Shown piece after piece: positions 1-40,574 of a DNA stretch of 40,574 nucleotides. Position numbers and translations under genes: made by a program. The stretch spans positions 1-40,574 of the forward strand of contig JAPKZQ010000034.1 of the NCBI GenBank assembly GCA_026393675.1, given 5' to 3'. Below the pieces are notes generated by a model. The model worked only from the letters and a program-made list of their open reading frames with translations, searched no databases and was not told where the DNA came from. Each line of letters begins with the position of its first letter. The first letter of the stretch is position 1. Source of the DNA: Acidobacteriota bacterium. Its GTDB lineage: Bacteria > Acidobacteriota > Vicinamibacteria > Vicinamibacterales > JAKQTR01.

Positions 1-60
1 GGTCTAATACTTCGGCGGAGGAATCAACCCCTCCCGGTGCCTGGGAGCTCCCCTAATTCT

Positions 61-140
61 CTAACGAGGCCTGCCTCAGACCGTGCGACGAGACCCTCCG
101 CTCCAGACATGCTCGAAGGTCTGAGGCATGGCCTCGTTAG
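61..140. repeat. Long imperfect inverted repeat (hairpin)
   Basis: The arms at 61-82 and 118-140 are complementary over 22 bases with one extra base in the right arm. They are separated by a loop of about 35 nt. No T-tract follows on either strand, so a classical intrinsic terminator is not obvious. It could be a terminator of an upstream gene, a mobile-element end or a MITE-like relic. It lies just before a decayed coding remnant. Confidence 0.6.
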
Positions 141-171
141 TATTCTGCCATCAGCCATGCAATCTGTCCTG

Positions 172-297
172 CTGACTTTTCTGGTGGTCACGCAGGGACT
201 GGCCACCGGATCCTACATGGCCACGGTGACGGTGATGATGGAAGGCGTGTCGAACAGTCCGGCCCGAATCCCCGTGCAACTGGTCGTGCGCAGGTAG
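172..297 (+). pseudogene. C-terminal remnant of a BACON/Ig-like repeat protein
   Basis: The last 40 or so residues before the TAG at 295-297 (GLATGSYMATVTVMMEGVSN and following) have the pattern of the last strands of bacterial Ig-like/BACON repeats: a G-x-Y-x-A-x-V-x-V strand, a small-residue turn, then a V-x-L-x-V strand ending the protein. Such domains occur in secreted or cell-surface proteins. No start codon or further domain is visible upstream. The frame instead runs into the inverted repeat at 61-140, so only a fragment remains here. The left limit given is approximate, and the call rests on pattern similarity alone. Confidence 0.35.
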
Positions 298-489
298 GCT
301 GCCCGATGCCCGACACCCACGCAACAGGTCCGCACCAAGGAATGCCCGCTCTGCCGTGAGGTCATGCGCCTCAGGACGCGCGAACGGATCGAGCGCATCC
401 CGGGAGCGAGCCAGACGGTCACGCTCGTCGTCAAGGAATGGGAGGGCCCGGAATGCTCCTACGAAGAGGAGTTTGACGACGACGAGTAG
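298..489 (+). pseudogene. Degenerate small zinc-finger protein
   Basis: An open frame ending at TAG 487-489 reads TKECPLCREVMRLRTRERIE, then a VTLVVKEWEGPECSYEEE segment and an acidic tail. This resembles small acidobacterial proteins with two CxxC knuckles (CPxC near the start and a W-V-C-P-E-C-type knuckle later). Here the first Cys of the second knuckle appears replaced (WEGPEC), leaving three of four metal ligands. There is no ATG before the first knuckle in this frame. An ATG at 305 lies in another frame, which suggests a frameshift near the start. A functional protein from an unusual start cannot be excluded. Confidence 0.4.
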
Positions 490-611
490 TGTGGCAGACG
501 GGTTGGCGAGCGCCTGACCTGCCCCGAAGATCCGACCGGCGAACGGATCAGTCCGGAGATGGACCAGCGTGTGGTAGAGCCTGGAATCAGATTGGATCGG
601 CGCCGCACTGG

Positions 612-833
612 TCAGCGAGCGCCCAGCCGCAGCAGGATCTCCCGACGGGTCTCGTTATCGAACTGGTCAAATTCCAACGCCGATTCGCATTCGTCGCACA
701 GCACTTCGAATACGGCCGGGCGGTTTTCTTCGGCCACGTTCACGTCAGAGCCTTCCAGCTGGACCACGTGCATCTGCAGGGTCTTCACAAGAAAATTCTT
801 CGCGTTGCCGCAACTCGGGCACGCTACAGCCAT
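612..833 (-). CDS. Small zinc-ribbon protein (73 aa)
   Basis: A short protein starting MAVACPSCGNAK with a second CxxC (CDEC) about 45 residues later; together they form a four-Cys zinc ribbon. The C-terminus is a short charged helix. The ATG at 833 is preceded by AAGGAG with a 6-base spacer, which makes it a much better start than the open frame further upstream. Zinc ribbons of this size often bind nucleic acid or a partner protein, but nothing here points to a specific role. It is divergent from the small gene at 1001. The 120 bases between its end and the decayed remnant at 489 show no gene. Confidence 0.7.
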   Translation of the reverse strand: MAVACPSCGNAKNFLVKTLQMHVVQLEGSDVNVAEENRPAVFEVLCDECESALEFDQFDNETRREILLRLGAR

Positions 834-1000
834 TGTCAACTCCTTCACGCGCGAATCCGACACGCGCCTGCTACTGATTGTATGGAATGGCAGGCGATGG
901 AGGCAATCAAGATCTTCGGCGGGCGGCCGTGAGGTATATTCGTCATGCTGGCATCCGCCGGCTGGCCAGTGGTGCACGGGCGGCGTGGAGTAAGCGCGAC

Positions 1001-1171
1001 ATGAGCACAACGACGTACGAAATCCGGTCTGAACTGCGTGGCGGTCATTGGGTGGCCTGGGTCGTCAGGACGCCGGACGGAAAGCCCGATGGATCAATCC
1101 TGCTGGTCGGCCGGACGAAGCAAGAAGCCGAGCAGCGCGCCGACGACTGGGCGAACGGCCGGGTGAAGTAG
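1001..1171 (+). CDS. Small hypothetical protein (56 aa)
   Basis: The product begins MSTTTYEIRSELRGGHWVAW and ends in a basic helix (TKQEAEQRADDWANGRVK). It looks like a compact beta-beta-alpha fold: two amphipathic strands with alternating hydrophobics followed by one helix. The overall pattern resembles the 74-residue protein encoded at 9414, which also has strands and then an alanine-rich helix; that could be a shared fold but is not demonstrable homology. No function is recognised. It is convergent with addA, and a long hairpin lies between them. No clear Shine-Dalgarno precedes the start. Confidence 0.6.
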   Translation: MSTTTYEIRSELRGGHWVAWVVRTPDGKPDGSILLVGRTKQEAEQRADDWANGRVK

Positions 1172-1174
1172 AAC

Positions 1175-1233
1175 CGGTTTCGTAACCCGTTCTCGCGGCC
1201 TTGGCAAGCCGCGGTACGCAGGTTATGAAACCG
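1175..1233. terminator. Bidirectional hairpin between convergent genes
   Basis: The outer arms 1175-1187 and 1221-1233 pair over 13 bases with one G-T wobble. Inside them, 1194-1199 and 1208-1213 form a 6-bp GC stem with an 8-base loop. The element sits between the plus-strand gene ending at 1171 and addA, whose stop codon (1223-1225) lies inside the right arm. Its symmetry suits termination in both directions. There is no long U-tract. Confidence 0.6.
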
Positions 1234-4200
1234 TCTCCAGTGACGGGTAGACCAGCACGCCACGGACGGGTGCGTCGGGAAACAGCCCGCGCGCCGCCTC
1301 GACATAGACGTCGAGCTGGCGGCGGTCAGTCTCGCGAGGGACGCCGGTCTTGAAGTCGATGACGACGACCTCGCCGCTCGGGGCGCATGCCAGACAGTCG
1401 ATGACGCCGCGCACGATCCGCGCTGGCGCGCCATCCATTCTCAATGACACCGGCACTTCATAGAAGCAGGTCGCGCCGCCGAGGATCGCGGCGATGTCCG
1501 ACCGGCTCCGCATGCGTCGGTACACGGAGACGGCCTGCTCGACCAGTCCATCCGGATCCTCCGCATCGTGGCGTTCGTCCTCATCGAGCAGCGTCCTGGC
1601 CCGCGCCTTGACCACATCAGGGTCAGAATCGTTTACGCCAAACTGGAACAACCGGTGCACGAGACGACCGGCTGCGACGCGATCGCGACGCCCGGAGGCG
1701 CGGCCTTTGTACTCGAGTGCCGCCTGCGGAGCCACGACATCGGTGACGGCGGCGCGTACCACCGCACCGGGATCGGCGAGCACTCCGAAGTCGTCGTCTG
1801 AACGCGCCACGCTGGGGCTCGCGAACAGCTGGTCGTGTGTGGAGTTCCCTGTTGTCCCGTCTGCGGCATCGGCCGTCCGAGCATCGCCGCCCGTCCCCGA
1901 CATCGCCGGGGATGGTGCCGCTACCGACCGGCGGAATCGGTGTACGCGGCCGGACGCGGCCTGCCACTCGATGTCGGCGCCACTCGCATCTGGTTGCGCC
2001 GCACGCGCCACGGCGTCGCGCAGCGTCTTGGGCAGCACACTGGCCAGACTGCCCCGTCCCGGTGTCAGGACGCCCTTCTTCGTGGCCGACGACAGGTACA
2101 GCCGGTCGCGGGCGCGCGTGATCGCCACGTACAGCAGGCGCTTGAGTTCCTCGCTGTCGCGATCGCCGACATCTTCATCGAACTCCGCCTGGAAGTCGCC
2201 CACGGCCACCGCTTCGTCGTCGGGCGCATTGGGCGCAATCCGGATCGGATCGGGAGGGCCGCCCGCCCCACGCGCGAGATTGACGACGAACACCACCGGA
2301 AACTCGAGGCCCTTGGCCGAGTGCACCGTCATCAGGCTCACGGCGTCGAGGGCATCCACCACCGCATTTGATTCGTCGCCCGCCGACAACTGGTCAAGAT
2401 CGGCGGCCAGCCTCCCGAGCGTCAGGTACCCCCGGTTCTGGATGCGGCGAATGAGCGCCCGCATCTTCTTGACGTTCTCCCGCGCCTGCTCCGCGCGCGC
2501 GCCGCGGATCTCGAAGGCATACGCCGTACGGTTGAGAATCCAGTCCACCAGTTCGGCCGGCGGTATCCGGTCGGCCAGGGCGAGCCATTCGGGCACACTC
2601 GCCCGGATCGCACCCAGTACCCGCTGATCTTCCGCGTCGAGATCGCCAATCCCTTCGGGTGGGCGCCCGTCGGAAAGAGCCGTGGCCAATCCCGGCGCAA
2701 GGCGCTGGAGCCCCGGGTCGGACAGCCGCACGAACCGCGATCGGAGGAGCGCGGCGGCCCGCAGATCTGACGCCGGATCGGCCACGTATCTCACAAGCGC
2801 GACGATGTCCTTGACCTCATCGGCGTCAAAGAACCCGAGACCCTTGTACACGTACGAGGGGATACGGCGTGATTCCAGCGCCCGCTCGAATTCCCGGTGG
2901 CTCGATCGCGACCGGAACAGGATGGCCACATCGCCGGGCCGCATCGGCCGGCGTAGGCCAGTCTGGCGATCACGAACCGTCGCGCGTTCGACCAAATCGC
3001 TGATCTCGGCGGCCACGGCGGCCGCGCACGTCCGTGCCTCGTCATCCGCGATGACGCCCAGGACAGGCTCGGCCTTCTCATCGCCTGCGTCATCGTCGAG
3101 CGGAAACTGGTCGCGGTCGTCGTACCGGAATGCGTCGGACCGCTCCGGCGCTTTCACGACCTCCTGGAAAACGTCATTGGCAAACGCCAACAGGGGCGGC
3201 GCCGAGCGGAAACTCTGCCGGATGCTTCGCAGCGGATCCTCGCCCACCCTGAGAGCGCCGATCGCCTCCGCGGCTTCGTCCAGCACGGCGACTTCGGCGT
3301 CGCGGAACCCGAAGATCGACTGCTTACGATCGCCGACGATGAAGATGGACGGCCGGAGCGGTGCATCGTCAGCCAGACCCAGTCCTTCGCCCCAGGCGCG
3401 CACCAACTGCAGGACCAGCTCCCACTGGGCGCGCGACGTGTCCTGGAACTCATCGACCAGCACGTGGTGGTAGCGCGCCTCCAGCAGGAAGCGGCTGCGG
3501 GCGAACTCGTCCATCTGCGACAGGAGTTCGCCGGCGCGTGCGAGCAATTCGCCGAAGTCGAGCACGCCGTGCGATTCGAGTGTCCGGCGGTGACGGTCCG
3601 CGGCAATCTGGAACACCTGCCACACCGCCCGGGACAACACGACGTTGAGATCGCGTCGAAGCGCGCGCATGGCGTCATCGATGCCAACGGCTATCGCGGC
3701 GAGACGCTGCTGGTGCGTCGTTCGCGCCGTCTTGCTCGAGAAACACGTCTCATCGTACTCAGAGGGCAGGCGCTTGCGGGGATCGCCACCCTTGGTCAGG
3801 AAATGCGACCGCAGTTGATCGATCAGGCTCCGCAGCGACGCCGGGTCGGGATGCTCCGCTCGCACCATCGCACGGATGGCGGCCGCGAGCATCCTGAACC
3901 TGGGATGCCCGACGGGCCCTTCGTTCAGAAACGCCTCGAGACCGCCCGGCACCGCGCGCAGCACGTCGGTCAGCCGCTGCGCTCCACGGGCACACGCCAG
4001 GGGCCCGGTCATGTCGCGCGGCCCCGCCGCGAGCACGCGGCGCAGCACGAGGGCTGCGACCTGGCGCCGTCCCAGCAGCGCCGCGAGCCCCTCCCGCAGC
4101 CGGGCCTCGCCCAGTTGGGCGAAGAGCAAGGCGACGTCTTCATGGGTGCGCGCCCGGCTCCGGGCGATTCTCAACGTGCCGTCGAGTGACTCCTCCACGA

Positions 4201-4636
4201 GGCGCACCATCTCGGTTTCGTCGGCGACCTGGAAGTCCGGATCAAGATCGGCTTCGAGAGGGAATTCGCGCAGCAGCAACAGGCAGAACGCGTCGATCGT
4301 GCAGATGGCAATTTCGTTGAGTCGATCGCGCAGGGTCCGCCAACGCGCCGCGTCCTCGGGCGACTGGGTCGATGCACGGCGCAGGTCATCAACGATGCGC
4401 TCGCGCATCTCGGCCGCGGCCTTGCGGGTGAAGGTGATGGCCAGGATGTTGGCCGGATCAACGCCCTGTCTGATGAGGTTGACGTAGCGTCCCACCAGCA
4501 CGCGAGTCTTTCCGGTGCCGGCCGATGCCTCGAGCACGACGTTATGACGCGGGTCGACGGCGGCGGCGCGGGCATCCGCGTCGTGAAGAGGCACCGCCCC
4601 GGGCGACTCACCTGCTGTACGAGACGAGGGTGGCAC
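1223..4636 (-). CDS. addA: AddA-type helicase-nuclease (double-strand break repair)
   Basis: A UvrD/RecB superfamily 1 helicase with a C-terminal nuclease, 1137 aa, close to the usual AddA length. Walker A is ASAGTGKT at residues 37-44. The motif II region VDEFQDTS is near 393-400, followed by VGDRKQSIFGFR. A late SAKGLEFPVV motif and an AITRARDRLYLS motif are also present. The RecB-type nuclease motif IDFKTG is near 1094 with a QLDVY helix after it. With AddB it should unwind and resect DNA ends for RecA. The start chosen is GTG at 4636, immediately after the addB stop (4638-4640); no in-frame ATG lies near it, and upstream residues of the open frame look non-coding. Confidence 0.9.
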   Translation of the reverse strand: MPPSSRTAGESPGAVPLHDADARAAAVDPRHNVVLEASAGTGKTRVLVGRYVNLIRQGVDPANILAITFTRKAAAEMRERIVDDLRRASTQSPEDAARWRTLRDRLNEIAICTIDAFCLLLLREFPLEADLDPDFQVADETEMVRLVEESLDGTLRIARSRARTHEDVALLFAQLGEARLREGLAALLGRRQVAALVLRRVLAAGPRDMTGPLACARGAQRLTDVLRAVPGGLEAFLNEGPVGHPRFRMLAAAIRAMVRAEHPDPASLRSLIDQLRSHFLTKGGDPRKRLPSEYDETCFSSKTARTTHQQRLAAIAVGIDDAMRALRRDLNVVLSRAVWQVFQIAADRHRRTLESHGVLDFGELLARAGELLSQMDEFARSRFLLEARYHHVLVDEFQDTSRAQWELVLQLVRAWGEGLGLADDAPLRPSIFIVGDRKQSIFGFRDAEVAVLDEAAEAIGALRVGEDPLRSIRQSFRSAPPLLAFANDVFQEVVKAPERSDAFRYDDRDQFPLDDDAGDEKAEPVLGVIADDEARTCAAAVAAEISDLVERATVRDRQTGLRRPMRPGDVAILFRSRSSHREFERALESRRIPSYVYKGLGFFDADEVKDIVALVRYVADPASDLRAAALLRSRFVRLSDPGLQRLAPGLATALSDGRPPEGIGDLDAEDQRVLGAIRASVPEWLALADRIPPAELVDWILNRTAYAFEIRGARAEQARENVKKMRALIRRIQNRGYLTLGRLAADLDQLSAGDESNAVVDALDAVSLMTVHSAKGLEFPVVFVVNLARGAGGPPDPIRIAPNAPDDEAVAVGDFQAEFDEDVGDRDSEELKRLLYVAITRARDRLYLSSATKKGVLTPGRGSLASVLPKTLRDAVARAAQPDASGADIEWQAASGRVHRFRRSVAAPSPAMSGTGGDARTADAADGTTGNSTHDQLFASPSVARSDDDFGVLADPGAVVRAAVTDVVAPQAALEYKGRASGRRDRVAAGRLVHRLFQFGVNDSDPDVVKARARTLLDEDERHDAEDPDGLVEQAVSVYRRMRSRSDIAAILGGATCFYEVPVSLRMDGAPARIVRGVIDCLACAPSGEVVVIDFKTGVPRETDRRQLDVYVEAARGLFPDAPVRGVLVYPSLETVS

Positions 4637-4637
4637 G

Positions 4638-7616
4638 TTACTCGTCACCGACGTAATCCTTCCGGCACACGGACGAAAACGGGCAGTGCACGCACTGGTA
4701 ACGCGAGTGCGGCGATGGCGGAAACTCGCCGCGCTCAATGCGGTCGACCACGTCCAGCAGCCGCGCTTCGCCTTCGGCGAGCACGGCGTCGAGTTCGCCG
4801 GCGTTCTTTGCGAGCGGTGCGTAGTGCGTCTTGCCGAACGCAATGTAGGCCGCATCGGCCGGACGCCAGGAGCGTCCACGGTACCCCTCGAGCCGCTGAC
4901 GCGCGCTTGCCGCGTAGGCCGGGAGTTGAACGACCTGGTTCTTCTCCGGCGCGCGCGATAGCTTGTAGTCCAACAGCCGGAACGTCCCGTCGGCCAGCAG
5001 GTCAATGCGATCAGCGGTGGCCTTGAGCCGCACGCAGCGTTCGGTGTCTCCCGATCTCAGGCGCGTCTCGCCGTTGAGGGAGAACTCCATCAACCGCTCC
5101 ACGACCGGCATGGGGCGTTCAGCTTCAATCCGGAAGACAATCTCGCCGAAGCCCGACGCGACGGCCGAGCCCATCAGGCGCACACGCTGGAGTGCGGCAT
5201 CGGATTCGGAGAGCATTGCCAGGCGTTCCTCGGCGATCTGCGCGAATCGGTTGCCCGCCTGGTCCAGGTTGTCCTGGGTAATCGCCCCGCCTCCGTCCTG
5301 CTGCCACACCTCGTAGAAGCGCTGAAGCACGTCGTGAACCAGCTTGCCCTGTGCCCGGGGTCCCAGCGATTCTTCATCGTCAGGGTCCTCTTCGAGGCGA
5401 AGCACCTGTGTCGCGAAGAAGACAAACGGGCAGGCCAGATACTGATCAAGCGCGCTGACCTTGTAGGCATCCACCCGGGGATTGAATGACTGTCCGTGGA
5501 ATTGCGCCAGCGACGCCGCCGTGCGGTCACGCCGGATCGACAGCCAGTCTGACGCCGACTCGCGAAGCACATCAGCGCGTATCGGGTCGAGACGCAGCGC
5601 TTCCTCCTCGAAGATCCTGGTATGACGCGGCGTGTCGTCGCGCGAGACGGCCAGGCCGCTCTCTGACAGATCCTCGAGAAACGGTGACGGCTCGACAATG
5701 GCATCGTCTTCGAGCGTGAAGGTCGAGACCACCACCTGGCGCGACGGCGCGCGCAGCAGATCGCCGAAGGCCGCGCGCTCGGCCGCCCGCGCGTCGGGCT
5801 CGGCGGGCCAGCCAAGCTGGGACAGCAGTGCTGCCGGATAGAAGATGCTCCGGCGTTCGGAACCGGGCCATTCACGCTGCGTCAGACCCACCAGGTACAG
5901 CGTCTCGAAATCGCCGAAGCGCACGGCATCGGCATCCAGCAACTGCACACCAGATCGCCCCCGGTGCGGGGCGAACGTCTGCTGACCGATCCACCGCCGG
6001 ATGGCAGCCGCGGTCTCAGCCAACACCCGCGGCTCGTCGTCATGCCGACGGTGCGCGTCGCGCAAGCTGCGGATCGACGCGTGAATGGCCGCGCGCGCGC
6101 GGAGGAGTCGTTCGCGTGTCGTGTCGTCGGCTCTCGATATCCGTTCGTGGGCGGTGAGAAACACGAGCACCGTCTCGAGGTGCGTCGAGGGGTGATCGGT
6201 TCGGGTGAGCGGCGCCAACTCGTCGGCGATTCGGACGGCCGCCAAGTATGCCGGCAGCGGCGAGGAGAATCGCCTCGATCTGCCGGACCCGGTGGTCCCC
6301 GCAGACGCAGCGGACCAGACGTCGGCGAGTCTCCGCAATTCCGCGGCATCGCCGAGAAACCGCGCATCACTCAACGCGCGATCGAAGGCGACGATGTCGG
6401 CCGTCGAGAGGCGCCGGCCATCCGCGTCGAATGCGAAGACCGGAGACGTGAGCAGCGCCACCAGCGCGGCACGAGCGAAGTTCCCGTCGACACATTCGAA
6501 GATGAGGTCGAGCGCGGCGGCATACGGCTCCGACGCCAGCGGCAGGGCATCAAATGCCTCGTACGGCACACCGGCAGATGGCAACACCTGGCTGGCCAGG
6601 TACACGTACGGCAGCGGGCGCTTGAACACGATGCCGGTTCGCCCAAGTCTTACTGCCCCACTTGGCGAGGAACCGTCGCGAGCATCGCGCTTGACGCGTC
6701 TGGCGACAGCGCCCAGTTCTTCTTCGCGATCGCGATGCACGCCGTAGAGCGGAGCGTCCGGGCCGGCCGGCGCCACCAGCACGGGAGACATGCCGGCGGG
6801 CACGTCGGGCCTGACTTCCTCGTCTATTCGAGGCAACAGATCGCGAATGCGAACGAGCAATCCCGCGTTGAGCGTCGATGCGGTGGCGACGATGTCGATG
6901 CGAGCCAGACCCGTAGCCCGGGCCAGCAGATCGAAATCCGCGAGCCACAGACCGTTGGCATCTCCGGCCCTGTCGGCCACGGCCACCACGACGTGTGTGA
7001 AACGGGCGACGGGCTCCTCGATCAGGCGCTCGCGTATCCGATGTTCGTCGAGGCCGCCCGTGGCGGTCAGCCGCGCCTCGTATCCCCGGAACGCCGCCGC
7101 CATGAACCGGGTCTGCGCGAGCAGGCGAACCGCTCCCCGATCGGTGTCAACCTCGCGCGCGAACCGTTCGCCGGTGAGCCGCTCGAAGTCGACAATTGAA
7201 CGCAGGTGCCGGCGCAGGGCGTCGTAGAAGGCCAGCATCTCCGCCACGATGCCGGGGCGGATGGTGAAGGGCGGTTTCACACCATCCGCGATCGCCTCGC
7301 GCGCGGCTGCGCCGAGCAATACTTCACGTTCGTGAGACGACAGGCAGGTCTGGCCACCGGCCAACCCGTCGCGCAGCAGCGTCTGCCACTCGTCGCGCGT
7401 CACCAGGTGCGGCAGCACGATCGCGCGGCGGCCTGACGCGAGCGCGCGATCTTCGAACAGCCGCCGCAGTTGCTCCGCAGCGGTCCGCGTCGGCACGATC
7501 ACCGCGCGGCTCCGGATAGCTGCGAGGTCGCCCGCGATGGCCAGTTCCAGCAGGCGCTCACGAAATTCGCGAAGATCGCGTGCCCGAATCAGCCGGGTCG
7601 TCCGGGGTGTGATCAC
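4638..7616 (-). CDS. addB: AddB-type nuclease with Fe-S cluster
   Basis: A 992-aa partner of AddA. The N-terminal helicase-like half starts with a degenerate nucleotide-binding region (IVPTRTAAEQLRRLF). The C-terminal half is a PD-(D/E)XK nuclease with LLDYKLSR near residue 882 and a QLPAYA helix. One Cys (ACPF, near 728) plus the cluster CVHCPFSSVC (about 972-982) supply the four ligands typical of the AddB 4Fe-4S nuclease. The GTG start at 7616 overlaps the TGA of the preceding gene by four bases (GTGA), implying translational coupling. Weak sequence in the helicase half is normal for AddB. Confidence 0.87.
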   Translation of the reverse strand: MITPRTTRLIRARDLREFRERLLELAIAGDLAAIRSRAVIVPTRTAAEQLRRLFEDRALASGRRAIVLPHLVTRDEWQTLLRDGLAGGQTCLSSHEREVLLGAAAREAIADGVKPPFTIRPGIVAEMLAFYDALRRHLRSIVDFERLTGERFAREVDTDRGAVRLLAQTRFMAAAFRGYEARLTATGGLDEHRIRERLIEEPVARFTHVVVAVADRAGDANGLWLADFDLLARATGLARIDIVATASTLNAGLLVRIRDLLPRIDEEVRPDVPAGMSPVLVAPAGPDAPLYGVHRDREEELGAVARRVKRDARDGSSPSGAVRLGRTGIVFKRPLPYVYLASQVLPSAGVPYEAFDALPLASEPYAAALDLIFECVDGNFARAALVALLTSPVFAFDADGRRLSTADIVAFDRALSDARFLGDAAELRRLADVWSAASAGTTGSGRSRRFSSPLPAYLAAVRIADELAPLTRTDHPSTHLETVLVFLTAHERISRADDTTRERLLRARAAIHASIRSLRDAHRRHDDEPRVLAETAAAIRRWIGQQTFAPHRGRSGVQLLDADAVRFGDFETLYLVGLTQREWPGSERRSIFYPAALLSQLGWPAEPDARAAERAAFGDLLRAPSRQVVVSTFTLEDDAIVEPSPFLEDLSESGLAVSRDDTPRHTRIFEEEALRLDPIRADVLRESASDWLSIRRDRTAASLAQFHGQSFNPRVDAYKVSALDQYLACPFVFFATQVLRLEEDPDDEESLGPRAQGKLVHDVLQRFYEVWQQDGGGAITQDNLDQAGNRFAQIAEERLAMLSESDAALQRVRLMGSAVASGFGEIVFRIEAERPMPVVERLMEFSLNGETRLRSGDTERCVRLKATADRIDLLADGTFRLLDYKLSRAPEKNQVVQLPAYAASARQRLEGYRGRSWRPADAAYIAFGKTHYAPLAKNAGELDAVLAEGEARLLDVVDRIERGEFPPSPHSRYQCVHCPFSSVCRKDYVGDE

Positions 7617-9007
7617 CGGAACTTCGGGGGAGCGAAAAACGCGTTGATTTCGTCGCGGGCCCGTGCCACCAGCAGCAACGCGCCGGCCGCGGCTGCCGAC
7701 GCGTTGCGGGCAGCCTCCAGGTCTGACGTCTGTATCGCCGTACGGCGAGTGCCCACGGCGGCCTGCATCAACTGCACGGCACTGACCAGCGCATCATGTG
7801 AGGCGTGGAGTTCATCAGGCGGCGACAGGAGCGCCGCGATAGCTCTGGCCTCAACCAGATGGCGTTCGGCGGCCGTCAGATCGCGAAGATCCGGGCCAGA
7901 CATCGAACGGATGGCTTCGGCGGCCTTGGTGACATCGTCCAGACGCTTCAGGCTGCGCTCGATACCGCGCCGGTACGCACGATACGTCTCATGGCGATAC
8001 TTCCATCGATCCAGATCGAGCCGCCTCTGCCGGGCCGTGTCAAGTTGTGATTCGAGTGCGGCCACCAGCGTCCTGATTTCCGCCTGGCGCCGGCGCCCAA
8101 ACTGCTCGTCCTTCTGGTGGACATCGGCTAGCACGCGCTCGACACCCTTGACATCGGCCCGCGCCACGCGTCGGTCAGCATCCCCGGTGGCGCGTGACAC
8201 GAGGTCGGCGTACTGACGGTCGGTTCGCGCCGCCACTTTCGCATCGTCGTTCAGCCGGCGCCGCGTCACCTTCACCCAGGCGGCGCCCATGGAGGGCTGG
8301 TTGCGACTGAGGGTCGCCAGAATTGCCGCCTGCAGGGACATCCGGTCAGCCGGCACATCGGTGGATCGGGCCACCTCGGCCGCCAGCTCGATCGATTCCC
8401 TGGTGGTCGGAGCATCCATCAGCGGCCCGGATGGCGGCTCCAACGATGCCACGAGATCGATCGAAAAATGACGCTCCCCGGCGTCGGCGCGAATGCCGGC
8501 AATGGTCTCCTCGACGGCGGATGCCAGGTCGCGGACGTCCGCGGCGCGGTAGCCGAAATGTTGCGCCGGCCATTCCACGAGGCGCCGCCGGGCTTGTTCG
8601 GCCACGGCCAGCCGCGCCACCGAGTCGCTCGAGAACGCGATGGACGTCAGCGCGCGTGCCATCTGGTCAGTCAACGCCTTGTAGTCGGATTCGCCGCGCG
8701 TCTGTGCGTACCGGCGGTACCGCACGGTGTCGGCGTAGAGATTGGTACGCTCCCAATCGATGACATCGGATGGCAGGCTGACCATCTGCAGCATGTCCGG
8801 GCGGTTCGGATCGCCCAGAGGCAGCGTGAAGGCCACGCGGTCACCAACGCGCGCGAACTCGCCCCAGCTGACCAGCGGCAGGCCGGTCTTCAGGAAGATG
8901 CGATACAGCGCGGGCTCGAAGTTGGGCTGTGCGGCGGCGCCGGCGACCGACACCAACAACATTCCCATCGCCAGCCATTCAGAGAGGCGATGGGCACGCC
9001 GGCACAC
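7613..9007 (-). CDS. Secreted alpha-helical/coiled-coil protein upstream of addBA
   Basis: The proposed protein has 464 aa. It starts with a signal-peptide-like segment: an arginine-containing n-region, then LAMGMLLVSVAGAAA and probable cleavage before QP. A short beta-type segment follows (ARVGDRVAFTLPLGDP). The rest is largely helical and rich in Arg, Ala, Glu and Asp, with a likely coiled coil around the segment RRQAEIRTLVAALESQLDTA. No enzymatic motif is recognised. The start is uncertain: GTG at 9007 or ATG at 8968; the longer open frame upstream runs through a REP-like repeat and is not credible. Its stop overlaps the addB start, so the three genes are probably co-transcribed, yet an exported product beside a cytoplasmic nuclease is puzzling. 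Confidence 0.65.
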   Translation of the reverse strand: MCRRAHRLSEWLAMGMLLVSVAGAAAQPNFEPALYRIFLKTGLPLVSWGEFARVGDRVAFTLPLGDPNRPDMLQMVSLPSDVIDWERTNLYADTVRYRRYAQTRGESDYKALTDQMARALTSIAFSSDSVARLAVAEQARRRLVEWPAQHFGYRAADVRDLASAVEETIAGIRADAGERHFSIDLVASLEPPSGPLMDAPTTRESIELAAEVARSTDVPADRMSLQAAILATLSRNQPSMGAAWVKVTRRRLNDDAKVAARTDRQYADLVSRATGDADRRVARADVKGVERVLADVHQKDEQFGRRRQAEIRTLVAALESQLDTARQRRLDLDRWKYRHETYRAYRRGIERSLKRLDDVTKAAEAIRSMSGPDLRDLTAAERHLVEARAIAALLSPPDELHASHDALVSAVQLMQAAVGTRRTAIQTSDLEAARNASAAAAGALLLVARARDEINAFFAPPKFR

Positions 9008-9026
9008 CCCGCCACCGGCCGTCGTC

Positions 9027-9100
9027 GCCCGCCCGTGTAGGCGGGCTTTGGCCTGGCCACGCCGAAGCCGAAGCGGAGGCGGGTTGCCCTGCGATCCGGG
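9027..9100. repeat. REP-like palindromic element
   Basis: A perfect 7-bp GC hairpin (9027-9033 with 9040-9046, loop CGTGTA) is followed by a GCCGAAGC-rich segment ending about 9100. A similar CCGAAGCGGAGGCG string recurs inside coding DNA near 34998. It has the look of an interspersed extragenic repeat. It lies in the 5' region of the operon that reads leftwards. Confidence 0.4.
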
Positions 9101-9212
9101 CGCCGCGCTCCGGACTATCGTTGCCGTACTTCGGATTCGGGGCACTTGGCAAGCGTAGTGCGGGGTCCGGAGAGCGTCAAGCGAGACGTCGCCCACCGCC
9201 GGAAAACGGCCC

Positions 9213-9320
9213 TGTGGAAAAGCTGTGGATGTTGACGGGAAAGCCTGTGGACGACCGGACAATCGAAAAGAAACCACGCGGAAGAACATGGCGGCGCGCA
9301 CGGCTCTCACCTGTGGATGC
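9213..9320 (+). promoter_or_regulatory. Cluster of four phased DnaA-box-like TGTGGA motifs
   Basis: Nine-base motifs TGTGGAAAA (9213), TGTGGATGT (9224), TGTGGACGA (9246) and TGTGGATGC (9312) all lie in the same orientation. Their starts are spaced 11, 22 and 66 bases apart, all multiples of about one helical turn. They match the TGTGGA core of DnaA boxes (TGTGGATAA), but none is a perfect box. No dnaA, dnaN or AT-rich unwinding element is seen nearby. A DnaA-responsive promoter or another regulator's site is as likely as an origin. Confidence 0.4.
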
Positions 9321-9341
9321 GACCTTCGTGCAGATCTTCGC

Positions 9342-9369
9342 TTGATTGCGTGAGTGAAACGCATAGAAT
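9342..9369 (+). promoter_or_regulatory. Sigma-70-type promoter for the 9414 gene
   Basis: TTGATT at 9342-9347 and TAGAAT at 9364-9369 are separated by 16 bases. The predicted start of transcription near 9376 gives a leader of about 38 nt before the ATG at 9414. The promoter may also serve the asparaginase gene downstream. Confidence 0.5.
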
Positions 9370-9413
9370 GCATGAGCTTCCACAACGGTAATGTTCGGCG
9401 GCGGTAATCATCC

Positions 9414-9638
9414 ATGGCGACGGTCATTCATCGGTTCGAAAAGGAAATCGGCGGACACCTCTATGTGATCGAAGCGTCCCCGATCCATGCGGATCGCTGG
9501 CGCGCTCAGATTGCGCGGCGGCCAGGGATGGCGTCGGCGCTGATGCCCTTCTATGGAGCGACGCCCGACGATGCCGCGACGCGGCTGGTCCAGTGGCTCT
9601 CGCTCGCGCACCACGTCTCGACCGACCCCGCCAAATAG
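9414..9638 (+). CDS. Small hypothetical protein (74 aa)
   Basis: Starts MATVIHRFEKEIGGHLYVIE and includes a strand RWRAQIARR, a loop LMPFYGAT and a helix (DDAATRLVQWLSLAHH). The predicted layout is several short strands followed by one helix, a pattern seen in small stand-alone proteins of unknown role. It lacks a signal peptide and catalytic motifs. A good promoter (9342-9369) lies upstream. The asparaginase start follows eight bases after its stop, so the two may form an operon. No strong ribosome-binding site is seen. Confidence 0.6.
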   Translation: MATVIHRFEKEIGGHLYVIEASPIHADRWRAQIARRPGMASALMPFYGATPDDAATRLVQWLSLAHHVSTDPAK

Positions 9639-9646
9639 GTTCACCC

Positions 9647-10801
9647 ATGACGCTTCTGCGATCACGACTGGTCGTTGTCTGCCTTGGCCTGTTAATCGTC
9701 GGTACCACCGCCGCGGCGGCGGCCGAGCTGCCGCGCGTGAAGATGGTGGCCACCGGCGGCACGATCTCGAATCGCATGGGCGGCCGGCTGACGGCCAACG
9801 AGCTGGTCGCGATGATTCCCGACGTGCAGCGGTTCGCGCGGCCCGAGTTCGAGCAATTCTCCAATGTCGCGAGCTCCGAGATCACGCTTGACCAGTGGCT
9901 CGCCTTGTCGCGGCGGCTGAATGACCTGTTCGCCACGCAGCCTGATCTGGCCGGCCTTGTCGTGACATCCGGCACTGACACGCTGGAGGAACTCGCCTAC
10001 TTCCTGCACCTGACCGTGCGCGACGAGCGGCCGGTCGTGGTTGTCGGGTCGATGCGCAATCCCAGCACGGTTGGCTACGAGGGCGCGGCGAACCTGCTCG
10101 AGGCGTTTCGCGTGGCGGCCTCTCCGGATGCACGAGGCAAGGGTGTGCTCGTCGTGCTGAACGATGAGATCAATTCGGCGCGCGAGGTGACGAAGACAGA
10201 TGCGCTGAGGCTGCAAACGTTTCAGAGCCGCACCGTGGGCGTGCTGGGTGTGGTCGACGCGGACCGCGTCGTCTTCTACCGCGGCACCGTCAAGCGACAC
10301 ACGTCCCGCAGCGAATTCGACGTCTCGACGATCACCGCGCTGCCTCGCGTGGATGTCGTGATGGTGTACCAGGACGCGCCCGGCGATCTGATCAAGGCCG
10401 CTGTCGACTTTGGCGCGAAAGGAATCGTGATCGCGGCGGCCGGTGCCGGTGCCACCAGCGGCACGCAGTCGGACGCCCTCTCGTACGCGGCAGACAAGGG
10501 CGCGGTCGTGGTCACGACCACGCGCGCCGGCAGCGGCAGGATCTCGGGAGGGCGGTCGATGGGGGCGCCTCCGGCTGCCGTCATCGGCGCGACGCCCGCG
10601 GCGCCTGCGACCGTTCGAGCGAGCGGATCCGCCACGGGTGCTGGCTCACAGGCGACGGGCCCGGCTCAGGCTCCGCGCCGGCGTCGGGCCTTCGTGGGCG
10701 GCGAGGACCTGCAGCCGATCAAGGCCCGGATCCTGTTGATGCTCGCGCTGACGAAGACCAGCGACCCGGCCGAGATCCAGCGGATGTTCCTGGAATACTG
10801 A
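9647..10801 (+). CDS. Secreted type II-like L-asparaginase
   Basis: Hydrolyses asparagine to aspartate and ammonia, probably outside the cytoplasm. The 384-aa product has a signal peptide (hydrophobic 8-26, cleavage near AAAAAE). The first catalytic threonine is in TGGT (36-39). The second lies in TSGTDT (107-112, the T-D pair being 110-111), and the lysine is K183 in VTKTDA. The C-terminal helix KARILLMLALTK is typical of the family. Unusually, residues about 296-348 are a low-complexity Ala/Pro/Gly/Arg segment inserted between the last core strand and the final helices. The ATG at 9647 sits directly before the signal peptide. An intrinsic terminator follows the stop. Confidence 0.88.
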   Translation: MTLLRSRLVVVCLGLLIVGTTAAAAAELPRVKMVATGGTISNRMGGRLTANELVAMIPDVQRFARPEFEQFSNVASSEITLDQWLALSRRLNDLFATQPDLAGLVVTSGTDTLEELAYFLHLTVRDERPVVVVGSMRNPSTVGYEGAANLLEAFRVAASPDARGKGVLVVLNDEINSAREVTKTDALRLQTFQSRTVGVLGVVDADRVVFYRGTVKRHTSRSEFDVSTITALPRVDVVMVYQDAPGDLIKAAVDFGAKGIVIAAAGAGATSGTQSDALSYAADKGAVVVTTTRAGSGRISGGRSMGAPPAAVIGATPAAPATVRASGSATGAGSQATGPAQAPRRRRAFVGGEDLQPIKARILLMLALTKTSDPAEIQRMFLEY

Positions 10802-10825
10802 AAACGTGGTTCCACACCGCGTTTT
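10801..10825 (+). terminator. Intrinsic terminator after the asparaginase gene
   Basis: AAAACG-t-GGT pairs with ACC-g-CGTTTT around a 5-base loop, and the right arm ends in four Ts. It begins at the last base of the stop codon. The palindromic A/T ends would let it work in both directions. Confidence 0.7.
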
Positions 10826-10890
10826 CCTGGCGCGTTGGCGACTGGCTCCTGGTCGCTGGTTTGCGCTAGAATGTCTGTTCCATCGTATGT

Positions 10891-10966
10891 GGGCCAGTAG
10901 CGCAGATGGGAGCGCGCGTGAATGGCATTCACGAGGTCACGGGTTCGATCCCCGTCTGGTCCACCA
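10891..10966 (+). tRNA. tRNA-Ala (anticodon GGC)
   Basis: A 76-nt cloverleaf with an encoded CCA end. The acceptor arm GGGCCAG pairs with CTGGTCC (one G-T). The D-stem is GCGC/GCGC, and the anticodon loop ATGGCAT gives GGC, reading GCC alanine codons. The T-arm is ACGGG-TTCGATC-CCCGT and the discriminator base is A. A TAGAAT -10 box lies at 10867-10872, though no convincing -35 was found. Confidence 0.95.
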
Positions 10967-11072
10967 CCTCTTTCTTCCGTGATTCAACCCGGGTCAGGTG
11001 CTCTCGCGCGAGCCGTAGGACTCATTCACGTCAACGCGGCGGGTCTGATGCGCCGCAGAAAGACAAGGCCGT

Positions 11073-12113
11073 ATGGATGTCTCTGATTGGCAGAAACGAG
11101 CAGGCGCGGTGATTGACGTCGGCAGCCTGCCGTCGTTCTCGCTCAAGGGGCGGGGCGGCATGGTCGGCAGGATCGGAATCATCCTGCTCGTCGTGATCGG
11201 GCTCTTCTCCACCTACTACCAGATCAGCCCGGACGAAGTGGGCGTCGTGCAGCGCTTCGGCCGGTTCATAGGAAAGACCGAACCCGGGCCCCACTTGAAG
11301 ATCCCGTTGATCGACACGGTGACCAAGGTGCCTGTGCAGCGCCAGCTTAAGGCGGAGTTCGGGTTCCGGACGAAGGTCGCGGGCGTGCGATCAACGTTTG
11401 AGGAGGCCACCGACGAAACCAGCGGTGAGTCGCAGATGTTGACCGGCGATCTCAACGTGGCGGTCGTCGAGTGGATCGTCCAGTACAAGGTGAAAGAACC
11501 CGACAAGTACCTCTTCAAGGTCCGCAAACTCGACTCGACGAACCGGTACGAGGAGACGACGTTTCGCGACATGAACGAGGCGGTCATGCGGGCTGTGGTC
11601 GGCGACCATAGCGTTAACGAGGTGCTGACGGTCGGACGCGAACTGGTCCAGCTCGAGGCCAAGACGCAGTTGCAGCTGCTCTGCGACCGCTACGAAACGG
11701 GCCTCGAAATCCTCCAGATCGTGTTGCAGGACGTGAACCCTCCGGACAAGGTGAAGCCGGCGTTCAACGAGGTCAACCAGGCGATTCAGGAAAAGGAACG
11801 CAGCATCAATGAGGCCTGGGCCGACTACAACCAGACCGTGCCTAACGCGCGCGGCGAGGCCGAGCGGGCTATCCGCACGGCCGAGGGGTACGCCCTCGAA
11901 CGCGTCAACAACGCGCGCGGCGACGTGTCGCGCTTCGTCAATATCTATGACGAGTATCGCAAGGCGCCCGAGGTCACCCGCCGGCGGCTGTACCTCGAGA
12001 CCCTGAACGATGTCCTGCCGAAAACGGGACGCAAGCTCATCGTTGACGCGAATATGAAGGGGCTGCTCCCGCTCCTGAACCTCGACACGATCAAGCAGGA
12101 GGGCAAGCAGTGA
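11073..12113 (+). CDS. hflK: HflK-like SPFH/prohibitin-family membrane protein
   Basis: A 346-aa protein with a short cytoplasmic N-terminus, one membrane segment (about 30-50, VGRIGIILLVVIGLFSTYY) and then the SPFH/Band 7 domain, starting at ISPDEVGVVQRFGRF. A helical, Glu/Arg-rich region follows (NQAIQEKERSINEAWADYN). HflK pairs with HflC in a periplasmic-facing complex around the FtsH protease and modulates its turnover of membrane proteins. The next gene overlaps its stop by four bases and encodes the HflC partner. The Gly/Asn-rich N-terminal extension of E. coli HflK is missing. The ATG at 11073 is the first in frame; the ribosome-binding site is weak. Confidence 0.87.
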   Translation: MDVSDWQKRAGAVIDVGSLPSFSLKGRGGMVGRIGIILLVVIGLFSTYYQISPDEVGVVQRFGRFIGKTEPGPHLKIPLIDTVTKVPVQRQLKAEFGFRTKVAGVRSTFEEATDETSGESQMLTGDLNVAVVEWIVQYKVKEPDKYLFKVRKLDSTNRYEETTFRDMNEAVMRAVVGDHSVNEVLTVGRELVQLEAKTQLQLLCDRYETGLEILQIVLQDVNPPDKVKPAFNEVNQAIQEKERSINEAWADYNQTVPNARGEAERAIRTAEGYALERVNNARGDVSRFVNIYDEYRKAPEVTRRRLYLETLNDVLPKTGRKLIVDANMKGLLPLLNLDTIKQEGKQ

Positions 12114-13039
12114 AGACCCCAATCATCGCCGTCGTCATCGTGCTCGCCTTGCTGACGTTCTGGAGCGCGCTCTATACGGTCAGCGAGACCGAGCAGGCCA
12201 TCATCACGCAGTTCGGCGAACTGGTCGGACAGGCGCACACCGATCCCGGCCTGCACATGAAGATGCCCTTCATCCAGCAGGTGATCAGGTTCGACAAACG
12301 CTGGCTCGAGTGGAGCGGCGATCCCACGCAGATCGTCACGAAGGACAAGAAATTCCTGTCGGTGGAAACCTACACGCGCTGGCGCGTCAAGGACCCCATC
12401 CTCTTCTATCAGCGCGTCAGGGACGAGCGCGCCGCGCAGTCGCGCCTCGACGACATCGTGGACGGCGACACGCGCAACGTTGTCGCCAGCAACGATCTCA
12501 TCGAGGTCGTGCGCACCACCGATCGCAAGTTCGCCGAAATCGAGGAAATCGCCGACATGGGTACGGCCGAGGCGAGCAGGCCCATTACCACGGGACGCAC
12601 GAAGATTACGCAGGCCATCCTCGAGAAGTCGCGTCCCATCGTGGCCGAGTTCGGCATCGAACTGGTGGACGTCCAGATCAAGCGCGTCAACTATGTGCAG
12701 GACGTCCAGCAGAAGGTCTTCGAGCGGATGATCTCCGAGCGGCGGCGCGTCGCCGAACGATCACGTTCGGAAGGCCAGGGCAAGGCGGCCGAGATCCGCG
12801 GCCAGAAGGAACGCGAGCTGAAGGGCATCCAGTCGGAGGCGTACCGCAAGGCCCAGGAGATCATGGGCAAGGCGGACGGCGAATCCACGCGCATCTATGC
12901 CGAGGCGTACAGTCGCGACCCGGAGCTTTACCAGTTCCTCAAGACGATGGAGACGTACAGGAGGACGTTCGGGCAGGACACGACGCTGATCCTGTCGACC
13001 GAGGGAGAGTTCTTCAAGTACCTGAAGCAGAGCCGATAA
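12110..13039 (+). CDS. hflC: HflC-like SPFH/prohibitin-family membrane protein
   Basis: A 309-aa protein with an N-terminal signal anchor (about 3-20, IIAVVIVLALLTFWSALYTV), then the SPFH domain (VSETEQAIITQFGELVG onwards). After it comes a helical region containing ERSRSEGQGKAAEIRGQKER and the typical late SRDPELYQFLKTMETY motif of HflC. The GTG start at 12110 overlaps the hflK TGA (GTGA), so the two subunits should be made in coupled amounts. Its 3' end overlaps the convergent nucleotidyltransferase gene by 26 bases. The size and motif order match the family closely. Confidence 0.9.
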   Translation: MKTPIIAVVIVLALLTFWSALYTVSETEQAIITQFGELVGQAHTDPGLHMKMPFIQQVIRFDKRWLEWSGDPTQIVTKDKKFLSVETYTRWRVKDPILFYQRVRDERAAQSRLDDIVDGDTRNVVASNDLIEVVRTTDRKFAEIEEIADMGTAEASRPITTGRTKITQAILEKSRPIVAEFGIELVDVQIKRVNYVQDVQQKVFERMISERRRVAERSRSEGQGKAAEIRGQKERELKGIQSEAYRKAQEIMGKADGESTRIYAEAYSRDPELYQFLKTMETYRRTFGQDTTLILSTEGEFFKYLKQSR

Positions 13040-13616
13040 GGCGAGCGTAGTCGGCGGGCGTGTCGATGTCGGCACACGCGCCGTCGTCATCGACAGGCAC
13101 GTTCACGAGATCCTGATCGTGCGCGCGGACCACGGCCTTCGCCCCGAGGGCCGGGTCCGCGTGCCGCAGTTCGTCAAACACCGCGCGCGCGAACAGCACC
13201 GGGTGCCCATGGCGGCCATGGCTCGCCGGACGAATAATCGGCGAGTGTGTGCGGCGGTAGGCCTCGAGAACAGCGGCAATCGTGCCTGCCGCAACCAGAG
13301 GCACGTCCACGAGGCCCACGACCACTGCCTCGACGCCTGGCTTGTCGGCCAGCGCGAGTCCCACGTGAAGCGATGAGAGTTGGCCGTCGTCGCGCCCGGG
13401 ATTCTCGACGACTCGCGCCGGTATCCTGGCGTCGACGAGAGTCGCATCAACGGCGTCCCGCTCAGGACCAGTGACAACGACGAGATCGTCGATTCCAGCG
13501 GCGATGAACGCGCGCGCCAGGCGAACGACAAATGTGTCAGCCCCAATCGGAAGGAGTGCCTTGGGACGTCCCATCCGTGTCGAGGCCCCGGCCGCGAGAA
13601 TCATGCCAATGACCAT
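13014..13616 (-). CDS. MobA/MocA-like NTP transferase
   Basis: A 200-aa nucleotidyltransferase with the signature GMILAAGASTRMGRPKALLP at 4-23 (nucleotide-binding loop with R and K). A metal-binding Asp lies in VGLVDVPLV near 100. The segment RHGHPVLFARAVFDEL and the terminal DIDTPADYARL are typical of MocA/MobA-type enzymes that transfer CMP or GMP to molybdopterin. No molybdenum-cofactor or xanthine-dehydrogenase-family gene is in view, so the exact substrate is open. The ATG at 13616 starts directly at the signature. The last 26 bases overlap the end of hflC on the other strand. Confidence 0.8.
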   Translation of the reverse strand: MVIGMILAAGASTRMGRPKALLPIGADTFVVRLARAFIAAGIDDLVVVTGPERDAVDATLVDARIPARVVENPGRDDGQLSSLHVGLALADKPGVEAVVVGLVDVPLVAAGTIAAVLEAYRRTHSPIIRPASHGRHGHPVLFARAVFDELRHADPALGAKAVVRAHDQDLVNVPVDDDGACADIDTPADYARLIGSASGT

Positions 13617-13752
13617 TGCGTGACTATCCTACACTTCGACTCCCCTGTGTGCCACGCCACAGTGACATTACATCCTCAGGCCGGCCGCGCGAGACCCGGG
13701 CAGGCGTCGTGCGCCCCAATCCCGGGAGACACCCGTAAATGTCGCTAACGGC

Positions 13753-13781
13753 TTGACTTCCAGTAGCGATGCCCCTACACT
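13753..13781 (+). promoter_or_regulatory. Sigma-70 promoter of the cold-shock gene
   Basis: TTGACT (13753-13758) and TACACT (13776-13781) are separated by the optimal 17 bases. Transcription should start near 13788, giving a leader of about 119 nt before the cold-shock ATG at 13907. The rest of the 290-base gap between 13616 and 13907 holds no gene. Confidence 0.7.
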
Positions 13782-13863
13782 GGCGGCAATTCCCGACCCG
13801 ATTGGCCCGCCAGGCCTTCGTCTCTACGGCGAATGTTCGGCGGTCAGGTCGTACGTGTGGGAG

Positions 13864-13882
13864 CCCCAGGACGATCCTGGGG
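13864..13882 (+). promoter_or_regulatory. Hairpin in the 5' leader of the cold-shock gene
   Basis: A perfect 8-bp stem (CCCCAGGA with TCCTGGGG, loop CGA) ends about 12 bases before the GGAGGA ribosome-binding site at 13894-13899. Long structured leaders are known as RNA thermosensors in cold-shock genes. Whether this one acts that way is inference. Confidence 0.5.
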
Positions 13883-13906
13883 AACATCTGTTCGGAGGAT
13901 CAGGAA

Positions 13907-14113
13907 ATGCAAACCGGGACAATCGCACGCCTCCTCATCGACAAGGGTTTCGGTTTTATCCGCGATGAGGCCGGCCTCGAGCACTTCTTCCACCGGAGCT
14001 CCGTGAGGGGCGCGGTTTTCGAGCTGTTGCGCGAGGGCCAGCGCGTGGAATTCGTGGTTGAGGAGTCGCAGAAGGGACCGCGGGCGGGCGACGTTCGTCT
14101 GATCGAGGGATAG
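13907..14113 (+). CDS. Cold-shock domain protein (68 aa)
   Basis: A single cold-shock domain of standard length. RNP1 is KGFGFIRDE and RNP2-like is LEHFFHRSSV; both line the nucleic-acid-binding face. The C-terminus reads KGPRAGDVRLIEG, as in many CspA-like proteins. Such proteins bind single-stranded RNA or DNA and melt RNA structure. The ATG at 13907 has GGAGGA eight bases upstream. The family start MQTGTIARLL fits; the longer upstream frame is leader. The long leader with a stable hairpin and a strong promoter suggests post-transcriptional control. Two aromatic residues usual in RNP1 are reduced here, so binding may be weaker. Confidence 0.88.
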   Translation: MQTGTIARLLIDKGFGFIRDEAGLEHFFHRSSVRGAVFELLREGQRVEFVVEESQKGPRAGDVRLIEG

Positions 14114-14421
14114 GGATCATTCCGGCCGTCCGACTCCGGCGTTTGGTCGGGGCCGGCCTCGTCGCTCGTCCTCGTCGCGTGTCGTGATAGCTGCTGCTGG
14201 CGCCCCCCTGCGCGGGACTCACTCACGACCCTCCAGCGCGTCGAATCTGCCGACTCATCATCCGCCCGGGTTCAGGTGGGCGCTCGTGATCCGTACGCCC
14301 GTTCCTGCCTCTCAACCCAGTCGCGTTCCCCATGGTCTCACGCAGGGTCGCTGATTCATTGGCGCGGCCCTCGGCCGTCCGCTGTCCCACAACAAGCGAG
14401 CTCAGGGTATAGTTTCTCAAC
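14114..14421. other. Intergenic stretch before tRNA-Sec
   Basis: No gene is supported here. A GC-rich hairpin (about 14122-14153, arms CCGGCC..CCGAC and GTCGG..GGCCGG) follows the cold-shock gene and may end its transcript, though there is no U-tract. A TATAGT box at 14408-14413 is a likely -10 for tRNA-Sec; no clear -35 is visible. Confidence 0.5.
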
Positions 14422-14519
14422 GGAAGCGAACGGGGCCCGGTGGCCCTCCCGGTCTTCAAAATCGGTCGCTCCCCGCTACACGCGGGGGGGCTGGGTTCGA
14501 CTCCCAGGCGCTTCCGCCA
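14422..14519 (+). tRNA. selC: tRNA-Sec (selenocysteine, anticodon UCA)
   Basis: A 98-nt tRNA with the features of SelC. The acceptor stem GGAAGCG pairs with CGCTTCC, extended by the next base pair as expected for the 8-bp arm. The anticodon loop contains TTCAAAA with anticodon TCA. There is a very long variable arm (GCTCCCCGC..GCGGGGGG) and a T-arm with GGTTCGACTCC. The discriminator is G with CCA encoded. It decodes in-frame UGA as selenocysteine and implies selA, selB, selD and at least one selenoprotein elsewhere in the genome. None of these is in this window. Confidence 0.95.
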
Positions 14520-14527
14520 TTCGACTC

Positions 14528-14557
14528 ACCCGCGGTGCACTAACGACGCCCGCGGGT
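14528..14557 (+). terminator. Possible hairpin terminator after tRNA-Sec
   Basis: ACCCGCGG (14528-14535) pairs with CCGCGGGT (14550-14557) across a 14-base loop, nine bases after the tRNA end. It lacks a U-tract. The remaining sequence to 14817 shows no supported gene. Confidence 0.35.
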
Positions 14558-14817
14558 TCGCTCATGGCGGGCCGGGGCTCGCCGCGGCCATGGAGAATGC
14601 CCTGAGCGATCCAGCGCCAGCAAACAAGTCCAAGGGCAGCCTGTCGCGTTGGATTCCTCGAAGAGGAGAGTCAGTCTTAAGCAGGGACCGCACCCGCCGG
14701 CGACATCACGGCCGCTGCCCCGCCCTCGCGAAGTCATGCTCGTGTCACTAAATTGCACGGTGATGCCCAACCCTGGAATCGTCGCCAGTGTCTAAATGTC
14801 TCATGGAGGATCACATC

Positions 14818-16950
14818 ATGAGACCAGCGCGACTCGGGCTGCACGTGCTCGTTGTTCTGTCCATGACCGCAACCCTCGCTGCACAGCCGTCCGCCGCCAC
14901 CGGGGCCGCGCGCCTTCGGTTTCTCTTCTTCCAGCGCGATTTCGCGACCGCGGTGATCGAAGGCGAGAAGCTCGTCGCGAAGTCTCCGAACGCCGCCGAA
15001 CTGAAGGCATGGTTCGTCCTGAACGTGGTCCGCGGCGGGGACGAGAAGCGGGCCGTCGCCCTCGCCGAGGAGATGACGACGAAGAAGGCGCAGTACGCCT
15101 GGTCCTGGTTCGCCCTGGCTGGTGCGCTCAACTACCAGCGCGAGCGCCCGGCCGACGCGGTGGCCGCGGGCGAGAAGGCGTTGACGCTGTTGCCCGGCAA
15201 CGCGGACGTCATCTGGATACGCGCACAGACACTCGCCAACGACGAGAAACGGCGCGACGAGGCGATCGCGTTCGTGGACGGCCAGCGAGCCCGCGTCAGG
15301 AATCCCGCCGAGATTCTCGTGACGAAGGGCTATGCGCTGTACATGCAATCTTCTGGCGCCGCGCGCGACGAGGCAAAACTGAAAGCCGCCCTTGCCTCCT
15401 TCGAGGAAGCGCGGCAAGTTGACCCGACGAACCTAGGCGCGTGGTATCTGCCGGGATCCTACCTGAGCGGCCTTCGACGCAGCGACGAAGCCTATCCGCT
15501 GCTGAAGAAGGCGGTCGAACTGTCCCCGAACTCCACCGACGTGCATCAGGCGCTCTGGCGAGCGATAAACGGAAGTCGCGAGTTCGGCGCTGATAGAAAA
15601 CAACAAGAGGTCAAAACGGACGTCGACGCGTTCCTGAAGGCGCAGGGAGACCGCCCGGCGGCGCTATATGCCGTCGCGATGATCTCGCGCGACATGAAAT
15701 GGACCGACAGACAGCAGGAAACGGAGGAGAAGATCCTCAAGGATTTCCCTGCCAGCGTCGAATCCGAATGGGTCACCGCGTACCGTTGGAGAGACCTGGG
15801 CAGCACGATGGAGTCCGCGCAGTCGCCAGAGTATCGCCGGATCCTGCGGGACTTCGTAGCCCGCCCGCAGCATCACCTGGAGGGTCTACTGGGCGAGGCG
15901 TATCGGAATTACTTTGGAGTTCTGTCAGCCGACAAGTCGTCTTCGGGCGACGAACTGTACCGGGCGGCCGAGGGCGCGTTGAAATACGAAACGATCAACC
16001 CGCGTGTCACGTGGGTGGGCACGGCTCTCGCTCTCGCCGATCGCAAGGTGCATCTCGCCGACGCCGAACGCATCGCCCGCGAGAGCATTGGAGTCTTGAA
16101 GAAGAAGATCGACAGCCAGCGATCGTCGTACGAGACCCCAGTGGAATATGAGCGCGCCGTCAACTGGTTCACCGCGATGGGCCACGACGCGCTCGGCTGG
16201 GTCCTGCTCGCCGAAGGCCGCACGGCGGACGCCGAGAAGGAGTTGCTCGCGGCGTTCGAGCTCGATCCCCGGAGCCGGTCGAACCTGGATCATCTGGGCC
16301 GCTACTACTTGGCGACAAAAGACGAGACAAAGGCGGAAGACTACTTCGTCAAGGGGCTCGGGGTGCAGGCTGTTGGCACCAATCCCTGTGAGGCGTCTCT
16401 CCGATCCCTGTATGAGAAACGGCGCGGCAGCCTCGGGGGGTTCGACGAATACCTCTCAGGACTCAAGGACGCCGATCGCGCGAAGCGGAAGGAACGCGTG
16501 CTCGCCGAGCGTGTGTCCGCGCCGGCGGCCGTCCTCCCTTTCAACCTGAAGACGCTTGACGGCCAGCCCGTCTCGCTCGACAGCCTCAAAGGCAAGATGG
16601 TCGTCATCAACTTCTGGGGCATCTGGTGCGGCTGGTGCGTCAGGGAACTGCCTGACTATCAGAAGTTGTTCGCCAAGTACGCAGGCGACACGGGCGTCGT
16701 GATTCTGACGATCAACAACGACAGGAACCCGGACGACGTACCGCCGTGGGTGGCACAGAAGAAGTACACCTTCCCCGTTCTGATCGATGACGGCTACGTG
16801 GACAAGGTGCCACTGAACACGTTCCCGACGACGTGGTTCCTCGACCAGCAGGGGCGGAGAGTCTTCGAGAAGATCGGCTGGAGCGAACAGTTGCTCGAGG
16901 AGTTCAGCTGGCGCATTGATGCCATCCGAGCGGCCCGGCCGCCTTCGTGA
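14818..16950 (+). CDS. Secreted TPR protein with C-terminal TlpA/thioredoxin domain
   Basis: A 710-aa exported protein. The signal peptide is hydrophobic (LHVLVVLSMTATLAAQ). Helical TPR-type repeats cover roughly 30-540, for example DEAYPLLKKAVELSPNSTDV. A thioredoxin-like TlpA/ResA domain starts near 565 with INFWGIWCGWCVREL; the redox pair is C604 and C607 (CGWC). The conserved cis-Pro segment NTFPTTWFLDQQG is present. Such fusions reduce or isomerise disulfides on the outer side of the membrane, with the TPRs binding a partner. The ATG at 14818 has GGAGGA at 14805-14810; two in-frame ATGs upstream are less well placed. The gene stands alone downstream of tRNA-Sec, and neither active-site Cys is a UGA codon. 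Confidence 0.85.
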   Translation: MRPARLGLHVLVVLSMTATLAAQPSAATGAARLRFLFFQRDFATAVIEGEKLVAKSPNAAELKAWFVLNVVRGGDEKRAVALAEEMTTKKAQYAWSWFALAGALNYQRERPADAVAAGEKALTLLPGNADVIWIRAQTLANDEKRRDEAIAFVDGQRARVRNPAEILVTKGYALYMQSSGAARDEAKLKAALASFEEARQVDPTNLGAWYLPGSYLSGLRRSDEAYPLLKKAVELSPNSTDVHQALWRAINGSREFGADRKQQEVKTDVDAFLKAQGDRPAALYAVAMISRDMKWTDRQQETEEKILKDFPASVESEWVTAYRWRDLGSTMESAQSPEYRRILRDFVARPQHHLEGLLGEAYRNYFGVLSADKSSSGDELYRAAEGALKYETINPRVTWVGTALALADRKVHLADAERIARESIGVLKKKIDSQRSSYETPVEYERAVNWFTAMGHDALGWVLLAEGRTADAEKELLAAFELDPRSRSNLDHLGRYYLATKDETKAEDYFVKGLGVQAVGTNPCEASLRSLYEKRRGSLGGFDEYLSGLKDADRAKRKERVLAERVSAPAAVLPFNLKTLDGQPVSLDSLKGKMVVINFWGIWCGWCVRELPDYQKLFAKYAGDTGVVILTINNDRNPDDVPPWVAQKKYTFPVLIDDGYVDKVPLNTFPTTWFLDQQGRRVFEKIGWSEQLLEEFSWRIDAIRAARPPS

Positions 16951-16968
16951 AAGGCTCCCGACCGCGCC

Positions 16969-17024
16969 AGCGCAGCGTGATGCTTCTTCAGCGCAGCGCG
17001 TGACGCCTGCTCAGCGCAACGTGA
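16969..17024. repeat. Short imperfect tandem repeat at the tonB 3' end
   Basis: Three copies of a CAGCGCArCGTGA-like unit start at about 16969, 16990 and 17010. The last is the end of the tonB coding sequence (its codons for TLR and stop on the minus strand). The two others lie just beyond the stop, as if the gene end had been duplicated twice. Spacing is about 21 bases. Confidence 0.45.
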
Positions 17025-17790
17025 ACTGGAGTTCGATAGTCACCCACATGGCCACCGGTTTGCCGGACTGCCTGGCGGGCAAGAATCGCCACTGGCGGGC
17101 GGCGTTGATGGCCTTCTGATCGAGACCAAAGATCGAATCAAGCGAGCGGACGACGCGGCACTGCCCAACTGTACCGTCCGCCCTGACGACGCAGTCGAGC
17201 TTCGCGGTACCTTGGATCTTTGCGCGCATCGCCTCAGCCGTGTACTCAGGCTTGACTTCTTTCTTCAATACCGGGTCCTCGATTCCAGCGCCAGGCCTGC
17301 GTGGTCCGTCCCCTGTTCCGCCATCGGTGCCATCGCCGATGCCCGGGCCATCACCGTCACCGATGCCGGTGCCCTTGCCCTTCCCCATGCCGTCGCCGAT
17401 CCCGGAGCCACGGGATGCGCCGACGTCGTTCAGACCAACCAGCGACTCGTCGAGTTGGGACTTGACGGGAACGAGGTAGTCGGGTGCCGGCAGCGCATCC
17501 TCAGGGAGCTTGACCGGCTGAACGTCGGGCATGTTCTGCTTCGGTACGGCCAGCTTCTCCTTGCGCGGCGGTTCGATGGAGCGATTCCCACCGCCTCCGC
17601 CGCCCCCGCCAGGCCCCGGCTGCTGCAGCCAGACGACACCAGTGACCGCCGGCGCGTGCCGGACGTCAACCAGCGGTCCCGGCGCCAGGGCGATCCAGAG
17701 GAATGCGCCGACGACAACGGTATGGATGGCGAGCGAACCCGCGAGAGAGCCTCCCATACGAGGCGCCCGGGTCTCGGAGGAGAATCGCAT
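17011..17790 (-). CDS. TonB-like energy transducer with Gly/Asp-rich linker
   Basis: A 259-aa protein with a single N-terminal membrane helix (about 14-38, including HTVVVGAFLWIALAPG), a periplasmic linker and a C-terminal TonB domain (about 170-259). The TonB domain includes VKPEYTAEAMRAKIQGTAKL and AARQWRFLPARQSGKPVAMW. It would carry proton-motive energy to outer-membrane receptors or act as a related scaffold. The linker is not the usual Pro/Lys type. It has a run of eight glycines and then repeated GIGDG/GTGDG units. No exbB, exbD or receptor gene is adjacent. It lies 43 bases downstream of the membrane protein gene and is probably in the padR operon. Confidence 0.83.
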   Translation of the reverse strand: MRFSSETRAPRMGGSLAGSLAIHTVVVGAFLWIALAPGPLVDVRHAPAVTGVVWLQQPGPGGGGGGGGNRSIEPPRKEKLAVPKQNMPDVQPVKLPEDALPAPDYLVPVKSQLDESLVGLNDVGASRGSGIGDGMGKGKGTGIGDGDGPGIGDGTDGGTGDGPRRPGAGIEDPVLKKEVKPEYTAEAMRAKIQGTAKLDCVVRADGTVGQCRVVRSLDSIFGLDQKAINAARQWRFLPARQSGKPVAMWVTIELQFTLR

Positions 17791-17833
17791 CTAGCGCTTT
17801 AGACGCGTGTGGCCCGCGCCTGGTCGCCAGAGG

Positions 17834-18937
17834 CTACGCCGTCGTGGCACTCTGCAGCGGCTTCCGATCGGCAGGACGTTCCTCGCGGTTGGCCAGTGTC
17901 CAGCCGAAGACCGCACCCCCGATGACGAGCGGGAGGAAGAGTTTGGCGAGTGCGATCCACGGGTTTCCCATCATGGACAGCAGGTGCAGATGCGGGTCCG
18001 CCTTCACGAGCGCGTAGATTTCCCACGGAATCGGAAAGAGCAACGCACCAATCACGGTCGGCCATAGACGCCCCGCCGAAAGGCGCCGAGATGCCAGGAC
18101 GAGCGGGCAGTACACGGCCGCGACAACTGCCGAGAAGAAGAAGCTCAACAGCGCGGCCCAGGTGAGGATGGCGACTGCCACCTGGATTCCGATCGTAAAG
18201 GTGAGCGGACGCGCAGTGAAGATGAGGCCGAAGGACTGCAGAACGATGTAGGCCATCCCAAATGCTCCGGCACTCCAGACCAAACCTCGCATGGCGAGTC
18301 GGAAGCGGGATTGACCCTCACCTCTCCGGTCGGTACCTATGGTCGCCGCAAGAGCACTTCCGAACAAGACGAATCCCATGAGAATCGCGAACCGACTCGC
18401 GAGCAGGTACCATGGCGGCAGTTGAGGGCCCACGAAATACAGCGACCCGATGATGAAGGCTCCGCCCATCATCACCCCGACGCTGACGCAGTTCATGAAC
18501 ATCTGTCGGAAGCCCGCACCAAGCCCCAGCTTGCGTAACACCACTGGTGTCGCGATGGCCATCAGGAAGAACGGGGCGACTTCAATCTGCCCAATGCGGG
18601 CCATGAGATCGCCCTTCAGGGAGGAGGCAGCAACCAGCAGCGCTGCACCAATCGCCCCCAGTATCAGCACAGCAGCCCATCGACGCATGAGCATCCTCCC
18701 GGTCATCACTTGGTTGATCAGCACGCGAGACAATCCAGCGCAGCCCCTCAGGTACGCGATCCATCGGCGTGTCCGATCCGGGCCGGCCGACTCCACTTCG
18801 TACTGCAGATCGGCGAGCGTCGGCGTTACGGCCGACTCGAACAGCTCGCGGCCGCAGATCGCCCTGGACAACTTGTAGAGTCCGCTCCCCGCGGCACGAT
18901 CGGGCAACGGCTCGCCGCTCATCGCTCGGTCGCCCAT
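17834..18937 (-). CDS. Polytopic membrane protein paired with PadR
   Basis: A 367-aa protein. The soluble N-terminus (about 1-75) contains LYKLSRAICGRELFESAVTP and LADLQYEVESAG, reminiscent of the prefix domain seen in acidobacterial membrane proteins adjacent to PadR genes. It is followed by about eight hydrophobic helices (for example WAAVLILGAIGAALLVAASS and AVAILTWAALLSFFFSAVVA). No ATPase or permease motif is recognised, so the function is unknown. The start at 18937 is preferred because AAGGAG sits five bases upstream; it overlaps the end of padR by 19 bases. An alternative ATG at 18922 would form an ATGA overlap. Repression by the upstream PadR is likely from context. Confidence 0.7.
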   Translation of the reverse strand: MGDRAMSGEPLPDRAAGSGLYKLSRAICGRELFESAVTPTLADLQYEVESAGPDRTRRWIAYLRGCAGLSRVLINQVMTGRMLMRRWAAVLILGAIGAALLVAASSLKGDLMARIGQIEVAPFFLMAIATPVVLRKLGLGAGFRQMFMNCVSVGVMMGGAFIIGSLYFVGPQLPPWYLLASRFAILMGFVLFGSALAATIGTDRRGEGQSRFRLAMRGLVWSAGAFGMAYIVLQSFGLIFTARPLTFTIGIQVAVAILTWAALLSFFFSAVVAAVYCPLVLASRRLSAGRLWPTVIGALLFPIPWEIYALVKADPHLHLLSMMGNPWIALAKLFLPLVIGGAVFGWTLANREERPADRKPLQSATTA

Positions 18938-19230
18938 GACAACTCCTTGGCGAGAACGGTCCAAGCTCGAAGGGCTCGTTCGCCGAGCCCCGTTGCGCGA
19001 TACATGCGGCGAGGCAATCCAATAGCTCCCGCAGCGCGGGGTTCCTGTTCGGATTCGACGTAGCCCTTCTGCTCCATCCGCCCCAAGGTGACGTAGACCG
19101 TGCCTCGTTTGAGGCGGTGGGCGGAGGATTCGACGAGCTGAAGACCGAACATCGGGCCGCCCGATACCAGCAACTCCAGAACGAGCCGTTCCTTGCCTGG
19201 CAGGGTGGGAATCTGTGGCATGCTGCGCAT
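18919..19230 (-). CDS. PadR-family transcriptional regulator
   Basis: A 103-aa PadR-type winged-helix protein. It has LPGKERLVLELLVSGGPMFG (helix 1 and turn), a recognition region SSAHRLKRGTVYVTLGRMEQ, and then the wing GYVESEQEP..YRATGLGERAL. PadR proteins are small dimeric repressors that usually control the neighbouring transporter or membrane gene and themselves. The start is ATG at 19230 or 19221. The likely promoter (19239-19265) overlaps an imperfect palindrome at 19240-19254, fitting autoregulation. Transcription would begin within a few bases of the ATG, so the message may be leaderless. The gene overlaps the membrane protein gene downstream. Confidence 0.85.
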   Translation of the reverse strand: MRSMPQIPTLPGKERLVLELLVSGGPMFGLQLVESSAHRLKRGTVYVTLGRMEQKGYVESEQEPRAAGAIGLPRRMYRATGLGERALRAWTVLAKELSWATER

Positions 19231-19238
19231 GATTGTTA

Positions 19239-19265
19239 TCTTATACAATGTAAGACCGATGTCAA
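19239..19265 (-). promoter_or_regulatory. padR promoter with overlapping palindromic operator
   Basis: On the minus strand TTGACA (19265-19260) and TAAGAT (19244-19239) lie 16 bases apart. A palindrome CTTACA-TTG-TATAAG (19254-19240, one mismatch between arms) covers the -10 box. This is where an autoregulating PadR dimer would be expected to bind. The predicted transcript start is about 19232. Confidence 0.6.
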
Positions 19266-19360
19266 TTGAATATTTGTCCATATTCGTCGGGTTCCTCCGA
19301 CTCGCTCTCCGACTCGTCCCGACTTCCGACGTTGTACGACAGAAGGGATGACGGCAGTAT

Positions 19361-19404
19361 CTACGAAGACTTTCGTTGACATATACGAAGTGCTTCGTAT
19401 ATCT
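19361..19404 (+). promoter_or_regulatory. blaI promoter with two BlaI-type operators
   Basis: TTGACA (19376-19381) is followed after 16 bases by TATATC (19398-19403). A perfect 10-bp inverted repeat, ATATACGAAG and CTTCGTATAT with a 2-base centre, spans 19381-19402 and fills the whole spacer. A second related site with ACGAA and TTCGT arms lies at about 19363-19376, upstream of and touching the -35 box. TAC..GTA inverted repeats are typical BlaI/MecI sites. The start of transcription falls near 19411, right at the ATG (19413). Confidence 0.72.
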
Positions 19405-19412
19405 TCGGCCTG

Positions 19413-19799
19413 ATGACACCCACGCCACCCAAACCGACCGACGCCGAGCTCGCGATTCTTTGCGTGCTCTGGGAACGCGGGCCGAGCACCGTGCGTCAGG
19501 TTCAAGAGACACTCGAACAGGACCGGCCCACTGGTTACACCACGGCCCTGAAGCTCCTCCAGATCATGACGGAGAAGGGCCTGGTGGAACGCAACGCGTC
19601 CGAGCGCACGCACGTCTACTGGGCCCGCCGGTCCGAGCAGCAGACGCAACGCCAATTGGTGGGCGATCTGGTGGAACGCGCGTTTGACGGATCGGCGGCC
19701 AGGCTGGTGATGCAGGCGCTCGCCACCCGTCGTGCGACGCCGGAGGAACTCGACGAGATTCGCAGTCTGCTCGATCGGCATACAGGGAGTGACACATGA
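19413..19799 (+). CDS. blaI: BlaI/MecI-family transcriptional repressor
   Basis: A 128-aa winged-helix repressor. It has PTDAELAILCVLWERGPSTV at the N-terminus, recognition segment TGYTTALKLLQIMTEKGLVE and a C-terminal dimerisation helix region (LVERAFDGSAARLVMQALA). BlaI dimers block their own promoter until the partner M56 protease cuts or releases them. The next gene encodes that protease and overlaps by four bases (ATGA). Two palindromic operators lie in the promoter. Predicted transcription starts about two bases before the ATG, so the message is probably leaderless. No beta-lactamase gene is nearby, so the name reflects the family only. Confidence 0.88.
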   Translation: MTPTPPKPTDAELAILCVLWERGPSTVRQVQETLEQDRPTGYTTALKLLQIMTEKGLVERNASERTHVYWARRSEQQTQRQLVGDLVERAFDGSAARLVMQALATRRATPEELDEIRSLLDRHTGSDT

Positions 19800-22549
19800 T
19801 CCCCGAATCGATCAGCCCTATCCTCGGACACCCGATCGCCCGCGCGCTTGGCTGGGCGCTTGTCCATTTCATCTGGCAGGGGGCCCTCATCGGCGTCGCG
19901 GCCTCCGTGGCGTTCACGATGCTGCGCCGCACGCGCGGCCAGGCGCGCTACCTTGTCGGGTGTGCGGCCCTCATGCTGATGGCGCTCGCGCCTGTGGCCA
20001 CGACCTTCGTGACACTGCGCGCGATCGACTCGACCAGCGCCGTGCCGCGCGGCATGGGCGCACCTGACACGACCGCGCCTGTCCACCAGACATCCGTCCC
20101 TCTCGATGGGCATGGCACCGCCACGGAGGTACGGCCCGGCTCGAGTTCGGGTGCGCAGGTGTCACGCGCGGCGGTCGCGGCATGGATACCGTCAATCCTG
20201 GCGGCGTGGATCGTCGGCGTCGTGCTGCTGTCGGTGCGCCTCGCGGCGGGATGGACCCTGCTGCACCGCCGCCTGTACCACGAGCACCAGATGGCGGCGC
20301 CGACCTGTCAGCATCGTCTCGCGCGGCTGTCGGCGCGGATGGGCATCACGCGCAGGGTCAGGCTGCTGGTGTCCGCGTGCGCGGAAGTACCGTGCTCGGT
20401 GGGCTGGCTGCGCCCGGTTGTGCTGCTGCCCGTCAGCGCGCTGGCCGGCCTCTCCCCGCAGCAGATGGAGGCGATTCTCGCGCACGAGCTCGCCCACATC
20501 CGCCGCCACGACTATGTCGTCAACCTCCTGCAGACCGTCGTTGAGACGCTGCTGTTCTACCATCCGGCCGTGTGGTGGGTGTCACACCGGGTTCGCGTGG
20601 AACGCGAGTACTGCTGCGACGACTGGGCCGTGGCGATGTGCGGCGACACGGTTGGCTATGCGCGCGCGCTGGCCGAGTTGGAGCACCTGCGCCAACCGAG
20701 CCCTTCACTAGTCCTCGCGGCGGCGGGCGGGTCGTTGCTGACGCGCGTGCGTCGCCTGCTCGGCGCGCCGGACGCGTACCGCGGCAAGGGACCGCAGTGG
20801 GAAGTAGCGGCTGTGGTGCTGATGCTCCTCATCGCGTTAACGATTGGATCGCAGGCGCTCGACCGTCAGGGCGCTACGCGTCCGAGTGCAGATGCACCGC
20901 CTGCCGCACCCTCGAGCGGAGCGCGTCCCAGTGCAGGTGTGCCGCCTGCCGCGATCTCGAGCGTGGCGCCGCAAGGCTCCGCGCTTGCTGTGGCACCGCA
21001 GGCACCGACGGCGGTACCGGTCACCGCTCCCGGCCGCGTTGACGCGATCGACATCGCCGGCGACGCGTGGGACCAGATGCCACCGGCCCCACCGGCGCCG
21101 CCATCTTCCCCGGCTCCACCACCCGATCCGTCCGGGACGCCACAGGTGCCACCGTCGCCGCCAGCGCCACCGGCACCGCCGGCTCCCCCAGCGCCACCAG
21201 CACCGCCAGCGCCACCGGCACCACCGGATCCCCCAGCACGGCCCGAGGGGTTCTTCGCGCGTCTTGGCGAGTGGTTCGATTGCCTTACGGGCTCCGGCGA
21301 CTGGCCCTGGGGTTCAAAACCGAGCCAGTCCCGTTGGTCTTTTAGCGAGAACGGCCATGGGTTCGACGTGCGGACCAGTGGAACCGTGGTGTTCACAGAC
21401 GATGAGACCGACGTGAAGAGCATCTCCGCAGGCGGGTACTTCACGCTCACCGAACGCAACAACGGCACCACAACGTACGAGGTTCGCGCGAAGGCCGACG
21501 GATCGCTTGAGCGGCTGTGGAATGGCAAGCCGGTGGGGACAGAGGCGCGCGCGTGGCTGTCCCGGGCGCTGCCGGAATTCCTGCGGCAGTCGGGTTTCAA
21601 CGCCGAGGCGCGCGTCACGCGCCTGCTGGCCCAGAAGGGCGCGGCGGGGGTGCTCGACGAGATCACGGCGCTGAAGTCGAGCTATGTGAAGCGGATCTAC
21701 TTCGAAAAACTCTTCGCGAAAGCAAAGCTCGATCCCGCGACGATGGCTCGCGCGATCCGCCAGGCCGGCGCCGAAATCACATCCGACTACGAACGGGCGT
21801 CCGTGCTGGTTGATGCCACGAAGCTCGGCCTGCCCGACGACTCCTGCCGCCTGGCGTTCGCCGAGGCGACACGCGCCATGAAGTCAGACTACGAAAAGCG
21901 CCGGGCGCTCTCGGCGCTCATCGATGCCGGCCCCATCACCCCACAGGTCGCGAGCGTGATTGTCGAATCCGCCCGCGCGATGAAGTCGGACTACGAGCTG
22001 GCTGGCCTGCTCGTCCAGGTCAACCGGACGCAAGCCATGAACCCGGCCAGCGCGGATCTTGCCCTGACGCTGGCGGACGGGATCAAGTCCGACTACGAGC
22101 GGCACCGGGCGCTCTCCGCCCTGTTGAAGGGGCGAACGCTCGATGAGAACACTCAGACACGGCTCCTCGAGAGTTCCGCCCGCATGACATCCGACTACGA
22201 ACTCGGCGGGCTGCTCGTGGAACTGCTCCGTGGACAGCGCCTCGCGGGTCCGTCGCTCGACGCGTTCTTCAAGGCCGTCGCCACGATCGACAGCGATTAC
22301 GAACATGCCCGCGTCCTCAAGGCGGCGCTTGCCCTGCCCTCTCCGAGCGCGGAACTGCGCGCCCGGGTCATCCAGTCGGTCGCGACGATGAAGAACGATT
22401 ACGAGCGGGCCAACGTGCTCGTCGCGGCCGCGAAGGGCGCGACCTTCGATGCTGCCATGCGCAAGGCATTCCTGGACGCCGCCGACGCGATCAAATCTGA
22501 CTACGAGAAGAACCGCGCGCTGGCGGCTCTTGCCCGCACGCAGGAGTAA
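19796..22549 (+). CDS. BlaR1-type M56 metalloprotease with 34-residue repeat tail
   Basis: A 917-aa protein. N-terminal membrane helices (about 17-40, 50-72 and 128-150) precede the gluzincin motif HELAH (230-234). A downstream VEREYCCDDWA supplies the third zinc ligand (near 270). A last membrane helix (VAAVVLMLLIALTIG, about 341-355) follows. Next is a long Pro/Ala linker with PPAPPAPP-type repeats (about 423-482). The tail then has eight units with an SDYE or NDYE core beginning at 663, 697, 731, 765, 799, 833, 867 and 901, exactly 34 residues apart. A weaker copy is at 628. The usual penicillin-binding sensor domain of BlaR1 is absent; the repeats take its place. It probably cleaves or inactivates the BlaI encoded just upstream. 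Confidence 0.85.
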   Translation: MIPESISPILGHPIARALGWALVHFIWQGALIGVAASVAFTMLRRTRGQARYLVGCAALMLMALAPVATTFVTLRAIDSTSAVPRGMGAPDTTAPVHQTSVPLDGHGTATEVRPGSSSGAQVSRAAVAAWIPSILAAWIVGVVLLSVRLAAGWTLLHRRLYHEHQMAAPTCQHRLARLSARMGITRRVRLLVSACAEVPCSVGWLRPVVLLPVSALAGLSPQQMEAILAHELAHIRRHDYVVNLLQTVVETLLFYHPAVWWVSHRVRVEREYCCDDWAVAMCGDTVGYARALAELEHLRQPSPSLVLAAAGGSLLTRVRRLLGAPDAYRGKGPQWEVAAVVLMLLIALTIGSQALDRQGATRPSADAPPAAPSSGARPSAGVPPAAISSVAPQGSALAVAPQAPTAVPVTAPGRVDAIDIAGDAWDQMPPAPPAPPSSPAPPPDPSGTPQVPPSPPAPPAPPAPPAPPAPPAPPAPPDPPARPEGFFARLGEWFDCLTGSGDWPWGSKPSQSRWSFSENGHGFDVRTSGTVVFTDDETDVKSISAGGYFTLTERNNGTTTYEVRAKADGSLERLWNGKPVGTEARAWLSRALPEFLRQSGFNAEARVTRLLAQKGAAGVLDEITALKSSYVKRIYFEKLFAKAKLDPATMARAIRQAGAEITSDYERASVLVDATKLGLPDDSCRLAFAEATRAMKSDYEKRRALSALIDAGPITPQVASVIVESARAMKSDYELAGLLVQVNRTQAMNPASADLALTLADGIKSDYERHRALSALLKGRTLDENTQTRLLESSARMTSDYELGGLLVELLRGQRLAGPSLDAFFKAVATIDSDYEHARVLKAALALPSPSAELRARVIQSVATMKNDYERANVLVAAAKGATFDAAMRKAFLDAADAIKSDYEKNRALAALARTQE

Positions 22550-22551
22550 AT

Positions 22552-24561
22552 CTACTTGGCTGCTTCGGTCTGTTTGGCCTTGAGTTTCTCTTCGCGCGAC
22601 GTCTTGGCAATCCCGGCCAATTCCAGATCGTTCTGCTGTCCGGCGGCCAGCGCCGCCGGGTCTAACTTCAACGAGTGTTCGGTCGTGGCCAGCGGCACCA
22701 CGCGCCCGCCGGTATAAATCTGGTGGCGGCCGTTGAGGTCGTACCACTTCGCCAGCGTTGCCGTCTGGTGCTGCTTCTCGACGATCTGCCGCCAGCCCAC
22801 GCCGGTGTTGTACGCGCAGAACGAGACTTCGCCTTCCTCTGTGCCGTAGGGGATGATGCACTGGTGCGTGCGCCGGAAATCGTACGTCCAGAGATCCTGG
22901 AACCACATGCCCGCCACAAACAGCAGCAGCCACCGATCGGAGCGGCGCCGCTTGATATCTTCGGCTGTCCGGTCCTTGCCCACCTTGCCGTAATCGTGCT
23001 TGGTCGCACCGAACCCCTTGTCGATTCTCGCCAGCAGGTCGAGGATGCGCAACTGTTTCGGCGACGAGAACGGATCGAAGTTGCGAAGCACTGATACGCC
23101 CACCGCCAGGGTCGACGGGTACAGCACCTGATCCATGTAGGGAATTCCAGAGAGCAGCTTGACCAGCCACATCGGCCGCCTGAGACGCACGGCATCGTTG
23201 ATGATCGCGACGTCCTTATTGGCCCGCTCGAGATTGAGGAACCGGGTCAGGACCACGCGCTCCTTCGTCTCCTTGTCAACCAGCACCGCCATCCCCGCGC
23301 CGCAATCCGGGTGGCACCCGCAATTCACGTGGCCCCACTCCGCCGACGGGCCATGCGTCAAATCAGCCCAGTCAGCGAAGCCCCCCATCAGCGATATCGG
23401 GAACCAGTCGCGAATCGGATCGCCAATGCCCGTCTGTTTCTTGATGTCGTGCGCCAGATCCGCGATGGTGTAGCGCTGCGCGGCCCGCCGCTCGTCCGAG
23501 ATCGCCTCGTCGCGGCCCGTGAACGACACCGGCTGGAACGCAATGAACGACAGCCTGTTCGGATTGTCGAGAGCGAATTCGACGATGCGGCCGACCTGTT
23601 CGTTGTTGACGCCATTGATGATCGTGCTGACGAGCACGATGTCAACGCCCGCCTTGTACAGGTTCTCGATGGCCTGCAGCTTCACGTCGAACAGGTTGCC
23701 CACGTGACGGTGCGAATTGGCCGCGTTGCCGATGCCGTCGAATTGCAGGTAGACGAACCGGAGGCCGGCATCAGCCGCCTGCTGACAGAACTCGGGACTG
23801 CGCGCGAACTCGATGCCGTTGGTCGCCGCCTGCACGCTGTTGTAGCCGACCTCCTTGCAGTAGGCCACCGCTTGGAGGAAGTGCGGAGAGATCGTCGGCT
23901 CGCCGCCCGAAAACTGCACCGACATCTGCCGGCGCGGCTTGATCGAGGCCGCCCGGTCCAGGATGGCCTTGATCTCCGGCCAGTCGAGTTCGTGGACGAA
24001 GCCTACCTGATTCGCGTCAGTGAAACACGGGTCGCACATCATGTTGCAGCGGTTGGTCAGATCGACGGTAAGCACCGCGCCGCGCCCGTACCGGAGACTG
24101 CTGAACCCATGCTCGTGGAGTCCGGCATCGCCATGGACCGGGATGTCGCCGCCCGGGAACATCTCGCCCATCCGTTTGTAGAACGCCGGATCGGTCGACA
24201 GGACGTCCTCGAAATGACCATGTGCCGGGCAATCCTTGACCATCAGGATCTTGCCGTCCCGTTCGATGATCTGGGCGGGAATCTCGCCGGCATGCCCCTT
24301 GACGAAGACGTCTGGACCGGCCTTCCCGTCCACCACCTGCTGCCGCAGCTCGGGGACGCAGACCGGACAAAGTGACGTCGTCTCGCGCGGTACGCCCAAC
24401 GGCGGCCTGAACTTCTCCTTCGACTTCAGGAGCGGCACGTCCGACCACTTCGGCGTGAACGACTTGTTCTTCGAGAACAGGAAGATCGGAAGCATCAGAT
24501 ACCACACCACATTAGCCACGATGCAGAGCAGTTTCTCGACGTACTTGTGCGGAGGGTGCAT
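22552..24561 (-). CDS. Radical SAM enzyme, tetraether/membrane-spanning lipid synthase-like
   Basis: A 669-aa protein with a hydrophobic N-terminal segment (about 12-30, membrane association). A Cys-rich pre-domain has SLCPVC (65, 68) and CPAHG (111). The radical SAM motif is CNMMCDPC (172, 176, 179) with FSGGEPT (218-223). Extra Cys in CGCHPDC (414, 416, 420) suggest an auxiliary iron-sulfur cluster. The SLCPVC..CPAHG lead-in is characteristic of the archaeal Tes/MJ0619 class, which joins lipid tails by C-C bonds. Bacterial relatives are thought to make membrane-spanning fatty acids. The C-terminal 240 residues are not recognised. The start has AGGAG six bases upstream. Its end lies two bases from the convergent M56 gene. 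The radical SAM call is firm; the substrate is inferred. Confidence 0.8.
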   Translation of the reverse strand: MHPPHKYVEKLLCIVANVVWYLMLPIFLFSKNKSFTPKWSDVPLLKSKEKFRPPLGVPRETTSLCPVCVPELRQQVVDGKAGPDVFVKGHAGEIPAQIIERDGKILMVKDCPAHGHFEDVLSTDPAFYKRMGEMFPGGDIPVHGDAGLHEHGFSSLRYGRGAVLTVDLTNRCNMMCDPCFTDANQVGFVHELDWPEIKAILDRAASIKPRRQMSVQFSGGEPTISPHFLQAVAYCKEVGYNSVQAATNGIEFARSPEFCQQAADAGLRFVYLQFDGIGNAANSHRHVGNLFDVKLQAIENLYKAGVDIVLVSTIINGVNNEQVGRIVEFALDNPNRLSFIAFQPVSFTGRDEAISDERRAAQRYTIADLAHDIKKQTGIGDPIRDWFPISLMGGFADWADLTHGPSAEWGHVNCGCHPDCGAGMAVLVDKETKERVVLTRFLNLERANKDVAIINDAVRLRRPMWLVKLLSGIPYMDQVLYPSTLAVGVSVLRNFDPFSSPKQLRILDLLARIDKGFGATKHDYGKVGKDRTAEDIKRRRSDRWLLLFVAGMWFQDLWTYDFRRTHQCIIPYGTEEGEVSFCAYNTGVGWRQIVEKQHQTATLAKWYDLNGRHQIYTGGRVVPLATTEHSLKLDPAALAAGQQNDLELAGIAKTSREEKLKAKQTEAAK

Positions 24562-24725
24562 AGCGTTCTCCTGTCAGAATCCTCACGACCGGCCGTGCCA
24601 CCACGTGCGGCCCAGGACCGCCACCCGAGAGCACCCGGACTCACGGGACGGACAAATTCTACCTATCAAACCGGGTGAAAACTCGATGGAATAGGGAGTG
24701 GGCGGTCCGGCGGGACCAAGGGGCA

Positions 24726-24749
24726 CCGATGACTGTGAATGGTCATCGG
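24726..24749. terminator. Hairpin downstream of fabH
   Basis: An 8-bp perfect stem (24726-24733 with 24742-24749, loop TGTGAATG) lies 55 bases beyond the fabH-like stop. It may end that transcript or lie in the leader of the radical SAM gene. A smaller GGTCC/GGACC hairpin is at 24704-24717. Neither has a long U-tract. The 243-base gap holds no gene. Confidence 0.4.
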
Positions 24750-24804
24750 CGATAAATAAGGTCCGACATGTTCTGGCGGCAGGTACCGGCCGTTGACGCC
24801 CGGA

Positions 24805-25869
24805 TTACGCCCGGATGAGGGTTGCTCCCCAGCTCATGCCGGCGCCGAAAGCCACGCACAGCACGAGCCCGCCCGGCGTGATGCGGCCCGTGCGGACGCC
24901 TTCGTCCCAGAGCAGCGGGATGGTGGCGGCGGTGGTGTTGCCGTACTTCTGGATGTTGTGAATCACCTTGCTGTCGGGCAGGCCCAGCAGCTTCTGCACG
25001 TATTCGTTGATGCGGCGGTTGGCCTGGTGCATCAACACCAACGAGAGGTCGGCCGGCGTGAGGCTGTTGCGCTTGAGGATGGCCTGCGCCACCTCCGCCA
25101 TCCGCGTGATCGCCTGCTTGAAGATGTAGCGGCCGTCCATCACCGGGTAGTGATTGCCCCGGCCAATCATCTCCGCGTCCACGTAGGGTCGATGAGCCGA
25201 CCCGGCGCCCGGCACGCACAGCCGGTCATAGTCGGCGCCATCGGCGCAGATGATGTGGTCGATGATCCCCCGGTCTCCGCCCGTCTGCGCCTGCACGACC
25301 ACCGCGGCGGCGCCGTCGCCAAATAGCACGGACAGGTGTCGGTATTTCGTGGCGAGGTCCCACTCGTCCTGCGGGATGGGCGTGTCGATCGCCCCATCGA
25401 GTCGGGCCCAGCTCCCCGCCCGGAACGTCATGAACATGCTGTGGACCTCGGCGCCCACCACCAGCACGGTCTTCGCGAATCCCGCCCGAATCTGCGCGTC
25501 GGCCAACTGCAGGGCGTACACGAAGCCGCAGCACTGCTGCCTGATGTCGAAGCACGGGATGTTGCGAAGGCCAAGCCTGGCCTGAAGCAGCCCGCCGTTG
25601 CCTGGCATGTAGTGATCCGGGGTCATCGTCGCGTAGACCACCAGATCGATGTCGCGCGGCTCGATGGCGGCGGCCTCGAGCGCCTGTTTCGCGGCCGGCA
25701 CCGACAGGTCGAGCGTCGACGTGCCCGGATCCACGAAGTAGCGTGTCTCGACACCCGTGCGCTCGCGGATCCACTGGTCGCTGGTCTCCATGACCGTCGC
25801 GAGCATGTCGTTGGTGATGCACCGGGTGGGAATGCTCGAACCGCTGCCGATAATGAGAGAGTGGGTCAC
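24805..25869 (-). CDS. FabH-like 3-oxoacyl-ACP synthase III
   Basis: A 354-aa thiolase-fold condensing enzyme. The catalytic triad is visible: Cys113 (QQCCGFVYAL), His281 (LMHQANRRI) and Asn311 (YGNTTAATIP). The N-terminus has the family motif TSDQWIRERTGVETR, and the C-terminus is GLVLCVAFGAGMSWGATLIR. KAS III enzymes start fatty-acid chains from acyl-CoA, or make special acyl products when found outside the fab cluster. It is some 35 residues longer than E. coli FabH, with an insert around 145-178. No other fab gene is near. It lies upstream of, and co-oriented with, the radical SAM gene. GTG at 25869 is used because the family start SLIIGSGSSIP follows at once. Confidence 0.88.
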   Translation of the reverse strand: MTHSLIIGSGSSIPTRCITNDMLATVMETSDQWIRERTGVETRYFVDPGTSTLDLSVPAAKQALEAAAIEPRDIDLVVYATMTPDHYMPGNGGLLQARLGLRNIPCFDIRQQCCGFVYALQLADAQIRAGFAKTVLVVGAEVHSMFMTFRAGSWARLDGAIDTPIPQDEWDLATKYRHLSVLFGDGAAAVVVQAQTGGDRGIIDHIICADGADYDRLCVPGAGSAHRPYVDAEMIGRGNHYPVMDGRYIFKQAITRMAEVAQAILKRNSLTPADLSLVLMHQANRRINEYVQKLLGLPDSKVIHNIQKYGNTTAATIPLLWDEGVRTGRITPGGLVLCVAFGAGMSWGATLIRA

Positions 25870-25978
25870 CGGTTGATTCTAGAAAGAAACGGTCTCCGTG
25901 TCACGCCGCTGGAGGCATCTGATCTGAAACGGCCCATGAAGTCCATCACGGCCCGGCGGGGTGTAGCGGAACCGGCCT

Positions 25979-26920
25979 TCACCCGCCAAAGTAGCCGCGG
26001 CGGGCGCGCACATCGAGTCGTTGCGGCCGTTTCACTCGTACGGCGAGCGTGTGATAGCCGCCGCGATCGACGCCGCGCGGGGTGAACCGGAGGACATAGC
26101 AGGATCGGAATTCGCTCAGCAGACGGCGAAACGTCGACGTCACATCGCCGCCCGGTGCGACGACGGGCACGACGAGGCCGCCGGTTTCCCCCGTCAGCGT
26201 AGTGTAGAACTGCTGTTCCGGCGCCCGGGCACGATCGGTCCTCTGCGCGGAAATCTGGTTGTCGTTGACCGTGACTGGCGGCGCCGGGATCGACCGCACG
26301 AGATTCAACGTTGCGTTCCCGCGGCGCGCGACGTCCACGACCATTGGCTCGTCAGAAATACTGTGGCCATCACTGCCGTCGCTGAACATGACCACGAGCT
26401 GTCGCCGAGTCGTGTCTGACGCGCTGACAAGCGCGACCGCGATGGCGTCGACGAGCGACGTTCCGCCCGACGCGGTCACCTGCTTGACCGCCGCGCTGAC
26501 GGCCGGCAGGTCTGCGGTAAAGTCGATCACGCGTCCGATCCGTTGATTGAACGTGATGAGCTTCAGGCGATCCTGCTTCGTCAGGTCCGTCACGAGCTGG
26601 CGCACGGACATGCGCAGTTGATCGAGCAACTCGCCGTTCACGCTTTGGCTCACATCGAGCCCTACGGTCACGTCGATCGGGAGCTTCTCATAGCTCAGGT
26701 CGGCGATTTCCTGCGCGACGTTGTTGTCCAGAATCTCGAAGTCGGCTGCCGTCAGGCCCGTGATCGCACGATTGCCCGCTCGCACGGACACATCGACTGT
26801 GACGAGATCGATGCTCGAGCGAAACGTCGGTTGTTGTGGGGACCTGAGAACCTCCCCTCCGCCATGGGGCAACAATGCGGCGGACATCAGCGCGGCTGCC
26901 AGTACCCACGTCCGGCTCAT
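25979..26920 (-). CDS. Secreted VWFA-related acidobacterial protein
   Basis: A 313-aa protein with a signal peptide (WVLAAALMSAALLPHGG). An N-terminal strand region follows (IDLVTVDVSVRAGNRAITGL, then DFEILDNNVAQEI). The von Willebrand A domain has the MIDAS motif DVSQSVNG, GGTSLVDAI and MFSDGSDG. The C-terminal segment (EFRSCYVLRFTPRGV..GYHTLAVRVKR) matches the acidobacterial VWFA-related family. These proteins are exported and presumably bind a metal-dependent ligand; their roles are unknown. The ATG at 26920 overlaps the TGA of the upstream TPR/VWA gene (ATGA), the usual operon arrangement for the pair. The longer frame upstream lies inside that gene and was not used. Confidence 0.83.
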   Translation of the reverse strand: MSRTWVLAAALMSAALLPHGGGEVLRSPQQPTFRSSIDLVTVDVSVRAGNRAITGLTAADFEILDNNVAQEIADLSYEKLPIDVTVGLDVSQSVNGELLDQLRMSVRQLVTDLTKQDRLKLITFNQRIGRVIDFTADLPAVSAAVKQVTASGGTSLVDAIAVALVSASDTTRRQLVVMFSDGSDGHSISDEPMVVDVARRGNATLNLVRSIPAPPVTVNDNQISAQRTDRARAPEQQFYTTLTGETGGLVVPVVAPGGDVTSTFRRLLSEFRSCYVLRFTPRGVDRGGYHTLAVRVKRPQRLDVRARRGYFGG

Positions 26921-28470
26921 CGCGCTCCCTCGCGTAGGGCGGCAATCGCCGCCGGATAGAACCGATAGTCGGCTTGCCAGTACTGCCACCACGGATCGAA
27001 CGCCTGCCCCGCGGCCTTCTGGATCGATTCGGCCAATTGTTCGGCGGCGGATCGATCACCATGCCGGAACAACATCGTCATCAGGCCGACCCGCGGGGCC
27101 TGCGCGTCCGGCCAGGTCTGAAGCGCCGCGCGGTACGCCTTCGCGGCTTCGTCCGCATGATTGAGCGCATCGTGAAAATGGCCGCGCAGCAACTGACTGA
27201 GGTACACGAGAGTCTGGTCGGGCTCCCGCGCGCGCATCGTGTCGAGCAGGGCCAACGCCTCGTCGCGGCGGCCGAGCCGATGCAGGAGATAGGCCTTGCG
27301 CAGCCGCGCCTCCGAAACGGTGGGCTCGAACGGCAGGGTGGCGTCATACAGCTGCAACGTCTCCTCGGCGTGTTCAGGGTCGGGCGCCCCGACCGGTGCC
27401 GTCTGATCGGAAACAATCGCTCGCGCGAGCAGGAAGCGCGGCTCGTCCGGGCATCGCTTCTGCGCGTTGGTCACGAACGGCATCGCGACGCCGGCACGAA
27501 TGAGGCCTTCGACCGCCGTGAGTTCCGTCCAGTACCACAGCCGCTCGAACGCGTCGGCCCCCAGCGGATTGCGAATCAGATGGTGGTAGCTTTGGAGCAG
27601 TGTAAGGGCTTCATCCCGCGCGGCAACGTCATGTCGATAGAGGGCCGCCTCAGCAATTTCAATGACGAACGCGGCTTCCCGCCGGGGTGTCGCAGGCCAG
27701 GGATTGCCAGCGGCTCTGACGTCGCGAATGAACTGGACGGGATCGGGCAGTTGCCGCAAAGCCGTCGAGGCGGACGCATAGTCGCCGCGATCGTACGCGT
27801 TCACGATCGATTCGACCGCTGGCGGCAGCGGGCGATCGCTCGCCGCCCAGGCGGGCGCGGATTTCCTTCCGTCCGCCGGCGTGCCAAGCAAGCCATTGGC
27901 ATACCCTTTCCGCGCGTGGATGAGGTACGACGGCGCCGCAGGAACGCGAACTGTCAGCTCATGCCATCCCATACGGGCGACGCCCTGGGGCATGTATCGC
28001 AGGACGTAGCTGCGCCGAAAATCGTCGAAGATCTGTTTGAAGATGCTGACCGGATTGGGATTCACAAAGAGTCCGGGCTCGTGCAGGTCGCCGCCGGTCA
28101 ATCGCGCGGCGTCCCTGAGCATGTCTGGCTCGTGATCCTGAAACGGAATCCAGAAGCGACGGGACGGAAAGCACCAGCCCATCTCGATGCACTGAAAGAT
28201 CGAGAGGTTATAAGCGGCCGCGAGACTCAGATGACCGATGTGAAGCGTCGCGTCGGATCGCTGCGCGATGTCGCGCACCGTTCGCGCGTCGAGCGCGCTG
28301 ATAGTGTCGATACCATCGGTCAATGCGATAACGACGTGTCGGCGATTGGGCTCGACCGGACGGAGCATCGACGCCGCGAGCGTGTCATAGAGGGAGGTCA
28401 GCCCATTCGCGGTCATCTGACCGATTGCCGGATGGGTCGCGGTGTCTGGTCGCGCCGAAACAGCTGACAT
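26917..28470 (-). pseudogene. VWA (C-terminal half) fused to TPR protein; N-terminus lost
   Basis: An open frame whose first recognisable part is the second half of a VWFA-related domain (GLTSLYDTLAAS, HVVIALTDGIDT, then FRRSYVLRYMPQGVARMGWH). The MIDAS half is missing. After a linker (about residue 240 on) it continues as a TPR protein (RREAAFVIEIAEAALY, LRKAYLLHRLGRRDEALALL) ending DPWWQYWQADYRFYP, the end expected for the TPR partner of a VWA gene. The ATG at 28470 is only one possible start, and the frame stays open to 28587. Either this is the remnant of a larger fused gene or an odd cytoplasmic product. The frame of the signal-peptide piece upstream (28413-28874) is different. Confidence 0.6.
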
Positions 28471-28874
28471 CCCCACTCGATCAAGAGCGGCGGAGGGCTC
28501 CAGTAGAATACGTCCAGCGGCTGATAGGGCGGCCCCCCCGGCCATTCGATGGGCGGCTGCCTCTGCCGCCGGCTCCACTCGTTCCATTCATCCGCCCGCG
28601 CCGCCTCGAGCGCAAACGTCGCGGCCGCGAGTTCGCGCCGATCGCGATCCTCGCTCCCCTTCGCGGTCGTCCACGCCGGACCATCGGCCTTCAGTTGTTT
28701 GAGCAGATCCGCGAAGTCAATCTTCGTCGCTAGGACAGCCGCGACCGCCTCGAACTCGCCGGCCGCATAGCGATCGAGCAGATCGGTGACGGAGAGTCGC
28801 TGAGCAGACGGCTGCCCGCTCGCCACACACATGGCGAGGATCACGGACAGAGCGGCGGCACGGAAAATGCGCAC
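28413..28874 (-). pseudogene. N-terminal fragment of a secreted TPR protein
   Basis: A 153-aa frame with a signal peptide (FRAAALSVILAMCVASGQ) and the beginning of the acidobacterial TPR partner protein: LLDRYAAGEFEAVAAVLAT, LAAATFALEAARADEW and the landmark PPPLLIEWGCQLFRR. After that landmark the family pattern stops, and the frame closes about ten residues later. A different frame then continues as VWA sequence. The simplest reading is a deletion that joined the start of a TPR gene out of frame to the middle of a VWA gene. A sequencing or assembly error at about 28425-28460 is the alternative. It is divergent from ompA. Confidence 0.6.
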
Positions 28875-29032
28875 GACAGAAATGCGGAAAGTCAGGTGTG
28901 TTGACGTTCAGGCGCATCTTAGCGCAAATCAGTGACACCGACGGCATGACTGAAGCCGCCGCCCGGGCCCGTGGCTGTGGTAGGATTTTGCGGTCCGGCA
29001 TCGGACACCACCAAGCCAGAAGGAGAACCTCC

Positions 29033-29875
29033 ATGCGCCGACTGTTCCTGTCTCTCGCGTGCCTTGCCGTATTCCTGGTTGCCGCGCCGGCCTTGGCGCA
29101 GGACGACGAGCCCAACTCGAAAGACCACCCGATGGTGTCGAGGTTCCCGGGCTACTACATCTACAACTACGACGCGCAGGACTTCGGCGCGTTTGATTTC
29201 TATACCGCAGAGGAAACCACCAAGCACGTCGAAGGGCGCTACTGGAAGATTGAGTACCAGCTGAAGGAAAACGCGAAGAAGGGCGGCCCGATTGAGATCG
29301 GGCGCAACTACGTCAACCTGTTCACGAACCGCGGGGGCGTGAAGCTCGTCGACACCATGTCATCGGGCGGCGGCACGATGGTCGTGCGGATGCCGGCGGA
29401 GGGCAAGAACACCTGGCTGCAGGTGGAAATCACCAACAGTGGCGAGCTCTACACGCTCACGATTGTCGAGGAAGCGGGCATGGAGCAGAAGGTCGAGTTC
29501 ACCGCGATGGATCTCGCCAAGGCGCTGAACGAGAAGGGCTCGGTGGCCATCCACGGCATTCTGTTCGACACCGGCAAGGCCACGATCAAGCCGGAGTCGG
29601 CGGCGGCGATGGCGCCGATCGGCGAACTGCTGAAGAGCACGCCGGCGCTGAAGCTCGAGATCCAGGGGCACACCGACAACGTCGGCGCGGCCGCAGCCAA
29701 TCTGAAGCTGTCGCAGGACCGCGCGGCAGCGGTGAAGGCCTACGTCGTGAGCACGTTTGGCATCGCGGCTGATCGGTTGACCACGGCGGGCTTCGGCGAC
29801 ACCAAACCGGTGGGCGACAACAAGACCGACGCGGGCCGCGCGGCGAACCGGCGCGTGGAGCTGGTCAAGAAGTAG
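29033..29875 (+). CDS. OmpA-family outer-membrane/peptidoglycan-binding protein
   Basis: A 280-aa protein. A clear signal peptide (LFLSLACLAVFLVAAPALA, cleavage before QDDE) is followed by an N-terminal module of about 140 residues. That module (VEGRYWKIEYQLKENAKKGG, GNTWLQVEITNSGELYTLTI-like strands) resembles the region before OmpA domains in other secreted proteins. The C-terminal OmpA domain (about 165-280) contains ILFDTGKATIKPES, LEIQGHTDNVG, LSQDRAAAVKAYVV and GRAANRRVEL. The TDN and R residues bind diaminopimelate in peptidoglycan. AAGGAG at 29020-29025 fixes the ATG at 29033. A CCGGCC/GGCCGG hairpin (29880-29903) lies between it and the convergent TPR gene. Confidence 0.87.
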   Translation: MRRLFLSLACLAVFLVAAPALAQDDEPNSKDHPMVSRFPGYYIYNYDAQDFGAFDFYTAEETTKHVEGRYWKIEYQLKENAKKGGPIEIGRNYVNLFTNRGGVKLVDTMSSGGGTMVVRMPAEGKNTWLQVEITNSGELYTLTIVEEAGMEQKVEFTAMDLAKALNEKGSVAIHGILFDTGKATIKPESAAAMAPIGELLKSTPALKLEIQGHTDNVGAAAANLKLSQDRAAAVKAYVVSTFGIAADRLTTAGFGDTKPVGDNKTDAGRAANRRVELVKK

Positions 29876-29886
29876 GCGACCGGCCG

Positions 29887-31473
29887 TTATCGCTCGAGGC
29901 CGGACTGGAGGCGGGCCAAAAGCTTCTGGGCCAGGTCGGCCATATCGGGATGCTGCGCCGCCCGCTCCGCCAGCGGGCGCGCTTTTTCCTTGTCACCCAG
30001 GTTCGCGTACGCGACGGCCCCATTGTACGCGGCGCGCGCTTGCTGCGACTGAAGCGCGGTAATCCCCTTCTGTTTGGCGGTGACGAGCCTGACCTTCCGC
30101 TCGTCCGGCAGATCGGCCGCATTGATCTCTTCGATCTTGCGACGGGCGGCCTGCTCATCCTCCACGTAACACGGCAGGGCCTGGCTGAACCTCTGGGCGC
30201 CCTCGGGCCACTTGCGCTGCATCACCAGCACACTGGCAAGGTAGTAGCCCGTGTCGCAATCGCGCGTCTGACGCCCGGCAAAGTGTTCCACGGCCGCCCG
30301 GAACTCACGCTCCGCCCGTTCGATCTCGTTGCGCGCGAGCGCCACCCGCCCCGAGAGCTTGTCGACCAGCGGATCCATCGGCAGGTACTTCCGTGCCGCG
30401 ACCACTTCGTCGTTCGCCAGATCGAATTGCTTGAGATGGAGCCGGTTCCACCCGAGCCAGTAATGCGCTTCGCCCAGATACCACGTGCCGAGGCGTACCA
30501 TCTCGTCGAGTACGGCAATCGCCTCGTCTGAGCGGTCGAGATAGCTCAGCGCCTTGGCTTCGCCAATCATCGCGTCGCGCTGGCCCGGCACGGCGGCAGT
30601 CACCTCGTGGTAGGCCTTGAACGCCGCCTCGACATCCTCCATCCCGAGGTAGACGTGGCCGAGAACGAGTGTCGCCGACATCAGCGACGGGATTTCCTCC
30701 AGGGCCGTCAGCAGGTGGCGTTCGGCGGTGCGAAGCGTGCCCTGCACAAACGCGCGTTCGCCCTTGAACAGGTACAATTCGCGGAGTCGCGGCTCGTCGC
30801 GGAGCACGTCGTCGAGTTGGTCGGCGTGCGCACCGGTGCACGTGGCCGCGCGGGCGCGGAGTAACGGTGGCGCGCCGGTGGGAAGGGGCCAAGGCTTCTG
30901 CTTCGCCTCTGACAACTTGTATGAGTACAAGCACTCGAGTGAGAGCAATTGGTACGCGCTCAGCAGGTCCTGCGGCGCGGACGGCTGCAACTTCGCGCGC
31001 CACCCGGCGAAGTCCCGGTTGAGCACGCTGTACATCCCGACAATCGCGTCTTGTTGTTCCGCCGACACTCCCGTGGACTTCCATCCGACGGTGTCGATAA
31101 TCGACAGGAACGCGGAATAGTCCGCAGGAGCCGGGAGCTGGCGCGCCAGCTCTTCGGCGCGTTGCTTGGAACGGCCGCTGCTCAGGCCAATCTCCCGTTC
31201 ACGCATCGCCATCAGCACGGCCGTATCCACGGCGCGATACGCGGCGACCGGGACCGACGTTGGGCCCGCCGCCAGTTTCTCGTAGATGGCGAGCGCCTCC
31301 GTCAGGCACCTGTAGCATCCGGCCCTGACCAGCCCGTCAGCCCTGGCAAGATCCGCGGTTGCGGCAAACGAGGGCGTGAAGTCAAGGCGCGGGCGGACCG
31401 GCGTGCAGGATGCCAGGATCACGCTTCCCACAACGACCGCCGGCACCCACCAGTCGCGACAGATTCGGATCAT
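29887..31473 (-). CDS. TPR-rich lipoprotein (528 aa)
   Basis: Starts with a lipoprotein signal: hydrophobic VPAVVVGSVI and lipobox LASC, so the mature protein would be anchored at its Cys near residue 23. The remainder is helical with TPR-like units, for example SATLVLGHVYLGMEDVEAAF, EAHYWLGWNRLHLKQFDLAN and AYNGAVAYANLGDKEKARPL. A Cys pair (AGCYRC) lies near residue 53. No enzymatic domain is recognised. Such proteins serve as periplasmic or outer-membrane scaffolds. The gene is convergent with ompA, with 11 bases between stops. The start ATG at 31473 fits the lipobox position. Confidence 0.8.
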   Translation of the reverse strand: MIRICRDWWVPAVVVGSVILASCTPVRPRLDFTPSFAATADLARADGLVRAGCYRCLTEALAIYEKLAAGPTSVPVAAYRAVDTAVLMAMREREIGLSSGRSKQRAEELARQLPAPADYSAFLSIIDTVGWKSTGVSAEQQDAIVGMYSVLNRDFAGWRAKLQPSAPQDLLSAYQLLSLECLYSYKLSEAKQKPWPLPTGAPPLLRARAATCTGAHADQLDDVLRDEPRLRELYLFKGERAFVQGTLRTAERHLLTALEEIPSLMSATLVLGHVYLGMEDVEAAFKAYHEVTAAVPGQRDAMIGEAKALSYLDRSDEAIAVLDEMVRLGTWYLGEAHYWLGWNRLHLKQFDLANDEVVAARKYLPMDPLVDKLSGRVALARNEIERAEREFRAAVEHFAGRQTRDCDTGYYLASVLVMQRKWPEGAQRFSQALPCYVEDEQAARRKIEEINAADLPDERKVRLVTAKQKGITALQSQQARAAYNGAVAYANLGDKEKARPLAERAAQHPDMADLAQKLLARLQSGLER

Positions 31474-31817
31474 GGCGTTTTAGACACCGCCGCGCCGTCT
31501 ACCTCTTCTCGATGTGCCGCCTGAGCCACGCGATCTGGTCGCGGGCGGCCGCGGCGTTCAACTCGTGCGTCGGTGGTCGGTGGTCGACAACGAGTTGGCG
31601 GCGACGCTGCGCGTCGGGTGACATCTTCGGCCCGCTGCAACCGGCTGGATTCCGGCGTTCGCCGGAACGACAATTCTGAGGCGTCATGCCGGTGCGAAGG
31701 CGGATTTCAAATTGAAAGCGTCATGCCGGCGGAAGCCGGCATCCAGAGAGGTACACGACTGGATTCCGGCATTCGCCGGAATGACGCAACCAATAAACCG
31801 TTCCTGGATCACGCGGA
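31474..31817. other. Non-coding stretch with repeats and a possible gene remnant
   Basis: No intact gene is supported here. The minus strand from about 31566 to 31499 reads a helix-like tail (ELNAAAARDQIAWLRRHIEK) ending in a stop, which could be the last residues of a lost gene. The rest is a cluster of REP-like palindromes, listed separately. Confidence 0.4.
31645..31787. repeat. Cluster of REP-like palindromic repeats
   Basis: Three related units each form a perfect 8-bp hairpin: 31650-31667, 31723-31742 and 31763-31782, with cores TTCCGGCG/CGCCGGAA, ATGCCGGC/GCCGGCAT and ATTCCGGC/GCCGGAAT. A partial unit starts at 31681. Unit ends read GCGTCAT and ATCCAG, and units two and three face each other across 13 bases, as in BIME-type pairs. 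Similar GTCATGCCGGC..ATCCAG repeats are common in several phyla. They may stabilise or terminate transcripts. Confidence 0.75.
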
Positions 31818-34800
31818 TCATGTCGTCACCGACGCGCGCCGTTCGAGCTTGTTCCACCCGACGGGCCCGCCTCTGAGCGAGTCGAGCATCGAGCGGATCG
31901 CGATGTAGTACATCACCTGCCGGTAGACGAAGCGCTGCCACAGCAACAACCACAGCAGGCGTGGAGACTCCCGGCGTTCCAGGATGAAAGCCAGGCACCC
32001 GGCCAGGACGTCGGCCGCCAGGAAGAGCGCGTAGTAGAACGCCACCTGGTAGAGATCATCCGGCGTGTACTCGGCGGGGTGCATCCAGTATCCCATCCCG
32101 GCCGACACGAGCGATCCCACCATCATCAGATCGATGACGGGCGAGATCAGCGGAAACAGCACCTGAAACAGGAAGACATTCGGCAGCGCGACGAAGCCAA
32201 GCCCGCGATACCGCCACCGGAACAGCGCGTCGCGGTGCTTCCAGGCGGCCTGGAATGTCCCGAACATCCACCGATGGCGCTGCCGCACGAACGCCCGCAC
32301 GGTCTCAGGCGCCTCGGTATACGCCACAGCCTCATCGTCATAGATGACGTGATACCCCGTGCGCAGGATGGTCATCGTCAGGTCGGCGTCCTCGGCCAGT
32401 GTCGCGGCCGAAAATCCTCCGGCCTCCATCACGAGCTGCCGCCGCCAGGCTCCGACCGAACCGGGCACCACCGTAATGCACCCGAGCAGGTCGAAGGCCC
32501 GGCGATCGAGGTTCTGGCTGGTGATGTACTCGAGCGCCTGCCATTTCGTGAGGAGGTTGACGCGGTTGCCGACCTTGGCGTTGCCGGCCACCGCCCCCAC
32601 CCGCGGATCGGCGAAGTGGCGCACCAGCGCTGCGATCGTCGTCGACGTAAACACGGTGTCGGCGTCGAGCGCCACGACGATGTCGGCATTCGTTTGCGTC
32701 AGCCCGAAGTTCAATGCGGCCGACTTGCCTCCGTTCGATCGTTCGAACAACGTGACATGCGGCTCGCCCGAGAACTCCTCCCTGATTCGCGCCGCGGTCT
32801 GGTCGGTTGATCCATCGTCGACGACGAGAATCTTGACGCCCGGCACGCCCACCGATCGCAGCAGCGCGCGCACGGTCTGGACGATCACCTTCTCTTCGTT
32901 GAACGCCGGAACGATCACCGCGATCGGCCCGGAAAACGTCAGCGGGAGGCGGTTCTTCCGGAGCAGCCGCTCTGCGATCGCGACGCCGCCGATGAAGACC
33001 AGCCGGCCCATGCCGAGGATGATCGCAATCAGAAACAGCAGACTGACGAAGGACTGCACCAGATTGACCGAATTGAAGGCGGCGGCGTCCACCAGCGATT
33101 GCCAGTAGCCCCGGCCCTGCACCGGGGGCATGACTTGCGCCGTCGTGCGGCCCAACAGTTCGCCAACCGTCACGAACTTCATGTGGCGACGGCGGAGCTC
33201 GGCGATGATTCGCGGCAGCGCCTCAACAGTCTCGCTGCGATCGCCCCCGCCATCGTGCAGCAGGATCACGTTGCCCCGCCCGGCGGCCGCCTGTTCAATC
33301 GTCCGGGCGACAATCGCGTACACGCCGGGCTTTTTGTAGTCCTTCGGATCGATCTGCATCCCGACGGTGACATATCCCATCGCCGTGGCGGTCTCGATGG
33401 GCCGGACCTGGACCGGGGTCTCCGGCTCGATATCCTCCGAGTAGGGCGGCCTGAACAGAACCGATTGCCGGCCGAGAATGCTCTCGAAGAGCCGTTGTGT
33501 CGCCGTCAGTTCGAGCCGGAGCTGCGCCCGCGAGATGTTGGCGATGTTGGGATGCGTGAACGTGTGATTGCCGATCTGGTGGCCCTCGCGGTACATGCGG
33601 CGGACCAGTTCCGGATACTCCTGCGCCGCGAGTCCCGTCACGAAAAACGTGGCCGGCGCCTTCAGGTCGCGGAGCACATCGAGAATCGGCGGCGTGTACT
33701 TTTCGTCCGGTCCATCGTCGAACGTGAGCGCCACCGCGCCCTTCGTCGCGCCGTAGCGGGTGACAACGTACGGAGCCGGCAGCGATTCGAACTGCTCATT
33801 CGTGATGAGCGCGCGGGCATCGTCGTACGTCAGGGTCCGGCGCCCTAACTGGGGAGACTCGGTGATTGAGAGAATCTCCCCTTCACCTTCGAAGTCCACG
33901 CCGTAGCCGTATTGCACCGTTCCCAACTCGCCAATCTGGGCGCGATCCAGGGCTCGGGCATCGCCGAAAAACGTCCAGATACCCGGGTCTTCGCTGCCCA
34001 GTCGCCATAGAGCGAGGGCCGCCTTCGGGTTCAGCGCTCGCGTCATCGACGCCTGGTTGAAGGCGGTGAGGGCGTCGAGAAACCAGACTTCGTGCTCTTC
34101 GCCGTTGTCCGCCCGATACCGGTAGGTGGGATTGAGCGACTCCGGGTCGACGGTGATGGTCGCGCCCGCCTCCTTGGCGGTGAGCATGGCCTCTTCGAAC
34201 GTTCTGCCTCCACGCCGTGGCCAGTCGTAGGCGTAGTTGCCAATGGCCATCACCAGTTTGTTGGGCGGCACATCCGCGAGGCGCGCCTGCAGCACGTTCA
34301 TGAAGAACTGCATGCTCGACACGGGGCCAGGATCGCTGGTGGCCCAATGTTCATCGTATGCCATGACGATCAGATAGTCGACCTTGGAGGCGTATTTGCG
34401 GTAGTCGAACATGGGGTCGTTCTCGGGCACGTTCATCGACACGAGCAGGCCGGCCCCATGGAACACGGTCCACACTTCGGACATGAACGTCTGCAGGTTC
34501 GGCTGGCTGGCGTTGGGCACGTTTTCGAAGTCGATGCTGATGCCGGCGCCGCCGACCCGCCTGACGTAGTCGAATGATTCGCGGATCACCCGGCCCCTGG
34601 CCGCGCGGCTGGCCAGCATGCCCGCCAGTGGCGCACTCGGGAACGATCCGCCGGTCGCATTGTTGACGAGCGGCATCACACGCATGGAGGGCCGCCGCAG
34701 GCGGACGAAGTCGAGCGCCTCGGCCTGGCGTTCCGGGTTGTCCTCGACGAGCGTCCCGTCGGGCTTCGTCAGATGCAGCCACTCGGCCGCCAGGACATCA

Positions 34801-35204
34801 AAATGATCGACATTCCGCCTGAGCGAAGCCAGGCTCGCTTCGTCCCAGTTGACAAAAAAGCCGAAGATGACGGGATCATCGGTCGGTCGTGGCACCGAGG
34901 CGAGTCGCTTCCATTCCGCCTCGTGCCGGAGACGTTCCCGCTCGATCTGTTGCCTGGCCGTTCGCACGCCCCGGCGATGCAGCGGCACCACCGGCGGCCG
35001 AAGCGGAGGCGAAAGGTGGGCCGACCCCGGCAATGACGTGACGGAGGGCAGATTGAGAGAAGGCAGCACAGGGTTGACGAGGATGCTTAGAATGAGGAGA
35101 CCGAACATGCCCGTCAGCACGAAGCTAACGAAGAGCATCGCCTGCCGCAGCCGCGGCCATCGCTTCCGCGACGGGTCGAAGAAGACAGGTCGCTGCTCGG
35201 TCAT
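31818..35204 (-). CDS. GH18 - polysaccharide deacetylase - GT2 fusion protein
   Basis: A 1128-aa membrane enzyme. A cytoplasmic N-terminus and one membrane helix (about 20-46) are followed by a GH18-like domain (about 105-420) whose motif GISIDFENV gives D225 and E227. A carbohydrate esterase 4 deacetylase follows (about 485-690; LTFDDGPDEK near 495 and HQIGNHTFTHP). Another membrane helix precedes a GT2 synthase (about 755-1000) with VPAFNEE, VVDDGSTD, DADT, EDAD and RQRHRW (Q-x-x-R-W type). C-terminal membrane helices end it. Together these suit synthesis, deacetylation and trimming of a beta-linked amino-sugar polymer, like PgaB plus PgaC in one chain. ATG 35204 is chosen as the frame upstream is not protein-like. 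Confidence 0.88.
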   Translation of the reverse strand: MTEQRPVFFDPSRKRWPRLRQAMLFVSFVLTGMFGLLILSILVNPVLPSLNLPSVTSLPGSAHLSPPLRPPVVPLHRRGVRTARQQIERERLRHEAEWKRLASVPRPTDDPVIFGFFVNWDEASLASLRRNVDHFDVLAAEWLHLTKPDGTLVEDNPERQAEALDFVRLRRPSMRVMPLVNNATGGSFPSAPLAGMLASRAARGRVIRESFDYVRRVGGAGISIDFENVPNASQPNLQTFMSEVWTVFHGAGLLVSMNVPENDPMFDYRKYASKVDYLIVMAYDEHWATSDPGPVSSMQFFMNVLQARLADVPPNKLVMAIGNYAYDWPRRGGRTFEEAMLTAKEAGATITVDPESLNPTYRYRADNGEEHEVWFLDALTAFNQASMTRALNPKAALALWRLGSEDPGIWTFFGDARALDRAQIGELGTVQYGYGVDFEGEGEILSITESPQLGRRTLTYDDARALITNEQFESLPAPYVVTRYGATKGAVALTFDDGPDEKYTPPILDVLRDLKAPATFFVTGLAAQEYPELVRRMYREGHQIGNHTFTHPNIANISRAQLRLELTATQRLFESILGRQSVLFRPPYSEDIEPETPVQVRPIETATAMGYVTVGMQIDPKDYKKPGVYAIVARTIEQAAAGRGNVILLHDGGGDRSETVEALPRIIAELRRRHMKFVTVGELLGRTTAQVMPPVQGRGYWQSLVDAAAFNSVNLVQSFVSLLFLIAIILGMGRLVFIGGVAIAERLLRKNRLPLTFSGPIAVIVPAFNEEKVIVQTVRALLRSVGVPGVKILVVDDGSTDQTAARIREEFSGEPHVTLFERSNGGKSAALNFGLTQTNADIVVALDADTVFTSTTIAALVRHFADPRVGAVAGNAKVGNRVNLLTKWQALEYITSQNLDRRAFDLLGCITVVPGSVGAWRRQLVMEAGGFSAATLAEDADLTMTILRTGYHVIYDDEAVAYTEAPETVRAFVRQRHRWMFGTFQAAWKHRDALFRWRYRGLGFVALPNVFLFQVLFPLISPVIDLMMVGSLVSAGMGYWMHPAEYTPDDLYQVAFYYALFLAADVLAGCLAFILERRESPRLLWLLLWQRFVYRQVMYYIAIRSMLDSLRGGPVGWNKLERRASVTT

Positions 35205-35282
35205 GTATTTGCCGTCACTACCCGTCGTGAGACCCGTCCATGATACCGCGACCAGTGGAAAATCCGCGTCAGGCATGAACCC

Positions 35283-36821
35283 ATGACCACCAGAACCCGT
35301 GCCGTCGTCTGTGCTGCCCTGCTCCTGGTCGCGCTGGCATTCCGGCTGGCGCTCGCAATCGGCATGCCCAACGACGAGCCCGACGATGCCCGCTTCTACA
35401 CGCTGCTCGCGCGAAACCTGTTGATCCATGGCGTGTACTCCGGATCGCCAACGCCCCCTCTCGCGCCGACCTATGTGCGGGTGCCCGGGTATCCCCTCTT
35501 TATCGCAGGCATCTATCGTGTGTTCGGGGTCGACAACGACACCGCCGTCCGCATGGTGCAGGTGGTGATTGAGACAGCGACCTGCTGGAGTGTCGCGTGC
35601 CTGGCGCTGGTGCTGGTGCCGAGTGCCTGGCCGCAGAAACGACGCTGGCGTGTCCAGTGTGCCGCGCTGGGACTGGCGGCCGTCTGCCCGTTCACGGCCA
35701 TCTACGTCACGACGGTGTTGACCGAAGTGCTGGCCATCGCGCTTGGTACGACCATCGCGTGGTTCGCGATGCGCGCGCTACGTGAAGATACGAGCGACGG
35801 CCACCGCCAGGCTGGCGGCGGACGAGGGGCCTGGGCGTGGTGGTTCGCCGCCGGGTTGGCCGGAGGCGCGTTGACGATCGTACGTCCCGAGGGTGGACTG
35901 CTCACGGCCGGAGCCGGCGCGACCATGGTGCTGGCCGCTGTATGGCAATGGCGACGGCGCGGATCAGGATCGGCCGCCCGCGCGGCCGCGCGTGTCGTGC
36001 GGTACGGTGTTCTGCTGGTACTGGGCTTCCTGGTATGCGACGGGCCCTGGATCATCCGGAACGCCAAGCTGTTTGGTGTCTTCCAGCCCATCGCGCCGCC
36101 GACAGTCGCGATGCCGAAAGACTTCGTGACGACCGGCTACGCGAGGTGGCTCAGGACCTGGGTCAACGAACCCAGGTATGTGGGGCCCTTTGAATTCGAT
36201 CAGGACCGCGCGCGGTTCTCGATCGACCAACCCCCGCCGTGGGCCTTCGATTCGCCTGAGGAACACCAACTGGTAGCCGAGCTGTTCTCCCGGTACAACG
36301 ACGGTGAGCCGGGGCGGCGCGATGCTCGTCCCGGTTCGGCGAACGAGCCGGTCGGGATCACGCCTGAGCTGGACGCGCGGTTCGAGACATTGGCTTGGGA
36401 CCGGATTCGACGTCATCCGATTCGGTATTACGTCTCGCTTCCTGCCGAGCGTGTCTTCTGGATGTGGGCAGGTCCCCATTCACAGTACTACCCGTTCAAT
36501 GGTGATCTCGTTCCGCTCGCAAGCCTCGATCGGGACATGCGGCAGCACATCTGGCTGCCGATTTTCGCCTTGCTGACGCTGGCATGGACCGTGGCCGGCG
36601 TGGCGGGCGCGGTGCGTCTTGTCTCGGAGCCCGCATCGCGGTTCGGCCTCGTCCTGCTGGTGATGCTGGTGGTGCCGCGGCTGGCGCTGCTGGGATCGAT
36701 GGAGAACCCGGAGCCCCGGTACATGGTGGAGTTGTTCCCGTTCCTGTCGGCGCTTGGCGGGGTGATGATCGGATCGGTCTGGTCACGGTGGGCCGATGGA
36801 CACGTGATCGAGACGGAATAG
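35283..36821 (+). CDS. GT39/ArnT-like membrane glycosyltransferase
   Basis: A 512-aa polytopic protein of the GT-C fold. The first membrane helix (VVCAALLLVALAFRLALAIG) is followed by the loop motif NDEPDDARFYTLLARNLLIH, with acidic residues where polyprenyl-phosphate-dependent mannosyl/arabinosyl transferases have their catalytic Asp. Some ten further helices follow, and a periplasmic segment (about 270-385) precedes FETLAWDRIRRHPIRYYVSL. It likely moves a sugar from a lipid carrier to a protein or glycan outside the membrane; the substrate is unknown. It is divergent from the GH18-GT2 fusion with 78 bases between starts, and a shared polysaccharide role is plausible. The GH2 gene lies downstream beyond a repeat. 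Confidence 0.8.
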   Translation: MTTRTRAVVCAALLLVALAFRLALAIGMPNDEPDDARFYTLLARNLLIHGVYSGSPTPPLAPTYVRVPGYPLFIAGIYRVFGVDNDTAVRMVQVVIETATCWSVACLALVLVPSAWPQKRRWRVQCAALGLAAVCPFTAIYVTTVLTEVLAIALGTTIAWFAMRALREDTSDGHRQAGGGRGAWAWWFAAGLAGGALTIVRPEGGLLTAGAGATMVLAAVWQWRRRGSGSAARAAARVVRYGVLLVLGFLVCDGPWIIRNAKLFGVFQPIAPPTVAMPKDFVTTGYARWLRTWVNEPRYVGPFEFDQDRARFSIDQPPPWAFDSPEEHQLVAELFSRYNDGEPGRRDARPGSANEPVGITPELDARFETLAWDRIRRHPIRYYVSLPAERVFWMWAGPHSQYYPFNGDLVPLASLDRDMRQHIWLPIFALLTLAWTVAGVAGAVRLVSEPASRFGLVLLVMLVVPRLALLGSMENPEPRYMVELFPFLSALGGVMIGSVWSRWADGHVIETE

Positions 36822-36852
36822 ACGAAAAAGTGAGTGGATCACATGGTTGTTC

Positions 36853-36916
36853 CCTGGGATCGCCACGCTCCAGCGTGGCTACGACGGCGGCCGGGCTGGA
36901 GCCCGGTGTTCCCAGG
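36853..36916. repeat. Cloverleaf-shaped palindromic repeat
   Basis: An outer stem (CCTGGGA 36853-36859 with TCCCAGG 36910-36916) encloses two hairpins. GCCACGCT/AGCGTGGC is at 36862-36869 and 36872-36879; CCGGGCT/AGCCCGG is at 36891-36897 and 36900-36906. All stems are perfect. It lies in the 164-base gap between two carbohydrate genes and resembles dispersed extragenic repeats of this GCCACGCT type in other genomes. Confidence 0.65.
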
Positions 36917-36985
36917 AATGCGGAAAAGCGACCCGATCACATTTCCCCGGTCACATTTCTGATGGAAGATGTCTTGGGAGGCAGC

Positions 36986-39292
36986 ATGACCACGCGAATA
37001 AGGGAGCGTCTGTTTCGGAGCGGACGCCGGTTCGGCACGCCTGTGACTAAGGCAGCATGTGCCGGGCTGGTGGTGCTCGCGTGTGCGTCGGTGCTGGCTG
37101 TCTCGTCTCGGGGGCAGGCGCCCGCGTGGAAACCGGTCGAGGGCCGTCTGCTGACGCATTTTGCGCGGGACGTCTCGCCAACTGCGCCGCGGCCCGAGTA
37201 TCCCCGTCCCCAACTGGTGCGCAAGGACTGGCTCAATCTGAATGGACTCTGGCAGTACGCCATTCGTCCGAAAGACGCGCCATCACCCGGGTCTTCCTTC
37301 GACGGCGACATCCTCGTACCGTTCCCGGTTGAGTCCGCGCTCTCGGGAGTAGGCAAGAGTGTCGCACCGGACCAGCGGCTGTGGTATCGGCGGCTCTTTC
37401 GCGTGCCACCGACCTGGAAGGGCAAGCGGGTCTGGCTGCGATTCGACGCCGTGGACTGGGAGTCCACCGTCATCGTGAATGGCCGCGAGGTGGGTCGGCA
37501 CACAGGCGGATACGACCCGTTTGGCTTCGACATCACCGACGCGCTGACGCGACAGCCGGATCAGGAAATCGTCCTCTCGGTCTGGGATCCGAGCGATGCC
37601 GGCCCTCAACCGCGAGGCAAGCAGGTGCTGAAGCCGCGCGGCATCTGGTACACGCCGACGACAGGGGTGTGGCAGACGGTATGGCTGGAGCCACTGTCTG
37701 CCGTCGCCATCGAGCGACTGAGAATCGTACCCGACATCGACAAGGGAACCGTGTCGGTCGCGGCCGTGACGACCGGCCGAGCCGAAGGCCTGCGGCTGCA
37801 TGCGACGATCGCCGACGAGAAGCTGCCGGTGGCGTCGGCCGAAGGACCCGCCGCAGGTCCCGTGACAGTGACCGTCCCGAGGCCGAGATTGTGGTCGCCG
37901 AAGCAGCCGTTTCTGTACACGCTGACGGTGACGCTCTCGAAAGGCGACCGGCCTGTAGACGAGGTCTCGAGCTACGTCGGCCTGCGGAAGATCTCGATCG
38001 GGCGCACAGCCGATGGTGTCGCACGGCTCCTCGTCAACAATGAGCCGCTGTTCCAGTATGGCTTTCTCGATCAGGGCTTCTGGCCCGACGGGCTGCACAC
38101 CGCACCGACGGATGAAGCCATCCGGTTCGACATCGCGGCTACGCTGGGCATCGGCATGAACCTGGCCCGTAAGCACATCAAGATCGAGCCGGAACGCTGG
38201 TACTACTGGGCGGACAAGCTGGGCCTGCTCGTATGGCAGGACATGCCGAGCGGGAAGAACGACACGCCGGAGTCGCGGGCGAATTTCGCCCGCGAGTGGC
38301 AGCGCATCATCGATGCCCGCTACAACCATCCGTCGATCGTGATGTGGGTCACGATCAACGAAGGCTGGGGCCAGCCCGACAAAGCGGGCACGCGGGAATT
38401 AGCCGACTGGACGTCGCGCTACGATCCGACTCGTCTCGTCAACAACGCGTCTGGCTGGACCGACGCGGGCGCCGGGCACGTGACCGACATCCACCGGTAC
38501 CCGGGCCCATCGATGCCCGCGCTCGAGCGCGATCGCGCGGCGGTACTGGGTGAGTACGGCGGTCTGGGCCTGCCTGTGCGCGGTCACACGTGGCAGGACG
38601 AGAAGAACTGGGGCTACGTCACCTACAAGGACGCGAACGAACTCGAGCGGGCCTATCGCGAGCGCGTCGCGGAGCTGCGGCTGCTGGTGGCGCGGGGCCT
38701 CAGTGCCGCCGTCTATACGCAGACCACCGACGTGGAAGTCGAAGTCAACGGGCTCATCACCTACGACCGGGAGATCGTCAAGATCGCGCCGGAGCGCCTG
38801 CTCGCGATCAACAAGACGCTGTACGACGACGTGCCGGTCGAAAAGACGATACTCCCGACGTCGGAACTGGCGGGCCGGACGTGGAAGTACACGACATCCG
38901 CCCCTCCTAACGGATGGATGCGCGATGGATTCGACGACACGACGTGGGAGAGCGGCGTGGCGCCGTTTGCGGCCGGCAGTACCGAGGGCGTGCCGCAGCG
39001 AACGACCTGGACCACGAGCGACATCTGGCTCAGGCAGACGTTCGAATGGGAGGACGGACCGACCGACGGCCTGTATGTCGTGTTAGCGCACGACGAGGAC
39101 GCGATCATCTACCTGAACGGTGTCGAGGCGGCACAGGTCAAGGGCTACACCACAGGCTACGTGATGGTGCCTGTCGGCGCCGAGGCCGTCAGGGCGCTCA
39201 AACCGGGCAGGAATCTGATCGCCGCCACCTGTCACCAGACGAAAGGTGGCCAGGCAATTGATGTGGGGATTGTGAGGATGGACAGGAAGTAG
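36986..39292 (+). CDS. Secreted glycoside hydrolase family 2 enzyme
   Basis: A 768-aa exported glycosidase. A signal peptide (CAGLVVLACASVLAVSSRGQ region) is followed by the GH2 sugar-binding jelly roll (about 75-230; WYRRLFRVPPTW, VNGREVGRHTGGYDPFGFDI). An Ig-like domain (about 231-350) and a TIM barrel come next. In the barrel the acid/base is E459 (INEGWGQ) and the nucleophile is E523 (LGEYGGLG). A C-terminal carbohydrate-binding-type beta domain (about 630-768; GWMRDGFDDTTW, DEDAIIYLNG) completes it. The family includes beta-galactosidases, glucuronidases and mannosidases; the exact sugar cannot be read here. GGGAGG four bases upstream supports ATG 36986. Confidence 0.88.
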   Translation: MTTRIRERLFRSGRRFGTPVTKAACAGLVVLACASVLAVSSRGQAPAWKPVEGRLLTHFARDVSPTAPRPEYPRPQLVRKDWLNLNGLWQYAIRPKDAPSPGSSFDGDILVPFPVESALSGVGKSVAPDQRLWYRRLFRVPPTWKGKRVWLRFDAVDWESTVIVNGREVGRHTGGYDPFGFDITDALTRQPDQEIVLSVWDPSDAGPQPRGKQVLKPRGIWYTPTTGVWQTVWLEPLSAVAIERLRIVPDIDKGTVSVAAVTTGRAEGLRLHATIADEKLPVASAEGPAAGPVTVTVPRPRLWSPKQPFLYTLTVTLSKGDRPVDEVSSYVGLRKISIGRTADGVARLLVNNEPLFQYGFLDQGFWPDGLHTAPTDEAIRFDIAATLGIGMNLARKHIKIEPERWYYWADKLGLLVWQDMPSGKNDTPESRANFAREWQRIIDARYNHPSIVMWVTINEGWGQPDKAGTRELADWTSRYDPTRLVNNASGWTDAGAGHVTDIHRYPGPSMPALERDRAAVLGEYGGLGLPVRGHTWQDEKNWGYVTYKDANELERAYRERVAELRLLVARGLSAAVYTQTTDVEVEVNGLITYDREIVKIAPERLLAINKTLYDDVPVEKTILPTSELAGRTWKYTTSAPPNGWMRDGFDDTTWESGVAPFAAGSTEGVPQRTTWTTSDIWLRQTFEWEDGPTDGLYVVLAHDEDAIIYLNGVEAAQVKGYTTGYVMVPVGAEAVRALKPGRNLIAATCHQTKGGQAIDVGIVRMDRK

Positions 39293-39331
39293 ATGGGGAG
39301 CAAGCAGGGGCACGAATGATCGCGCCCGTGT

Positions 39332-40360
39332 CTACGTCTCGCGCTCCGTCACACGCAGCCCATCGGCCGCGATCCGGATCGGCATCACCTGGCAACCGGG
39401 CATCGCGGCGACGGCGGATTCGAGCGCCACGCGATCGGCCGGATTCGGGCCGCACAGCACCGTGAGCGACCCGCCCTCCCCGCCGGCACCGTTGACCTTC
39501 CAACCGGCCGCCTTGTGCAGGCACGCGAGATCGATGAGACGCTGCGCGTCGGCTGACACCAGCGCCGGGTGCAGCCGGCGCTGCGCTTCCGTATTGTCGC
39601 GCATGGCCTCGCCGAGCGCGTCGAGGTCGCCAGCGCGGGCCGCGTCCCGCGCCACGATGGCCGCACGGCGGAGCATCTCCATGGCGGCTTGTGCAAGTGG
39701 GGTCGCGGCCGCGTCACGAATCACCTGATCGTGGACCGCCGTCGAATGGTGACTGCGCCCGAGAACGATGAGCGTCGACCGCGCCTGCAGTTGGTCGCGC
39801 ATCCCTGGCGGCAACATGACCGGATGAACCCGCGCGTGCGGATACGCGTCGATCTCGACGTAGTTCACGCCGCCATACGCCGCCGCCAACTGATCCTGGA
39901 CGCCGCATTGTTGTGCCAACCACTCCGTTTCGATTCGGTGCGCTGCAGTGGCCACGGCGTGTCGGTCGTCGGTCCGGCCCGCCAGCCGCATCAACGCGCC
40001 GACCAGCGCGACACAAACAGACGCCGACGTGCCGACCGCCGCGCCTGGCGGCATCCCCGACCGGACTCGCACGTCCACGTGCACACCCGGAGAAAGACCG
40101 ACCGACTCAATCGCCGCTTCAAGCAACGGGTGTGGTCCCCATGGCCTGGTGCCGGGCGAGTAAGCATACGTGTCGCCAAAATTCTCAGCATGAATCGTGA
40201 CGGGGGCAACGCCGGCATGGGACCGGCTCGCCTGCACATCCACCTGAGCGCCGGGGTCGATGGCGATGTGGAATACGCCCCCGTGGCCGGCGAACCAGGT
40301 GTCGGTCCACCCGCCACAGTCACAGATCCTGGTTGGCGCTGTTGCGGTTATATGTCGCAT
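39332..40360 (-). CDS. GHMP-family sugar kinase
   Basis: A 342-aa kinase of the GHMP fold. The N-terminal motif is APTRICDCGGWTDTWFAGHG. The phosphate-binding loop is a PPGAAVGTSASVCVAL variant of the usual G-L-G-T-S-S-S, and the third motif is NGAGGEGGSLTVL. The closest named members in this style are heptose-7-phosphate and fucokinase-like enzymes that feed NDP-sugar synthesis, which fits the neighbouring carbohydrate genes. The specific sugar is not determined. The start at 40360 is an ATG directly before the family N-terminus. The upstream frame to 40468 looks non-coding and runs towards the group II intron 3' end, 113 bases before the start. Confidence 0.8.
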   Translation of the reverse strand: MRHITATAPTRICDCGGWTDTWFAGHGGVFHIAIDPGAQVDVQASRSHAGVAPVTIHAENFGDTYAYSPGTRPWGPHPLLEAAIESVGLSPGVHVDVRVRSGMPPGAAVGTSASVCVALVGALMRLAGRTDDRHAVATAAHRIETEWLAQQCGVQDQLAAAYGGVNYVEIDAYPHARVHPVMLPPGMRDQLQARSTLIVLGRSHHSTAVHDQVIRDAAATPLAQAAMEMLRRAAIVARDAARAGDLDALGEAMRDNTEAQRRLHPALVSADAQRLIDLACLHKAAGWKVNGAGGEGGSLTVLCGPNPADRVALESAVAAMPGCQVMPIRIAADGLRVTERET

Positions 40361-40473
40361 CACAAGCGCGTCCTTCGATTCCGCGTCGTCCGGTGACGGC
40401 CTTCTTGCTTCTGTCCCACAGCGCTGTGTCTTGGGGACGACGGTTCCTCCGCGTCCCCGCTCACACAAGCCGG

Positions 40474-40574
40474 GTGGAGTAGGCCCCAGTCCGCCGTGGA
40501 ATCACGCACGGACCAGCAACCCCTCGTCAAACCGTACGTGCGGATTTCCCGCATACGGCTTCCCTCGACGTTCA
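40474..40574 (-). mobile_element. 3' end of a group II intron (domains V and VI)
   Basis: On the minus strand, 40561-40529 folds as domain V. AAGCCGTA pairs with TACGGTTT, a 2-base CG bulge follows, and the apical TGCGG/CCGCA stem is capped by a GAAA-type loop; the catalytic AGC triad is present. Domain VI follows, with an apical stem at 40511-40507 and 40498-40494. The element ends ..CCTACTCCAC, giving a bulged A seven bases from the end (40480) and a predicted 3' splice site after 40474. Ll.LtrB ends in CCTACTTCAC in the same manner. The reverse-transcriptase gene and 5' part lie beyond the window. Confidence 0.8.

Follow-up and report, generated by a model that had tools for sequence, protein, structure and literature searches.

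A tetraether synthase-like radical SAM protein without [4Fe-4S]N ligands as a candidate iso-diabolic acid enzyme of Acidobacteriota

Iso-diabolic acid (13,16-dimethyloctacosanedioic acid) consists of two iso-C15 tails joined at their end carbons. It is a major membrane component in many soil Acidobacteria and a likely building block of the branched GDGTs, lipids that are widely used for reconstructing past temperature and pH, and whose source organisms and genes are poorly constrained. The stretch of DNA analysed here (the window; 40,574 nucleotides, contig JAPKZQ010000034.1 of assembly GCA_026393675.1) encodes a 669-residue radical SAM protein beside a KAS III enzyme. The original prediction read the pair as a possible two-gene locus for membrane-spanning lipids, in which the radical SAM protein would couple lipid tails and the KAS III would supply it with an unusual starter chain. 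This raises the question of what the radical SAM protein is likely to make, and whether its neighbour has any part in it. In the host genome (G000; 3.25 Mb, 98.6% complete), the Tes family is represented by a single protein and KAS III by two genes. A protein neighbouring the locus belongs to the TIGR03436 'acidobact_VWFA' subfamily, which, like the named relatives of the radical SAM protein, marks the host as an acidobacterium; its gene content points to Vicinamibacteria (subdivision 6) as the probable class.

Family, fold and metal sites of the radical SAM protein

The gene and its parts occupy the following positions in the window:

22552..24561, minus strand: Tes-like radical SAM protein of 669 aa, from an acidobacterial clade without the N-cluster (open reading frame, Pfam, NCBIfam, PDB match and fold match)
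24481..24555, minus strand: N-terminal helix, residues 3-27 (hydropathy and moment; helix 3-27 in the model)
24196..24390, minus strand: rubredoxin-like metal site C65-C68-C111-H114, residues 58-122 (ortholog conservation; Pfam PF23545; ligand set of PMC9433317)
24088..24150, minus strand: degenerate [4Fe-4S]N site, residues 138-158, three Cys gone and HxHG in their place (ortholog alignment)
24025..24048, minus strand: radical SAM cluster motif C172-x3-C176-x2-C179 (sequence; 66/66 orthologs)
23302..23322, minus strand: CGCHPDC, that is C414/C416/C420 (alignment; C414 and C416 extra relative to Tes)
22816..22908, minus strand: C-terminal auxiliary cluster segment with M552, C568, Y572 and C582 (7tol alignment; 66/66 orthologs)
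22552..22743, minus strand: true C-terminal extension beyond Tes, about residues 607-669 (alignment; mostly low confidence in the model)

The reading frame opens with ATG behind an upstream AGGAG and, being 63-82% identical across the order, is not a chance frame. All of the cysteine motifs named in the original prediction are in place, namely SLCPVC (C65/C68), CPAHG (C111/H114), CNMMCDPC (C172/C176/C179) and CGCHPDC (C414/C416/C420), as is the hydrophobic N-terminus (KD 2.37 over 19 residues from residue 11). By hydropathy and moment, the N-terminal helix is amphipathic in the orthologs and strongly hydrophobic in the window protein, and it probably serves for membrane contact or attachment.

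Pfam recognises two domains, Radical_SAM and Zn_ribbon_HMPTM, the name of the latter presumably having been taken from an old annotation of MJ0619. The top NCBIfam model is tetraether synthase Tes (NF045702), which scores the protein at 306 bits; the range for its clade, 306-332 bits, falls short of the 450 bits that NCBI curators set for this equivalog, and the score and the missing N-cluster together rule out membership in canonical Tes. TrsS (NF045646) was rejected as well, with 215 bits lying far under its cut-off of 490 and its members forming a separate clade (100/100). The hopanoid protein HpnH was looked for as well and gave no match over cut-off.

Among solved structures, the top match by sequence is GDGT-MAS from Methanocaldococcus (7tol, E 7e-59), with one match in the core and a separate one in the C-terminal cluster domain. 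An AlphaFold2 model built from 27 sequences, of middling quality overall (pLDDT 64.9, pTM 0.72) and worse near the metal clusters, aligns with GDGT-MAS over 420 residues, between model residues 58 and 664, with a VIA-align Z of 22.0 and an rmsd of 4.1, compared with a Z of 13.4 for the second-ranked fold family, MoaA. The protein so modelled has the overall fold of Tes, including the C-terminal auxiliary domain. Since the alignment runs to residue 664, the '240-residue C-terminal extension' that had been called unexplained resolves for the most part into the auxiliary-cluster domain of Tes, to which C420, M552, C568, Y572 and C582 align, followed by a tail of about 60 residues. Only some 60 residues at each end of the protein are extra to the Tes fold.

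According to PMC9433317, GDGT-MAS holds a rubredoxin-like metal site (C9/C12/C33/H36), a surface-located cluster, [4Fe-4S]N, bound by C73/C77/C80 and a histidine, a CX3CX2C radical SAM cluster, and a C-terminal cluster, [4Fe-4S]C, with the labile ligand Met439; Tyr459 lies near the substrate. When the window protein was aligned with 66 orthologs, the rubredoxin-like Cys3His site was found to be present (C65, C68 and C111 in all 66, H114 in 65), as was the radical SAM CX3CX2C motif (66/66). C420, C568 and C582, together with M552 and Y572, the equivalents of Met439 and Tyr459, align to Tes and are invariant in all 66 orthologs; from their conservation and position, the three cysteines are the putative ligands of [4Fe-4S]C. 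While C420 matches a conserved cysteine in the C-terminal half of Tes, C414 and C416 are additional to it and nearly invariant within the clade.

The ligands of [4Fe-4S]N, conversely, are gone. None of the three cysteines is kept in the window protein or in any of the 66 orthologs, whereas they are retained by 23 of 24 acidobacterial homologs of Tes or TrsS type that are more distantly related, the sole exception being L077, a paralogue that joins the window clade. The Tes segment CPYDCGLCP has given way in the clade to a pattern such as LHxHG, in which H151 is invariant. This suggests that an enzyme with four cofactors may shed the ligands of one and yet keep the catalytic ones.

Phylogeny and distribution of the clade

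In the maximum-likelihood tree, the window clade has support of 99/99 and groups with L077, the paralogue, the stem being long at 1.81 changes per column. It is nested inside the Tes homologs and adjoins canonical acidobacterial Tes from one family (96/85), which makes the absence of the N-cluster a derived state.

The clade is present in about 162 of the 347 Acidobacteriota genomes sampled. At least 582 contigs with relatives were found in a scan of named genomes, nearly all of the named relatives being acidobacterial, and the 80 loci retained from these include Granulicella rosea, Granulicella aggregans, Acidipila rosea, Acidicapsa dinghuensis, an Edaphobacter MAG (ortholog L166), Bryobacterales and Blastocatellia. 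Family f23 shows 80-94% identity to the Granulicella, Edaphobacter and Acidipila sequences, and a search of plasmids returned relatives at 22-29% identity only. Nine Acidobacteriaceae genomes were checked, among them Granulicella, Acidipila and Acidicapsa, and in seven of these no clear full-length protein of the Tes family was found besides the clade member; the two exceptions are an Acidicapsa with a second copy and Granulicella S156 with a fragmented one. A general operon partner was sought across the orthologs and none was found, MsrP-MsrQ and MoaA recurring in part of the order only.

That this distribution fits the producers of iso-diabolic acid is supported by published lipid analyses. 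The acid was reported from subdivisions 1, 3, 4 and 6 (a 46-strain survey, as cited in PMC13274423) but not from subdivisions 8, 10 and 23. It accounts for 12-30% of the fatty acids in Edaphobacter (PMC11354219), reaches 27-49% in the Occallatibacter-Terracidiphilus group (PMC12935467) and is contained in Chloracidobacterium (PMC12816986). Solibacter usitatus, however, possesses Tes homologs and brGDGTs with no detectable iso-diabolic acid (PMC10087280), and the assignment of a product is therefore not one-to-one. Bacterial or acidobacterial Tes homologs were already proposed, though not proven, as makers of such lipids in 2022 by Zeng et al. (PMC8941075) and Halamka et al. (PMC10087280); what is new here is a defined clade without the N-cluster. 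As this clade is easily recognised and provides most of the Tes-type proteins of these genomes, it offers a concrete gene for deletion or expression.

Proposed reaction and alternative explanations

Together, the match to Tes in sequence, fold and catalytic ligands and the distribution among producers support the lipid-coupling reading of the original prediction: the window protein probably represents a Tes-derived bacterial clade whose members join two saturated fatty-acyl tails of membrane lipids at their terminal carbons. Homology and distribution likewise point to its substrate, product and mechanism, with end-to-end coupling of iso-C15 tails as the most likely reaction and the Acidobacteria-wide clade as the best candidate for the acidobacterial iso-diabolic acid enzyme. 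Counting against coupling are the score under the Tes cut-off, the missing [4Fe-4S]N ligands, and the precedent of MA_1114, in that some Tes homologs were nearly inactive in the test host (PMC8941075).

If the mechanism follows that of GDGT-MAS, its homolog, the C172/C176/C179 cluster would bind SAM and generate a 5'-deoxyadenosyl radical, which would take a hydrogen off one tail at its terminal methyl. The resulting alkyl radical may then be parked on the [4Fe-4S] cluster of the C-terminal domain (C420/C568/C582, with labile Met552) until another SAM has activated the partner tail and a bond can form between the two sp3 carbons. From iso-C15:0 tails, this would give 13,16-dimethyloctacosanedioyl (iso-diabolic acid) chains, by the same end-to-end chemistry that leads from phytanyl to biphytanyl. 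Because no protein with DUF2229, the marker of Ger/PlsA, was found in the G000 genome, ether formation via Ger/PlsA was rejected for this host, and the products would probably be ester-bound.

A more specific proposal, possible but to be held tentatively, is that this clade makes up the iso-diabolic acid synthase of Acidobacteria and that loss of the surface [4Fe-4S]N adapts it to oxygen-respiring bacteria, with electrons rerouted to the radical SAM cluster. Of 30 genomes with the clade, drawn from many families, 29 have a COX1-family (heme-copper oxidase) gene over cut-off, as against 6 of 13 genomes with canonical Tes only (Fisher p 4e-4, with kinship ignored among related genomes, and with nitric oxide reductases included in the COX1 family). 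This is no more than a hint that lineages respiring oxygen have dispensed with the surface cluster. The genomes encoding the sister canonical proteins L078-L080 do carry COX1 genes, so oxygen alone is insufficient to explain the loss.

The enzyme might instead couple tails that are mainly ether-bound, as in brGDGTs, or other chains, while iso-diabolic acid is made by another enzyme, for example an Mss ortholog; these genomes may also encode a further, more distantly related coupling enzyme of the radical SAM type. The lipids of Solibacter usitatus would agree with this, yet seven of the nine Acidobacteriaceae genomes contain no other clear full-length Tes-type protein and the host lacks the DUF2229 marker, and we consider this explanation unlikely. 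A little less probable still is that the Tes-derived enzyme has changed its reaction, for example so that it crosslinks or cyclises lipid tails or modifies their C-H bonds in some other way. While the long stem branch, the clade-wide loss of the N-cluster and the gain of invariant H143, H151 and C414, along with the extra C416, could be taken to signal such a change, the residues of the proposed catalytic centre are all kept, including the equivalents of Met439 and Tyr459, and [4Fe-4S]N is a surface cluster in GDGT-MAS (PMC9433317), remote from where the tails are coupled. Coupling of iso-C15 tails to iso-diabolic acid is preferred over both, and there remains the proposal that the two genes form a dedicated locus, the KAS III providing the membrane-spanning lipid with an unusual starter. 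The neighbouring gene has two features of interest:

24805..25869, minus strand: KAS III / FabH-type enzyme of 354 aa (NCBIfam PRK09352 and fabH; triad)
25342..25416, minus strand: 25-aa insert of the KAS III subfamily, residues 152-176 (alignment with orthologs and with the genome's other FabH)

This reading frame starts with GTG. The enzyme belongs to the FabH family, scoring 334.9 bits against PRK09352 (cut-off 249) and 304.4 against fabH (cut-off 292.1), and the predicted triad C113-H281-N311 is intact. The atypical insert is also real, being common to the orthologs and missing from the second FabH of G000. As the latter is located at C6 among genes arranged much like RuvC-RuvA-RuvB-FabH-QueA (names read from sequence), a housekeeping role is unlikely for the window KAS III.

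The two genes were rightly described as co-oriented, with the correction that the KAS III, which lies upstream, is separated from the radical SAM gene by 243 bp. Their adjacency in four genomes (G000, G001, G003 and G004), the intact triad and the conservation of the insert in the subfamily would favour a dedicated locus. However, all four genomes belong to the window's own family. In G006 and G009 both genes are present but apart, KAS III occurs without the radical SAM clade in G021, G031, G121, G254 and G365, and most radical SAM orthologs have no KAS III neighbour; the 243-bp gap also speaks against the proposal. A close KAS III relative is found in 51 of the 347 genomes, and only 16 of these 51 carry the clade, compared with about 24 expected (Fisher p 0.02, kinship ignored), so that across the phylum the association is negative if anything. 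As neither conserved adjacency nor co-occurrence extends past close kin, a functional link between KAS III and Tes was rejected on distribution, and a dedicated locus is highly improbable. From this distribution and these counts, the pairing is best read as local gene order and not as a shared pathway, and the window KAS III most likely acts independently as a starter enzyme of fatty-acid synthesis, a chance neighbour in the window's family. Of the original prediction, the lipid-coupling reading of the radical SAM protein is supported, while the two-gene locus and the supply of starter chains by the KAS III are not.

Comparison with known systems

The bacterial membrane-spanning lipid synthase Mss was reportedly characterised by Sahonero-Canavesi et al. 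in 2022. By description, it has the same proposed job as the window protein, the formation of iso-diabolic or diabolic acid, and in PMC13274423 it is described with the catalytic architecture of Tes; no model bearing its name matched the window protein. The TrsS-type radical SAM (seleno)proteins resemble the window protein in the N-terminal half that is common to the Tes superfamily, but the cysteines of the C-terminal cluster are mostly absent from them. The neighbouring gene shares with FabH/KAS III enzymes the same fold family and the Cys-His-Asn triad; it is 38% identical to the other FabH of its genome, from which it differs by the extra insert.

Canonical Tes homologs of other Acidobacteriota (L078, L081, L085, L089 and L097) belong to the same family as the window protein, with 30-36% identity, and have the same C-terminal cluster. 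Unlike it, they retain the [4Fe-4S]N cysteines and score above the Tes cut-off, at 474-619 bits. Archaeal Tes/GDGT-MAS (MJ0619, PDB 7TOL/7TOM) resembles the window protein in fold across almost the whole length, in the rubredoxin Cys3His and CX3CX2C sites, in three cysteines of the C-terminal region, and in Met439 and Tyr459. The window protein, at about 32% identity, differs from it in having lost all three [4Fe-4S]N cysteines and in possessing an extra N-terminal helix, a C-terminal tail of about 60 residues and the additional C414 and C416, and its host makes fatty-acid lipids rather than isoprenoid ones.

KAS III relatives and neighbouring genes

Relatives of the FabH-type KAS III encoded directly upstream of the Tes-like gene, 44-52% identical to it, recur mostly in genomes that lack the N-cluster-less Tes-like clade. 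Because of this distribution, which extends over the bacterial families f37, f38, f54, f88 and others among the sampled Acidobacteriota genomes, the KAS III group appears to have a role of its own.

Two further genes of the window are as follows:
19796-22549, (+): BlaR1-type M56 peptidase, 917 aa
31818-35429, (-): fusion of glycosyl hydrolase 18, polysaccharide deacetylase and family 2 glycosyltransferase domains, 1203 aa

The M56 peptidase possesses a long proline-rich linker and a C-terminal part rich in repeats, and its gene is convergent with the Tes-like gene, with 2 bp separating the two stop codons.

Redox and radical SAM genes near the Tes-like gene

Among 20 relatives from the same order, msrP-msrQ, encoding a methionine sulfoxide reductase, lies near the Tes-like gene in nine (loci L039, L040, L042-L045, L047, L048 and L051), and a moaA-like gene is found near it in eight, the two sets overlapping. 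MsrP requires the molybdenum cofactor.

At seven loci (L110:321-1340 and six more), a gene for a different, unassigned radical SAM protein lies upstream of, and co-oriented with, the Tes-like gene, with a group median gap of 61 bp. This protein is a candidate for a second lipid-modifying step.

Paralogous and distant Tes-like proteins

Some genomes encode a second N-cluster-less Tes-like protein, a paralogue of the main one (locus L077; for example also genomes G024, G034, G038 and G039). The paralogue matches, including those from these four genomes, are 51-57% identical, and the genomes concerned often also encode the main protein. Mycobacterial plasmids, from Mycolicibacterium vanbaalenii and Mycobacterium branderi, encode more distant Tes-like radical SAM proteins, which show 23-24% identity over approximately 80% of the query.
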